Assembly: GCF_013337185.1 (NCBI RefSeq)
Contig: NZ_SWDE01000001.1
Location: 1,302,001-1,366,000, forward strand
Source: Serratia proteamaculans
Lineage (GTDB): Bacteria; Pseudomonadota; Gammaproteobacteria; Enterobacterales; Enterobacteriaceae
Direction: 5' to 3'
Length of the DNA stretch: 64,000 nucleotides
The notes beneath the pieces were generated by a model. It made no database searches. It saw nothing but the letters and a program-made list of their open reading frames with translations, and was not told the origin of the DNA. The position numbers were made by a program, and so were the translations under genes. This document shows, piece after piece, positions 1 through 64,000 of the stretch. The first letter of the stretch is position 1. Every line of letters starts with the position of its first letter.

Positions 1-2136
1 GATGGCGTGGCGCGACGGGCCGTACAAGGCGGAGAAATACGGTGCATCGTCGATGGTGACGTCGTCGTAGATTTCGGACAGCAGCACGCCACCAAAACGT
101 TCGGCCAGCGTGACCAGACGCTGATCTTCGGCACCGCCAGGCTGGCTGAGACGTTCAATTTGCGCTTCAACAGCACGTTTACCGGCAGCCACTTCGTCAC
201 GCTCAACGGTAGTTTCACGTTCGCGCTCCAGCAGTTGCTGCATGTATTCAGTCACCTGCTGGCTGCTTTCAAGCGCTTCACCGCTTTGCTCGCCAAGCTG
301 GCTCAGAGCATCCTGCGCGGCCAACCAGACAGGTGCGCGGGTGGTCAGTTCGCGGATGCGTTGCTGAATTTGCTCCAGTTCCTGGCGCATTTCCATCCGA
401 CGCTCACCGGCATCGCTAACGCCCTGCGACAGCGATTCCAGACGCTCTTCCAGTTCTTGTTGCAGAGCATCAAGTTCGTCCGGCTGATACTGCTGTCCAT
501 GGCGTTTACAGAACTCCTGCAGCAGACGCTCGGCGTCCTGCTGGGAGCGCAGACGCTGTTCCAGCTCGCTCAGGCGCATACGCAAGGGTTGCACGCGTTC
601 GGCAAGGTGTTGCTGTGATGGCCAGTCGCGCAGCAATTCGCGCGCACACTGCCAGGCTTCGCTGCGGTTGACCTGGCCGGCGATTTTACCCACCAGTTGG
701 TAAGCCTGTTCAAACTGACCGTGCGCGGCGTCGGCCACGCTCAGTTTTTGCTCAAGCATCAGCAGCGCTTCTGTGGCTTCCTGCTCACGCGCCTGGAAAG
801 TATCCAGCCAGTGTTCGGCATTTTCGGCGGTCAGTTCCGGCAGTTGGCACAACGCGCGAGCACGTTCCAACGCTTGCAACGCCTGCTGATACTGAATGGC
901 GCGGGTCTGCTGCACGTCGAGCGCCTGCTGGTAGTCGGCGAGTTGGCTTTTCAGCTCATCCACTTCCAGTTCGGCGGCCTCGGCACGCGCTTCGTTTTCG
1001 GCCTGTTGTTCGCTGGCCTCCGCAACCACTTCATTCTGTTCTTCCAGTCGGTAGGTCAGCTCTTCCAGATCGCCTTCATAACGCTCGATCTTTTCCTGCT
1101 GACGCATCGCCGTTTGTACCAGATTCAGGTGATCGCTGGCGGCCTGATAATCGGTTTCCAGATCGGATTCCGCACCGCTTTGCTCCGCCAGTTCACGCGC
1201 CATTTCAACATGACGGAATTGCTCGGCGGCCAACTGTTTGCGACTGCCCAGCAGATCGCTGCGTAGCGCCAGTGCCCCGTCCAAATGAATGCGCCGCTCA
1301 TTGGCATGACGCATGTAGTCCGCCGCCACGTAAGAGGTGGCCTCGGAAATCAAATGTTTGAACAGGTCGCGGTCGGATTGGGTCACGCGGATCGCTTCCA
1401 GCGTCATGCGGTTTTCACGCAGCGCCGCTTCCATGTCCTGGAAGGCCTTGCGCACACCGCTGTTTTCCGGCAACAGGTAGTCGCGCAGCGAGCGGGTGAT
1501 GGCGCTGGAAATACCGCCGTACAGCGAGGCTTCAATCAGACGATAGAACTTGCTGCGATCGGACGATGAACGCAGGCGTTTCGGGATCACGCCCAGATCG
1601 AACATTAGTGAGTGGTAATCGGTGATGGAGTTAAACTGCTTGAACTGCACCCCTTCCATCTCTTCGACGCGATCTTTCAGTTCCTGCAGCGACAGTACGC
1701 GCGCCTGGCGCTCACCTACCGTTTGGGTCAAAAGCTCCGTCGGCTGCACGGCCGTCGGCAGGCCCTGGATCACGAACGGCTTGATGTCGACCTTGCGGTC
1801 ACGGCCGGCGACCTGCTGCAGACGAACACCAACGACCACACGTTGGTGGCGCGAGTTGAGCACGTCAAGAGTCGAATAACATACCCCGGCGCGCAGTTTA
1901 CCGTGCAGGCCTTTGTCGCGTGAGCCGCTGGTGGCGCCGGCTTCAGTGGTGTTACGAAAGTGCAACAGCGTCAAATCGGGGATCAGCGCAGTGACGAAGG
2001 CCGCCATGGTAGTGGATTTCCCTGCCCCGTTACCGCCGGACAGCGTGGTCACCAACTCATCGAGATCAAAGGTGCGGGCAAAGAAGCCGTTCCAGTTAAC
2101 CAACGTCAGCGAGCGAAATTTACCGCGTTCAATCAT
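1..2136 (-). CDS. mukB: MukB, chromosome partition SMC-like ATPase (N-terminal 712 residues, cut by window edge)
   Basis: SMC-like subunit of the MukBEF condensin, which compacts and segregates the nucleoid. The minus frame is open from the ATG at 2136 to the window edge, giving 712 codons of a protein of roughly 1,480 residues in this family. The start reads [20 protein letters not shown] and the Walker A motif GGNGAGKST lies at residues 34-42. After the head come long Gln/Glu/Leu/Arg-rich heptad stretches (about 340 onward) typical of the coiled-coil arm. The ATG overlaps the mukE TGA (ATGA), so translation is coupled. The hinge, second arm and C-terminal head are off the window. Identification is very secure. 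Confidence 0.97.
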
Positions 2137-2861
2137 TCCTGTTCATCCTCTGCACTGTCCGGTGTGGTATCAGGCGCCGCGTCTTCTGCATCGCTCTCAT
2201 CATTCAGCAACAGGCTGTTTTCAACCGGCATTGCTTCGCCGTCGCGGATCATACGCAACTGCGCTTCACGCGGATCGTCGCCGCTGCGTACATCGGCGCC
2301 AAAGCGGAACACCGCCTCGGTAATACGGAATTTGCTGCTGTCGTTGCCCATGAAATAGACCATGCCCAAACGACGCAGGCGGTTCAGTGAAGTACGTACT
2401 TTTTCATGCAGCTTCTGGCGATCAAGATCCGAACCGGTAGAGCGCTGATTAACGAACTTCAGCAATTTGCTCTCGTCCGCCAGGCTTAGCAGTTCGTCGT
2501 ACAGCTCCTGATGGCTGAAAATGCCCTCATGCGCCAGACGCTCCGGACTGAGATACAGAAAGCACAGAATTTTCCCCACCATCATATCCAGCTCGGACAG
2601 TACCGAACGCGGGATCAGCGTGGTAGAGCGTGGACGCAGGTAGAAGAATCCTTCCGGCGCGCGGATCAGCTCTACGCTGTAGCGGGTGTAGAATTCTTCC
2701 AGTTCATCCTGGAAATCCATTAAGAAAGCGTGGTTGTCCAGTTCATCGATACCGATGTGACGACCCGCACGCAGTTGGCTGTCCAGCGCCGGGAACAGCG
2801 CGTTAGACAATGCCTTGGCCAGCTTGACTGGCATTATTTGTTCAATATTTGTCGATGACAT
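2133..2861 (-). CDS. mukE: MukE, condensin accessory subunit
   Basis: Tandem winged-helix (kite) subunit that binds MukF and regulates MukB ATPase. I start it at 2861, where the protein begins [18 protein letters not shown] exactly as in E. coli MukE; the open frame continues 27 codons upstream, but that extension overlaps mukF coding and is not conserved. This gives 242 residues, slightly longer than E. coli because of an acidic Asp/Glu-rich C-terminal tail. The start lies inside the 3' end of mukF (about 20 bp overlap) and the stop overlaps the mukB start, so mukF-mukE-mukB are translationally coupled. Confidence 0.96.
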
Positions 2862-4164
2862 GGGCCTGGACCTTGGCTCCGTAATCATTGATTGCCTGCC
2901 ACTGTGCCGGCAACCCTGAAAAATCTGCTTCAGCCACACCAAGGCGCACTGCCTGGTCGACCACTAAACGTGCCACATCGAAATGACGAGCACGCGGATA
3001 TTGCGCCAGATAATCGCGCATTACCGCCCCTAAATTGAGCGGCATCTGTTGTTCCTGATAAATCTTCAGTGCCTGTTCGATCATTGCCGCCAGCTGCTCG
3101 CGGATTTCGCTGAACTCTTCGAACTCCAGATCCGGCGGCAGTTCCCCGGTCACTTCCTCGCTGCGCAACGCCAGTTCTTCGTCTCGCATATCCAGCAGAC
3201 GGTCGGCATTGGCATGGGTCAGTGTCCATGGGTTGTCGAAATAGTTTTGCACCGACTGACGCAAACGCTGGGCAAATACCCGGTTCTTGTCCATGTCGAT
3301 CGCGGTACGGATAAATTTATGCACGTGGCGGTCGTAGCCAATCCACAGGTCAATCGCCTGCTGGCCCCAACTGATTATGCGGTCAAGCTTGCTTTGCAGG
3401 TCGAACACCAGTTTGTCGATGAAGCCCAGTTCTGCTCCACCCAGCGTGGCATCCTGAATACGCAACAGGTTGGCCTGCAGTTTATCGCCCGCCGCCTCCA
3501 GCGTATCCTGCAGTTCGCGCAGGGTACCCGAGGTTTCGGACAACAGCATCTCACAGCTGGAGATCGCCGCACGCCAGTCTTTGTTCAGCAGCGCTGCGAT
3601 GTCGTCCTTCACGCCCTGCTGTTGTTCATCCATAATCCGCTGGGTCAAATCGATACTGTCGAAGATTTCCGCCACCGAATATTTCAGCGGTGCAAACACG
3701 TTACGGTGCCAGTGGAAATCATCACCGCCCTCATCGGCGGCGTCGGCAGCGCGTTTGAGCTCCTGCGCCACAATTGACAGCTGCATCGACAAACGCAGCG
3801 TGGAGAATTCGCGCTGACGGATATAGTAATCGGTGATACCGATGCCCAGCGGCGTCAGACGGTAAATCGCGTTACCGTCCGCCTGTTCGCTGATAAAACG
3901 GTTTAACAGGCGCTGGCGCACCATGTCGTTAATCGCATTGTTGGCGCGCACGGCCACCGTTTCATGCGTCTGTTCGAAACCCTTGCTGACATGGCGAAAT
4001 GCATCAACCAGCTCACCTTCGCTCATCTCGCCGTCCAGCCGCTCGCCGTTCAAAGTGGCGATGGCAAGCAAAAACGCGAGACGCTCCGTAGGGAGCGAAA
4101 TAGAGAAATCATTTTTCCGTGCCCAGGCGACCAGTTCGGGTACTGTCTGGGAAAATTCACTCAT
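2842..4164 (-). CDS. mukF: MukF, kleisin subunit of MukBEF condensin
   Basis: Kleisin that bridges MukB heads and recruits MukE. The protein is 440 residues, the same as in E. coli, and begins [20 protein letters not shown] with the conserved N-terminal winged-helix dimerisation domain (about 1-120), followed by a helical middle region and the C-terminal head-binding domain. The ATG at 4164 overlaps the cmoM TGA (ATGA), and its 3' end overlaps mukE. This fixes the operon order cmoM-mukF-mukE-mukB. Confidence 0.97.
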
Positions 4165-4946
4165 AGTTCGTCCTTCAGGTTTGGTTTATGCGCCATGACG
4201 TGAATATAGCGCCCCAAACTCACGTACGGCTCCTGCCGGCAATAGTGCTGTTCAAGCGCCAGTAACTCTTCAAATTTTTGTGTCTGTAACTGCCTGCTCT
4301 GCAGATAGTCGTGGAACACCCGCACGCCGGTTTTCCCGCTGATGCGCATGCCCAACTGTTCCAGCCAGCCGTACACCTGCGGCGGACTATGCGGATACTG
4401 CGGCGACAACGAACGCTTTCTGCGTCTTCTGACCTCTGGGTTCACCAGTTGGAAATTACCCAACACCACGTTACGCATCAAGAGGCCATTGGCGTTAAAG
4501 AACATCAATGACAATGCGCCACCCGGCAGCAGGCAATGAAATAACGCCTGCAACGCAGCCTCAGGTTCGGCGATCCATTCAAGCACCGCATGGAACAATA
4601 TCAGATCAACCGGCTGTTCCAAGTGTTGACCAATATCCTGAGCTGAACTTTGTATGAATTGCATGTTCTGGCTCACACCTTTCTGCTCAGCCAGCAACGC
4701 GGCGCGTTGGATCATCTCACCAGAAAGATCGCACAACAACACCTGATGTCCTAATTCTGCCAATTGGCAGGCCATATGGCCTTCGCCACCGCCGGCATCC
4801 AGAATGCGCAGCGGCCGCTGCGGCAACTGGGCCAACAGCGTGGTCAGATCCTGCCAAACTACCGCCTGGCGGATTTTCCCTTTGGTGGTGCCGTAAATAT
4901 TACGCGCAAACTTTTCAGCAATATCGTCAAAATTGCGATCCTGCAT
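4161..4946 (-). CDS. cmoM: CmoM, tRNA uridine-34 5-carboxymethoxy methyltransferase (formerly SmtA)
   Basis: SAM-dependent methyltransferase that converts cmo5U34 to mcmo5U34 in wobble-modified tRNAs. The class I SAM-binding motif [19 protein letters not shown] is present near residues 50-68, followed by an acidic strand end (LCDLSG). I chose the ATG at 4946 ([19 protein letters not shown]), which matches E. coli CmoM in start and length (261 residues); 17 further codons upstream are open but not conserved. First gene of the cmoM-mukFEB operon, divergent from elyC across about 150 bp. Confidence 0.95.
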
Positions 4947-5097
4947 GGACAACGGCTCCGCTGATCTTATCCGGCTGGGGGCAAAGTACCAGCCCATTCA
5001 AACCTGCTATTTTGGCACAGACTGGCTTAGAATGAATCTTCTTGCGGCCTGATTGTGCCCGGATGTCGTTTTTTCGCCCAAAAGGACCTGATTTTTG

Positions 5098-5871
5098 ATG
5101 CTGTTTAACCTGAAAAAGTTCATTGGCGCCATTTTAATGCCGTTGCCTGCGCTGTTGCTGCTGATGGGACTGGCGCTGTTACTGCTGTGGTTCACCCGTT
5201 GGCAAAAAAGCGGCAAGGTCATTTTCACGCTGAGCTGGCTGTTTTTACTGCTTTTCAGCCTGCAGCCGGTGGCCGACAGGTTACTGCGCCCGATAGAATC
5301 GGAGTATGTCACCTATCGTGGCAATGACCCGGTGAATTATATCGTGGTGCTGGGCGGCGGCTATACCTTTAATCCGGATTGGGCACCCAGTTCCAATCTG
5401 ATCGGCAATAGCCTGCCACGAGTCACGGAAGGTGTGCGCTTATATCTCGCCCACCCAGGAGCGAAAATGGTGTTCACCGGTGCCGGGAGTCCTAAAACCC
5501 TGAGTAATGCGGCGACCGCTGCGCAGGTGGCGGAGAGTCTGGGAGTCCCCCGCGGTGATATCGTTCTGTTGGATCGCCCGTTGGATACCGAGCAGGAGGC
5601 ATTGCAGGTGTCGAAGCTGGTCGGCCAGCAGCCGTTTATTCTGGTGACTTCAGCCAATCATTTACCGCGCGCCATGCGCTTCTTTGAAGCCAAGGGACTG
5701 CACCCGATCCCAGCGCCGGCCAATCAGTTGGCTATCAGTTCACGATTGAATATCTGGGATCGCGTAGTGCCGTCGGCGATGTTCCTCGGCCACAGCGAAC
5801 GGGCCTGGTATGAAACGCTGGGCAGCCTGTGGCAAAGGCTGAAAGGGTCCGATGAGGTATCTGTCGACTAG
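5098..5871 (+). CDS. elyC: ElyC, inner-membrane DUF218 protein of envelope biogenesis
   Basis: DUF218 membrane protein needed for peptidoglycan and undecaprenyl-carrier homeostasis at low temperature in E. coli. It begins MLFNLKKFIGAILMPLPALL with two N-terminal membrane segments (about 12-30 and 38-58). The DUF218 domain follows with IVVLGGGYTFNPDWAPSSNL near residue 85 and a later VTSANHLPRAM motif. The ATG at 5098 is preferred over a TTG one codon earlier because it matches E. coli; the product is 257 residues. Divergent from cmoM and convergent with ycbJ, whose stop is 6 bp away. Confidence 0.94.
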   Translation: MLFNLKKFIGAILMPLPALLLLMGLALLLLWFTRWQKSGKVIFTLSWLFLLLFSLQPVADRLLRPIESEYVTYRGNDPVNYIVVLGGGYTFNPDWAPSSNLIGNSLPRVTEGVRLYLAHPGAKMVFTGAGSPKTLSNAATAAQVAESLGVPRGDIVLLDRPLDTEQEALQVSKLVGQQPFILVTSANHLPRAMRFFEAKGLHPIPAPANQLAISSRLNIWDRVVPSAMFLGHSERAWYETLGSLWQRLKGSDEVSVD

Positions 5872-5877
5872 TCGGCG

Positions 5878-6774
5878 TTAACCGGTAATCCAGGGCAGCA
5901 GTTGTTTGGACGCATAGTCAAATGGCTGCCGCTCCAGTTTGCCGGTATGAATCAACCGCCCTACCGCTTCCCATACCACATACAACCAACGCCGCATCAG
6001 GAAGGACTCCGCTACCGGCGCTCGTTGCAAATAATAAAACAGCAACTGGCTCGGCATTCCCGCTTCACATAACCTGAATAACTCATATTCACGCGGTGCC
6101 CACAGCATCATTCCGGGGTTGAGCATCGCCAAAAGTTGATCGCTTTTCGGATCTTTCAACATACTGCGCAGCGACAAGTTACCGTGCACCAATACGCAAG
6201 GATCGTCGAAGCCGACAAAAAAATGAGTCAATGCTTCACGGGTGCGGTACAACAAGCGGCGGTCATCCATTGTCAGCAGCGGTGAATTGAGATTACTCAA
6301 GGTTGACCATAGCACTTCGACCCGCTGTTGATACCAACAGAACCAGTCGTTCTCCTGGGTGCTGTCTACCGTGCCCACGCAACCGTGACTGTCAATGCGG
6401 TGCCAGGCCAATACGCCATCGACAATCTGCTCCATCAGCGTATTCCATCGGTTCGGCGTGCGCGTAGGGGCCTCTACGGATACGCCACGCAAGCGCTCGA
6501 TCAACAATATTTCTTTATAAGGTGCCTGGTGGGTATAGACCACGCCATACACCGTCGGCAAGCGGATATCCCCTTCACGCGACAGCATCGATAACTTGTA
6601 AGCCTCCTGTTGGGCAATGCCCTGGCAGACAAAGCTTTTCGCCATCAGCGGGATCGCGTGGCCCTGTTGGTCATACAGTGAATACATGTGGGCATAAGGT
6701 TGTTCGCTGACGCGTTCCAGCCGGCTGATGGATTCACCCAGCACAATACTCAGTTCGGCGCGTAACTGCTCCAT
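5878..6774 (-). CDS. ycbJ: YcbJ, aminoglycoside phosphotransferase-like protein of unknown substrate
   Basis: 298-residue soluble protein, the length and neighbourhood of E. coli YcbJ (next to elyC and kdsB). The fold is APH/choline-kinase-like: an N-lobe with a conserved lysine (LMAKSFVCQG), then VLVHGNLSLRSML, which resembles the phosphotransferase catalytic loop. The usual HGDxxxxN is degenerate (Asp replaced by Asn), so activity is uncertain. No substrate can be read from the sequence. It lies on the same strand as kdsB with a 148 bp gap and may be transcribed with it. Confidence 0.88.
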   Translation of the reverse strand: MEQLRAELSIVLGESISRLERVSEQPYAHMYSLYDQQGHAIPLMAKSFVCQGIAQQEAYKLSMLSREGDIRLPTVYGVVYTHQAPYKEILLIERLRGVSVEAPTRTPNRWNTLMEQIVDGVLAWHRIDSHGCVGTVDSTQENDWFCWYQQRVEVLWSTLSNLNSPLLTMDDRRLLYRTREALTHFFVGFDDPCVLVHGNLSLRSMLKDPKSDQLLAMLNPGMMLWAPREYELFRLCEAGMPSQLLFYYLQRAPVAESFLMRRWLYVVWEAVGRLIHTGKLERQPFDYASKQLLPWITG

Positions 6775-6922
6775 AAGGGAATAGCCTCAAGAGAAAGAGA
6801 AGAGACGCTGACATCATCGAACGCTGAGCAGAAAAATTCTTCAACGCAGATCAACAAAATGGGGATATAAAGATGGGAAATTATGTCGCCGGCGCGTTGC
6901 GTGACGCGCCGACGTTCAATGC

Positions 6923-7672
6923 TCAGCCTTTGATACTGTCGCGTACGCGCTGCAAATCTTCTGGCGTATCGACACCCACGGTCGGCATTGCCTTGGCAAC
7001 CGCCACGTGAATTTTTTCGCCGTACCACAGCACCCGCAACTGTTCCAGCAGCTCAATTTGCTCCAATTGGCTTGGTGCCCAGGTCACGTAACGGCGAACA
7101 AAACCGGCGCGATAGGCGTAAATACCTATATGGCGCAACAGGCTATCACCGATGCTTTCTTTGGATTGGGCAAAACGTTCGCGATCCCATGGAATGGTGG
7201 CGCGTGAGAAATAGAGCGCATAACCCTGCGCATCCATCACCACTTTGACCGCATTGGGGTTAAACGCTTCTTCTGCGCTTTCGATCGGCACCGCCAGGGT
7301 GGCCATCCCGGCCTGACTGCCCGCCAGATTTTCAGCTACCTGACGCACAATCACCGGTGGGATCAGTGGCTCGTCACCCTGAACGTTAACGATGATTTCG
7401 TCATCAGCAAAACCATAATGCTCGATCACCTCTGCCAAACGCTCGGTACCGGAATTGTGATCGGCCCGGGTCATGCAGACTTCACCGCCTGCCGCTTTGA
7501 CCGCTTCGGCCACCGCCGGGTGATCGGTCGCGACAATAACGCGACTGGCACCCGACTCGCGTGCGCGCTCCATTACGTGCAGCACCATCGGCTTGCCGTG
7601 GATATCGGCCAGCGGTTTGCCCGGTAAACGGGTTGATGCATAACGGGCTGGAATAATAGCGATAAAACTCAT
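6923..7672 (-). CDS. kdsB: KdsB, CMP-3-deoxy-D-manno-octulosonate cytidylyltransferase
   Basis: Activates Kdo with CTP to form CMP-Kdo for the lipopolysaccharide inner core. 249 residues. The nucleotidyltransferase signature [19 protein letters not shown] is at residues 6-24, and [12 protein letters not shown] near residue 95 contributes the metal-binding Asp. The ATG at 7672 overlaps the ycaR stop by 4 bp, so the pair is co-translated, as in E. coli. Confidence 0.97.
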
Positions 7673-7851
7673 GCGTGTTTCTCATCCAATGACAGCGCTC
7701 GCGCTTCATTTTCCAACAGCACGGGAATGCCGTCACGCAACGGATAGGCCAGGCCATCCACTTTGCAGACCAATTCCTGGTTTTCTTTATTGAAATAAAG
7801 CTTACCGGTGCAGACCGGGCAGGCGACGATTTCGAGTAAACGGTGATCCAT
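7669..7851 (-). CDS. ycaR: YcaR, small Trm112-like zinc-ribbon protein (UPF0434)
   Basis: A 60-residue protein beginning [18 protein letters not shown], matching E. coli YcaR in start and length. A CPVC knuckle and a downstream Cys ([20 protein letters not shown]) suggest a degenerate zinc ribbon like Trm112, a methyltransferase partner; the bacterial role is not established. The open frame extends 25 codons upstream, but the ATG at 7851 has a GGAGGAAG ribosome site (from 'cttcctcc'). The stop overlaps the kdsB start. Confidence 0.93.
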
Positions 7852-7992
7852 GCTTCCTCCAGGGTGGAGATTTAACGTCAGGAAAGTGCGTGAGGATAGC
7901 ATAACGCTATGCGCCAGGTTAATCACCGGCTGTGTTGTCGCTGCATTTTAATCTGTCAGAGGGATTGAATTGCCCCCGGTGCAGGCGTAGAA

Positions 7993-8014
7993 TTTTGTGA
8001 TGCAAGTCACAAAA
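7993..8014. promoter_or_regulatory. Perfect CRP-type palindrome
   Basis: TTTTGTGA-N6-TCACAAAA: both half-sites are perfect and the TGTGA-N6-TCACA core matches the CRP consensus fully. It lies about 142 bp upstream of ycaR on the minus side and 11 bp before a small ORF on the plus side. A TAAAAT -10-like hexamer is at 8042-8047 on the plus strand. The sequence is clear; which transcript it controls is not. Confidence 0.65.
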
Positions 8015-8024
8015 AGACATTCTC

Positions 8025-8078
8025 ATGATCAAACGTCTTCATAAAATCATCGCCCTGTTTGCCAACTTCAGCAACTGA
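8025..8078 (+). CDS. Possible 17-residue small protein downstream of the CRP site
   Basis: ATG-initiated ORF reading MIKRLHKIIALFANFSN, basic at the start and hydrophobic in the middle, located immediately 3' of the CRP palindrome and 5' of an 11 bp inverted repeat (8091-8141). No clear Shine-Dalgarno is seen ('agacattctc'). It could equally be non-coding sequence of an sRNA or leader. I do not recognise it. Confidence 0.2.
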   Translation: MIKRLHKIIALFANFSN

Positions 8079-8090
8079 GGCCCCCCTTGT

Positions 8091-8141
8091 AACGAACGGC
8101 GCTGAACATTCGTTTTACCCAAGCCGACAACGCCGTTCGTT
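8091..8141. repeat. 11-bp inverted repeat at the ycaQ 3' end
   Basis: AACGAACGGCG (8091-8101) and its exact complement CGCCGTTCGTT (8131-8141) flank a 29-nt loop and reach into the ycaQ stop codon (TAA, 8140-8142). It may be a terminator or stability hairpin; no long T-tract follows on either strand. Confidence 0.5.
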
Positions 8142-9366
8142 ATTCCACTTGCCAGCCAGTTCCCCACTCGTGGGCCAGCACCGCCGGAATATCCCCCAAA
8201 ACAACCTGTGACGCACCGTGCCATTTTGCACTGCGGGTGATTGCCTGCCGAATATCCTGCACACGTTGCTTACCAAAGCGAACCTTGGCCTGTGGGTGGA
8301 AACTGATGATTTCGAAAATGCCCTGACGACGATGCATTTTTGCATCGATGCGGCCAATCAACTCACCGCGTTGCAACACCGGTAGCGTAAAGTAACCATA
8401 CTGCCGTTTTTCTTTCGGCGTGTAGCATTCCAAACGATAATCAAAGTTGAAAAGCTCCAACGCACGACGGCGATCCCAAACCACCGGGTCGAATGGAGAA
8501 AGCAAAGTGGTCACGCTGGATTTTAACGCTCCTTGCTCTGCCAGCTGCAGCTCTGCCGCCAGCGAATGGTGCACGTAAAACTCCCCGTCCAAACCGTCGA
8601 TCCTCACGGGCAGCACTTCGCCCTGATGTTGCAACGACGCCAGTAGCGCTTTCGGCGCAACCCGCTTCAAACGGTAGTAATCTGCCAGCCATTCGGCTCT
8701 GAAGATACCCAGGAAACGACAGCTGCGGCTGAGCATTTCCTGCCGTGCATCATCGACAGATAATACATCCCGACTATCATCCCAGTCAGGTAATAATCTT
8801 TCCGTCAGATCGTAAACGCGATGGAAATTGCGCCGTTCGGCTACCATCAATTTACCGGCAGTGAACAGGATTTCGAGATGGCGTTTTTCCGGCTTCCAAT
8901 CCCACCAGCCGCTGTTGCCCTTCTTCTCGGCGCTGAAATCCGCCGAACGCACCGGACCAGCGGTTTCAATATGTTGTAACAGGGCATCTATTGCCGCCTG
9001 ATGTTCCTGCATCCACTGTTCGGAATACTTCCAGCCCATGCCTTGCGGCTGTAGCATTCGATGACGCAGCAAGCCAAAATCCTCTATGGGTAAAAAGCAG
9101 GCCTCGTGCGCCCAGTACTCAAACAGCTGGCGGCCAGCCAGTGCCTGTTCCAGCCATTCCGGCCGGTAGTCGCCCAGGCGGCTGAACAGCACCAGATAGG
9201 GGCTGCGTGCGACCACGCTGATGGTATCGATTTGCAGTAAACCCATACGTGTAATGGCGGCAACCACGTCGTCGGGCCTGGCTTTGCGTTTCATCGGGGA
9301 TAGCAGCCCCTGCGCGGCGAGGTGGATCGCACGAGCGGCAGCAAGAGAAATAACTGGGGTGTTCAT
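8140..9366 (-). CDS. ycaQ: YcaQ, interstrand-crosslink DNA glycosylase (AlkZ-like, HTH_42 family)
   Basis: Winged-helix DNA glycosylase of the AlkZ/YcaQ family that unhooks interstrand crosslinks and excises N7-alkylpurines. 408 residues, the length of the E. coli protein. The family's catalytic Q-phi-D motif, typical of the YcaQ branch rather than the QxQ of Streptomyces AlkZ, is visible as QID in GLLQIDTISVVARSPYLVLF near residue 46. The conserved YWAHEACFLP and LSPFDPVVWDRRRALELFNF blocks are present. Same strand as ycaR-kdsB but separated by 288 bp. Confidence 0.93.
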   Translation of the reverse strand: MNTPVISLAAARAIHLAAQGLLSPMKRKARPDDVVAAITRMGLLQIDTISVVARSPYLVLFSRLGDYRPEWLEQALAGRQLFEYWAHEACFLPIEDFGLLRHRMLQPQGMGWKYSEQWMQEHQAAIDALLQHIETAGPVRSADFSAEKKGNSGWWDWKPEKRHLEILFTAGKLMVAERRNFHRVYDLTERLLPDWDDSRDVLSVDDARQEMLSRSCRFLGIFRAEWLADYYRLKRVAPKALLASLQHQGEVLPVRIDGLDGEFYVHHSLAAELQLAEQGALKSSVTTLLSPFDPVVWDRRRALELFNFDYRLECYTPKEKRQYGYFTLPVLQRGELIGRIDAKMHRRQGIFEIISFHPQAKVRFGKQRVQDIRQAITRSAKWHGASQVVLGDIPAVLAHEWGTGWQVE

Positions 9367-9427
9367 CCTGACATCCGAAGTGATTGAGCAATCGCTTGAT
9401 AATAGTGGATATCGGGGAATTTATCTT

Positions 9428-9462
9428 CGCCAGTGCTTGGGGTGGCGGCACCGGCACTGGCG
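9428..9462 (-). terminator. Hairpin downstream of the diverged csp gene
   Basis: CGCCAGTGC (9428-9436) pairs perfectly with GCACTGGCG (9454-9462). It lies 15 bp past the stop of the 9477-9698 gene. The T-tract on the minus strand is poor, so it may be a weak or Rho-assisted terminator. Confidence 0.45.
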
Positions 9463-9476
9463 AGGAAGGGGGTGGG

Positions 9477-9698
9477 TCAGAACGCGATAACGTCTGCCGC
9501 TGACAGCCCGTGGGAGCTGCGATAGATCGAGAACTCAACGTTCTGACCTTCGTTTAACGATTTATTTTTAGTATTGGCGATAGAACGACGGCTTACATAA
9601 ATTTCGTCGCTACCATCTACCGGTGAAATAAAACCATAGCCTGCAGCCTGATCAAACCATTTCACACGGCCCATTTGTAACACAGTATTTTTAAACAT
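9477..9698 (-). CDS. Diverged CspA-family cold-shock-like protein
   Basis: 73-residue single cold-shock domain protein. RNP1 reads AAGYGFISP instead of the usual KGFGFI, and RNP2 reads EIYVSRRS instead of VFVHFS, losing the usual Phe and His that stack on nucleic acid. Flanking family features (GRVKWFD at the start, ADVIAF at the end) are retained. A strong ribosome site (AAAGGAT) precedes the ATG. Single-strand RNA/DNA binding is likely but weaker or altered, as in the divergent E. coli CspF/CspH group. It lies in tandem with a canonical csp gene. Confidence 0.82.
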   Translation of the reverse strand: MFKNTVLQMGRVKWFDQAAGYGFISPVDGSDEIYVSRRSIANTKNKSLNEGQNVEFSIYRSSHGLSAADVIAF

Positions 9699-9802
9699 AA
9701 CTTATATCCTTTTACTTGAGCATCCTTAACAACGTCATTTTTATTATTGTTGGACGCTACCAGCCCATCCTAAAGTTTTTCGTAACAAACCTCTCGTGAG
9801 CA

Positions 9803-9831
9803 AAAAATAAAAAACCCGCACTCTGGCGGGC
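9803..9831 (-). terminator. Rho-independent terminator of the canonical csp gene
   Basis: On the minus strand a GCCCGC / GCGGG stem-loop (9815-9831) is followed by a run of T (the A-rich stretch 9803-9814). Placed about 90 bp after the csp stop. Confidence 0.85.
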
Positions 9832-9919
9832 TTGTTGAACTTAATATCTTCCGCAATGAATCGGCGCAAACGCCTTATCATGGTTGTATTAAGATCTCTT
9901 TACGTTATTCCCTGTTTAT

Positions 9920-10129
9920 TTACAGAGCAACAACGTTGGCGGCAGCCGGCCCGCGCTGGCTGTCTTCTACGGTGTACTCAACACGCTGGCCTTCAGCCAA
10001 AGTTTTGAAACCGTCGGTCGCGATTGCGGAGAAGTGTACGAATACATCTTTACCACCGTCGTTCTGTTCAATAAAACCAAAACCTTTGCTTTCATTGAAC
10101 CACTTCACTTGACCCGTCTTCTTAGACAT
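9920..10129 (-). CDS. CspA-family cold shock protein (CspE/CspC-like)
   Basis: 69-residue RNA chaperone. RNP1 KGFGFI and RNP2 VFVHFS are both intact ([20 protein letters not shown]), with the usual GQVKWFN start and PAAANVVAL end. Most similar to CspE/CspC/CspA; paralog assignment within the family is not safe from sequence alone. An AAAGG ribosome site lies upstream. The 5' side is a 520 bp AT-rich intergenic stretch, which would allow the long structured leader typical of cold-inducible csp mRNAs. Confidence 0.92.
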
Positions 10130-10656
10130 TACTTATTTACCTTTTAAATATATATACAAAACATGCCATAAGGCAATTTTGGCCGTTCTTAGAAACATTA
10201 CTTATGGGAGGTACTTAGAAGGTTCGTCTTTGAAGCGGAATCAGATGATAACGTTTTTGGAGGAACTGCTTAATTCTAAACTCGAACATAAATAGGTCTG
10301 TATCACAGGCCGACTTGCATTTACTCATAAATCTATCTTTTGCACAAGAGGTTTATTGGCCTGTTTTTACCATTTCGCCATATTTATTTTTATGCCCATG
10401 ATTATTAATGGATTAATTTATCTTTTTTTACTTAAAACCTTTAGCGTTGTTGCCTTCTGGACGGCCGTACTTTCCGTTATTCGCTGCTCAAATGAGAGCT
10501 AACGCATAAAAATCTAATATGCTTGCCCAGGCTATAACAAAACCTAATCGACCTAGCTAAACTTGAGGTGAAAACAAGGCGAATGGCCTTTCAACCAGCA
10601 CGTTTGCCGCCAAGAATGATATTTTTCAGATTATACTGAATAAAGGAGCTATGCGC
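10130..10656. other. Intergenic region upstream of csp and ydcJ (no gene seen)
   Basis: Divergent AT-rich region. The csp side probably carries a long 5' leader; I did not find a convincing cold-box sequence. On the ydcJ side an AGGAG ribosome site lies at 10644-10648. No open frame of note. Confidence 0.6.
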
Positions 10657-12063
10657 ATGACCGCCCAGCAGTTCGTCTCACCGAATGAAATCCGCGCCAG
10701 ATTCTCCCACGCCATGTCAGATATGTACCAGAAAGAGGTACCTCTGTATGGCGATTTACTCGAACTGGTAGCGGAAACCAACCGACAGGTCCTGCGCGAA
10801 GATGCCGCATTGGCTCATCAATTACAAATTACCGGCGAAGTCGAACGGCTGGCCATGGAGCGCCACGGGGCCATTCGGGTTGGCACCGCAGAGGAACTTT
10901 CCACCCTGCGACGGCTGTTTAACGTGATGGGCATGTCTCCGGTGGGCTATTACGATCTGGCCGTGGCCGGGGTTCCGGTTCACTCTACCGCATTTCGGGC
11001 AGAACATGAGGATGCGCTACAGATCAGTCCATTCCGGGTATTCACCTCTTTATTGCGGCTGGAACTGATTGAAAACCCGGAACTGCGCGAACTGGCGCAA
11101 CGCCTGTTGGCTCGTCGCCGTATATTTACTGAACGGGCACTTGAACTGATCGTACTGCAAGAAGCTCAGGGCGGACTGGACGACAGTCAGGCGGATGAAT
11201 TTGTCGAACAGGCACTGGAAACCTTCCGCTGGCACAGCCGGGCGACGGTTAGCGCAGCCGAATATCAGCAGTTGCACGACCAGCACCGTCTGATCGCCGA
11301 CGTAGTGGCCTTTAAAGGCCCGCATATCAACCATCTGACGCCACGCACTCTCGATATTGACCGTGTCCAAATGGCCATGCCCGGCCGAGGTATCACCCCT
11401 AAAGCCGTGATTGAGGGCCCGCCACCACGTCGCCGCCCTATTCTGCTGCGCCAGACCAGTTTCAAAGCGCTGGAAGAAAACGTCGACTTTGTTGAACATG
11501 ACGGTAGCGCCGTTGCCGGGCACCACACTGCGCGCTTCGGCGAGATTGAGCAACGCGGTGTCGCGCTGACAACCAAAGGCCGTGCACTGTACGATCGCCT
11601 GCTACAGGCTACCAACGACGCATTGCAGGCACCGCCGAGTGAAAAAAATGCTGACCGCTACAATCAGTTGCTGGCGGAAAATTTCCAGGCGTTTCCAGAT
11701 GATTACGCCACCCTGCGTGAGCAACAGTTGGCCTGGTTCCGCTATTTCCCGACCGAGTGTGGGCTGGCGGCCAAGGAAACCCTGGATCAACACAGCACAC
11801 TGGAACAGCTGATCGCCCAGGAATACATTCGCTTTCAGCCGCTGGTCTATGAAGATTTTCTGCCAGTCAGTGCCGCAGGCATTTTCCAATCGAATTTGGG
11901 CGACAGCGGGCACACTCAGTACAACGCAGCCTCAAGCAGGGCGGCATTTGAACTGGCATTGGGTGCAGAAGTGATCGATGAATTGGCGTTATATCAGCAA
12001 ACGCAGCAGCGTTCGATAGATGCCTGCGCGCAAGCACTGGGGCTTCACGCGCTGGCAGTCTGA
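10657..12063 (+). CDS. ydcJ: 2-oxoadipate dioxygenase/decarboxylase (YdcJ/HglS family, DUF1338)
   Basis: Non-heme iron vicinal-oxygen-chelate enzyme family; characterised HglS converts 2-oxoadipate to D-2-hydroxyglutarate in D-lysine catabolism. I prefer the second ATG (10657) because AGGAG is 8 nt upstream of it but only 2 nt from the first (10651). Numbered this way (468 residues), the presumptive ligands are H70 and R74 (RHGAIRVGT), H226 (HINHLTPRTLDIDR) and E296 (ARFGEIEQRG), fitting HglS as I remember it. The stop is 1 bp from the convergent lpxK stop. No lysine-catabolism neighbours are visible. The role in this host is inferred from the family. Confidence 0.88.
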   Translation: MTAQQFVSPNEIRARFSHAMSDMYQKEVPLYGDLLELVAETNRQVLREDAALAHQLQITGEVERLAMERHGAIRVGTAEELSTLRRLFNVMGMSPVGYYDLAVAGVPVHSTAFRAEHEDALQISPFRVFTSLLRLELIENPELRELAQRLLARRRIFTERALELIVLQEAQGGLDDSQADEFVEQALETFRWHSRATVSAAEYQQLHDQHRLIADVVAFKGPHINHLTPRTLDIDRVQMAMPGRGITPKAVIEGPPPRRRPILLRQTSFKALEENVDFVEHDGSAVAGHHTARFGEIEQRGVALTTKGRALYDRLLQATNDALQAPPSEKNADRYNQLLAENFQAFPDDYATLREQQLAWFRYFPTECGLAAKETLDQHSTLEQLIAQEYIRFQPLVYEDFLPVSAAGIFQSNLGDSGHTQYNAASSRAAFELALGAEVIDELALYQQTQQRSIDACAQALGLHALAV

Positions 12064-12064
12064 A

Positions 12065-13045
12065 TTACTTTGTCAGCAGGGCTTCAATACTTTGCAACAA
12101 TTGCTCAGCCTGATCGGGGGGAAGTACCGCATCGACGGGTAAATACCACCAGTTGGGCTGAGCAAAAGCGCGGCATTTAACCGCGTCTTTCTCGGTCATC
12201 AACAACGTTTGCTCTGAAGAAACCAGTGCCGCCAATGGGCCATGCTGATATTCCTGATGATCGGCAAACGCCACTTCCTTTTCGACCTCTACACCCAGTT
12301 TTTCTAACGTGGCGAAAAAACGCGGAGGATGGCCGATACCGGCCATTGCCACCACGTGTGGCAGTTCGACTGCCGGCCGGCGCTCACCGCTGGCAACATT
12401 GACCGCGTCGCGCGCCTGCAATCGCATAGCGATTTCACCGGGCTGCGCCACTCCCCCGTTGGCAATCAGGGCGTCAACACTGTTCAGACGCGAAGCGCGT
12501 TCGCGCATTGGCCCTGCCGGCAACCACCACCCATTGCCAAAACGGCGAACGCCATCGATCACCACCAGTTCAAAATCACGCTGTAAAGCGTAATGCTGCA
12601 GGCCGTCATCGGTAATCACCACATCAAGTGGCTGCTGTTTAAGCAGTGCTTGTACCGCTTCAGAACGCTTTGGTGAAATTGCCACTGGCGCAGCGGTACG
12701 CTGATAAATCAGCACCGGCTCATCACCCGCCTGCTGAGTGGTAGTGCTCGCGTCAAGTAACAGCGGATAAGCCTCTGCTTTGCCACCATAACCACGAGAA
12801 ACCACGCCCACCCGGTATCCGCGTTGCTGCAACTGTTCCACCAGCCAGATCACCATCGGGGTTTTACCGTTGCCACCGGCAGTCAGATTCCCCACCACCA
12901 CGACCGGTACCGGTGCGCGCCAGCTTTTACGCAGGCCGCAACGGTAGCTAAGCCGAATCAGGCCGCTGACCAGGCCATACAGCCAGGACAGCGGTAACAA
13001 CAGCAAGTAAACCAACGAACTGCCTGACCAGATGCGCTCGATCAT
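12065..13045 (-). CDS. lpxK: LpxK, tetraacyldisaccharide 4'-kinase
   Basis: Phosphorylates the 4' position of the lipid A disaccharide precursor at the inner membrane to form lipid IVA. 326 residues. There is an N-terminal membrane anchor (about 10-30) and an unusual P-loop [12 protein letters not shown] at residues 52-63. The start overlaps the msbA stop (TAATG), so translation is coupled to the lipid A flippase gene, as in E. coli. Confidence 0.97.
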
Positions 13046-14793
13046 TATTGACCAAACTGCATGCGGTGGAGCTGGGCATAAGCCCCCTGCTTTTCGATCA
13101 ATACCGCATGTTCACCACGCTCCACAATACGGCCATCCTCAACCACCAGGATTTCATCAGCCTTCTCAATGGTCGACAGGCGGTGCGCAATCACCAGTGA
13201 AGTACGGTTTTTCTGTAACTCATCCAGCGCCGCCTGAATAGCACGCTCCGATTCAGTGTCCAGTGCCGAGGTGGCTTCATCGAGGATCAGTATTGGGCAG
13301 TCGCGCAACAAGGCGCGGGCAATAGCGATACGCTGGCGTTGACCACCGGACAGCATCACCCCGTTTTCACCGATCACCGTATCCAGGCCGTTCTCCATTT
13401 TTTCAATGAAGTCCATGGCATAAGCCATGCGCGCAGCCTTCTCGATCTCTTCGCGGCTATAGCGTTCTTCACGCGCGTAAGCGATGTTGTTGGCAATAGT
13501 GTCGTTAAACAAATGCACGTTTTGCGAAACCAGCGCCACCTGATCACGCAGCGATGCCAATGTGTACTCGCGCAGATCGTGACCATCCATCAGGATCTCG
13601 CCTTCCTGGACATCATAAAAACGGGTCAGCAGATTGGCGATGGTTGACTTGCCCGAGCCGGAACGACCTACCAGCGCCACCGTTTTACCTTCTGAAATAC
13701 TCAGATTGATATCACGCAGCGCAGGCGTTTCTTTCCCTGGGTAGTAGAAAGTGACGTTACGGAATTCGATATCGCCCTTCGCTCGTGCGACCTCACGGGT
13801 ACCGGTATCTTTTTCCTGTTCCATATCCAGGATGGAGAACAGGGTCTGGCACGCCGCCATCCCACGCTGGAACTGGGCATTAACGTTGGTCAGTGATTTC
13901 AGCGGACGCATCAGGGCGATCATCGAAGAGAACACCACGGTGATGGTACCGGCTGTCAGGGTAGCCATCACACTCGGGAAGCTGGCGGCATACAGCACAA
14001 AGGCCAACGCCAGCGAAGCGATAAGCTGAATAATAGGGTCAGAGATCGAGGATGCAGAAACCAGTTTCATGCCCTGCTGGCGCATGCGGTTGCTGACTGA
14101 ATTGAAACGATCGGTTTCAACCTGCTGGCCACCAAAAATCAGCACTTCCTTATGGCCTTTGAGCATCTGCTCTGCGCTGGTCGTCACCTGCCCCATGGTG
14201 TTCTGCATGTTTTTGCTGATATTACGGAAGCGCTTGGAAACAACGCGGATAGCAATAGACACAACCGGAGCCAGAACGATCAGGATCACCGACAGCTGCC
14301 AGCTGTAGTAGAACATCATGGTGAACAGCGCGATTATCGACGCCCCTTCACGCACCACGGTCACCAGCGCGCTGGAAGACGATGACGCTACCTGTTCGGA
14401 ATCATAGGTGATTCGTGACAGCAAGGTACCGGTGGACTGTTGATCGAAGAACGATACCGGCATTCTCATCATGTGGCCAAACAGCCGGCGGCGCATATGC
14501 ATCACCACCATGCCGGATACCCATGAGATGCAGTAGCTGGAGACAAAGCCAGTCGCTCCACGCACCACCATCAGGCCAATTACTGCCAATGGCATCCACA
14601 GCAGAATGCTGCTTTCCGTTTTCCCAAAACCGTCATCCAATAAAGGTTTAAGCAAAGACAACATAAAGGCGTCGCTGGCCGCGTTCAGTACCAACGCAAT
14701 AGCCGCCACGATCAGCCCGGTCTTAAAAGGTGTGATCATCGGCCAGAGGCGACGGAAAGTCTGCCAGGTGGAGAGATCTTTATCATTCATCAT
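13045..14793 (-). CDS. msbA: MsbA, lipid A/LPS flippase ABC transporter
   Basis: Homodimeric exporter that flips core-lipid A across the inner membrane. 582 residues, identical in length to E. coli MsbA. Six N-terminal membrane segments precede a nucleotide-binding domain with Walker [10 protein letters not shown] near residue 376, signature [16 protein letters not shown] and Walker [13 protein letters not shown]. Middle gene of ycaI-msbA-lpxK. Confidence 0.98.
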
Positions 14794-14828
14794 GCAAATA
14801 CCAGCATCGGAAGAAATAGCGGCCCATT

Positions 14829-17093
14829 TTACTCATTATCACCCTCTACGCCAAACCGCTGATGGTACCAACGGGGCATTAATTGTTCACGAAAGCCATT
14901 AATTTGCCAATCGTTGTCGAAAAAAAGTACGGATAACTGACCGGAGCGCGAAGTATCGTGCCAAATGATGTCATTTGCCAGATATCTGGCAACCACTTTA
15001 ACCGCAGGTAATCGCCATTTATTGTAACGTGATGCCGAGGCGATTGCCGCTTTCGGTGCTACAGCACGCAAAAAAGGCGGGGTAGACGAGGTTTTACTGC
15101 CATGATGCGGAACCTGTAACACTGTAGCGCTCAATGAAGGGCGTTGATATCTTACCAACTGTGCCTCCGTCCTTTTTTCTGCATCCCCCGTCAGCAACAA
15201 ACTGTATTTGCCATCATCGATACGGATGACGCATGAATCATCATTCCCCGCCATTTTTACCGCCTTTGGCGGCCACAGCACTCGAAACTGAAGCGATTGC
15301 CATTGCCAGCGCTCTCCCGCCACGCAGGGTAAGTGGCCGGCATCAAGACGTGGGCTCCTTACCGTCGCTTGCGGAAATGCACGCTGTATCTCTTCAAGAC
15401 CACCGATATGATCCAGATGATCATGGCTGATTATAATTTGTTCCACAGGTAATCCTCGCCAGTTAAGAAATGGCAAAATATTCCGCCTGGCAGCGCTGCC
15501 GGTGCCCCAGCGGGGGCCGGTGTCATACAATATTGCCCGGCCGTTCTTTTCGATCACCATAGCCAGGCCATGCCCAACGTCAAGCATGTCTACGCGCCAA
15601 CGGTATTGGGCTTCTCTTTCACGCCACAGTACGCAACACAGTGCCAAAGTTGCCAGCGCCGTTGCATAACGCAGCCACCAGTGGAAACGCCAAAAAATCA
15701 CCAGTAACCAGCCGGCAAGACTGACAGCCAAAGATGCCGCACCGAGATCAACCCAGCCGTCCTGCAGATAGTGTAATGGGGCAAATACCCCTGCCAACGT
15801 AAGATCCGCCAACCACCATAGTCCCGCACTCAACGTCGGGGAAATACCAGCCACCACTGCCAGCAGGATCAGCGGTACCGTTATCAACGAAACCAAAGGC
15901 ACCGCCCACAGATTGGCCGGTATGGCGCTAAGTGTCAGGCCATGAAACAATCCGGCCTGCATGGGCACCAGTAGCAGCGTAATACCAAGCTGGATATGCA
16001 GCCAGCGCAATGGCGCCCAGTGCCATCCCGAACGAAAACGAGGATTCAGCGGCACCCATTCGAACCAGAAAATCAGGCAAAATACCGCGGTGGCCGATAG
16101 CCAGAAGCTGTCGGATAGTACTGCCAGAGGATCGCAAACCAGAATTAAGCCAACGCACCACAGCCAAATTTGCCAGGACGAGCAATGGATGCCGCGTATG
16201 CGTAACAGCATCCACAATGTCAGCGCCAGGCCCGTTCTTACCGCCGGCGGATGAGCGCCAGCCAACCAAACGTAGCCTAACGCGCCGAGCCAACTGACAA
16301 TCAGCGGAAAGCGGTAGTCAATCAGCTTTGCCGGCAGAAAAAATTGCATCGCCCGCAGCAGGCCCCAAATCAAAATGGCCACCATCGCCACATGCAACCC
16401 AGAGATAGCCATCAGGTGAGCAATGCCGGTTTTCAACATCAAGGTTCGTAACGCCGGTTCCAGCGCAGCCCTCTCACCAAATGCCAACGCGAGCAGCACC
16501 GCTTTAAAACGAAGAGTGCCAATATTGTTTTCGGCATAAGTGATAATCCGTTGCCGCCAACCACAGTTTTGATCCAGGAGGGCAGCGCTTTTCACCTGTG
16601 CCGTCAGTGGTTGACGCTGCGACATCGCCCAGCGCTGGCTGTCAAAGCCCCCTTCATTAAGATTGCCGTGTATCGGCCGCATGCGCAGTTTCAACAGCCA
16701 ACGTTGCCCGGCACACAAGGGCCGCTCTTTGGGCTGCCAGAGGGTTGAGAAAGCGATGGAAGGCACCAGCCACCGGCCATTGAGCCGTTCGATACGCATA
16801 ACCGTCTGCTTTCGTGTCGCGCCAGCCAGTGCAATACTGCTGACCTGAACCACGGCGTTCACCACCGGGCCCTGGCTCAGACGGTTGATTTGATTCACCA
16901 GGGTCCCGGCAGTGAATACCGCCCAAAGAAAACCCAATGCCCCCCACGCCATAAAACGGCCTGCGCAGCCCCTCCCCCACAGGCAGAGACAAACGGGTAA
17001 GGTTACCAACAAGGCAATACGCCCATCGGGTAATTGCGGCATGAAAAGCAGCGGTAAAATACCGCAGATCACCCCACTTACCGCCAAATCCAA
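14829..17093 (-). CDS. ycaI: ComEC/Rec2-family DNA-uptake channel protein (YcaI)
   Basis: Polytopic inner-membrane protein of the ComEC family, the putative channel for single-stranded DNA entry. 754 residues, as E. coli YcaI. Membrane segments fill the first two thirds, with the competence-domain motif [20 protein letters not shown] near residue 230. The C-terminal metallo-beta-lactamase-like domain keeps [10 protein letters not shown] and LLTGDAE. The start is a TTG at 17093; an in-frame stop at 17130-17132 excludes a longer form and there is no nearby ATG. Natural competence cannot be inferred from this gene alone. Confidence 0.92.
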
Positions 17094-17288
17094 CGAGGTT
17101 CTGATAGGTACTCTCCCGATATAAGGCCGCTATCCAGGCAGCCGACATCACGTGATTGTTTACCTATCGACCAAAACTCGCCATTAACAATCTGAGGGTT
17201 CGCGAACGTCGCCGCACAATAGCGGCGGCCGTTACCAGGGTTAAACATATGTTGCGGCGTACTACGCAGAAACATCGGGAAAATTGAC

Positions 17289-17316
17289 AAAAAAAACGGC
17301 GCCCTAGGGCACCGTT
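17289..17316 (-). terminator. Rho-independent terminator of ihfB
   Basis: ACGGTGCCC / GGGCGCCGT stem with a two-base loop on the minus strand, followed by TTTTTTTT. It lies about 45 bp after the ihfB stop. Confidence 0.88.
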
Positions 17317-17358
17317 TTATATTTCTTTACAAGCAACAACTCTATGGGTAGTCAGCGA

Positions 17359-17643
17359 CTAGCCATAGATATTGGCGCGGTCACGCAGCTCTTTGCCTGG
17401 CTTGAAGTGAGGGACGTACTTGCCGTCCAACTCAACTTTATCACCAGTTTTCGGGTTGCGACCCACACGCGGAGCACGGTAGTGAAGAGAAAAACTGCCG
17501 AATCCGCGGATCTCGATGCGCTCACCATCGGCTAGCGTAGCAGCCATATGTTCTAGCATCTCTTTCACTGCATCCTCAACGGCTTTCGCCGGTACATGAG
17601 ATTGCTGGCCAGCAAGTCTTTCAATAAGTTCAGACTTGGTCAT
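17359..17643 (-). CDS. ihfB: Integration host factor subunit beta
   Basis: DNA-bending HU-family protein that dimerises with IhfA. 94 residues. The minor-groove-intercalating proline is P64 in [10 protein letters not shown], and the family signature [20 protein letters not shown] is intact. It lies 62 bp downstream of rpsA on the same strand, the conserved rpsA-ihfB arrangement, and ends before a strong terminator. Confidence 0.98.
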
Positions 17644-17705
17644 AGTTCCTCCAAGCTTTGCAGCTAAACTACCGTATCGGGGCGGTCAAAAACCGCCCCC
17701 CGTCA

Positions 17706-19385
17706 TTACTCGCCTTTAGCCGCTTTGAAAGCTTCAGCCATTGCGTTAGAGAAGTTGCTTTCTTCTTGCTTGCTGCTGCTGTTAACAGTAGCGATTGCAT
17801 CTTTCTCGTCAGCTTCGTCCTTAGCACGTACGGACAGGCTTACTACGCGGTTCTTACGGTCAACGCCGGTGAATTTAGCTTCAACGTCGTCACCCACATT
17901 CAGAACCAGAGTTGCATCTTCAATGCGGTCGCGAGAGGCTTCAGAAGCACGCAGGTAACCTTCTACGCCGCCTGCTAATTCAACTGTAGCACCTTTGGCG
18001 TCAACTGCAGTGACTTTACCAGTAACAATAGTACCTTTCTTGTTCATAGACAGGTAGTTATTGAACGGGTCTTCAGCCAGTTGCTTCACGCCCAGGGAGA
18101 TACGCTCGCGCTCTGCGTCAACTTGCAGAACAACCGCTGCGATTTCGTCGCCTTTCTTGTATTCACGAACTGCTTCTTCGCCTGCAACGTTCCAGGAGAT
18201 GTCAGACAGGTGAACCAGGCCGTCGATGCCGCCGTCCAGGCCGATGAAGATACCGAAGTCAGTGATAGACTTGATTTTACCTTCAACGCGGTCGCCCTTG
18301 TTGTGGGTTTCTGCAAACTGCTGCCATGGGTTGTTTTTGCACTGCTTCAGACCCAGGGAGATACGACGACGTTCTTCATCGATGTCCAGAACCATAACTT
18401 CCACTACATCGCCCACGTTAACAACTTTGGACGGATGGATGTTTTTGTTGGTCCAATCCATTTCAGAAACGTGTACCAGACCTTCAACGCCTTCTTCGAT
18501 TTCTACGAAGCAGCCGTAATCAGTCAGGTTGGTTACACGACCAGTCAGCTTGGTGCCTTCTGGGTAACGTTTCGCGATAGCAACCCATGGATCTTCGCCC
18601 AGTTGCTTCAGGCCCAGGGAAACACGAGTACGCTCGCGGTCGAACTTCAGCACTTTAACAGTGATTTCGTCGCCAACGTTGACGATTTCGCTCGGATGCT
18701 TAACGCGTTTCCAAGCCATATCAGTGATGTGCAGCAGGCCGTCTACGCCGCCCAGATCAACGAATGCACCGTAGTCAGTGAGGTTCTTAACGATACCTTT
18801 AACTTCCATGCCTTCCTGCAGGTTTTCCAGCAGTTGATCACGTTCTGCGCTGTTCTCTGACTCGATAACCGCACGGCGAGAAACTACAACGTTGTTGCGT
18901 TTCTGGTCCAGCTTGATGACTTTGAACTCAAGCTCTTTGCCTTCCAGGTGCAGAGTGTCACGTACTGGACGCACGTCAACCAGGGAACCTGGCAGGAACG
19001 CACGAATACCATTCAGCTCTACAGTGAAGCCACCCTTAACTTTGCCGTTGATAACACCGACGACAGTTTCAGCTTCTTCGTAAGCTTTTTCCAGCGTGAT
19101 CCAAGCTTCGTGACGCTTAGCTTTCTCACGGGACAGCAGAGTTTCACCGAAGCCATCTTCAACAGCGTCCAGCGCAACATCAACTTCGTCGCCTACCTGG
19201 ATTTCCAGCTCGCCCTGTGCGTTTTTGAATTGCTCAGCCGGGATGGCAGACTCAGATTTCAGACCGGCGTCAACCAGTACTACGTCTTTGTCGATAGCAA
19301 CTACAACGCCACGAACGATGGAACCCGGACGGGTTTCGATTGTTTTCAGGGATTCTTCAAAGAGTTGAGCGAAAGATTCAGTCAT
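17706..19385 (-). CDS. rpsA: 30S ribosomal protein S1
   Basis: RNA-binding S1 protein that recruits mRNA to the 30S subunit. 559 residues with six S1 OB-fold repeats; repeats 3-6 show the recurring GxxxxGxVxxxTDYGxFV...GLxHxS pattern (for example [20 protein letters not shown]). Two residues longer than E. coli because of small C-terminal differences. The long leader upstream (19386-19566) fits autoregulation of rpsA translation. Confidence 0.98.
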
Positions 19386-19493
19386 GTTTAATCTTCAGGG
19401 TTCTATAGTTTAACGTCCATTTAGCATCCCGCCGAATGGGGTTGTTTCACATACCCCGCCATTGGCTCCATGCCGACAGGGTTTAGGTTACAG

Positions 19494-19509
19494 GGGTAAA
19501 ATTTTACCC
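19494..19509. promoter_or_regulatory. 16-bp perfect palindrome in the rpsA leader
   Basis: GGGTAAAA immediately followed by its exact complement TTTTACCC, about 110 bp upstream of the rpsA ATG. A TTGTCA...TATCGG promoter-like pair lies just upstream on the minus strand, so this would fall at the start of the transcript, within the autoregulatory leader. It could be an RNA hairpin or a protein-binding site. Confidence 0.4.
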
Positions 19510-19566
19510 GATATAGTTCGATACTACCATGACAAATATGACAAAAAGCCAATAACGCCGCCGCGC

Positions 19567-20256
19567 TTACTGCTGCGGCAACGCTAAAACTTCATGTGCA
19601 TAAGTCAACGCACGCTGGATAACTTCGTCAATCGACATGCTGGTTGAATCCAGCACGAGGGCATCGGAAGCCGGCACCAGTGGCGCGATAGGCCGATTAC
19701 GGTCACGGTCATCCCGTTCCTTTATCTCGGCTAAAAGACGTTCAAAGTTAACATTAAAGCCCTTTTCCTGCAACTGTAGCATGCGGCGGTGCGCACGCTC
19801 CTCAGAACTGGCGTCCAGGAAAATCTTGACCGGCGCATCGGGAAACACCACCGTGCCCATGTCGCGGCCATCGGCAATCAGGCCAGGAGCCTCACGAAAT
19901 GCCCGCTGGCGCCGCAACAGGGCTTCACGCACGCGCGGGAAAGCCGCAGCCTGCGAAGCGGTATTGCCGACGGTTTCAGTGCGGATTTCATTGCTGACAT
20001 CCTCACCTTCCAAAATAACCTGCAGTTTGCCATCCTGGGCAATAAAGCGAACATCGAGATGTGCGGCCAGTGGAACCAGCGCCTCCTCAGACGTGATATC
20101 AACCTGATGATGCAGCGCTGCCAACGCCAGTACGCGATAAATCGCGCCTGAGTCAAGCAAACGCCAACCAAGGGATTCGGCGAGCGCTTTGCACAAGGTG
20201 CCTTTGCCTGCGCCACTTGGTCCATCAACGGTTATCACTGGGGCTGTAGCCGTCAT
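19567..20256 (-). CDS. cmk: Cytidylate kinase
   Basis: Phosphorylates CMP and dCMP with ATP. I start at the ATG at 20256 ([20 protein letters not shown]), which has an AAGGAGAG ribosome site and matches E. coli Cmk; the open frame runs 39 codons further upstream without conservation. 229 residues, P-loop GPSGAGKG at 12-19, and the CMP-binding [11 protein letters not shown] block is present. Upstream of rpsA, as in E. coli. Confidence 0.96.
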
Positions 20257-20477
20257 TTCTCTCTCCTTCAGGTAGAAAACCTCACAGGGACATAACCTGC
20301 CGCCAGCACAATGCGAAAGCATAATTAAAACCGTCCCTGCCGCCCGCCCATCGGGGCAGTTACGGTGGCGCATTATACGCTGCCAAACGACGAACTGTTA
20401 CCCTGGAACTGTCTGGTTGTTGAAAATAAGCGTATGACCGCGCAAAAGTATAGCGGACGGATCCAGGCTACGGGCGT

Positions 20478-20510
20478 TAAAAACAATAAAGGCCCAATCA
20501 AGGGCCTTAA
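20478..20510 (-). terminator. Rho-independent terminator of the serC-aroA operon
   Basis: AAGGCCC-TTGATT-GGGCCTT stem-loop on the minus strand followed by TATTGTTTTT. It sits just after the aroA stop. Confidence 0.88.
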
Positions 20511-20531
20511 AAGAAAGTATCTGACTGCGGA

Positions 20532-21818
20532 TCACGCCAATTGACTGATGCGCGCCAACTGTTCGAAATAGTCCGGGAAGGTTTTCGCGGTACATTTAGG
20601 ATCAAGAATGGTCACCGGCGTATCAGACAACGCCACCAGCGAGAAGCACATCGCCATACGGTGATCGTTGTAGGTGCCGATATCGGCAAACTTCAGCTTG
20701 GCTGGCGGTACGACGTGAATATAGTCCTCGCCTTCATCTACCTCAGCGCCCACTTTACGCAACTCGGTCGCCATCGCGGCCAGGCGGTCGGTCTCTTTCA
20801 CCCGCCAGTTATAGATGTTGCGAATGGTCGTTGGGCCTTCGGCAAACAGGGCCGCCGTCGCAATGGTCATCGCCGCGTCAGGAATATGATTCATATCCAT
20901 GTCGATGCCGCGCAGTTCACCGCGGCTGCACTCGATATAATCATCGCCCCAGGTAATGCGCGCGCCCATTTTTTCCAGCACATCGGCGAATTTGGTATCG
21001 CCCTGAACGCTTTTCTTACCGATGCCGGTGACGCGAACGGTGCCGCCTTTGATCGCAGCCGCCGCCAGGAAGTAAGAAGCGGAAGAAGCATCGCCCTCCA
21101 CCAGATAATCGCCCGGCGAACGGTAGGCTTGGCGGCCATTAATGTGGAACACGCGATAGTTGTCGTGGCTAACCTCAACGCCGAAAGTACGCATCAGATG
21201 CAGCGTGATATCAATGTACGGCTTGGAAACCAGTTCACCCTTGATGTGGATATTGGTGTCTTGCGCGGCCAGAGGGGCCGTCATCAGCAATGCGGTCAGG
21301 AACTGGCTGGAGACGCTACCGTCGACGGTGACATCGCCGCCGTGAAAACCACCGCGCAGGCGCAATGGCGGATAATCGGTCTGTTCCAGGTAATCAATCT
21401 GTGCACCGCCCTGACGCAGAGCATCGACCAAATGGCCGATTGGACGCTCTTTCATGCGTGGCTCACCGGTCAGCACCACATCGCTATTGCCCAGGCACAA
21501 AGCGGCTGCCAATGGACGCATCGCGGTACCGGCATTGCCGAGGAACAGTTCAAGCGGCTGACTGGCTACCAGCGGGCCGGCCACACCTTCAACTTTACAG
21601 GTGGTGCGATCGGCGGACAGCTGATAGCTCACGCCCAGCGCCTGCAGCGCATTTAGCATATGGCGCACATCGTCGCTGTCCAGCAGGTTGGTCAGCGTCG
21701 TCGTTCCCTCCGCCAGCGCAGCCAGCAGCAGAGCACGGTTGGATACGCTCTTGGAGCCGGGTAAGTTGACGGTGCCATTGACCAGGGCAACCGGTTGTAA
21801 CGTCAGGGAATCCACCAT
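20532..21818 (-). CDS. aroA: 3-phosphoshikimate 1-carboxyvinyltransferase (EPSP synthase)
   Basis: Sixth step of the shikimate pathway: transfers enolpyruvyl from PEP to shikimate 3-phosphate. 428 residues from the ATG at 21818 (MVDSLTLQP); a TTG six codons earlier is the only longer start and is not conserved. Class I features are present: [17 protein letters not shown] at 19-35 with K23, [14 protein letters not shown] near residue 96, and a C-terminal [10 protein letters not shown]. Downstream of serC in the classical serC-aroA operon. Confidence 0.97.
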
Positions 21819-21852
21819 GTGAACAAAAATCTCCAAAATCTGATAAACGAAA

Positions 21853-21877
21853 CGGCCCCGGGAAAATGCCGGAGCCG
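21853..21877 (-). terminator. Intercistronic hairpin between serC and aroA
   Basis: CGGCTCCGG / CCGGGGCCG stem (one G-T wobble) on the minus strand, followed by TTTCGTTTATC. This could attenuate aroA relative to serC, or act in mRNA processing; it precedes the aroA ribosome site. Confidence 0.5.
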
Positions 21878-21933
21878 CTTTAATTCAAAAAGGACAACAG
21901 CGAAGGCGGCCCGCTCAATGCAGGCTACCCGGC

Positions 21934-23019
21934 TTAACCGTGACGACGTTCGAAGTCGGTCATAAAGTCGGTTAATGTCTTCACGCCGGCCAACGGCATG
22001 GCATTGTAAATAGAAGCGCGCATACCGCCAACTACTCGGTGGCCTTTCAGTGCCTGCAAGCCAATGGCTTCGGCTTCACTGAGAAACACCTTGTCCAGCG
22101 CAGGATCCGCCAACTGGAAGGGTACGTTCATCCAGGAACGGTTGGCAAGCGCCACCCGGCTGCGGTAGAAATCAGACTTATCGATAGTCGCATACAGCAA
22201 CTCGGCCTTGGCCTGATTGCGTTTGTGCATCTCTACCAGGCCACCCTGCTCTTTCAGCCATTTGAACACCAGGCCGGACAGATACCAGGCAAAGGTCGGC
22301 GGCGTGTTGAACATCGAGTCGTTTTCGGCCAGCACGGTGTAATCAAGGATAGACGGCACTTCGCGGCGCGCCTTGCCCAGCAGATCTTCACGTACGATCA
22401 CCAGCGTCAGGCCGGCCGGGCCAATGTTTTTCTGTGCGCCGGCATAAATCACGCCAAAACGACTAACGTCCAGCGGGCCAGACAGAATGGTGGAGGAGTA
22501 ATCGCCGATCACGACTTTATCGCCGAAATCCGGTAGCTCATCGATAGCCACGCCGTCGATGGTTTCATTCGGACAGTAGTGCACGTAAGCCGCGTCGTCG
22601 TTCAACTGCCACTCTTTCATCGGTTTGATGCCAAGCAGGCCGTCGACGTTAGTTTTCACGTCGATGGTGTTTGGCGTGCAGTATTTTTGCGCTTCGGTGA
22701 TGGCGCTGTGCGCCCAGTAGCCGCCGTCGATATAGTCCGCGGTAGTTTTGTCACCCAGCAAGTTCAGCGGCAGCGCGGCAAACTGTGCGCGGGCCCCGCC
22801 GTGGCAGAACAGAACTTTATAATTGGAGGGGATTTTCAGCAGATCGCGCAGGTCCTGTTCGGACTGCTGAGCAACTTCGATAAATTCTTTACTGCGGTGG
22901 CTGATTTCCATCACCGAGGTGCCAAGACCGTGCCAGTTGCACAACTCCTGTTCCGCACGACGCAAAACTTCAACCGGCAGCATGGCCGGACCAGAGCTAA
23001 AATTATAAACCTGAGTCAT
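21934..23019 (-). CDS. serC: Phosphoserine/phosphohydroxythreonine aminotransferase
   Basis: PLP enzyme of serine and pyridoxal 5'-phosphate synthesis. 361 residues. The PLP lysine is K197 in [12 protein letters not shown], and the start [19 protein letters not shown] is typical. First gene of serC-aroA. Confidence 0.97.
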
Positions 23020-23265
23020 TTCCCCTCACCACATTCACTATTCGCCAATGAAACTGGCCTACCGAAATACGCCCGAACTAACCCATCGGTTTTATCACTC
23101 GCGCCCCCTGCCTGCAATGGTTATTCGCCCGGCGCCGGGAAACGCTTTATCCCTGCAATAACAGGCTCTGCCAAATCACCGGTATTTTTTGCCATAAAAC
23201 GCTGTGACAGCGGCCAATTCAGTGGGTTAACGCGGTTTTTTATGCTGTATTCAGCCGACATGGCT

Positions 23266-23284
23266 GGGGGCCGCGCAGGCCCCC
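23266..23284. repeat. GC-rich hairpin after ansB
   Basis: GGGGGCC / GGCCCCC with a short loop, 17 bp past the ansB stop on the minus strand. No T-tract follows, so termination is uncertain. Confidence 0.45.
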
Positions 23285-23301
23285 GAATGAAGAAAAGGCA
23301 C

Positions 23302-24348
23302 TCAGTATTGATTAAACATCTGCTGAATTTGCTTGGCGTCTTTGGTCTGCGTCAACGCCAATTGCAGCAGGATCCGCGCTTTCTGCGGGTTCAGCGTGCC
23401 TGCGGCCACAAAGCCAAATTTGGCGTCATCCACTTCGGCATCTTCGGTGGTCGCCCCGGTGGGCACTCTGGAAGAACGTACCACGGCGACGCCGTTATGG
23501 GCGGCCGTCGCCAGCGTATCGAACACCGTTTTATACAGGTTACCGTTACCAACTCCGGCGCTGACGATGCCCTGATAACCTTCGGCAATCAATGCCTTGG
23601 CAGGCGCATCGGAGGCATTGGCATAGTTATAGATAATGCCGACTTTGGGCAACTCAGTCAGGCCGGAGACGTCAAACGGCGTATCCGTGGTGTGCTTGCG
23701 CTGCGGCGAACGCTGATAGTCAACCTTGCCGTTATGGATATAACCAAGCGGGCCAAAGTTGGGCGACTGAAAAGTCTGTACCGATGTGGTGTTGGTTTTT
23801 GTCACATCACGCCCGTCCAGCACGCTGTCGTTCATCGCCACCAGCACCCCACGCTTGGCCGATTGCGGATCTGCCGCCGTCACTACGGCGTTATACAGAT
23901 TAAACGGGCCGTCGGCACTCATCGCCGTGGCCGGACGCATCGCCCCGACAATCACCACTGGTTTGTCGCATTTAACCGTCAGATCAAGAAAGTAGGCGGT
24001 TTCTTCCAGCGTATCGGTGCCATGGGTGATCACAAAACCGTCGGTTTTAGCGCAGTCGGCGTTGATTTTCTTCGCCAGCTTCAGCCAAACCTCATCATTC
24101 ATATCTTGCGAACCAATGTTTACCACCTGCTCACCCTGGACATTGGCGACGTTTTTCAGCTCCGGTACGGCATTAACCAGAGCATCAACGCCCAGTTTGC
24201 CCGCCGTATAGTTGGATTTTGTCGCCGACTCGCCGCCACCGGCAATGGTGCCACCGGTCGCCAGCAAGGTGATGGTAGGCAATGCCAACGCAGAACCGCT
24301 TGCCCCCGCCAGCAGTAGCGCTACAACGCTGAGTTTCACTGATTTCAT
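23302..24348 (-). CDS. ansB: Type II (periplasmic) L-asparaginase
   Basis: Hydrolyses asparagine (and glutamine more slowly) in the periplasm. I start at the ATG at 24348, which has a GGAG ribosome site and opens a clear signal peptide (MKSVKLSVVALLLAGASGSA-LA); the frame's 38 upstream codons are unsupported. Predicted cleavage after A22 places the catalytic threonine of LLATGGTIAGG (T34) at mature position 12, as in E. coli AnsB. The second motif is HGTDTLEET (T89). 348 residues. Divergent from ycaO across 148 bp; this insertion between serC and ycaO is not the E. coli order. Confidence 0.94.
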   Translation of the reverse strand: MKSVKLSVVALLLAGASGSALALPTITLLATGGTIAGGGESATKSNYTAGKLGVDALVNAVPELKNVANVQGEQVVNIGSQDMNDEVWLKLAKKINADCAKTDGFVITHGTDTLEETAYFLDLTVKCDKPVVIVGAMRPATAMSADGPFNLYNAVVTAADPQSAKRGVLVAMNDSVLDGRDVTKTNTTSVQTFQSPNFGPLGYIHNGKVDYQRSPQRKHTTDTPFDVSGLTELPKVGIIYNYANASDAPAKALIAEGYQGIVSAGVGNGNLYKTVFDTLATAAHNGVAVVRSSRVPTGATTEDAEVDDAKFGFVAAGTLNPQKARILLQLALTQTKDAKQIQQMFNQY

Positions 24349-24496
24349 TAGGTTTCTCCATGATAGATAACCCGCTGAATTATGGCCCTTATCCTCAAAA
24401 AAACTGTGACTTTGCCACCGCTTTAGGAATACGTGGAGCTTGGGCGTAAAACCCCGTATCATTGCGCGTTTTTAGTACGCTCAAAAAGTGAAGACA

Positions 24497-26260
24497 ATGA
24501 CGCAAACTTTTATCCCTGGCAAAGATGCCGCGCTGGAAGACTCTATCGCGCGTTTCCAACAGAAATTAAGCGATCTGGGTTTTAATATCGAAGAGGCCTC
24601 CTGGCTGAACCCGGTGCCGCACGTATGGTCGGTTCACATCCGCGATCGCGATTGCCCGCTGTGCTTCACCAACGGTAAAGGCGCCAGCAAGAAAGCTGCG
24701 CTGGCCTCCGCTTTGGGCGAATACTTCGAACGCCTTTCTACCAACTATTTCTTTGCCGACTTCTATCTGGGCAAGCAGATTGCCGAAGGCGATTTCGTGC
24801 ATTACCCGAACGAGAAATGGTTCCCGATCCCGGCCGATGATTCGCTGCCGGCCGGTATTCTCGATGAACGTCTGCATGCATTCTACAATCCGGATCAGGA
24901 TGTTAACGCCAGCGACCTGATCGATCTGCAGTCCGGGAATGGCGATCGTGGCATTTGCGCCCTGCCGTTTTCCCGTCAGTCAGACCAGCAGACGGTTTAT
25001 ATCCCGATGAACATCATCGGTAACCTTTATGTGTCCAATGGCATGTCTGCCGGCAACACCGCCAACGAAGCTCGCGTGCAGGGCTTGTCTGAGGTGTTCG
25101 AGCGCTATGTGAAAAACCGCATCATCGCCGAATCCATCAGCCTGCCGGAGATCCCGGCTGAAGTATTGAACCGCTATCCGGGCGTGGTGGAAGCCATCGC
25201 CAAGCTGGAGGAAGAAGGTTTCCCAATCCTGTCCTACGATGCCTCGCTGGGCGGCAACTATCCGGTGATCTGCGTTGTGCTGTTCAATCCGGCTAACGGC
25301 ACCTGTTTCGCCTCGTTCGGCGCCCACCCTGATTTTGGCGTGGCGCTTGAGCGTACCGTCACTGAACTGCTGCAGGGCCGCAGCCTGAAGGATCTGGATG
25401 TGTTCACCGCGCCAACCTTCGACGACGAAGAAGTGGCAGAGCACACCAATCTGGAAACCCACTTTATCGATTCCAGCGGTTTGATCTCCTGGGATATGTT
25501 CAAGCAGGACGCGGATTACCCGTTTGTCGACTGGAGCTTCAGCGGCAGCACGCAGGAAGAGTTCGCCACGTTGATGAGCATCTTCGATAAAGAAGGCGCG
25601 GAAGTGTATATCGCCGACTACGAGCATCTGGATGTGTATGCCTGCCGTATCATAGTGCCGGGCATGTCCGACATCTATCCTGCGGAAGACCTGCTGCTGG
25701 CCAACAACAGCATGGGTGCGCACCTGCGAGATCTTCTGCTGGCGCTGCCGGGCAGTGAGTGGGAGCCACAAGAATATCTGGCGCTGATTGAACGCTTTGA
25801 CGACGAAGGCCTGGACGATTTCACCCGCGTGCGTGAACTGTTGGGCATTGCCTCCGGTAAAGACAACGCCTGGAATACCCTACGCGTGGGTGAGCTGAAA
25901 TCAATGCTGGCGCTGGCAGGCGGCGATATGGATCAGGCGCTGATTTGGGCCGAATGGACGCAGGACTTCAACGCTTCGGTATTGAGCCCGGCACGCAGCA
26001 ACTACTACCGTTGCCTGCAAACCCTGCTGTTGCTGACACAAGAGCCAGAACGCGATCCGGCGCAGTATTACGCGGCCTTCGTGAAAATGTACGGTCAGGA
26101 AGCGGTGGATGCGGCCTCTGCGGCCATCAGTGGCGAAGAGCGCTTTAACGGCCTGTTCGCGGTCGATAGCAGTCTGAAAGCCTTGCCGGCCCATCAGGCA
26201 CTGTTGGCGGCCTACGAAAAACTGCAGAACGCCAAGCGCCGCTATTGGGCGCAGGCATAA
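24497..26260 (+). CDS. ycaO: YcaO, RimO-associated YcaO-domain protein (ribosomal S12 methylthiolation factor)
   Basis: YcaO-fold ATP-binding protein; E. coli YcaO supports beta-methylthiolation of ribosomal protein S12 by RimO. I start at the ATG at 24497 (MTQTFIPGKDAALEDSIARF), which matches E. coli; a GTG three codons earlier is less likely. 587 residues: the YcaO domain covers about 40-390, with SALGEYFERLSTNY and EARVQGLSEVFERYVKNRII, and a C-terminal helical extension follows. No azoline-peptide precursor is nearby, so a RiPP role is unlikely. Confidence 0.95.
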   Translation: MTQTFIPGKDAALEDSIARFQQKLSDLGFNIEEASWLNPVPHVWSVHIRDRDCPLCFTNGKGASKKAALASALGEYFERLSTNYFFADFYLGKQIAEGDFVHYPNEKWFPIPADDSLPAGILDERLHAFYNPDQDVNASDLIDLQSGNGDRGICALPFSRQSDQQTVYIPMNIIGNLYVSNGMSAGNTANEARVQGLSEVFERYVKNRIIAESISLPEIPAEVLNRYPGVVEAIAKLEEEGFPILSYDASLGGNYPVICVVLFNPANGTCFASFGAHPDFGVALERTVTELLQGRSLKDLDVFTAPTFDDEEVAEHTNLETHFIDSSGLISWDMFKQDADYPFVDWSFSGSTQEEFATLMSIFDKEGAEVYIADYEHLDVYACRIIVPGMSDIYPAEDLLLANNSMGAHLRDLLLALPGSEWEPQEYLALIERFDDEGLDDFTRVRELLGIASGKDNAWNTLRVGELKSMLALAGGDMDQALIWAEWTQDFNASVLSPARSNYYRCLQTLLLLTQEPERDPAQYYAAFVKMYGQEAVDAASAAISGEERFNGLFAVDSSLKALPAHQALLAAYEKLQNAKRRYWAQA

Positions 26261-26721
26261 TCTCAGTATCTTGGCGCCGGCGGATCTCTGCCGGCGCGAT
26301 ACCCCAAAGTCTCAGTTCAAAAATATCAACCTTTTATTTTGACGGTTAAATAAGCGGGTTTTCTGTTTATTTTTTTCGCCTAATTACGCACTTATCGGCA
26401 AACAAGATAAATAAAACGGCAATTGTTACTGGTTGGTGAAATAATAATTAACCGATAATTAAACCCTATCCCCTGAAAAGTGACAAAATGCGTTAAAATT
26501 TAACCTTATCGAGGCTGTCATCACCGTCTTTTCAAAATTATTTGCAAACATTAAAAAATAGTTTTATCATTAAATTCAATACCTTAATTCAATAAACCTT
26601 GCGATTTATCTGGTTTTTGACCGCTTTAGTTTCTCGCCTTATGATCCAAATCAATTTTTACCCTATACTGCTTTGTTAGTATCTTATTGCGTTGTTTTAA
26701 CCCTTAAAAGCGAGAGTTAGT
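26261..26721 (+). promoter_or_regulatory. focA-pfl control region with class II FNR promoter
   Basis: Noncoding, AT-rich. An inverted repeat GCGCCGGC / GCCGGCGC (26274-26297) follows ycaO. Near the 3' end an FNR site ATGAT-CCAA-ATCAA (26641-26654, one mismatch to TTGAT-N4-ATCAA) is centred at 26647.5, and a TAGTAT -10 hexamer is at 26677-26682. The implied transcription start near 26689 puts FNR at -41.5. Several GTTAA/TTAATTAA tracts further upstream could be ArcA sites, but I cannot define them. Confidence 0.7.
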
Positions 26722-27582
26722 GTGAAAGCTGACAACCCCTTCGATCTGATATTACCTGCAGCAACAGCGAAAATCGCTGAGGATGCAGGTGTGTATAAAG
26801 CCACCAAGCATCCGCTGAAAACCTTTTATTTGGCGATCACTGCCGGCGTCTTTATTTCAATCGCATTCGTATTTTATATCACTGCGACTACCGGCACTGC
26901 CGGTGTGCCTTTCGGCCTGGCAAAACTGGTCGGCGGCATCTGTTTCTCTCTGGGGTTAATGCTGGTGGTGGTTTCGGGCGCCGACCTGTTCACTTCCACC
27001 GTGCTGATTGTCATTGCCAAGGCCAGCGGCCGCATCAGCTGGTGCCAACTGGGGGCCAACTGGCTGAATGTCTATATCGGCAACCTGATTGGTGCACTGT
27101 TCTTTGTGGCACTCATCTGGTTCTCTGGTGAACACATGGTCGCCAACGGTCAGTGGGGCCTGAACGTCCTGCAAACCGCGGATCACAAGCTGCATCACAC
27201 CTTTGTTGAGGCCGTCTGCCTCGGCATCCTGGCTAACCTGATGGTCTGCCTGGCGGTATGGATGAGCTACTCCGGCCGCAGCCTGATGGACAAAATGTTC
27301 GCCATGATCCTGCCGGTCGGCATGTTTGTCGCCAGCGGTTTCGAACACAGCATCGCCAACATGTTTATGATCCCTATGGGTATCGTGGTTAAAAACTTCG
27401 CCACGCCAGAATTCTGGCAAGCCGTAGGGGCAACACCTGAGCAATTTGCTCATCTGACCGTAAGCAACTTTATCATCGACAACCTGATCCCGGTCACCAT
27501 CGGTAACATCATTGGTGGCGGTCTGCTGGTTGGGTTGACTTACTGGGTAATTTATCTGCGTGGTGGTGAACAACAGCACTAA
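26722..27582 (+). CDS. focA: FocA, formate channel
   Basis: Pentameric formate/nitrite-transporter-family channel that exports and imports formate in fermentation. 286 residues with six membrane segments. It starts with GTG (as in E. coli) at MKADNPFDLILPAATAKIAE, with an upstream GAGAG. First gene of focA-pflB behind the FNR promoter. Confidence 0.97.
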   Translation: MKADNPFDLILPAATAKIAEDAGVYKATKHPLKTFYLAITAGVFISIAFVFYITATTGTAGVPFGLAKLVGGICFSLGLMLVVVSGADLFTSTVLIVIAKASGRISWCQLGANWLNVYIGNLIGALFFVALIWFSGEHMVANGQWGLNVLQTADHKLHHTFVEAVCLGILANLMVCLAVWMSYSGRSLMDKMFAMILPVGMFVASGFEHSIANMFMIPMGIVVKNFATPEFWQAVGATPEQFAHLTVSNFIIDNLIPVTIGNIIGGGLLVGLTYWVIYLRGGEQQH

Positions 27583-27636
27583 GCTGTTAGTTACCGCGCG
27601 CCGAGTTAGAACTCCACAATTAAAGGTAGGTGTATA

Positions 27637-29919
<2,283 letters not shown>

Positions 29920-29928
29920 TTGCCCCAT

Positions 29929-29992
29929 CCGGGCGGGGTTTCCCGCCCGGTGGTTAAGCTGAACCCCGGGGCCGGATCTTTCCGGCCTTTTT
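29929..29992 (+). terminator. Tandem hairpins after pflB, the second a Rho-independent terminator
   Basis: CCGGGCGGG / CCCGCCCGG (29929-29950) is followed by GGCCGG-ATCTTT-CCGGCC and TTTTT (29970-29992). Confidence 0.88.
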
Positions 29993-30022
29993 AATAATGC
30001 AGTCCCCTGACTCAGCGCGAGT

Positions 30023-30072
30023 CTGTTTTGCCAGATGGCTATACTCAATGGAATGGCTATCCGGCAAAACAG
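30023..30072 (+). repeat. Long imperfect inverted repeat between pflB and pflA
   Basis: CTGTTTTGCC (30023-30032) pairs exactly with GGCAAAACAG (30063-30072), and the stem continues inward for about six pairs with one mismatch and one wobble. A second GTTAT / ATAAC repeat follows at once. Probably an mRNA structure or the start region of a separate pflA transcript. Confidence 0.5.
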
Positions 30073-30217
30073 TTATCCGGCGTAATAACCGGCCAACAGG
30101 AATCGTTCCACCCCAGTCGTCGGGCCCTGCCCGCTTGCTGCATCGCTGATCCCTGCTGGCGGTTACAAGCCTACTTTTAGACTGCGTTTGACAGTCAATA
30201 TTGGAGAAAACCCCGCA

Positions 30218-30958
30218 ATGTCAGTGAAAGGTCGCATCCACTCCTTCGAATCCTGTGGCACCGTAGACGGCCCAGGGATCCGCTTTATCGTTTTCTTCCA
30301 GGGCTGCCTGATGCGCTGCCTGTATTGCCACAACCGTGATACCTGGGATACCCACGGCGGGAAAGAAGTCACCGTGGAAGAGCTGATGAAAGACGCCGTC
30401 TCTTATCGCCACTTTATGAATGCTTCCGGCGGCGGCGTTACCGCTTCCGGCGGCGAAGCGATTTTGCAGGCTGAATTCGTCCGCGACTGGTTCCGCGCCT
30501 GCCACGAAGAAGGGATCAACACCTGTCTGGACACCAATGGTTTTGTCCGCCGTTACGATCCGGTAATCGACGAACTGCTGGATGCCACCGATCTGGTGAT
30601 GCTGGATCTCAAACAGATGAACGACGATATTCACCAAAATCTGGTCGGCGTTTCCAACCACCGCACGCTGGAATTTGCCCGCTATCTGGCGAAGCGCAAT
30701 CAGCGCACCTGGATCCGTTACGTCGTGGTGCCGGGTTGGTCAGATGATGACAAGTCGACGCACCTGCTGGGTGAGTTCACCAAGGACATGACCAACATCG
30801 AGAAAATCGAACTGCTGCCTTACCACGAACTGGGCAAGCATAAGTGGGTAGCGATGGGGGAAGAGTACAAGCTGGACGGCGTCCATCCACCGAAAGCGGA
30901 AACCATGGAGCGCGTCAAAGGCATTCTGGAAAGCTACGGCCATAAAGTGATGTACTGA
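30218..30958 (+). CDS. pflA: PflA, pyruvate formate-lyase activating enzyme
   Basis: Radical SAM enzyme that installs the glycyl radical on PflB. 246 residues from the ATG at 30218 ([20 protein letters not shown]), matching E. coli; the frame extends ten codons further but without conservation. The [4Fe-4S] motif CxxxCxxC is C30, C34 and C37 in [12 protein letters not shown]. It lies about 300 bp after pflB, with terminators between, so it is probably also expressed from its own promoter. Confidence 0.97.
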
Positions 30959-30973
30959 GGCCTTGGCTACAAC

Positions 30974-31005
30974 AAAAAACCCGGCGCGCTATGGCCGGGT
31001 TTTTT
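30974..31005. terminator. Bidirectional terminator between pflA and ycaD
   Basis: AAAAAACCCGGC (30974-30985) and GCCGGGTTTTTT (30994-31005) are exact complements with an 8-nt loop. They terminate both convergent genes. Confidence 0.92.
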
Positions 31006-31009
31006 ATGC

Positions 31010-32155
31010 TCAGGCGGCAGCAAACGGGGTGTGTTGAGGGTCCGGCTTTTTCAGCAGCATCATCAGATAGACCAGTGCTACGGCGGCAATCATCACAAAC
31101 AGCGATTGGTCGGAATAATTTTGCATCAGCAGCGCCGTCATCGACGGGCCGAGCAGGCTGCCAATGGTGTAGCTCATCAACAGTGCCTGATTCATCGCCA
31201 CCAGCTCATGCGGCATCGCCTTCTCACAGGCCCAGGACATCGCGACCGGATACAGGGTAAACCCGGCACAGCCGAGAATGAATAGCGCCGGTGCCATGGC
31301 GGAGTGACTGAGCATCGCCACGCTGGCGAGGATCACCACAAATACCTGAATACGCAGCACCAGCAGGCGCCCATAGCGGTCAGCCAGACGCCCTACCGGC
31401 CACTGCCCGACAATGCCTGAACTGACCAGTAATGCCATCCAGTAACCGACGTTGGCGTCGCTCATCCCCTGATGAGATAAATACAACGGCATCAGGCCAT
31501 ACAACGAGCCGAGAACAATCCCGGAGATAATACAGCCATTGATGCCCAACCGCGCGCTACGGCGTTTCAACATCGGCCAAACAGCGGCCTGTTGAGGTTC
31601 ATCGTGCTGGCTGTTAACCCGGGCAAACAACATCGGCAATATGGCGCTGAGCACAATGGCCGTCACCCAGGGCACTACGTTCAACAGTTCGGTAGACACC
31701 ATACTCAGCAACAGTTGGCCGACCACCGTTCCCAGGTAGTAAACCATCATATAGGCCGCCAGCAGTTGGCCACGGTTGGAAAGGTTTCCGCTGCGCAATA
31801 AGGCGCTCTCAACAATCACCCAAATCCAGGCGCAGCCGATACCGGCAAAGAAACGCCAGCCCATCCAACTCCAGAAATCGAGTGACAACGCCATGCCGGC
31901 GGTCGCCACGGCAAATACCACGCAGGCAAGATGATAGCTGCGGGTAAAGCCAATGCGCTGGATCAGTTTACCCGCCATCAGCGTGCCGAGCAGATTGCCG
32001 GTAAAGTAAGAGGAACTTACCATTCCCACCTGTCCGGTTGACAACTGTGCATGGGTTAACCAAAGAGGAACTAACGTATTCAATACGGCAATAGAAACCG
32101 TGAGCAACAACAGGCCACAGAGCAGCAGGAGCACTGGGCGGGAATATGCGGACAT
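31010..32155 (-). CDS. ycaD: YcaD, major facilitator superfamily transporter
   Basis: 381-residue MFS protein with twelve predicted membrane segments, and the length and position of E. coli YcaD (next to pflA). The substrate is unknown. Motif A is recognisable in the second half as [11 protein letters not shown]. It is last in the conserved block before the accessory C-nucleoside cluster; I regard it as core rather than part of that cluster, though it is on the same strand. Confidence 0.93.
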
Positions 32156-32334
32156 AGTGAGATTGAAACCGAACGCGCAATGAGAGTGCGCGCATCATGC
32201 CACTGGCGATAAAAAAGTCAATCAGCTCTTATCAGTGGATCGCACGATTTGTTTTTTGTCACCCTGGCGCAGAGTAACTTCTTCAGGAAACGCGCTCTCA
32301 ATGACCGCTTAACGCTGTGCATCAATGAGGTTTC

Positions 32335-32364
32335 GGCGTCGCCCCCTTCCTTATAGACGACGCC
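32335..32364 (-). terminator. Hairpin after the psuG homolog
   Basis: GGCGTCG / CGACGCC, 9 bp past the end of the 32373-33299 gene, with a 16-nt loop. The T-tract is poor, so it is a possible end of the NRPS-psuG transcript. Confidence 0.4.
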
Positions 32365-32372
32365 AAACTTTC

Positions 32373-33299
32373 TTAACGCGACCGGTGATAAACCATCGCC
32401 AACTGGCCCGCAATTTCGGCGGTATTCACCAATACTGCCGCATTGGCCATGGCCGAACGCCCCTGGGTTGCCTGCTCGACCGCTTTCATAATGAATTTGG
32501 TTACCTGGCTGCCAGTCACGCTTTCGGCGGCCGCGTCCTCGATGGCGGCCTGGATCGCTGCCTGAACGTCACGGCTGTCAATCGCATCCTCCGGTTTGGT
32601 CGGGGCTGCCACCACCATCGCCGCACTGCCCGGTAATGCGCGGTTAATATCAATCGCCTGGGCAATCTCCTCCAGGCTGTCTAGCCGTTGCGGACTGCGA
32701 TAACCGCTACTGCAGCAATAGAAGGCCGGGAAATCGTCCGCCTGATAGGTCACCACGGGAACGCACTGGGTTTCCAGAAACTCCAGCGTACGCCCGATAT
32801 CGAGGATATTTTTGGCACCTGCGCACACCACGGTCACGTTAGTGCGGGTAAATTGGATCAAATCGGAAGAGATATCCATGCTGTCCTCTCCTCCGCGATG
32901 CACGCCGCCAATACCCGCAGAGGCAAAGAAACGAATGCCGGCCAGTTCGGCCAGCATCAGCGACGACGCCACCGTGGTGGCCCCCATGCCTTTTTGCGCC
33001 AACACAAAAGGCAAATTGTTGCTGGATACTTTCGCGATGCCGGGCGTGGTAGCGAAACGTTCGATCTGCTCGCGATTCATTCCCACCAAAATTTCGCCAT
33101 CGCAAATGCCAATGGTCGCAGGAACCGCGCCGCTGCGGCGTACTGCCGCTTCCACCGCCAGCGCCGTCTCCACATTGGCAGGATAGTTCAGCCCGTGGGT
33201 AATGACGTTTGATTCCAGCGCAACCACCGCGCGGTGGCTTTCCAGAGCGGCCTTCACTTCAGGATGAATAACTAAAGGCAGTAAATTAGCGTGCATCAT
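32373..33299 (-). CDS. psuG: PsuG-family pseudouridine-5'-phosphate glycosidase, likely C-nucleoside synthase (IndA/MinB/OzmB-like)
   Basis: 308-residue member of the 'indigoidine synthase A' / PsuG family. PsuG cleaves pseudouridine 5'-phosphate reversibly to uracil and ribose 5-phosphate; in the oxazinomycin pathway OzmB uses the same chemistry forward to make the C-glycosidic bond. Visible motifs: E29 in ALESNVITHGLNYPANVETA, ASAGIGGVHRGG near 127-137, and the Schiff-base lysine K163 in CAGAKNILDIGRTLEFLET. The ATG at 33299 overlaps the NRPS TGA (ATGA), so it is co-translated with the indigoidine-type synthetase. That coupling argues for joining ribose 5-phosphate to the aminopyridinedione rather than housekeeping pseudouridine salvage. 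Synthesis direction is inference. Confidence 0.9.
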   Translation of the reverse strand: MMHANLLPLVIHPEVKAALESHRAVVALESNVITHGLNYPANVETALAVEAAVRRSGAVPATIGICDGEILVGMNREQIERFATTPGIAKVSSNNLPFVLAQKGMGATTVASSLMLAELAGIRFFASAGIGGVHRGGEDSMDISSDLIQFTRTNVTVVCAGAKNILDIGRTLEFLETQCVPVVTYQADDFPAFYCCSSGYRSPQRLDSLEEIAQAIDINRALPGSAAMVVAAPTKPEDAIDSRDVQAAIQAAIEDAAAESVTGSQVTKFIMKAVEQATQGRSAMANAAVLVNTAEIAGQLAMVYHRSR

Positions 33300-36200
33300 G
33301 ACTCACTTATCATATTGACGGAAACAGAGGGAAACAGCGCCGCTTGCAGTTGCGCGACACCTTCAGGCTGCAGCAATTGGTAATGGTCGACCGCCAGTTG
33401 GATCACCCGTGGCGGATTAACCTGCAGAGCCGGTGAGTTTTCAAGTTGGGAATAATGGTCGCCGGCCGCTTTAATGACGGTTATCGGCGCCCGAACCTGG
33501 CGTTGCTGCAATTCATCGAAGTTATAGCCGAAGGCATAGGTTTGCTTGACGATCTCAATGATCCGCTCCACCAGCTCCACCTGAAGCTGTGGGAAACAGC
33601 GGCAAATAAAACGCACAAAGTCCCCCTCTTCACGGCACTCTGCCAGACAGCGCTCAAGCAAGGGCCCCTCCACCTGGCGGGCAAAAACGGAAAATAAAAT
33701 CGCCACAAACACCGGGTTGGTAAAACTGACCTGTTGGTTACCCTCTTGCTCTCGGTCAAATTGCGTTTTTGGCGAGCCGGGAGCAATCAGATACAGCGCC
33801 TCCACTTCCTGGCCTTCAGCCTCCAACTGGTAGGCAGCTTCGAAAGCTACGCGTGCGCCGAACGAGTATCCCCACAAGGTATAGGGCCCGTGGGGCTGCA
33901 AGCGTCGGATTTGCACGATATCGGCCGCCGCCATCTGCTGGATGGACTCCAGTGGCAGTTCCCCTTCGTTAATGCCCAGTGCTTGCACGCCATAAAAGCC
34001 ACGCGCCTGGCTCAGGCTCTCTCCCAGCGCTTTCAGACTCAGCGGGTAGCCTCCCAGTCCTGGCCAGCAAAAAATCGCCGGCGCCTGCTGTCGATTAAAG
34101 GGCACCAGGCGCGACAGCTGTGGCGCGAGATAGGCATTGCGTTCTATCCAGTCGGCCAAAGCAACGATGCTTGGCGTTTGGAACAGGATCTGCATCGGCA
34201 ATTTAATATCGAGCGCTTTGTTTACCTGGTTGATAAACATCACTGCGGTGAGTGAGTTCCCCCCGCTTTCAAAGAAATCATCGTCCGCAGAGACCCTTTC
34301 CCACTTCATGACCCGGCACCAGATTTCGGCCAAGCGCTGTTGCAATTCGCCCTCTGGAGCCAACAGCGGCTTTTCGGTATTCAGTTGGCAAGCATACAGA
34401 CGATTAAGCGTTTGTTGGTCGACCTTACCGTTGGCCATCAGCGGCAGCTTGTCCATGACCAGCACACGGTTGGGGATCATGTATTGTGGCAACTGCGCGG
34501 CTAGATCGGCTTTCAGCATTTCAGTTGGCCCTTGCATATGCACCCGGTCCTCATCCATGCCGTCATGACTCAGCTGCGACGGGCTGAGCGGGCCGCCGAT
34601 ACAGAAATAACAGCTCTGCATCGGTAACCCGTGGCGGGTCAACAGCGCCCGCATCGCCTTTGCGGCAGGCAAGTCGTGCCCGCTTTTCGAGCTATAGCCG
34701 GCCGACATCATCCCCAGCCCCAACGGATTGGCCTGCAGGCGATGCAGCGCACGCCCCAGCATAATGTAATGCCCCTGAGCATCGGCATGGTTGTTTACCA
34801 GCATGATGCCAAAGCCCGCACGCTGATAGACCTGCTGATTGATGGCGATAACGTGATGGCGTGCCAGGATCTCCTCATCCATAAAATGCAGCGATCCCTG
34901 GCGATAGTGGTACAGCCCAGCAGACATATCGGCGACGCCCTGCGCATGCACCTGGACAAAAAATTCTGCATGCTCGACAACGGCCTCCCTATTGGCTGGC
35001 TGAAGGCGATAATCACCAAAATAATAGTCAGTTGCGGCTCCGTCATACCACTGCGGCAATGCCTCCGGTTTGGCACCGGTGATGACCTGCAAGCCATATT
35101 CCGGCAGCAGTTCATCGAACAGCCCCAACATATGACCCGCCTCCATCTCCAAAACTTCTTGAATATTGTTCTGATAAACCTGATCGATAGCCGCGCGTTT
35201 GCCGATAAAGTGGATTTTCAGGCTCGCCGTTGCCTGTTCCTGCAGTTCGCCTATGCGGTACAGACGGTGGTTTACGGGGTGGTAATAATAGATCCCCGCC
35301 GGCCAGCCAAACATGCGGTGAAGTTCGAGGTACATCTGAACCGAATACAGCGCCCCCGGTGATGCGTAGGCGTATTTGGGCAACAAACGTTTTTCACTGG
35401 CGAACTGGCCAAAGTTACGCAGCAGCGCGCCAAAATCCTCCGCCGACAGCGCCTGCAGCTCACTCGCTAATACGGCGCGCGGGCTACGCCCCAGGATTGA
35501 CAATAATTGCGCCTCGGTGACCCGCGTCGTCCCTTCAAAGAAACGGTAACTCTTGCGGCTGAAAGCCCGATAGCTTTGCTGAGCGGTAGCCTGTGCACCG
35601 GCAAGCGCGATCGCGGGCAATGCCCGGCACTCGTCCTCGCTGCGGCACCCCGCATTGGACAGCTGCGCCTTGACCTGTTGCCTGCTGGCCTTGGACTGAT
35701 GATGCTCACCGTGAACCCCCTGATCCATCAACACCGCATGCTGCGAGTCCAACTCGACGCAGGCGATCAGGTTTTGATAATGGGTTCGCTCATCCTCATT
35801 GACCATCACCGCCGCCCTTTTCACCCAGAGGTGACGCTCAATGGCCAGGCGAATTTCATCGAGTTCGATACGGTAACCGCGCAGCTTAATCTGGTTATCT
35901 GCCCGGCCGGAAAAGTGATAGCTGCCGAGGCTATCCCGGTAAACCACATCGCCGGTGCGATACATACGCGCATGTTCTGCCGCAGTGGTAAATGGATTCG
36001 TCAGAAATCGTTCAGCCGTCAACTCGGGACGCTGCAAATAGCCATTGGCCACCTGCACGCCGGAAATGTACAACTCGCCTTTTTCACCCTCGGCCACCGG
36101 CTGACGGTGCGCATCAAGCACATAAAACTGGGTATCATCCACCGGTTGGCCTATCGAAACGGCGTCCGGCGACTGTGCCAGCCCATCTTTCTCAACCTCA

Positions 36201-37132
36201 TGCACCGAGGCATTGATGGTGCATTCCGTTGGACCATACAGGTTGACCAGGCTGGCCTGCGGCAGACACTGAAAGAACTGCCGCGCCAGGTTGCGAGTCA
36301 ATATCTCACCGCCACAAAAGACCTGCGTTAACGCCTGGCAATCCTGTAACAGCGGCTGCTCGACCAGCGCCTGCAGCAGCGTCGGGACGCATTGCAGGCT
36401 GGTGATTTGATGATGCAGCAAGGTCATCACCATCATATCCGGATCGCGGTAGCAATCCTTCGGGGCCATCACCAGCGAACATCCCATCGCCGGTGCCAGG
36501 ATCTCCCACTGCGCGGCATCAAAACTCATGGGCGTTTTCTGCAAAATTTTGCTGTGTGCACCAAAAGCAAAACGACCGGTCAGGTAATGCATATGACGGG
36601 AAATATTAGGGTAACTGACCATTACGCCTTTCGGTTTGCCCGAACTGCCTGAGGTGTAAATGACATAGGCCAGCCGCGCGGTATCGCTGGCATCAGCAAT
36701 GTCAAAAGCCGCTTCGGGCAAATTAGAAAGATAAGGAATATCATTGTCGGTAATAACCGTGACATCAGGCCCGATCAGCGTTTGCAATTTTTCTTTGAGA
36801 TGATATTGGCAAAAAATAACTTTTACCGCTGAGTCGGCAATCATATAACGCAGCCGCTCATCGGGATATTCTGGCGCCAAAGGTAAATAAGCATAGCCGC
36901 TGGCCAAAATCCCCCAGGCGCCGCTGACCAGAGTAGTAGAAGGCTCGCAGAATAAACCGATACAAACGCTGTCTGTCCTAACCCGCTGCCGCAAACAGGA
37001 AGAAATACTGAAAACATGGTGGCAGAAGTCGCGATAATTCAGTACGCCGTCCGCGTCCTGCACCGCAATGGCTTCGGGTTGTCGGCTGTAGTGTTGAGCC
37101 AACTGTGCAAATAGTCCCGCCGAAATATCCAT
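33296..37132 (-). CDS. indC: Indigoidine-synthetase-like NRPS, A-Ox-T-TE (IndC/BpsA/MinA family)
   Basis: 1,278-residue single-module synthetase. The A domain (about 10-445) has A3 YTSGSSGKPKG at 159-169, A5 NLYGPTE at 297-303, A7 YRTGD at 391-395 and A8 GRADNQIKLRGYRIELDEIR at 409-428. A nitroreductase/SagB-like oxidase domain (about 530-860) is inserted before the A10 lysine (NGKVD, 901-905). The carrier serine is S960 in DFFESGGNSLTAV, and the thioesterase serine is S1090 in GYSFGAR with H1250 in DHYQLL. Aligned to PheA, the pocket reads D205-A206-W209-Q247-F272-G274-L298-I306-N307, which I recall as glutamine-type. The product would be the oxidised, cyclised glutamine that dimerises to blue indigoidine or feeds C-nucleoside synthesis. 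Confidence 0.95.
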   Translation of the reverse strand: MDISAGLFAQLAQHYSRQPEAIAVQDADGVLNYRDFCHHVFSISSCLRQRVRTDSVCIGLFCEPSTTLVSGAWGILASGYAYLPLAPEYPDERLRYMIADSAVKVIFCQYHLKEKLQTLIGPDVTVITDNDIPYLSNLPEAAFDIADASDTARLAYVIYTSGSSGKPKGVMVSYPNISRHMHYLTGRFAFGAHSKILQKTPMSFDAAQWEILAPAMGCSLVMAPKDCYRDPDMMVMTLLHHQITSLQCVPTLLQALVEQPLLQDCQALTQVFCGGEILTRNLARQFFQCLPQASLVNLYGPTECTINASVHEVEKDGLAQSPDAVSIGQPVDDTQFYVLDAHRQPVAEGEKGELYISGVQVANGYLQRPELTAERFLTNPFTTAAEHARMYRTGDVVYRDSLGSYHFSGRADNQIKLRGYRIELDEIRLAIERHLWVKRAAVMVNEDERTHYQNLIACVELDSQHAVLMDQGVHGEHHQSKASRQQVKAQLSNAGCRSEDECRALPAIALAGAQATAQQSYRAFSRKSYRFFEGTTRVTEAQLLSILGRSPRAVLASELQALSAEDFGALLRNFGQFASEKRLLPKYAYASPGALYSVQMYLELHRMFGWPAGIYYYHPVNHRLYRIGELQEQATASLKIHFIGKRAAIDQVYQNNIQEVLEMEAGHMLGLFDELLPEYGLQVITGAKPEALPQWYDGAATDYYFGDYRLQPANREAVVEHAEFFVQVHAQGVADMSAGLYHYRQGSLHFMDEEILARHHVIAINQQVYQRAGFGIMLVNNHADAQGHYIMLGRALHRLQANPLGLGMMSAGYSSKSGHDLPAAKAMRALLTRHGLPMQSCYFCIGGPLSPSQLSHDGMDEDRVHMQGPTEMLKADLAAQLPQYMIPNRVLVMDKLPLMANGKVDQQTLNRLYACQLNTEKPLLAPEGELQQRLAEIWCRVMKWERVSADDDFFESGGNSLTAVMFINQVNKALDIKLPMQILFQTPSIVALADWIERNAYLAPQLSRLVPFNRQQAPAIFCWPGLGGYPLSLKALGESLSQARGFYGVQALGINEGELPLESIQQMAAADIVQIRRLQPHGPYTLWGYSFGARVAFEAAYQLEAEGQEVEALYLIAPGSPKTQFDREQEGNQQVSFTNPVFVAILFSVFARQVEGPLLERCLAECREEGDFVRFICRCFPQLQVELVERIIEIVKQTYAFGYNFDELQQRQVRAPITVIKAAGDHYSQLENSPALQVNPPRVIQLAVDHYQLLQPEGVAQLQAALFPSVSVNMISES

Positions 37133-37525
37133 TTTTACTCTATGAACGCCTCACATTTGCAAGGATCCCGGTAGGGTTGTAATGACGACGTGCTTTAGCA
37201 ACACTTCCCATTATGGGGAAATGCCCGACCTTATCCCATCAGGGTATATCTGTCGTTGTCATTACTGTCGTTATCCATACAGCTTTTCGGCACTCACCCT
37301 CTTTCAGAGTTAATAGTTGCCAGTTGGCAGATGACAACTGACGTCATTTTTTTCGCAGGCAGGAGCCTGAGCGACTTTTGCCCATATCCTTTGGATCTAT
37401 TTATTTGTCATGGCGCTAATTGCGTTATCAGTGTAAGCATGACGATATTTATCGCCCCTAAACTTTCACCATTAAGAAATAGCGCTGTCTGCGGCCCTGA
37501 ATAACCAGTAATTCTTATGCTGTTG
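37133..37525. promoter_or_regulatory. Intergenic region upstream of the NRPS gene
   Basis: 393 bp between the HAD gene and the NRPS, both on the minus strand. It holds an inverted repeat TTCCC-ATTATG-GGGAA (37205-37220) whose centre reads CATAAT on the minus strand, a possible -10 about 75 bp before the NRPS ATG. A second CCC/GGG pair lies at 37235-37244. I found no good -35, so the promoter may need an activator. A plus-strand open frame of 82 codons here (TTG start, no ribosome site) looks spurious. Confidence 0.4.
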
Positions 37526-38218
37526 CTAGCCTGCTACGCGACTAGCGTCTCTGTGACGGCACCAGTCAACCACGGCGGCAAAAGAGCTTACAATAATGCT
37601 GGGCTCGGCCGCGGCCAGTACCTGCCGATTTTGGATACCATAATCTACCGCGATCACCGGGCAGCCAACCTGGTGAGCCATCAATATGTCGTGCGTAGTA
37701 TCCCCCACCATCACCGCTTCCTCCGCCCTGACCTGATAGTGCTCCAGGATTTTGTTGCCAGACTCCGGCGCCGGTTTTTTCTCCGTTACCTGGTCGGCGC
37801 AAACCACCACATCAAACAACGGGGCAATGCCCGCCGCCGCCAATAGCGAATTTGCACTGCGTGCGAACTTATTGGTGGTCACCGCCAGATGAAAACCCGC
37901 TCCTTTCAACTGTTGCAGGCCCGCGGCGACGCCAGGAAATAACAGCGATGCCGCCATCGGTAAAATCAGCGTCTGAAACTGCCGTTGATACTCCGCCACA
38001 CAGTCAGTTACTGCCCGTCCATCAGCCTCCTGAGAGAGCAATTGGGCAAAGGCACGCTCCAACGGCAGGCCTATCGTTTCACGGATCAGTTCATCGTCTA
38101 CCGGCTGGGGTAATTGCAGTTGTTGAAAGGTGGCACGAAAGGCGGACACTATCGCTCTCGCCGTATCAAACAGGGTGCCGTCAAGGTCAAACATAATGAC
38201 CCGGAGTTCAGGTTTCAT
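37526..38218 (-). CDS. HAD-family phosphatase (IndB/MinC-N-like)
   Basis: 230-residue haloacid-dehalogenase phosphatase of the Gph/PsuM type. I start at the ATG at 38218, 8 nt after AAGG; a GTG three codons earlier overlaps that site. Motif I is FDLDGTLFDT (D11, D13), motif II TTNK at 114-117, motif III K148 in EKKPAPE, and motif IV GDTTHD at 172-177; a four-helix cap lies between about 20 and 85. In the min and ind clusters the equivalent enzyme dephosphorylates the C-nucleoside 5'-phosphate, which finishes the product and also detoxifies it in the host. The substrate is inferred from context. Confidence 0.9.
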   Translation of the reverse strand: MKPELRVIMFDLDGTLFDTARAIVSAFRATFQQLQLPQPVDDELIRETIGLPLERAFAQLLSQEADGRAVTDCVAEYQRQFQTLILPMAASLLFPGVAAGLQQLKGAGFHLAVTTNKFARSANSLLAAAGIAPLFDVVVCADQVTEKKPAPESGNKILEHYQVRAEEAVMVGDTTHDILMAHQVGCPVIAVDYGIQNRQVLAAAEPSIIVSSFAAVVDWCRHRDASRVAG

Positions 38219-38238
38219 CGTTGTCACCTTCTTGAGGG

Positions 38239-38463
38239 TCAGTAATTAGGGACTTTAATTAAGCAGTCTTTTTTATTTTCTATTTCCGGGCGATAAACCT
38301 GCGTCTGCCAGTCATCGGCAGACACCTGCTCTATTGCAATGGAAACGACGCCGGCATCGCACTGTAATGCTTGCGTAATAACCCGCGTGATCTCCTCTGC
38401 CAATGCATTCTTGGCGCTTTGGGAAAGTACCTGCGGAAAGTGCTGAATTTTCACGTGCGGCAT
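38239..38463 (-). CDS. 4-oxalocrotonate tautomerase-family protein (PptA-like)
   Basis: 74-residue small tautomerase beginning MPHVKIQHFPQVLSQSAKNA. After Met removal the catalytic Pro1 is exposed, followed by the beta-alpha-beta fold with SIAIEQVSADDW. Closest to E. coli PptA/YdcE. Stop is 20 bp before the HAD start and the ATG is 23 bp after upp, so it is clearly in the same operon. A role on keto/enol tautomers of the aminopyridinedione is plausible but inferred; the gene is not part of the minimal minimycin set as I remember it. Confidence 0.88.
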   Translation of the reverse strand: MPHVKIQHFPQVLSQSAKNALAEEITRVITQALQCDAGVVSIAIEQVSADDWQTQVYRPEIENKKDCLIKVPNY

Positions 38464-38486
38464 GTTTTTTCCTTTGTAGAATTTAA

Positions 38487-39137
38487 TTACCCGTGACGGG
38501 TACCAAAATAGCGGTCACCGAAGTCGCCGATCCCCGGTTTCATAAAGGCCTGTTCCGAGAGTCCCTGTTCAATGGACGACGTCACCAGTTGGATGGCCGG
38601 GAAGCGGGTAAACAAACGATCGACCCCTACCGGCGATGCCAATACATTAACAACATAGATATTTTCCACCGGCACGCCTTGCTCCAACAGCGTTTCGATT
38701 GCCATGATCAGCGAACCGCCCGTGGCCAGCATAGGTTCAAATAGCAACACGGCGCGTTCGGCAATATCGTCGGGGAAATGAGAGTAGAAATATTTTGGCA
38801 GCTTGCTTTGCGGATTGCGTTGAATGAGTATTTTACCTATCGGCTGGCCGCTAAACATTCTGCGGTACTCGCCCTCAAAACTTTCCCCGGCGCGGATCAC
38901 CGAAACACCGCAAATACCTCGGGCAAGTTTTAGCCCCGTGTAGGTTTCGCCAATGGGCGTAATCACCTCATGTTTTTCATACGGCAGTAATGCGGCGGCC
39001 TGTACCAACAGTTGGCGCAGCAGTTGATCGCTATAATATTCAAAGCAGGCATGCTCCGCCTGTTTATTACGGATTTGAGTGTGCAAATAAGTAAGATAAT
39101 GATTTGGGGCCAGAAGATGAATATTAGAAAGTTTCAT
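38487..39137 (-). CDS. upp: Uracil phosphoribosyltransferase, Fur1-like type (MinD-like self-resistance candidate)
   Basis: 216-residue UPRT: uracil + PRPP to UMP. The PRPP loop is EPMLATGGS at 134-142 and the uracil-binding C-terminus is PGIGDFGDRYFGT at 201-213. The N-terminal part (SNIHLLAPNHYLTYLHTQIR) and CGVSVIRAGESFEGEYR are closer to eukaryotic-style Fur1/UPRT than to the 208-residue housekeeping enterobacterial Upp, which starts MKIVEVKHPL. It is therefore an extra, acquired paralog. In the minimycin cluster a UPRT (MinD) protects the producer; the same role is likely here. Confidence 0.93.
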   Translation of the reverse strand: MKLSNIHLLAPNHYLTYLHTQIRNKQAEHACFEYYSDQLLRQLLVQAAALLPYEKHEVITPIGETYTGLKLARGICGVSVIRAGESFEGEYRRMFSGQPIGKILIQRNPQSKLPKYFYSHFPDDIAERAVLLFEPMLATGGSLIMAIETLLEQGVPVENIYVVNVLASPVGVDRLFTRFPAIQLVTSSIEQGLSEQAFMKPGIGDFGDRYFGTRHG

Positions 39138-39219
39138 AACCTTGTTCTTTTAACAGAGTAATAGATACATAAGCACCGCCCTTCACCGGGTTGGGTGAAA
39201 GGAAGGCTTATATCGATTA

Positions 39220-39248
39220 AAAATAAAAGTCAGTCTGTAACTTATCAA
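39220..39248 (-). promoter_or_regulatory. Possible promoter upstream of upp
   Basis: TTGATA (39243-39248) and TATTTT (39220-39225) on the minus strand with a 17-bp spacer, in the 127-bp gap between the Nudix gene and upp. A CCTTTCACC / GGTGAAGG-type hairpin (about 39180-39202) follows in the would-be leader. Weak evidence. Confidence 0.3.
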
Positions 39249-39264
39249 TATCAACAGGTAATAA

Positions 39265-39681
39265 TTAGTCGATAAGATGCATTTCCTTTAGCTCGTTCAA
39301 TACTTTTGCTGCAACGGCAGAACAACGATGGCTGTCCGCATGGTTCAACCAGGATATTTCTTCTATTTCGGCACTGGCTTTTACTTCGCCACTAAAGTCG
39401 GCAGAAAAACAATGTATCTTCACCATCACGCCTGCAGGTTTACCGTCAGCCTGCCCATGGAATTCGCCCAGTGAAATAATACTGTCATTAATTAAATCGA
39501 CGGAAAGTTCTTCTTTAATTTCTCGGGTCAGAGCTTCTCGATCGTTCTCTCCTGTTTCCCGTTTGCCGCCGGGAATATAAAACGTCGTCTTGTTATACGA
39601 ACGAGCCATCAGGACTTTTTTATCCTGGATATAAACCCAGCCTAATTTATCAATGAACTTTGCAGCAGGATTGTTATTCAC
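39265..39681 (-). CDS. Nudix hydrolase
   Basis: 138-residue Nudix protein with a GTG start preceded by AGAGG. The Nudix box runs from G39 through E45 to REIKEEL at 53-59; the usual glycine near its end is serine (S60). It lies 12 bp after the DUF4243 stop on the same strand, so co-translation is likely. Hydrolysis of a nucleoside di/triphosphate form of the C-nucleoside, preventing incorporation into RNA, would fit, but the substrate cannot be read. AT-rich compared with the flanking core genes. Confidence 0.9.
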   Translation of the reverse strand: MNNNPAAKFIDKLGWVYIQDKKVLMARSYNKTTFYIPGGKRETGENDREALTREIKEELSVDLINDSIISLGEFHGQADGKPAGVMVKIHCFSADFSGEVKASAEIEEISWLNHADSHRCSAVAAKVLNELKEMHLID

Positions 39682-39693
39682 TCTGTTGACCTC

Positions 39694-40875
39694 TCACTCC
39701 AGATTAGGTGCATGTTCAAACGACGGCGGCAATTGGGGAGTTGTGGTGAACTGATGTGCGGTGGCGCGATACAAGGTGCATTTGGTACGCAACCACAGCA
39801 GTTTCATCACATAAACCAGTTTTGGGTTATGCTCCTCTTCCTCCTCCACGGCTCGCGCGGTGAGCTGCCGCCACTCGCGTTCCCATAGCGGATCGCGGAT
39901 ATCGTCGTATTCATCGGCATAAAGATGCTGGAGAGATTGTAACTTATCGGGGTGAGCCAAACTATCGGTAGCAAACAACATGCACTGCATCCCGACCCAG
40001 TAGCTGCAAAGCACCTCGCGCGCCTCTTGCTCAGGTAAATGCCCGGCGATTTGTTCCATGGCCAACAATGACGTCAACAAGTGCAGCAGCAGAAAATTCC
40101 CCGGAGTGGTCAGGTAGATTAATGTGACCGTCTGATAGAGCTGCGCCCAGGCCAGCTCAAGGCTTTGCTGCGTCAGCCACTCCGGCTGGCGATAAATTTC
40201 CTCATGCCCCTGATGCAACACACAGGCAATACGATATTGCAGACCGGAGCGCTGTAATTCAGGATGGATACGCGCGGTGATTTCCTCAGCCGGCGTTTCA
40301 ATCACTGCGCTCTGCCAGGCCAACATCTCTTCCCGCCGTTGCTGCCAGCAGTTCGCCAAACGTAGCACCGAGTCGAAGGCCGTTGGCTCCCCAAGATGCG
40401 GGTCGTAGCGGGAGCGCCGGTGATGGCAGGGAACGTACGAATAGGCCATATAGGCCAGGCCTTCGACGATCATTCCTTCATGCTCGGCCAGCAATGCCCA
40501 GCCCAGATGAATGGTGCCGTGCGTCAACGAGCCCACCCAACCGTCGATCAGCTCCGGCAGGTAGCTGGCAAGCACCTGTTCACGTCCCTGCTCACGAATC
40601 TGCTGCCGGAAAAAGTCGCAATAGGCACTGAAGCTGCTGCGCTTGCCCAGCAGGCTACGCCAGTTTGCGTCATCAATCTGATACCTGGCTTTTCTTGGCG
40701 GTTCCAACCCCATGCCGTAAGGCGTCATGGCGGCATAGCGGCGGTAATACCAAAGGATACGTTCCTCCGGCACGCCCAACCCAGCCAAGGCGATAACGGC
40801 ATGTTTAACATGATTGGAGAGATGCCCGTTAAACTCTATGTCGTACCGCTGATCATCTAACAGTTCATTTATCAT
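39694..40875 (-). CDS. DUF4243 / questin-oxidase-like oxygenase (OzmD/MinC-C-like)
   Basis: 393 residues from the ATG at 40875, which overlaps the 3' end of the upstream transporter gene by 11 bp. Family landmarks: an N-terminal FNGHLSNHVKHAVIALAGLG (H22), then LIDGWVGSLTHGTIHLGWAL with H119 and H123, FLLLHLLTSL (H265) and EEHNPKLVYVM (H349), a set of conserved histidines that probably bind non-heme iron. In oxazinomycin biosynthesis OzmD, a DUF4243 enzyme, inserts oxygen into the pyridine C-nucleoside and rearranges it to the 1,3-oxazine with loss of cyanide. Annotation pipelines may call this gene hypothetical. I assign the family from pattern recognition; the reaction is inferred from cluster context. 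Confidence 0.82.
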   Translation of the reverse strand: MINELLDDQRYDIEFNGHLSNHVKHAVIALAGLGVPEERILWYYRRYAAMTPYGMGLEPPRKARYQIDDANWRSLLGKRSSFSAYCDFFRQQIREQGREQVLASYLPELIDGWVGSLTHGTIHLGWALLAEHEGMIVEGLAYMAYSYVPCHHRRSRYDPHLGEPTAFDSVLRLANCWQQRREEMLAWQSAVIETPAEEITARIHPELQRSGLQYRIACVLHQGHEEIYRQPEWLTQQSLELAWAQLYQTVTLIYLTTPGNFLLLHLLTSLLAMEQIAGHLPEQEAREVLCSYWVGMQCMLFATDSLAHPDKLQSLQHLYADEYDDIRDPLWEREWRQLTARAVEEEEEHNPKLVYVMKLLWLRTKCTLYRATAHQFTTTPQLPPSFEHAPNLE

Positions 40876-41308
40876 GATGATATTTCTCGAGTGTCGATAG
40901 GATGATCCCAATGGTGATCAGCGCCACTCCCAATAGCTGAATGAGATGACTGCGCCCACCTTGATTAATCACATCAAACAGCACGGCCGAGAACATCTGA
41001 CCGCCAATAATTAATACCGAAGTATTCAGCGCCCCCATTTTGGGGAACACGTAGCTGCTGGTTGCCACGAACAGTGCGCCACACCCGCCACCAACCCAGG
41101 CGTATGCCGGAACCTGCGCCCAATGAAACTGCCCCAGCTGTTGCCAGTAAAACGCCGCCACCAGCAGGGTCAGAAATAAGAAACCCACCGAGTGATTCCA
41201 TAAGGAGGTGCGGAAGGCGCCAATAGAGGCGCTCAGCTGGCCATTAATCACCCTGGCCGAGCTAATAATCATCCCGTTTAACAGGGCAATAAAAATAAGC
41301 GTATCCAC
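40865..41308 (-). CDS. DUF606/DMT small membrane transporter, second of a pair
   Basis: 147-residue membrane protein with about five hydrophobic segments, of the YdcZ-type DUF606 family within the drug/metabolite transporter superfamily. Its last codons overlap the DUF4243 start. The upstream gene (41320-41778) is a homologous half; such pairs commonly act as heteromers. Export of the C-nucleoside or pigment precursor is the likely role, taking the place of MinT in the Streptomyces cluster. The substrate is inferred. Confidence 0.85.
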   Translation of the reverse strand: MDTLIFIALLNGMIISSARVINGQLSASIGAFRTSLWNHSVGFLFLTLLVAAFYWQQLGQFHWAQVPAYAWVGGGCGALFVATSSYVFPKMGALNTSVLIIGGQMFSAVLFDVINQGGRSHLIQLLGVALITIGIILSTLEKYHHDK

Positions 41309-41319
41309 GTCATCGCTCC

Positions 41320-41778
41320 CTAAAGGCTATAGATAATAAGAAAACAGCCGGAAATAATCAGAGCAGAGATATAAAGGCTACTTCGTGTCATTTTTCGTTT
41401 TTGTGAGCCAAATAAACCAAAGTGATCTGAGACAAAACCGAATAATAATTGCCCAACCAAACCAAGAGAAATTGTGCTGGAGAGAGGGATGCCACCGTTA
41501 ATTGCCATCGTCGCCAAAATAACGGTAAAGGCTCCGGGAATGCCCCCAAGATAGAGCCACCAGGATCGTTTCTGTGGTTTATTATTCGATTCCTGAGGAT
41601 TTTTTTTAACAAATAACAAAATAAGCAACAATGAACTCAACATACCAATACCGTGAGCCACCCACGAGGCGACGACAGAAGAGGTTTGTTCAGACAGAGC
41701 GCTGTTGGCTTGAAACATTAAGGTAAGAAAAAAACCGCTAAGAATAGCGATAAAAATATTTTTAAAATTGCCAATCAT
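41320..41778 (-). CDS. DUF606/DMT small membrane transporter, first of a pair
   Basis: 152 residues from the ATG at 41778 (MIGNFKNIFIAILSGFFLTL), which has AGG 9 nt upstream; an ATG six codons earlier lacks a ribosome site. About five hydrophobic segments with the family pattern of small polar loops (ISLGLVGQLLFGFVSDHFGLFG). Markedly AT-rich. First gene of the operon, about 100 nt downstream of a good sigma70 promoter and 11 bp before its partner gene. Confidence 0.85.
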   Translation of the reverse strand: MIGNFKNIFIAILSGFFLTLMFQANSALSEQTSSVVASWVAHGIGMLSSLLLILLFVKKNPQESNNKPQKRSWWLYLGGIPGAFTVILATMAINGGIPLSSTISLGLVGQLLFGFVSDHFGLFGSQKRKMTRSSLYISALIISGCFLIIYSL

Positions 41779-41885
41779 AATGTGTAACCTGCGCATTAAA
41801 AAACCACTAAGGTGATTTTACAATCCTTGTACAGCAAAGCTTAAGAACGATACCAAGAAGCTTTTACTCATATAATCCGCAAAAA

Positions 41886-41914
41886 AAACTACACCCATCG
41901 ATAAAGCATGTCAA
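41886..41914 (-). promoter_or_regulatory. Predicted sigma70 promoter of the accessory operon
   Basis: A perfect TTGACA -35 (41909-41914), a 17-bp spacer and a TAGTTT -10 (41886-41891) on the minus strand. The predicted start near 41879 leaves a leader of about 100 nt before the first gene. Two AAGCTT sites lie in the leader. Confidence 0.6.
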
Positions 41915-42038
41915 TGGAATGTTAAGATTGCTTTAATAATTCATTAAAGTTAAACATTAGAGAAAGGGATTGATGTGACAGAGGGGGGAAGCACTGGCGA
42001 TAACCAGCCCTTTTATGAGTTCATGCGGAGGGTCAACC

Positions 42039-42070
42039 AGGAACGGCCGCCTGCTTTGGCGGCCGTTCCT
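42039..42070 (-). terminator. 13-bp perfect hairpin after dmsD
   Basis: AGGAACGGCCGCC (42039-42051) and its exact complement (42058-42070) with a 6-nt loop, 5 bp beyond the dmsD stop. No T-tract, but it marks the border between the dms operon and the accessory cluster. Confidence 0.6.
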
Positions 42071-42075
42071 TGGTA

Positions 42076-42693
42076 TCAGAAATGCAGCTCTAAAGTTTCA
42101 ACTTCGGCAGAGCATTCGGCAGCCCAGGCGCTCAGAGTGATCTGCGCCAATTGCGCCAGCCCCTGATAGAAAGGATGTTGCGCATTCGCCTGCAGCAGTT
42201 CCAGATAGCGCGGTGCCCAAGGCAGCAAATGTTTGGTCAGCAATTGCTCCACCAACCCACCCTGACGCTCTTCGGCTAACCATGCCACCATCATCAACAA
42301 GGTACCGATGTGATCTTCCGGCTCATTGCGATCGTGTTGCGCGTCGATACCATTGGAACGCAACCACCTGCGCAGGCGCAAAGTGGAATTGCCAAACAGC
42401 ACGTTCTCTTTGTCCAGATACACCGAACCCCATAATGGAGCCGGTAAGGTGTCAGGCCCGACAAACAGACGTTGGTAAGCCTCTGCCAACGACTCTTCCT
42501 GTTCATCTTCAATGCCGGTGGCGATCAGCGCTGCCGCCGTCTGCAGCTGCTCGGCGTCGCCATACGGCCACTCTTTGACCCACTCAGATTCAGACAAGGT
42601 TGCCAACAGCTGTTGACCGTCTTCACTTTCTGGCGGTGCATACAACAACACACCCAGCACCCGGCCCGTTAAAGCGATATTTTCAAGCGTCAT
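42076..42693 (-). CDS. dmsD: DmsD, Tat proofreading chaperone for DMSO reductase
   Basis: Cytoplasmic redox-enzyme maturation protein that binds the DmsA twin-arginine leader. 205 residues, TorD/DmsD family, with the hallmark EDHIGTLLMMVAWLAEE (E/DxxDH...). In E. coli dmsD lies in the ynf operon; here it is the fourth gene of dmsABC, 49 bp after dmsC. Confidence 0.94.
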   Translation of the reverse strand: MTLENIALTGRVLGVLLYAPPESEDGQQLLATLSESEWVKEWPYGDAEQLQTAAALIATGIEDEQEESLAEAYQRLFVGPDTLPAPLWGSVYLDKENVLFGNSTLRLRRWLRSNGIDAQHDRNEPEDHIGTLLMMVAWLAEERQGGLVEQLLTKHLLPWAPRYLELLQANAQHPFYQGLAQLAQITLSAWAAECSAEVETLELHF

Positions 42694-42742
42694 AAATCAA
42701 GGATCCTGTTAAGGGCACAGCGAACTGTGCCTGACTACAATA

Positions 42743-43603
42743 TTAACCGGCTACCGCCATGCCAACGGTCATATGCAGGCCGTAGAACACACCACGGCCT
42801 ACCAACTCACCGGCGATAACCAAAATCAAACCTAAACCCATCCCCATTACGCTCGCGTTACCCCGGCGCAACAGTGGGCAAATCCAACAGCCTAAACCTG
42901 ACACCACCAACACCAGCCGCCCAACCATTAGCTGGCCGTATTGCGGGATCAGCGTGGAGGCCTGCTGTACCGAGCTATTGATACTGGCCAACTCATAGCC
43001 TTGCATCATCACTGCGCACAGGCTGGCCAACAGAGCCACCACGCTAAGAATAGCCAGTGAATAGCGGGCTGATACCGCTAATCCAGCCGCACGCAGCAAT
43101 AAAACGCCCAGCAACGGCCCGCCGATCAGCGTCGTCAGGAAAAAGTTCAGCGTAGTGTAACCGTTATGCCAGGTTGGCACAGTATCGATTTGATACACCC
43201 GCGTCATGGCGTAAACAAAGACCACGCCCAGCACCATGGTCACCCACGGCCACACTTTACCCAACGCCGGTGGCATTCTGCCCAGTATCGCCAGCAGCCA
43301 ATAAAACCCCCCGACGGCAAAGAACAACGCGCCACTGGCAATTTCATTGCTCAACGCCGAAGCGCCAACGCGGTTTAACGAGTTGAACGCCCGTAACGGT
43401 GACCCCAGGTGCAGCGTAGAAGCAATAAAAGCGATGCCCATCAGCAACCACAAAAAGAACATTGAGCGATGAACCGCCCGGCCCTGCTGCTCATTCAGAT
43501 TGCCACCGATCAGCGCCCCCGCCATGACGCAGGTCGCTCCCACCACTGACTGCCCCAATACGGTAAACAGCATCAGCGGCCATTCATGCCATCCCATGCC
43601 CAT
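42743..43603 (-). CDS. dmsC: DmsC, membrane anchor of DMSO reductase
   Basis: Eight-helix quinol-oxidising anchor that holds DmsAB at the periplasmic face. 286 residues from the ATG at 43603 (MGMGWHEWPLMLFTVLGQSV), preceded by a strong AAGGAGG; the frame's 21 upstream codons overlap dmsB and are not conserved. The block NSLNRVGASALSNEIASGAL matches E. coli DmsC closely. Confidence 0.96.
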   Translation of the reverse strand: MGMGWHEWPLMLFTVLGQSVVGATCVMAGALIGGNLNEQQGRAVHRSMFFLWLLMGIAFIASTLHLGSPLRAFNSLNRVGASALSNEIASGALFFAVGGFYWLLAILGRMPPALGKVWPWVTMVLGVVFVYAMTRVYQIDTVPTWHNGYTTLNFFLTTLIGGPLLGVLLLRAAGLAVSARYSLAILSVVALLASLCAVMMQGYELASINSSVQQASTLIPQYGQLMVGRLVLVVSGLGCWICPLLRRGNASVMGMGLGLILVIAGELVGRGVFYGLHMTVGMAVAG

Positions 43604-43604
43604 A

Positions 43605-44222
43605 TTAAACCTCCTTCGGATTGGCCAAATAGCCCGTGGTATCGCCACATGGCCGGCTATTGGCATTGGGTTTCAGCACTATGCTGGGCCGGGTAAAATG
43701 CGCCGCCGGCAGCGGAGCCACCTGCGCCAGGGTGCCATGCTGTTGCCGTAATTGTTCGATGGGGCCAAAGTCCAGTGCCCGTAGCGGGCAGGACTCTACG
43801 CAAATGGGCTTGTTGCCCTCCGCCACCCGTTCATGGCAACCATCGCATTTGGTCATGTTCCCTTTGGCCGCATTGTATTGCGGCGCACCGTACGGGCAGG
43901 CCATGTGGCAATAGCGACAACCGATGCACACCTCTTCATTCACTACCACAAAGCCGTCTTCCCGCTTATGCATCGCGCCGGTCGGGCACACTTTGGTACA
44001 GGCCGGATCTTCACAATGGTTGCAGGCGATCGACAAGTAATAGGCAAACACGTTTTGTTGCCAGCCTTCGCCATCCTGTTGCCAGTCCCCTCCGGCATAT
44101 TCATAGACGCGGCGGAAGCTGACGTCCGGCGTCAGGTTTTTATAGTCTTTGCAGGCCAGTTCGCAGGTTTTGCAGCCAGTGCAACGACTTGAATCGATAA
44201 AGAATCCATATTGCTGAGTCAT
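43605..44222 (-). CDS. dmsB: DmsB, iron-sulfur subunit of DMSO reductase
   Basis: Electron-transfer subunit with four [4Fe-4S] clusters. 205 residues, as in E. coli. Cysteine groups include CTGCKTCELACKDYK near residue 14, CNHCEDPACTKVCPTGA and CIGCRYCHMACPYGAP. Its stop is immediately before the dmsC start and it lies 10 bp after dmsA. Confidence 0.97.
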   Translation of the reverse strand: MTQQYGFFIDSSRCTGCKTCELACKDYKNLTPDVSFRRVYEYAGGDWQQDGEGWQQNVFAYYLSIACNHCEDPACTKVCPTGAMHKREDGFVVVNEEVCIGCRYCHMACPYGAPQYNAAKGNMTKCDGCHERVAEGNKPICVESCPLRALDFGPIEQLRQQHGTLAQVAPLPAAHFTRPSIVLKPNANSRPCGDTTGYLANPKEV

Positions 44223-44232
44223 TGGCTACCCC

Positions 44233-46686
44233 TTATACCTTTTCGATTTGGATCAGATTGGTATGCTGCGGATTCCCCTTGGCCAACGGCGAAGGCCGGT
44301 GGGTGGTCAGGGTATTCATGCAGGCGCCGTGATCGACCCGATCGCCGCTCATATCCGCCTGATGCCAGGCTCCCTGACCCATAGCCACCACACCCGGCAT
44401 GATGCGCGGCGTCACCCTGGCTTCGACACGGACTTCACCACGGCCGTTGAACACCCGCACTTTGTCGCCGGCGATGATCCCCCGAGAGTGAGCATCCAAT
44501 GGATTGATCCACACTTCCTGACGGCAAGCCGCCTGCAGAACATCGATATTGCCGTACGAGGAGTGGGTGCGAGCCTTGTAGTGGAAACCAAACATTTGCA
44601 GCGGATAGGTTTTACGCAGCGGATCGTCCCAACCTTCAAAGGTCGAGGCATAAACCGGTAACGGGCTGATGGTTTCGTCTTTCTCCAACTGCCAGTCGCT
44701 GGCGATCTCGGCCAGCCTGCCGGAATAGATTTCTATCTTGCCGGAGGGCGTTTTTAATGGATTGGCTACAGGATCCTCGCGGAACTTTTGATAAGCCACG
44801 AAATGACCATTGGGATCTTTGCGCTTGTAAACGCCCATGCTGCGCAACTCTTCATAGCCCGGCAGCAGCGGATCCCTCGCCTGCATTTTGGCGTATAAAT
44901 GCTGCAGCCATTGCGCCTGGGTGCGCCCTTCGGTGAATTTCTGATATACCTCTGGCCCTAAACGGCGCGCCACTTCACTCAGCACTTCATAAATGCCCTT
45001 GCGTTCGAACTTGGCGGCAGTGGCCGGTTGAATAAAGATCAGATAGCCCATGTTCCCGGCATAGTCGTTGGGAATAATGTCTTCCTGTTCGACCGTCATC
45101 AGGTCTGGCAACAAAATATCGGCATATTTCGCCGACGAGGTCATAAAGTTTTCCAGCACCACTATCATTTCGCATTGAGAATCATCCTGCAAAATATCGT
45201 GGGTTTTATTGATATCAGAGTGCTGATTGGTGATGGTGTTACCGGCATAGTTCCAGATGAACTTGATCGGCACATTCAGCTTATCCTGGCCACGCACCCC
45301 ATCACGCCTGGCGGTCATCTCCGGACCCCGCACGATGGCATCGGTCCAGCTAAAGCAGGAGATCTGCGCCTTGACCGGGTTGGTCAATACCGGCATCCGC
45401 TCAATGGTAATGGTATAAGTCGACTCACGCGCGCCGCTGTTGCCACCATTAATGCCGACATTGCCGGTCAGAATCGGCAGCATGGCGATGGCCCGCGAGG
45501 TCAGTTCACCATTGGCCTGCCGCTGCGGCCCCCAGCCCTGGCAGATATAGGCCGGCTTGGCGCTGCCGATTTCACGCGCCAGTTTGATAATTCGCTCTGC
45601 CGGAATACCGGTAATTTTCGCCGCCCACTGCGGCGTTTTTTCAACGCCATCTTCACCCAGCCCAAGGATGTAAGCCTTGTAGTGGCCATTTTTCGGGGCG
45701 TCGGCGGGTAAGGTTTTTTCGTCGTAGCCAACGCAATACCGATCCAGAAATGGCTGGTCGACCAGGTTTTCGCTGATCAGCACATGTGCCAGTCCGGCGA
45801 CCAATGCCGCATCGGTGCCTGGGCGAATCGGGATCCACTCATCTTCACGCCCGGCGGCGGTATCGGTATAACGTGGGTCGATAACAATCATCCGCGCATT
45901 GGAACGTTCGCGCGCCTGCTCCAGATAATAGGTAATGCCTCCCCCGCTCATTCGCGTCTCGGCCGGGTTGTTACCGAACATCACCACCAGTTTACTGTTT
46001 TCAATATCCGACGTGCTGTTACCTTCATTGCTGCCATAGGTGTAAGGCATGGCGCAGGCGATTTGCGCGGTGCTATAGGTACCGTATTGGCTGAGGTAGC
46101 CGCCATAGCAATTCATCAGACGGGCGACCAGTGAGGCATTCGGCGATGAGCGGGTAATATTGCCGCCGACAATGCCTGAGGTGTAATTGATATATACCGC
46201 TTCGTTGCCGTATTGCTCGACAATGCGTTTCAGATTGTTGGCGATGGCATCATAAGCCTCGTCCCAACTGATGCGTTTGAACTTGCCGTCGCCACGTTTA
46301 CCGACGCGTTTCATTGGGTAGTTCAAACGATCGGGATGGTTCATGCGGCGACGAATAGAGCGGCCGCGTAAACAGGCTCTTATCTGATGATCGCCGTATT
46401 CATCCAAACCGGTGTTATCGGTTTCAACCCAATACACTTCGTCGTCGCGGACGTGTAAACGCAAGGCGCAACGACTGCCACAGTTAACCGAACAGGCGCC
46501 CCAGACCACTTTGTCCTGCGCGGCTTGCAGCACACTTTCACTAATGGATTCCGCTAACGCGCGGCGACTAAATGGCAATGCTATGCCACCAACAGCCAGC
46601 GCCAGGCCGACGATACCGCTGGATTTCACCAACGTGCGACGGCTGAATCCCCCAGACTCCTGACGGTTTGCTTTGTTTTCCGACAT
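44233..46686 (-). CDS. dmsA: DmsA, catalytic molybdopterin subunit of DMSO reductase
   Basis: Periplasmic-side bis-MGD enzyme that reduces DMSO and N-oxides in anaerobic respiration. 817 residues. The Tat leader has SRRTLVKSSG (R16, R17) with a hydrophobic stretch and cleavage expected near ALA at 43-45. The FS0 cluster region is CSVNCGSRCALRLH. Downstream of an FNR-type promoter. Confidence 0.97.
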   Translation of the reverse strand: MSENKANRQESGGFSRRTLVKSSGIVGLALAVGGIALPFSRRALAESISESVLQAAQDKVVWGACSVNCGSRCALRLHVRDDEVYWVETDNTGLDEYGDHQIRACLRGRSIRRRMNHPDRLNYPMKRVGKRGDGKFKRISWDEAYDAIANNLKRIVEQYGNEAVYINYTSGIVGGNITRSSPNASLVARLMNCYGGYLSQYGTYSTAQIACAMPYTYGSNEGNSTSDIENSKLVVMFGNNPAETRMSGGGITYYLEQARERSNARMIVIDPRYTDTAAGREDEWIPIRPGTDAALVAGLAHVLISENLVDQPFLDRYCVGYDEKTLPADAPKNGHYKAYILGLGEDGVEKTPQWAAKITGIPAERIIKLAREIGSAKPAYICQGWGPQRQANGELTSRAIAMLPILTGNVGINGGNSGARESTYTITIERMPVLTNPVKAQISCFSWTDAIVRGPEMTARRDGVRGQDKLNVPIKFIWNYAGNTITNQHSDINKTHDILQDDSQCEMIVVLENFMTSSAKYADILLPDLMTVEQEDIIPNDYAGNMGYLIFIQPATAAKFERKGIYEVLSEVARRLGPEVYQKFTEGRTQAQWLQHLYAKMQARDPLLPGYEELRSMGVYKRKDPNGHFVAYQKFREDPVANPLKTPSGKIEIYSGRLAEIASDWQLEKDETISPLPVYASTFEGWDDPLRKTYPLQMFGFHYKARTHSSYGNIDVLQAACRQEVWINPLDAHSRGIIAGDKVRVFNGRGEVRVEARVTPRIMPGVVAMGQGAWHQADMSGDRVDHGACMNTLTTHRPSPLAKGNPQHTNLIQIEKV

Positions 46687-46809
46687 AACTCACTCCACGT
46701 TTTACCCTGATATTGATAAACGTCATGCCCTTCACTCCAGGCGGCGAACAGAGGAGACAGATTCGGTGTCTGCTGATGAGCCGGAACAAAAGCCCTCCTC
46801 TCTGAGTGG

Positions 46810-46850
46810 ATATTACTCAGAAGTGAGTAGTTAACTTTGTCTGCTATCAA
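46810..46850 (-). promoter_or_regulatory. FNR-type promoter of dmsABCD
   Basis: On the minus strand TTGAT-AGCA-GACAA (46837-46850) has a perfect left FNR half and a partial right half. A TAATAT -10 at 46810-46815 implies a start near 46802, placing FNR at -41.5. The leader to the dmsA ATG would be about 117 nt. Confidence 0.6.
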
Positions 46851-46911
46851 TAAAGCGGGGGAAGTATCTGAAAGAAAAATGGCTTTCGAACAAAGGGGGA
46901 ATAAATTTCTT

Positions 46912-46938
46912 AAAAAAAAAGCGCCCGCAGGCGCTTTT
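46912..46938 (-). terminator. Rho-independent terminator of serS
   Basis: GCGCC-TGCG-GGCGC stem-loop on the minus strand followed by nine T, about 20 bp after the serS stop. Confidence 0.9.
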
Positions 46939-46956
46939 CGTAGCATAGCTAACTCG

Positions 46957-48291
<1,335 letters not shown>

Positions 48292-48359
48292 TTATTCGGC
48301 TGAATTTATAGCCGTATAAAGGAAGAGTGATACCCGCTAACCTTACCGCAACGGCAACG

Positions 48360-49703
48360 CTAGCGGTAGCGTTTTGTCTGGCTATTTTGATCCTGCTCAG
48401 CAAGCCATGCCAGCTTTTCACCGATTTTACCTTCCAGCCCGCGCGTGGTTGGATGATAGTAACGCGTCCTGGCCATTTCGGGCGGAAAGTAATCCTCACC
48501 GGCGGCATAGGCATTGGGTTCATCGTGGGCGTAACGATATTCTGCACCCAGCCCCATTTCCTTCATCAGCTTGGTTGGCGCATTGCGCAGATGTTCGGGG
48601 ACATCATAATCAGCCATCTCTTTGGCATCACGGATTGCCGCTTTAAAGGCGGTGTAAACCGCGTTGCTTTTTGGCGCACAGGCCAAATAGACGATAGCCT
48701 GAGCAATCGCCCGTTCGCCTTCCGCCGGACCGACGCGGGTAAAGCAGTCCCAGGCCGCGATAGCGACCTGCATGCCACGCGGGTCGGCATTACCCACATC
48801 TTCTGAAGCAATCGCCAGCAACCGGCGCGCCACGTACAGTGGATCGCCCCCGGCGGTAATAATACGCGCATACCAGTACAACGCCGCATCCGGCGCTGAA
48901 CCACGCACCGATTTATGCAGCGCCGAGATCAGATCGTAAAAGCGGTCGCCTTTATTATCGAAACGCGCACTGCGTTCACCGGAGACCTCTTTCAGTAATT
49001 CCGGCGTCAGCACGCGAATGCCTTTGGCGTTGATCTCCGCCATGTCCGCCATCATCTCCAGGCTGTTCAGCGCCCGACGAGCGTCGCCGCCGACCAGCTC
49101 TGATAACATGCGACGCGTCTCTTCCGGCAGTTCGATATTCTGGCCGCCAAAGCCCCGGCTGCTGTCCTGCATCGCCTGATCCAGCACCTGGCTGATATCT
49201 TCGGCGGTCAGTGCCTTCAGCAAATAAACACGGGCCCGTGACAACAGCGCCGAGTTAAGCTCAAAAGACGGGTTTTCGGTGGTAGCGCCTATAAAGGTGA
49301 TGGTGCCGTCTTCAATGTGCGGCAGGAAGGCATCCTGCTGGCTTTTATTGAAGCGATGGACCTCATCGACAAACAGGATAGTGCGGCGACCGGCGTCACG
49401 GTTTTGGCGTGCACGCTCGATCGCCTCGCGGATCTCTTTGATCCCGGAGGTGACGGCAGAAATACGCTCGACATCCGCCTGGCCATAACGGCCGATCAAT
49501 TCTGCCAGCGTCGTTTTCCCGGTGCCTGGAGGCCCCCACAGAATCATCGAATGCAGTTGCCCCGCCTCGATAGCGCGCGGCAAAGGCTTGCCGGCGGCCA
49601 GCAGATGTTGCTGGCCGATATACTGTGCCAACGTGGTCGGCCGCATCCGCGCGGCCAACGGTTGGAACTCATTCTGGGAAAAATCGAGCGACATATTACT
49701 CAC
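48360..49703 (-). CDS. rarA: RarA (MgsA), replication-associated AAA+ ATPase
   Basis: Clamp-loader-like ATPase acting at stalled forks, homolog of eukaryotic WRNIP1. 447 residues, as E. coli. Walker [14 protein letters not shown] near residue 57, Walker [12 protein letters not shown], and sensor [19 protein letters not shown]. The start is GTG at 49703. It lies 7 bp after lolA on the same strand. Confidence 0.97.
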
Positions 49704-49710
49704 GCGGACC

Positions 49711-50322
49711 TCACTGGCGCTGGTCGTCCAGCGTCACCCCCTTCGGCGGGGTAAATTTAAATTTGCTGGCATCGGCAGCAACGTTCTGCTGGCTTTTCAG
49801 CGCGTAAGAACTGCGCTGGCCGTCCTGCTCAACCGCGGCAAAACTGCGGATAGTGCCGCTGTTATCCACGCTAATAGCGAACTGCTTCAGGTTACCGCTG
49901 CTGGATTTTGGCGTCAGCTCAAAATCATTACCCTTCTGTTTAACGTTGTACTGTTTCCAGTCATTGGCGTTATTGCGGGTGATCAGCATAAACGGCGTAT
50001 TGCCGGTAGCATTTTTCAGCCAGGTGGCGGTCACCTGCTCAACAAAGGGGTTGTAGAACCACAGGGTCTGACCGTCTGACACCAGCACGCTCTCGTCTGG
50101 TGAGGTCATGTGCCAGTTAAACAGGTTGGGACGTTTCACCCAAAGTTCACCTTCACCCTGCTGTACCGCAGCGCCATCACTGCTGGTCACGGTCTGGGAG
50201 AAGCTGGCGTGGAAACTGTTCACTTTCGCCAGGCGACTTTGCAAATCCTGCGCGGCGTCGGCCAGCACAGAGGTGGAAGCGAATCCCGAAAGCAGACAAC
50301 AGGCAACTAACAGTTTTTTCAT
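49711..50322 (-). CDS. lolA: LolA, periplasmic lipoprotein carrier
   Basis: Shuttles lipoproteins from LolCDE to LolB. 203 residues with signal peptide [21 protein letters not shown] cleaved after residue 21, giving mature [20 protein letters not shown]. Operon lolA-rarA. Confidence 0.97.
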
Positions 50323-50470
50323 TATTCCAGATACCTTATGAAATGCGTTAACCGCAAGGCGGTGCCGTGCGGGTCAAATGAACCCTCAACACCTTTACTC
50401 TACCCGAAGCCATTCGCCGGCAGATAGGCCAATGTTCCGAGAAGCCGATGGGTTTACGCTTCTTTGCACA

Positions 50471-50493
50471 AGGGCCGCTAAGCGGCCCTTTTA
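50471..50493 (+). terminator. Terminator-like hairpin, copy 1
   Basis: GGGCCGCT / AGCGGCCC stem followed by TTTTA. Identical over at least 23 bp to 50634-50656. Confidence 0.6.
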
Positions 50494-50548
50494 TGTTGCT
50501 GACAAAGCAGAAAAAAGCGTGGTTTTTCCTGCTTTGTGGTGATCAGCC

Positions 50549-50580
50549 GAAAATCAATAAATTGATTTTCCTTGTTTTTT
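50549..50580 (+). terminator. AT-rich terminator-like hairpin
   Basis: A 10-bp perfect stem with a two-base loop, followed by CTTGTTTTTT on the plus strand. Confidence 0.5.
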
Positions 50581-50633
50581 ATTTATCGAACCCTATTCGC
50601 TCTGTACAGGAATGAGGTTTGTCATCAGTCTGA

Positions 50634-50656
50634 AGGGCCGCTAAGCGGCCCTTTTA
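50634..50656 (+). terminator. Terminator-like hairpin, copy 2
   Basis: Exact repeat of the 50471-50493 hairpin, 163 bp away in the same orientation, 27 bp past the ftsK stop. The stem can act on ftsK transcripts too, but the T-run is on the plus strand. Confidence 0.6.
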
Positions 50657-50682
50657 ATTAAATAACAACGATTAAAACTTCA

Positions 50683-53600
50683 TCAGTCATGCCGTGGCGG
50701 TGCCAGCACCTCGCGGTTGCCGTTGTGCCCCTGCTCGCTGACGATGCCCTGCGCTTCCATCTGTTCGATGATACGCGCGGCGCGGTTATAACCGATGCGG
50801 AACTGACGCTGTACGCCGGAGATAGAGGCACGGCGTTTATCCACCACAAACTCCACCGCCTGATCAAACAACGGATCCAGCTCTTCGTCACCGTCCAGAC
50901 CGCCGCCAGTTCCACCCTCACCGTCGTCACCGGCACTGAGGATACCCTCTTTATATTGAGGTCGCTCACGCGCTTTCCAATCCTTAACCACCGCATGCAC
51001 TTCCTGATCGCGCACAAATGCACCATGCACACGGACCGGAATCGAGGAGTTAGGGGCCAGATACAGCATGTCACCCATCCCCAGCAGGGATTCAGCACCG
51101 CCCTGATCGAGGATGGTACGGGAGTCAATCTTGCTGGACACGGTAAAGGCAATACGGGTCGGGATGTTGGCCTTGATAAGACCGGTGATCACATCCACCG
51201 ACGGACGCTGGGTTGCCAGCACCAGGTGGATCCCCGCTGCACGCGCTTTCTGCGCCAGACGAGCGATCAGTTCCTCAACCTTTTTGCCGACCGTCATGAT
51301 CAGATCGGCAAATTCGTCGACCATCACCACGATATAAGGCTCTTTCTCCAGTACCGGCGGCGTCATGTCCATGCTGTCGGTCGGTTTCCAGAACGGATCC
51401 GGGATCGGACGTCCCATGGCTTCGGCCTGATCGACGCGTTCGTTATAGCCGGCCAGGTTACGCACACCGAGCGCAGACATCAGCTTGTAGCGACGCTCCA
51501 TCTCGGCGACGCACCAACGCAGGGCATTAGCGGCGTCTTTCATGTCGGTGACCACATCCGTCAACAGGTGCGGAATACCTTCATAAACCGACAGCTCCAG
51601 CATTTTCGGGTCGATCATGATAAAGCGCACTTCTTTCGGCGTGGCCTTATACAAGATGCTCAGGATCATGGCATTGACCCCTACCGATTTACCGGAACCG
51701 GTGGTCCCTGCCACCAACAGATGCGGCATTTTCGCCAGGTCGGCCACCACCGGTTCGCCAGAAATATCTTTACCCAGGACAATGGCCAGCGGCGACGGAT
51801 TATCGCGGAATGCCGGGCAGTCCAGCACTTCTCGCAGATAGACCGTCTGACGTTTGACGTTAGGCAGTTCCAACCCGACGTAAGGCTTGCCGGGGATCAC
51901 TTCAACCACACGTACCGCAGAGGTTGACAGTGAACGCGCCAGGTCACGCGACAGGTTGGAAATGCGTGCAGCCTTGACGCCCGGAGCCAAATCCAGTTCG
52001 AAACGGGTGATGACCGGGCCTGGCAAAATATCTACCACGTCAGCTTTCACCCGATAATCGGCCAGGCTGGCCTCCACCAAACGCGCCTTTTGTTCCAACG
52101 CGAAGGAATCTACCGGCTCCACCTCTTTCGGGGCTTCGGTCAGCAAATCCAGCGTCGGCAACGGCGTGGTCGGTTTTTGCAACGGCATTTCGTTACGCAT
52201 CAGGAACGGGTGGATCAGGCTGTCCATTGCCGGCGGCTGCACGGCAGCAGGCTCCGGTTGCGCCACAGGCTGCTGATAGGCTGGCGGCTGTTGCTGCACG
52301 ACCGGTTGCTGCTGCGGCGATTGATAAGCCGGCTGCGCAGGCTGATAGGATTGTTGTACCGGCGGGGTCTGAGGCTGAGCCGACGACGGATAAACCGGCG
52401 CGGCTGGCTCAAACTGACCGAAAGGCACATCATCTTCACGCTCGCTTTGCAGCTCAATACGTTCTTCCAGCTGCGGCGACAGGGTGAAGAGTGGCTCAAC
52501 CGGGCCATCATCAACCAAATCATCCATCGGCGAGAAGCCGAACGCATTGCGTGTATCTACCGGCGTAGTTGACGCCACCGCTGGAGCGGCATCTGGCTGG
52601 CCATAGCGCTGGCTTTGCTGGGCGGCAAATGCCTGACGCAGCGCGGCCTCCTGCAGAGCAGCTTCATCATCCAGATTATCCGACGCAGACTCCTCACCGT
52701 AACGCTGGCTTTGCTGCTCGGCAAACGCCTGGCGCAACGCCGCTTCCTGCAGGGCTTCATCATCTGGTGAAAGATTATCAGCCTGTTGCAACGGCTCGTC
52801 GTCCTCACGGGTGCGCTGTTCCTGTTCGGCCATACGCTGCGAAGGCAGCTTGATGCCGTAGGAAGCCAGTTCACGCCGGGTCGGAATGCGCACCGGGTTC
52901 GGACGCGGCAATTCAGGGCCGAGGCCTTGCTTCACCTGTGAATTCGCGTCACTGGTGGCGCTAAAGGCCGGCATAAAGGTATTGGCGGCAACAGCACCGG
53001 CAATTGCCGTCGCTGCAGCGGGTGCCTGAGGTTTCGCGCTGCCAAAGGGTGAAACGGCAGGCTCGGCGGCACTGAAACCGGCCGGAGCACTGACATCAAC
53101 GTGATCACGCTGGGCGGCAGAGAAATCAAATGGAGAGCGGTCGTGCGACGGTGCTACGGCCGGAGCATCCCAATTGCCCATACGCGGCTCGTCGTCGTCC
53201 TGGTAAGGATCGATCGGACGCGTTGTTTTAGGCGTTGGTGTCTCTTCAGGGATCTCAAACGAGTACAGCGGCGGCGCGGTGTTTTCCGCTACCGCGCTCA
53301 TCGGATGCTGGTTTACCGAAGCCGGAGCCGCGGGTGCCGCAGTAACCGATGGAGCCTGAGCCACAACAGGTGCCGCCGTGGCCGGTGCGCTGGCTGGCGC
53401 CGGCGTAACAGGTGTGATATCCGCATCATCGTCATCATTAGCCCGCAGGCCGCTGAGCAACGGATCTTCGGCATCTTCCGCCGCCATTTTGGCGGTTTCC
53501 GTGACTGAAGGCGCCGAGAACAATACGTCATCTTCCGCTGCATTGGCCGCCGTCGCCGTGGCAGCCGCCGCAAGCGTGGCTTCCTTGTCTGCAGACTCGG

Positions 53601-54267
53601 GCTGCTCTTCGACGTAGCGGTCGTCATCGTCGTGATAACGATCTTCACGCCGTGAACGGTTGGTCATAAAGGTCGCCGTCCCCAGCACCACGCCGCCGAT
53701 ACGCTCGGCGATCACCAGCCAGGACCAACCGGTAAACAGTGTCAGCCCCGCAGCCCAAACGCACAGCAGCCCCAGGGTGGCGCCAATGCCGTTGAACCAT
53801 GGCAGCATGGCGTTGCTCAGCAAACTGCCGATCACACCGCCGGATGCGAAGTAATAGAGATCGTCGACATTCAATGCCGCCAGGCCACATGAAGTGAGCA
53901 CCAGCGCCAACGTGCCGATCAGGCGCAGTGAAAGCGCGAAATAGTCGATGTATTCGCCGCCGCCGCGCTGGCGATAAGCTGCCCAGCACAACACCAGCAT
54001 GATCGGTGGTATCGCATAGGCGAGTACCCCGAAGGTGAAGAACAATGTGTCGGCCATCCAGGCCCCGACGCCACCGCCCAGGTTATGAATAGGCTCATGC
54101 CACGCGGTCTGCGACCAGCTTGGATCAGACGGATTGAAACTGACCAAGGCAGCCATGAGGTATATGGCAAAAATGGCTACCACAATCAACACAGCTTCGA
54201 GCAAACGGCGGCCGCTGCTGAGTTTTCTCAAGGTAACTTCTTTATCTTCTGTATATTCCTGGCTCAA
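50683..54267 (-). CDS. ftsK: FtsK, DNA translocase and divisome protein
   Basis: Septal ATPase that pumps DNA toward dif and activates XerCD. 1,194 residues: N-terminal domain with four membrane segments (about 20-190), a long Pro/Gln/Ala-rich linker (about 200-680), the motor with Walker [18 protein letters not shown], and the C-terminal winged-helix gamma domain ([20 protein letters not shown]) that reads KOPS. The start is TTG at 54267, matching the E. coli protein start MSQEYxEDKEVTL. The linker contains a duplicated segment (DNA 52600-52763). Downstream of lrp. Confidence 0.97.
52600..52763 (-). repeat. Imperfect tandem repeat in the FtsK linker
   Basis: Two copies of about 68 bp encode [20 protein letters not shown] and [21 protein letters not shown]. 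coli FtsK has an equivalent duplicated ARQFAQTQQQRY segment, so this is a family trait. Confidence 0.8.
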
Positions 54268-54306
54268 GAAAGGCTCTCCAGGTTCCTGTTAGCTGACATA
54301 GCAACA

Positions 54307-54329
54307 GCGCCGAGAAGCTTTCCCGGCGC
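54307..54329 (-). terminator. Hairpin between lrp and ftsK
   Basis: GCGCCG / CGGCGC stem with an AAGCTT-containing loop. The T-tract is weak. Possible partial terminator of lrp. Confidence 0.35.
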
Positions 54330-54387
54330 CGAAACTGTATGAATAAACAGGAGTGTAACCAATTTAATCAGGTTTTGCACCTGCACC

Positions 54388-54882
54388 CTACCGTGTTTTG
54401 ATAACCAGACGGTTACTCTGTTTCACTTCTTCCATTACCACGTACGTACGGGTGTCGTTAACCCCCGGCAGACGCAGCAAGGTTTCACCGAGCAACTTAC
54501 GGTAAGCCGACATATCCGGCACGCGGGTTTTCAACAGATAGTCGAAATCACCGGACACCAGATGACACTCCTGAATTTCTTCAAGTTTCTGTACTGCCGA
54601 GTTGAATTGCTCAAACACATCCGGCGCACCGCGGTTCAACGTGATTTCTACGAAGACCAGCAGGGACGCATCCAGATAATGCGGGTTGAGCAAAGCGGTA
54701 TAACCATGAATAAAACCCTGGCGCTCGAGGCGGCGCACACGTTCTAAACATGGGGTTGGGGATAACCCCACGCGCTTGGAAAGCTCAACGTTCGAAATAC
54801 GCCCATCCTTCTGCAGCTCGTTCAGGATATTGCGGTCGATACGGTCGAGATCTTTACCCGGGCGTTTCTTATTGTCTGCCAT
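54388..54882 (-). CDS. lrp: Lrp, leucine-responsive global regulator
   Basis: AsnC/Lrp-family octameric regulator of amino-acid metabolism. 164 residues from the ATG at 54882 (MADNKKRPGKDLDRIDRNIL); the frame's 13 upstream codons are not conserved. Helix-turn-helix SNVELSKRVGLSPTPCLERVRRLE at about 30-53, then the RAM ligand domain. Near identical to E. coli Lrp. Divergent from trxB. Confidence 0.98.
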   Translation of the reverse strand: MADNKKRPGKDLDRIDRNILNELQKDGRISNVELSKRVGLSPTPCLERVRRLERQGFIHGYTALLNPHYLDASLLVFVEITLNRGAPDVFEQFNSAVQKLEEIQECHLVSGDFDYLLKTRVPDMSAYRKLLGETLLRLPGVNDTRTYVVMEEVKQSNRLVIKTR

Positions 54883-55303
54883 TATTATTGTCTCTCTTAT
54901 TTTCTTCCCTGCACTTGCCACACCCTAACCAACGTCAATGTGTAAGGGTTCGTTCCAAGCGAAGACCCAATGCCTGTCATATGCTTCACTACCATCATCT
55001 CCCCTGGTGCAGCCTGTCTGTCAAACCCTGCACCGGGTAGTTAAATGACGTTATCGCAAGAAGAATTCCCCCGCTTGCGCGCTGTCCCCTCACCTGCCAC
55101 ACGAAGCTTCAGCAACGGCGTAAAATTCTGCACCAACGCTGTAAATACGTACGATTTACTGTAGGGACAGGGATAATTTCTTCTTCCTATGATGTTTTCG
55201 CAAATGCGCAGCGGATTGTCAAAGTAAAAGAAGCAAAATCAGAAGAACGTACCGTCATGAAAAGTTAGCACCCCGTTTTTAGTTATGAATCGCTGGCTTA
55301 AAA

Positions 55304-55342
55304 AGCCCGCATTCAAGGGGCTTAAACCCGCTTAACGGGCTG
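55304..55342. repeat. Overlapping alternative hairpins
   Basis: AGCCCG (55305-55310) can pair with GGGCT (55319-55323) or with CGGGCT (55337-55342), and an inner CCCG / CGGG pair competes. On the minus strand AAGCCC / GGGCTT is followed by TTTT, terminator-like. The arrangement resembles an attenuator. Confidence 0.4.
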
Positions 55343-55390
55343 TTTCCGGTCAATTGAATAGAGAGCGCCGATGAGTGGCTTCCATAAGTT

Positions 55391-55429
55391 AAATTGCTGC
55401 GTTTTACGCTCGCTTTAGCAGCAATTTAA
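55391..55429. repeat. 11-bp perfect inverted repeat upstream of trxB
   Basis: TAAATTGCTGC (55391-55401) and GCAGCAATTTA (55419-55429) with a 17-nt spacer. Operator, cruciform or hairpin; function unknown. Confidence 0.5.
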
Positions 55430-55465
55430 TAATTAATAGGTAATGGCTATCAAACAAATCGTTAA

Positions 55466-56521
<1,056 letters not shown>

Positions 56522-56542
56522 CGGCATCCTGCATCATCCTGA

Positions 56543-56569
56543 AAAGCGGCTATCACAGCCGCTTTTTTT
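56543..56569 (+). terminator. Rho-independent terminator of trxB
   Basis: AAAGCGGC-TATCACA-GCCGCTTT stem-loop followed by a run of T. Confidence 0.92.
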
Positions 56570-56600
56570 GTACCTGGCAGTTAAATCCGGCGGTTATTCG

Positions 56601-57488
56601 ATGCACAATCTTCTCCACTGGCGTCTGTTGGTTGCAGTGGCCGACAGCGGCAAAATCACTCAAGCGGCGCGTCAATGTGGCATGACCCAATCCGCCGCCA
56701 GTCAGGCCATCGCTCAGTTGGAAGACCAACTGCAAACTCTGCTGCTGGTTCGCCTGCCGCATAGCGTTGTGCTAACCCAGAGCGGTGAACAGATTGTCAT
56801 GCACGCTCGTGCCATGCTGGCCGAACTCGATACGATCCAACACTACGCGCAACAGGCCAAAAGCGCTCACGTTGGCAAAATACGCCTGGCCAGCTTTCCC
56901 TCTGCGTTTTCCCTGTTGCTGCCACCGTTATTACGTCAATTCCGTCGACGTTACCCCGCCATTGAGCTGATTCAGTTGGAAGGTACCGATCTGGAAGTCG
57001 AAAATTGGCTGGCGCAGGAGACCGCTGACGTCGGAGTGGTGTTGAACCCGGCGCCAGAAAGGCAGAGTTACCCATTGGGGCAGGATCGGTGGCTGGCAGT
57101 GACCGCCAGTCACCATCCCCTGGCCAGAGGACGGCAACCGGTGGAGTTCAGCACACTGGCCAAACTGCCCTTTGTTCTGGCTACGGGCGGCTGCTATCTC
57201 AATGCGCAACTGTTGGCGCAACAGGCCGGGTTGGCACTGGCGGATGTACGCGCAACCGTCAGTGACTGGGGCACCGCGCTGACATTGGTGCGTGAAGGGG
57301 TCGGCGTATCGCTGATACCGGCGTCGGTCATACCAACCGATACTCCAGGTCTTTGTGCCCTGCCGCTATCCGCGCCGCTATACCGTCATTTTGGTCTGGT
57401 GTGCTCATTAAGCGGTGCAAGTTCAGCACCGGTGCAAGCCCTGCTGCAGTACCTGCAGGATCGTCTGGCGCTGCCCGTTATTAGCTGA
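56601..57488 (+). CDS. LysR-family transcriptional regulator
   Basis: 295 residues from the ATG at 56601 (MHNLLHWRLLVAVADSGKIT); an upstream in-frame TTG lies inside the trxB terminator. N-terminal winged HTH with TQAARQCGMTQSAASQAIAQLE at about 20-41, then a periplasmic-binding-like effector domain (about 90-290). The ribosome site is weak (GGCGG). Followed in the same direction by a GST gene, 95 bp away. Neither gene is between trxB and cydD in E. coli. Target and ligand unknown. Confidence 0.9.
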   Translation: MHNLLHWRLLVAVADSGKITQAARQCGMTQSAASQAIAQLEDQLQTLLLVRLPHSVVLTQSGEQIVMHARAMLAELDTIQHYAQQAKSAHVGKIRLASFPSAFSLLLPPLLRQFRRRYPAIELIQLEGTDLEVENWLAQETADVGVVLNPAPERQSYPLGQDRWLAVTASHHPLARGRQPVEFSTLAKLPFVLATGGCYLNAQLLAQQAGLALADVRATVSDWGTALTLVREGVGVSLIPASVIPTDTPGLCALPLSAPLYRHFGLVCSLSGASSAPVQALLQYLQDRLALPVIS

Positions 57489-57583
57489 GCTGATAACAGG
57501 TTTCTGATATTTTAATTTTTCAGTGGGTAGCACCGACGACATTCTGACGATCAAGCGATTTCGCTTCTTAGCCAGGAACTGCC

Positions 57584-58201
57584 ATGAAACTCTACTTTGC
57601 CCCCAATACCTGTTCGCTCTCCCCACATATCGTTTTACGAGAATTGGGGTTGCCGTTCGAACTGATCCGAGTCAATAACCGCACCAAACGCAGCGCCGAC
57701 GGCCAGGACTTTTATCAGGTAAATCCCAAAGGCTACGTCGCCGCCCTGATGCTGGACGACGGACGGGTGATTACCGAAGGTGCTGCAATCGTACAATATT
57801 TAGCGGATCTGCGCCCCGACGCCGCATTGGCCCCTCCAGCAGCGTCTTTCGAACGGGTACGTCTACAGGAATGGCTGAACTTCATTACCAGCGAGATCCA
57901 CGCGGGTTCCAGCCCATTGTTCAACTCGGCATTACCGGAAGAGGTCAAAACACTGTTTCGCGACAAGCTGCGTCGCCGCCTCTATTACCTTGCCCAGATG
58001 CTGGACGAACAGCCTTTCCTGCTGGGTGAATGCTTTAGCGTAGCGGATGCCTATTTATTTACCGTGCTGCGTTGGATGGCCCAGTTTTCTATCGAACTGA
58101 AAGACTGGCCATCGTTAACCCGATATATAGCGCTGATCGCCCAACGAAAATCGGTCCAGGCCGCCCTGGCCGCGGAAGCAGCGAGTCAGGAGGTGAACTA
58201 A
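57584..58201 (+). CDS. gst: Beta-class glutathione S-transferase
   Basis: 205 residues, closest in pattern to E. coli GstA. The thioredoxin-fold N-domain begins MKLYFAPNTCSLSPHIVLRE with the beta-class cysteine C10; the glutathione-site TEGAAIVQYLAD follows, then an all-helical C-domain ending VADAYLFTVLRW. It conjugates or binds glutathione adducts; the substrate is unknown. Downstream of a lysR gene that may regulate it. Confidence 0.9.
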   Translation: MKLYFAPNTCSLSPHIVLRELGLPFELIRVNNRTKRSADGQDFYQVNPKGYVAALMLDDGRVITEGAAIVQYLADLRPDAALAPPAASFERVRLQEWLNFITSEIHAGSSPLFNSALPEEVKTLFRDKLRRRLYYLAQMLDEQPFLLGECFSVADAYLFTVLRWMAQFSIELKDWPSLTRYIALIAQRKSVQAALAAEAASQEVN

Positions 58202-58377
58202 CCCGGTTACCGCCGTCTGTTATAGCGATATTTGACCGCTTTATTATTTTCAGTCTGCCGGGTGAAGAGGTAACATTGGCCTTCACTTGTTCGCTTCAGG
58301 TTGGGGCAAACACTTTTTTTAACAGTACGTTAACCTTGTCTGTAACAACAGGCGCCGGCGACGCAGACTCATATCTG

Positions 58378-60144
58378 ATGAAAAAAACCAGACAGCAACA
58401 GTTAACCCGTTGGCTCAAAACTCAGAGCACCCTGGCGCAGCGTTGGTTGCGCCTTTCCATGTTGTTGGGGCTGATAAGCGGCGTTTTGATCGTCGCACAG
58501 GCATGGCTGTTGGCCGCCCTGCTCCACGCCCTGATTATCGAACACGCCCCGCGTGAACAGCTGATCCCCTCGTTTATCTGGCTGGCTGCCGCTTTCGCAC
58601 TGCGAGCGGTGTTGAGTTGGCTACGTGAGCGCGTCGGTTTTATCTGCGGGCAGGTGATCCGCCAGCGTATGCGTCAACAGGTGCTGGATAAACTGCAACA
58701 GCTCGGCCCGGCCTGGATCCAGGGCAAGCCGGCCGGCAGTTGGGCCAGCATCATCGTCGAACAAATCGAAGATATGCAGGATTACTACTCCCGCTATCTG
58801 CCGCAGATGTACCTGGCGGTGTTTATCCCGGTGCTGATCCTGATTACCGTCTTCCCGATCAACTGGGCTGCCGGTCTGATCCTGTTGACCACCGCGCCGC
58901 TGATCCCAATGTTTATGGCGCTGGTCGGTATGGGTGCCGCCGATGCCAACCGTCGAAACTTTGTGGCCTTGGCACGGCTGAGCGGTAATTTTCTCGACCG
59001 CCTGCGCGGGCTGGATACGCTGCGCCTGTTCAACCGGGCTGAAGCAGAAACCGCGCAGATCGCCAAATCGTCCGAGGACTTCCGCAGCCGCACCATGGAA
59101 GTACTGCGGTTGGCATTCCTGTCCTCGGCAGTATTGGAATTCTTTGCCTCTATCTCCATCGCCGTGGTGGCGGTCTATTTCGGTTTCTCCTTCCTTGGCG
59201 AACTTAATTTCGGCAGCTACGGCACCGGCGTCACGCTGTTTGCCGGTTTCCTGGTGCTGATCCTGGCTCCGGAGTTCTTCCAACCTCTGCGTGACCTGGG
59301 GGCTTTCTACCATGCCAAGGCGCAGGCGGTGGGCGCAGCAGAAGCGCTGGAAACCTTCCTCAGCGCCGAAGGCGAGCAAATGGGCAGCGGCACACAACGG
59401 CTTGATACCGATGCGCCGCTGGAACTGCAGGCGCAGGATTTGGAGATCCTGTCACCGAATGGCGTACTGCTGGCCGGTCCACTGAGTTTCACCCTGCCGG
59501 CGAACCAGCGCATTGCCCTGGTCGGGTTGAGCGGTGCCGGTAAAAGCTCGCTGCTGAATCTGCTGCTCGGCTTTCTGCCCTATCGTGGTTCATTGACCGT
59601 CAATGGAATCGAACTGCGGGAGTTGGCGGCCGAAGGCTGGCGTCAGCAGCTTGGCTGGGTAGGTCAAAACCCGCACCTGCCGGCTCAGACGCTGCGGGCT
59701 AATATTCTGCTGGGGAACCCGCAGGCCAGCGAAGCCCAGTTGCAACAGGCGGTGGAGCAAGCCTACGTCGGCGAGATCCTGCCGAATTTGCCGCAAGGAT
59801 TAGAGACTGAAGTGGGCGATAACGCCGCCCGCTTATCCGTCGGCCAGGCTCAACGCGTGGCCGTAGCCCGGGCGCTCATCAGTCCGCGCCGTTTACTGCT
59901 GCTCGATGAACCGGCCGCCAGTCTTGACGCCCACAGCGAACGGCGGGTGATGCAGGCGCTGAATGTCGCCTCGCACCAACAAACCACCCTGCTGGTCACC
60001 CACCAGTTGGAAGATACCGAAGATTACGACCAGATTTGGGTGATGGAAGGTGGGCAGATCGTTCAGCAAGGCGATTACGCCACGCTGAGTGCTCAACCGG
60101 GCCTGTTTGCCAATCTGATCGCACACCGCAGCGGGGATCTCTAA
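58378..60144 (+). CDS. cydD: CydD, subunit of the cysteine/glutathione ABC exporter
   Basis: Half-transporter that with CydC exports reduced thiols and supports cytochrome bd assembly. I start at the ATG at 58378 (MKKTRQQQLTRWLKTQSTLA), giving 588 residues, exactly the E. coli length; the open frame reaches 102 codons further into the gst gene in another reading frame. Six membrane segments, Walker A GLSGAGKSS, signature LSVGQAQRVAVARALI and Walker B LLLLDEPAASLD. Confidence 0.96.
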   Translation: MKKTRQQQLTRWLKTQSTLAQRWLRLSMLLGLISGVLIVAQAWLLAALLHALIIEHAPREQLIPSFIWLAAAFALRAVLSWLRERVGFICGQVIRQRMRQQVLDKLQQLGPAWIQGKPAGSWASIIVEQIEDMQDYYSRYLPQMYLAVFIPVLILITVFPINWAAGLILLTTAPLIPMFMALVGMGAADANRRNFVALARLSGNFLDRLRGLDTLRLFNRAEAETAQIAKSSEDFRSRTMEVLRLAFLSSAVLEFFASISIAVVAVYFGFSFLGELNFGSYGTGVTLFAGFLVLILAPEFFQPLRDLGAFYHAKAQAVGAAEALETFLSAEGEQMGSGTQRLDTDAPLELQAQDLEILSPNGVLLAGPLSFTLPANQRIALVGLSGAGKSSLLNLLLGFLPYRGSLTVNGIELRELAAEGWRQQLGWVGQNPHLPAQTLRANILLGNPQASEAQLQQAVEQAYVGEILPNLPQGLETEVGDNAARLSVGQAQRVAVARALISPRRLLLLDEPAASLDAHSERRVMQALNVASHQQTTLLVTHQLEDTEDYDQIWVMEGGQIVQQGDYATLSAQPGLFANLIAHRSGDL

Positions 60145-60146
60145 TC

Positions 60147-61883
60147 ATGCGCGTTTTGCTGCCGTTTCTGGCGCTATACCGTCGTCACAGCCTGCTGATT
60201 TGTTTGGGCATCGTGCTGGCCATCGTCACTCTGCTGGCCAGCATCGGCCTGCTGGCACTCTCCGGCTGGTTCCTCGCCGCGTCGGCCCTGGCCGGGCTGG
60301 CCGGTTTGTTTACCTTCAACTATATGCTGCCGGCCGCCGGTGTCAGGGGTGCCGCCATTTTCCGCACCGCCGGGCGCTACGCCGAACGCGTAGTCAGCCA
60401 CGATGCCACTTTCCGCGTGCTGTCCCATCTGCGGGTGTTTACCTTTAAAAAGATCCTGCCGCTGTCGCCGGGCGGTATTGCTCGCTTCCGCCAGGCCGAT
60501 CTGCTTAATCGCCTGGTGGCGGATGTCGATACGCTGGATCATTTATACCTGCGGGTGATATCCCCGCTGATCAGCGCCGCCGCCGTGATTGTGGTGGTGA
60601 CCTATGGCCTGAGCTGGCTGGACACCACGCTGGCCCTGACGCTGGGCGGCATTCTGCTGTTGTTGCTGCTGTTGGTGCCACCGGTGTTTTATCGTGCCGG
60701 TAAGCCGATTGGCGGTCAGTTGACCGCACTGCGCGGTCAGTACCGTACCGATTTGACCGCCTGGCTGCAGGGCCAGGCCGAACTGGTGGTGTTCGGTGCC
60801 GTTGAAAGCTTCCGCACCGATCTGGATACCACCGAGCAGCGCTGGCAGCGCCGCCAATGGCAACAGGCTTCGCTGGGTGGCATAGCACAGGCACTGATGA
60901 TACTGGCCAGTGGCCTGACGGTCACTTTGATGCTGTGGCTCACCGCGGCGGGCGTCGGCGGTGATAGCCAACCCGGTGCGCTGATTGCGCTGTTCGTATT
61001 TGCCGCGCTGGCCTCGTTTGAAGCGCTGATGCCGGTGGCCGGTGCCTTCCAGCATCTGGGTCAGGTGATCGCTTCCGCCACGCGGGTGAAACAGGTCATC
61101 GACCGGCAGCCGGAAGTGACCTTCCCGACCCATGGCCCGGCGGCCGAGGGCGTTGCCACGCTGAGCCTGCAACAGCTCACTTTCACTTACCCAGACCAGC
61201 CGCTGCCGGTCTTGCAGGATGTCACACTGGAGATTGCCGCCGGCGAACACATTGCGCTACTCGGGCGTACTGGCTGCGGCAAATCGACCCTGCTGCAGTT
61301 GCTAACCCGCGCCTGGAACGCCGACAGCGGTCAGGTGCTGCTCAATGGCCAGCCACTGAGCGCTTACGATGAAACCACGCTGCGCCAGATGACCACCGTG
61401 GTCAGCCAACGGGTGCATATTTTCAGCGATACGCTGCGTGAGAACCTGCGCATCGCCGCGCCTGCAGCGACCGATGAACAATTGCGCGAAGTATTGCAGC
61501 AGGTCGGCCTGGACAAGCTGCTGGATAACGAAGGGCTGAACGCCTGGCTGGGAGATGGCGGTCGCCAGCTTTCCGGCGGGGAGCAGCGCCGTCTGGGCAT
61601 TGCCCGCGCGCTGTTGCATCAGGCACCGTTACTGTTGCTCGATGAACCGACCGAAGGCCTGGACGCCGAAACCGAACAACAGATCCTGGCGCTGCTGCGC
61701 CGGCACTGCCGGGGTAAAACGCTGATCCTGGTGACCCACCGTCTGTATGGGCTGGAGCACCTGGACCGCATCTGCGTGATGGATGGCGGCCAGATTGTCG
61801 AACAAGGCGATCATCTGACCCTGATGCGTCAACAGGGGCGTTATGCCCACTTCCGCCAACGTATCAGTGGCATACCGCTGTAA
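60147..61883 (+). CDS. cydC: CydC, subunit of the cysteine/glutathione ABC exporter
   Basis: Partner of CydD. 578 residues from the ATG at 60147 (MRVLLPFLALYRRHSLLICL), 2 bp after the cydD stop; the frame's upstream codons lie within cydD. Membrane domain with LSGWFLAASALAGLAGLFTF, Walker A GRTGCGKSTLL, signature LSGGEQRRLGIARALL and Walker B LLLLDEPTEGLD. Confidence 0.97.
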   Translation: MRVLLPFLALYRRHSLLICLGIVLAIVTLLASIGLLALSGWFLAASALAGLAGLFTFNYMLPAAGVRGAAIFRTAGRYAERVVSHDATFRVLSHLRVFTFKKILPLSPGGIARFRQADLLNRLVADVDTLDHLYLRVISPLISAAAVIVVVTYGLSWLDTTLALTLGGILLLLLLLVPPVFYRAGKPIGGQLTALRGQYRTDLTAWLQGQAELVVFGAVESFRTDLDTTEQRWQRRQWQQASLGGIAQALMILASGLTVTLMLWLTAAGVGGDSQPGALIALFVFAALASFEALMPVAGAFQHLGQVIASATRVKQVIDRQPEVTFPTHGPAAEGVATLSLQQLTFTYPDQPLPVLQDVTLEIAAGEHIALLGRTGCGKSTLLQLLTRAWNADSGQVLLNGQPLSAYDETTLRQMTTVVSQRVHIFSDTLRENLRIAAPAATDEQLREVLQQVGLDKLLDNEGLNAWLGDGGRQLSGGEQRRLGIARALLHQAPLLLLDEPTEGLDAETEQQILALLRRHCRGKTLILVTHRLYGLEHLDRICVMDGGQIVEQGDHLTLMRQQGRYAHFRQRISGIPL

Positions 61884-61913
61884 AATGGCCTGTAGAGGAC
61901 GCTGAGACCTTTT

Positions 61914-62639
61914 ATGCGCATAGTTAAGCTGTCACCGCATTCACTGGCGTTCCCCTCTCCTGAGGGCGCGCTGCGCGATCCTAACGGTCTGCTGGCTATT
62001 GGCGGCGATTTGACTGCGCCGCGCTTGCTGGCTGCTTATGAGCGCGGTATTTTCCCCTGGTTTTCACCGGGGGAAGCCATTCTGTGGTGGTCGCCTGACC
62101 CACGCGCTGTATTGTTCCCGGCCGAGCGCCATATCAGCCGCAGTCTGAAACGCTTTCTGCGCAGTAATCCCTTTCGCGTGACGCTGAATCACGACTTTGC
62201 CGCGGTGATCGCCGCCTGCGCCGACCGACCGGAAGAAGGCACCTGGATTGGCCCGGAAGTACAGCGCGCTTATTTGCATCTGCACCGCCTTGGCTTCGCT
62301 CATTCAATCGAGGTATGGCAGGGTGACGAACTGGTCGGGGGCATGTACGGCGTGGCTCAGGGCGCGCTATTCTGCGGCGAATCCATGTTTAGCCGTACCA
62401 CCAACGCCTCCAAGTGCGCCCTGATGACTTTTTGCCGTCATTTTGCCGCTTATGGCGGAGAATTGATTGACTGTCAGGTGCTTAACGCTCACACTGCCAC
62501 GCTGGGAGCGAAAGAGATCCCCCGAAGACAATTTTTGCAGCAGCTCAGCCAACTTCAGCGCAAGCCATTAGCGCCAGAATGCTGGGCACCGCAAGTGTTA
62601 CCCCCACAGCAGGTTGAACCACCCTCCCCAACAAACTAA
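61914..62639 (+). CDS. aat: Leucyl/phenylalanyl-tRNA-protein transferase
   Basis: N-end-rule enzyme that adds Leu or Phe to proteins with N-terminal Arg or Lys, marking them for ClpAPS. 241 residues with [21 protein letters not shown] near residue 48 and [20 protein letters not shown]. 30 bp after cydC; clpA is close by, in keeping with function. Confidence 0.96.
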
Positions 62640-62727
62640 TTTTGCGGAAACGGTGCAATGTTCACCGACACTTCTTTACATAATGTGGGTTTTTCGGCAT
62701 TATCTTGCCGGTTAAAAACTAAGGTAG

Positions 62728-62964
<237 letters not shown>

Positions 62965-63015
62965 TCGGCTCACTCGTCGCCAGCCGATGGCGGCACCGAG
63001 GATGTAATGCCTCCG

Positions 63016-63088
63016 GAGCCCTTTCCGTTTACCCCCGTAGCAACGTTCAACACCGAGTTGCAGGTGCGCAGGTAAACTGAGAGGGCTC
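63016..63088. repeat. Large nested inverted repeat in the infA-clpA gap
   Basis: Arms at 63016-63033 and 63071-63088 are complementary at 16 of 18 positions. A second perfect GCAAC / GTTGC stem (63040-63044 / 63057-63061) is nested inside. It could be a structured RNA, a REP/MITE-like element or a regulatory hairpin. I do not recognise it. Confidence 0.5.
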
Positions 63089-63123
63089 AATCATTTCTGT
63101 TGTGGTGATGATTTTCACCCATA

Positions 63124-63152
63124 AAAAAAGCGATGCCGAAGCATCGCTTTTT
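63124..63152. terminator. Bidirectional terminator between infA and clpA
   Basis: GCGATGC-CGAA-GCATCGC stem-loop flanked by A on one side and T on the other, so it works for both convergent genes. Confidence 0.92.
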
Positions 63153-63176
63153 CTTTATCTGAATCTGACCCCAGAC

Positions 63177-64000
63177 TTAGTGCACCGCACCTTCGTCCGC
63201 CTTGCGCATTGACGCGCTGATAAATTGATAAGTCAGTTTCTGGTTTTCTTTGTCCAACTCGACTTTCACCGAGCCACCGTCCACCAGCGAGCCGAACAGC
63301 AGTTCGTTGGCCAGCGGTTTCTTCAGGTTTTCCTGCATCACTCGCGCCATTGGACGAGCGCCCATCGCACGGTCGTAGCCTTTCACTGACAGCCAGTCAC
63401 GCGCTTCGTCACTCACTTCCAGCGACACGCCCTTCGCATCCAGCTGCGCCTGCAGTTCGACGATAAACTTATCGACAACCTGCTGGATCACCTCGGTCGA
63501 CAGATGGTTGAACCAAAGAATATTGTCCAGACGGTTACGGAATTCCGGCGTGAACACTTTTTTGATCTCTTCCATCGCGTCGGTGCTGTTGTCCTGCTGG
63601 ACCAGGCCGATCGATTTACGTTCTGTCTCGCGCACCCCGGCGTTGGTGGTCATCACCAGGATCACGTTGCGGAAGTCCGCCTTACGGCCGTTGTTGTCGG
63701 TCAGGGTACCGTTGTCCATCACCTGCAGCAGCAGGTTGAACACGTCCGGATGCGCCTTCTCGATTTCATCTAGCAGTACGACCGAGTGCGGATGCTTGAG
63801 CACCGCGTCGGTCAGCAGACCGCCCTGATCGTAGCCGACATAGCCCGGAGGCGCACCAATCAGACGGCTAACGGTATGACGTTCCATATACTCGGACATG
63901 TCAAAACGCAGCAGTTTGATATCCATCGCCTTCGCCAGCTGTACCGTAACCTCGGTTTTCCCGACCCCGGTTGGCCCGGCAAACAGGAAGGAACCGACCG
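63177..64000 (-). CDS. clpA: ClpA, ATPase subunit of the ClpAP protease (C-terminal part, cut by window edge)
   Basis: AAA+ unfoldase that feeds substrates to ClpP. About 274 codons of the C-terminal D2 module are present; the frame is open to the window end. Walker A GPTGVGKTEVTVQL, Walker B VVLLDEIEKAHPDV, pore loop GAPPGYVGYDQGGLL and sensor FTPEFRNRLDNILWF are visible, and the ClpP-docking IGL lies in ETERKSIGLVQQDN. The N-domain, D1 and start are off the window. Confidence 0.97.
   Translation of the reverse strand, partial: VGSFLFAGPTGVGKTEVTVQLAKAMDIKLLRFDMSEYMERHTVSRLIGAPPGYVGYDQGGLLTDAVLKHPHSVVLLDEIEKAHPDVFNLLLQVMDNGTLTDNNGRKADFRNVILVMTTNAGVRETERKSIGLVQQDNSTDAMEEIKKVFTPEFRNRLDNILWFNHLSTEVIQQVVDKFIVELQAQLDAKGVSLEVSDEARDWLSVKGYDRAMGARPMARVMQENLKKPLANELLFGSLVDGGSVKVELDKENQKLTYQFISASMRKADEGAVH

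Follow-up and report, generated by a model that had tools for sequence, protein, structure and literature searches.

The nine-gene locus

The window (the whole 64,000-nucleotide stretch of Serratia proteamaculans DNA that was analysed) contains nine intact genes, all on the minus strand, at 32373-41796, flanked by an MFS gene and dmsD. The first-pass annotation had placed nine minus-strand genes between ycaD and dmsD, and the reading frames, location and strand agree with it; of the flanking names, dmsD stands above the NCBIfam equivalog cut-off, but "ycaD" is supported to the level of the MFS family only. Position 41778, where it had ended the cluster, is an in-frame ATG, but the longest frame begins at 41796. 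The gene families it had named (NRPS, PsuG-family, HAD, DUF4243, UPRT, tautomerase, Nudix and two DMT genes) agree with our Pfam and NCBIfam matches.

The gene at 32373..33299 encodes a PsuG/Indigoidine_A C-glycosidase (PF04227, 1.6e-109), the equivalent of MinB, which would run in reverse; it aligns with pseudouridine-5'-phosphate glycosidase 4gij at 5.4e-76 and retains the PsuG motifs. From the sequence, this gene and that of the NRPS (33296..37132) overlap in an ATGA at 33299-33296. The NRPS, equivalent to MinA, is of the indigoidine type (A-Ox-T-TE), with Pfam matches to AMP-binding, PP-binding and Thioesterase; its Ox domain has no Pfam match and was assigned by end-to-end alignment with NRPSs of the same type. 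The A-domain code is DAWQFGLINK, which we take to specify glutamine activation. A HAD phosphatase equivalent to the N-terminal half of MinC lies at 37526..38227, with an alternative ATG at 38218 (PF13419, HAD_2, 1.1e-42). It is accompanied by a 4-OT-type tautomerase of 74 aa, equivalent to the Tau domain of MinA (38239..38463; PF01361, Tautomerase, 8.8e-7), which also exceeds the NCBIfam cut-off for tautomerase PptA. The uracil phosphoribosyltransferase (UPRT), equivalent to MinD (38487..39137; PF14681, UPRTase, 4.6e-64), has its best PDB match in 1upf (2e-54), which we take to be a Toxoplasma structure, so that the enzyme is presumably closest to a eukaryotic type. A bacterial-type Upp is encoded separately elsewhere in the same genome, and the cluster UPRT is unlike this host Upp. 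The Nudix hydrolase gene (39265..39681; PF00293, NUDIX, 7.2e-11) is followed by that of a DUF4243/questin-oxidase-like enzyme equivalent to the C-terminal half of MinC (39694..40875; PF14027, 3.9e-38); we assume that the Questin_oxidase family PF14027 is what papers call DUF4243. Two small DMT_YdcZ membrane proteins, probably an exporter pair, are encoded at 40865..41308 (PF04657, 3.1e-26) and 41320..41796 (PF04657, 2e-27; ATG 41778 as alternative start).

PF14027 is rare: at E 0.001 it was found in 5 of 398 Pseudomonadota genomes, 4 of them exceeding the cut-off. Given this rarity, and since the same families recur together, in varying order, in several phyla, the grouping is not a matter of chance. 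Within Serratia, the intact cluster occurs in 3 of 30 genomes, at the same site in each; six other Serratia lack the insertion at this site, and two reduced genomes keep a decayed DUF4243-Nudix junction. For all nine genes, dN/dS is 0.00-0.20 (two comparisons, three Serratia genomes). Scans of the locus gave 7 promoter-like sites (9.5 expected) and 14 terminator-like sites (11.9 expected), counts near expectation that we dropped as evidence.

Correspondence with the Streptomyces min cluster

Minimycin (oxazinomycin) is a uridine look-alike antibiotic studied mainly in Streptomyces so far. In the review PMC8724604, the min cluster of Streptomyces hygroscopicus is given as minA-minB-minC-minD-minT: MinA is an NRPS with a Tau domain, MinB a YeiN-like C-glycosynthase, MinC a HAD phosphatase plus DUF4243, MinD a uracil phosphoribosyltransferase and MinT a transporter. 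According to the same review, it is established in Streptomyces what MinA, MinB and MinC do, and that MinCN, MinD and MinT confer protection. The window contains all of the core (MinA-type NRPS, tautomerase, MinB-type glycosidase, the HAD and DUF4243 parts of MinC, and MinD UPRT), and apart from Nudix every gene of the cluster corresponds in function to a published one, the YdcZ pair being the putative equivalent of MinT. The proposal that the locus shares the core of the min pathway thus holds function by function.

We compared the proteins with locus L048 of S. hygroscopicus ATCC 21589, which was recognised by its fused architecture (NRPS and tautomerase in one frame, HAD and DUF4243 in one frame, UPRT next) and belongs to a strain other than that of the published cluster MK122964 (JCM 4712). 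The six core proteins match L048 at 43-63% identity over 91-100% of their length, the NRPS at 48% over 98%. A lack of DUF4243/OzmD similarity in the 393-residue protein had been named in advance as counting against a minimycin-type assignment; its identity to the L048 counterpart is 50% over 99%. Unlike the S. hygroscopicus cluster, with which it shares NRPS, tautomerase, PsuG-type glycosidase, HAD, DUF4243 and UPRT, the Serratia cluster has the tautomerase, HAD and DUF4243 as separate genes, an added Nudix gene and another gene order. As putative transporter the window has the YdcZ pair, whereas an MFS gene (family tested) lies upstream of L048; the earlier call of small DMT transporters fits the proteins themselves, but their family differs from that of the gene upstream of L048.

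In the DUF4243 alignment, H22, H119, H123 and K352 are kept in 39 of 39 rows, and H265 and H349 in 38, the remaining row reading X. Because alignment with solved relatives is significant for residues 18-178 only, the C-terminal His and Lys are conserved but not placed on a structure. We take the conserved His/Lys residues to be iron ligands, and predict a non-heme iron oxygenase that would turn a C-nucleotide intermediate into the oxazine. A literature search for the questin oxidase BTG13 gave no paper.

Genes that distinguish minimycin-type from pigment-type loci

Of 49 loci that combine the NRPS with DUF4243, most of them found using DUF4243 as bait, 48 have the HAD gene; of 40 NRPS loci without DUF4243, none has it. 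These pigment-type loci (Streptomyces, Leisingera, Rhizobium and seven Enterobacterales) have the same NRPS type, a tautomerase in 28 of 40 and a glycosidase in 9. Both YdcZ genes occur in 25 of the 49 loci and in none of the 40. DUF4243 and HAD are the discriminating pair between C-nucleoside clusters of this type and pigment clusters. The first-pass annotation had read DUF4243 and UPRT as pointing beyond indigoidine; this stands for DUF4243, together with HAD, but not for UPRT, which we rejected as a marker since 8 of the 40 loci without DUF4243 have it, all 8 with the glycosidase. One of these is a Streptomyces lavendulae plasmid that also carries an alkene reductase and a PRPP synthase. 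Among 31 Streptomyces loci besides L048 that were found by the NRPS alone and read, DUF4243 and HAD occur in 1; the set is therefore no default companion of this NRPS. The locus table leaves out L029, which lies at the same place as L020, and L023 and L024, of which there are only fragments; L081 covers too little of DUF4243 to be counted, and L230 (Photorhabdus G1002) lies outside the 49 and 40.

The NRPS itself does not discriminate. The A-domain code is identical in 61 of 86 NRPSs, both pigment-type and minimycin-type, and was rejected as product evidence; the T and TE serines are invariant in all 86. The window NRPS does not group with that of S. hygroscopicus, and the NRPSs of full clusters are interspersed with pigment-type ones, so that the phylogeny gives no support for a product and was likewise rejected. 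The first tree held DUF4243-selected loci plus seven others and is biased by that selection; L042 and L053 were left out of the second, and L074 (one stop) out of alignment A2.

Probable product, proposed self-protection and other carriers

The cluster is present, intact, homologous to its Streptomyces counterpart, recurrent in its gene content and low in dN/dS, and we consider it very likely that this Serratia, which is close to S. quinivorans, has here a functional cluster whose product is minimycin (oxazinomycin), a C-nucleoside antibiotic, or an analogue very close to it. We infer that the reactions known from Streptomyces also take place in Serratia, and likewise infer the roles of YdcZ and Nudix. 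The NRPS would activate and oxidise L-glutamine and release a cyclised base, whose tautomer the tautomerase would fix; the PsuG-type enzyme would join the base to ribose-5-phosphate through a C-C bond, the DUF4243 enzyme would convert the ring to the oxazine, HAD would take off the 5'-phosphate and the YdcZ pair would export the nucleoside. UPRT may enlarge the UMP pool, a defence by competition, and Nudix would probably destroy minimycin triphosphate.

Three other readings were weighed. That the cluster is intact yet silent, with no present antibiotic role, is unlikely and is compatible with a minimycin assignment: the rarity of the intact cluster in Serratia and the decayed junctions of the reduced genomes favour it, whereas the low dN/dS of all nine genes speaks against it. 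Rather less likely is a different C-nucleoside, in which the same glutamine-derived C-nucleotide receives another final ring or further modification. Loci that pair glycosidase with UPRT and lack DUF4243/HAD, such as the S. lavendulae plasmid, indicate that the core can feed other products, and the identity of 43-63% to the S. hygroscopicus proteins leaves room for this; yet in the window cluster DUF4243 and HAD are both present, no tailoring oxidoreductase is added, and only Nudix is without a published functional counterpart. Production of the blue pigment indigoidine only, with the remaining genes as passengers, is very improbable: it accords with the NRPS type, the shared A-domain code and, in PMC10983751, the activation of indigoidine by indC promoter exchange in Photorhabdus laumondii, but DUF4243 and HAD both lie beside the window NRPS, among the 40 NRPS loci lacking DUF4243 the HAD is absent and the glycosidase infrequent, dN/dS does not exceed 0.20 in any of the nine genes, and several phyla share the set.

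For the minimycin-type cluster, the Nudix gene is the added element. An HMM built from nine Nudix proteins, and hence counting the cluster-type Nudix only, matches just those nine among 99 loci, all with DUF4243; an apparent Nudix without DUF4243 in L182 (31% over 57%) came from a loose coverage rule, the HMM giving no match there. In L053, from an uncultured gammaproteobacterium, Nudix and a YjjG-type pyrimidine nucleotidase form one fused protein, and no UPRT was found in the locus. The co-occurrence with DUF4243 and this fusion suggest a clean-up of minimycin nucleotides. We predict a minimycin triphosphate pyrophosphohydrolase: Nudix would hydrolyse the form incorporated by RNA polymerase, after which HAD could remove the phosphate from the monophosphate, leaving the nucleoside for export by the YdcZ pair. 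The gene accompanies the cluster in several lineages. We tentatively propose a further, undescribed layer of self-protection in minimycin producers, and with it that the Photorhabdus "indigoidine" locus is a minimycin-type antibiotic locus.

In Photorhabdus, the indigoidine-type NRPS and DUF4243 occur in the same 6 of 12 genomes, side by side with gaps of 0.4-1.0 kb. The six loci of the indC region that were read all contain NRPS, glycosidase, DUF4243, HAD, tautomerase, UPRT and the YdcZ pair, as in Serratia (identity 51-52% for NRPS, 55-57% for DUF4243), but the order differs: UPRT-Taut-HAD-YdcZ-YdcZ-DUF4243-(Nudix)-NRPS-IndA. P. asymbiotica and P. thracensis have an intact Nudix gene, which is broken in two other loci and not found in two. 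The locus is named indigoidine in PMC10983751; antiSMASH results in two other papers call it minimycin. A second enterobacterial lineage (Brenneria, Lonsdalea, Tenebrionibacter, LSJC7, an Erwinia MAG and G046) shares the YdcZ genes, glycosidase (in Lonsdalea the match spans only half), HAD, DUF4243 and NRPS, with no UPRT or Nudix match within the stretches examined and an order unlike that of Serratia. G046 carries PEP-mutase-family and aldehyde dehydrogenase genes inside the cluster, and spacing suggests that two more loci of this lineage share them. Among plasmids, the NRPS was found in 36 records and DUF4243 in 14, including ten distant Rhizobium ones (33-34% over 37%); viral contigs searched with the NRPS, and E. 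coli genomes searched with the cluster DNA at near identity, gave no match.

The core biosynthetic set is already known; new are the Nudix gene, the YdcZ pair at the place of the MFS gene and the adjacency of NRPS and DUF4243 in Photorhabdus. By our analysis, an enterobacterium has a minimycin-type cluster that is both complete and conserved; the NRPS-only control identifies DUF4243 plus HAD, not UPRT, as the genes that tell C-nucleoside clusters of this type from pigment clusters. The idea of self-resistance through Nudix becomes directly testable. Our results also suggest that the Photorhabdus "indigoidine" locus, whose NRPS gene was switched on by a foreign promoter placed before indC, is worth re-examination for an antibiotic nucleoside.

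Gene set and its counterparts in the min pathway

From its gene content, we propose that the cluster lying between an MFS gene ("ycaD") and dmsD in the window (32373-41796) directs the synthesis of minimycin (oxazinomycin) or a very close analogue. All nine minus-strand genes that the first-pass annotation had listed are present, intact and on the same strand, and Pfam or NCBIfam places each in the family named there, although no family match covers the Ox domain of the NRPS. Their order, 5' to 3', is YdcZ1, YdcZ2, DUF4243, Nudix, UPRT, tautomerase, HAD and, after a 393-bp gap, NRPS and glycosidase. The last two genes share an ATGA overlap; if ATG 40875 is the start of DUF4243, its first 11 bases lie within YdcZ2.

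In the published account (PMC8724604), the NRPS MinA carries A, Ox, T, TE and Tau domains, MinB is the C-glycosynthase, MinC combines HAD and DUF4243, and MinD and MinT are a UPRT and a transporter; MinA, MinB and MinC make minimycin, MinCN, MinD and MinT protect the producer, and the compound is also known from a Pseudomonas. Every one of these functions has a counterpart in the window, putative in the case of the transporter, as the claim of a shared core had held; the Tau domain of MinA has its equivalent in the stand-alone tautomerase, a point that annotation had not mentioned. The Streptomyces hygroscopicus ATCC 21589 locus (L048) has the published architecture: NRPS and tautomerase in one open frame, HAD and DUF4243 in another, then UPRT. 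Over 91-100% of their lengths, the window's proteins are identical to those of L048 at 48% (NRPS), 43% (tautomerase), 63% (glycosidase), 53% (HAD), 51% (UPRT) and 50% for the 393-residue DUF4243 protein, whose similarity to this family had been named as a check. The MFS gene upstream of L048 (PF07690, 7.4e-25) is by sequence a candidate for MinT, whereas the window has YdcZ proteins, putative transporters, instead.

At the standard code positions, the A domain of the NRPS reads DAWQFGLINK, a code shared by 61/86 NRPSs, whether or not DUF4243 accompanies them, and the T and TE serines are conserved in all 86. Aligned with 4gij, a pseudouridine-5'-phosphate glycosidase (5.4e-76), the glycosidase retains ALES, DIS-DL, CAGAK and a late Asn, which we presume to be catalytic. 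Profile matches of the DUF4243 protein, significant only in residues 18-178, are to hydroquinone dioxygenase PaD (5.3e-13), AflY (2e-8) and questin oxidase (1.2e-4). Its H22, H119, H123 and K352 are present in 39/39 alignment rows and H265 and H349 in 38/39, the remaining row having X; we take these residues to be putative iron ligands, the lysine being carboxylated. The best match of the UPRT is 1upf (2e-54), presumably a Toxoplasma structure, and the host genome has a separate bacterial-type Upp elsewhere.

DUF4243 and HAD as marks of the minimycin type

Scanning genomes with an alignment of four DUF4243 sequences yielded 53 loci; together with the Serratia loci, that of genome G046 and controls, 98 loci with NRPS or DUF4243 were tabulated. 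NRPS and DUF4243 occur together in 49 of these, accompanied by HAD in 48, glycosidase in 47, tautomerase in 47, UPRT in 41, both YdcZ genes in 25 and Nudix in 9. DUF4243 stands without NRPS in 9/98 (Nitrospinia and related MAGs, plus some short contigs or decayed loci). Other hosts of the set include Photorhabdus, Zooshikella, the cyanobacterium Brasilonema, Streptomyces, Pseudonocardia, Nonomuraea, Nocardia and Williamsia. In the G046 locus, PEP-mutase-family and aldehyde dehydrogenase genes lie between the YdcZ pair and tautomerase (L022:4378-6656), and spacing suggests a similar insertion in L057 and L058. In one Nitrospinia MAG (L061:5474-11203), the DUF4243 gene without NRPS adjoins genes for an NTP transferase, an HTH protein, an iron-containing alcohol dehydrogenase and a CDP-alcohol phosphatidyltransferase, a neighbourhood that may belong to a pathway for phosphonates or lipid head groups.

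Since most set-bearing loci were found with DUF4243 as bait, NRPS-only controls were needed. Streptomyces gave 32 matches in 29/199 genomes, one being L048 itself. Among the other 31 loci, DUF4243 and HAD accompany the NRPS in 1, glycosidase and UPRT without DUF4243 or HAD in 6, and neither pair in 24, one of which holds a UPRT fragment. In Enterobacterales, 8/394 genomes match, the window's included, and DUF4243 and HAD are absent from the fetched flanks (two of them short) of the other seven loci; a Pseudomonadota sample yielded 1/396, the window's own. These controls indicate that DUF4243 and HAD mark the minimycin type and that UPRT tracks C-glycosidation more widely. Therefore, of the two genes read earlier as pointing beyond indigoidine, DUF4243 (with HAD) keeps this value but UPRT by itself does not. 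On a Streptomyces lavendulae plasmid (L186:2573-11786), genes for UPRT, EamA, tautomerase, glycosidase, alkene reductase and PRPP synthase accompany the NRPS and DUF4243 is missing; this cluster possibly makes a different C-nucleoside. As an exception, NRPS and tautomerase on S. clavuligerus plasmid pCLA1 (L190) are joined by a DUF4243 of 42% identity, with HAD, glycosidase and UPRT absent from the stretch read.

A possible role for the Nudix gene

An HMM built from the nine Nudix proteins of these loci (threshold E 1e-6) detected its nine sources and no others among 99 loci. The sources are three Serratia, two Photorhabdus and three Streptomyces loci and one of an uncultured gammaproteobacterium (L053), all with DUF4243; fragments persist in two more Photorhabdus loci. 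In L053, a minimycin-like locus in which UPRT was looked for and not found, Nudix is fused (6849-8042) to a domain that exceeds curated cut-offs for pyrimidine 5'-nucleotidase (224.6 vs 183) and YjjG (182.8 vs 159.9). The window's Nudix has only weak matches to named families and structures, including pyrimidine NTP and CTP pyrophosphohydrolases and MutT, its NCBIfam matches falling below curated cut-offs. Taking these together with the description of oxazinomycin triphosphate as a good RNA polymerase substrate (PMC6821320), we infer that Nudix may remove toxic minimycin triphosphate. Several points speak against this: the gene occurs in only 9/49 clusters, some Photorhabdus have it in broken form, and its dN/dS values (0.20 and 0.17) rank among the highest in the set. 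It would thus be accessory at most.

The cluster in Serratia and Photorhabdus

The intact cluster is found in 3 of 30 Serratia genomes, all of which we take to have been covered by the search. The nine proteins of G001 are 90-99% identical to the window's, and dN/dS, without a significance test, ranges over 0.03-0.20 in the comparison with G001 and over 0.00-0.19 in that with G022, the third carrier. The neighbours may be broken there: the flanking MFS gene of G022 matches in two frames (L021:670-1813) and dmsC of G001 in two pieces (L020:7212-7981). Across 26 Serratia MFS-gene loci, the glycosidase adjoins in 3, dmsD lies within 1.5 kb in 6, which therefore lack the insertion, and neither is within the stretch in 17. 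In two Serratia with reduced genomes, a degraded remnant of the DUF4243-Nudix junction persists, its DNA 69-75% identical (L023:9733-10022 and L024:9973-10262); that of L023 adjoins a gene resembling, by eye, phoB.

The core gene set belongs to an already known kind of cluster. No report of a Serratia minimycin cluster was met among the literature matches listed; most subscription papers were outside this scope, so earlier publication is possible, and the words minimycin and Serratia co-occur in a quorum-sensing review. In the papers covered, gathered through searches on points other than the Nudix link itself, no precedent was met for that link or for the reading of Photorhabdus that follows.

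In both DUF4243 and NRPS trees, the Serratia rows are nearest to Photorhabdus. In P. laumondii TTO1, indC (plu2186) is named an indigoidine NRPS gene, silent until promoter replacement (PMC10983751), and antiSMASH already labels Photorhabdus clusters minimycin (PMC12542766, PMC11194217). A full-length NRPS (E 1e-150 or better) is present in 6/12 Photorhabdus genomes searched, and a full-length DUF4243 in the same six, one each per genome and 0.4-1.0 kb apart (L230 of G1002, L030, L031, L032, L033 and L080); all six loci contain glycosidase, HAD, tautomerase, UPRT and the YdcZ pair. Because NRPS and DUF4243 coincide so closely, the Photorhabdus "indigoidine" locus appears to be of the minimycin type.
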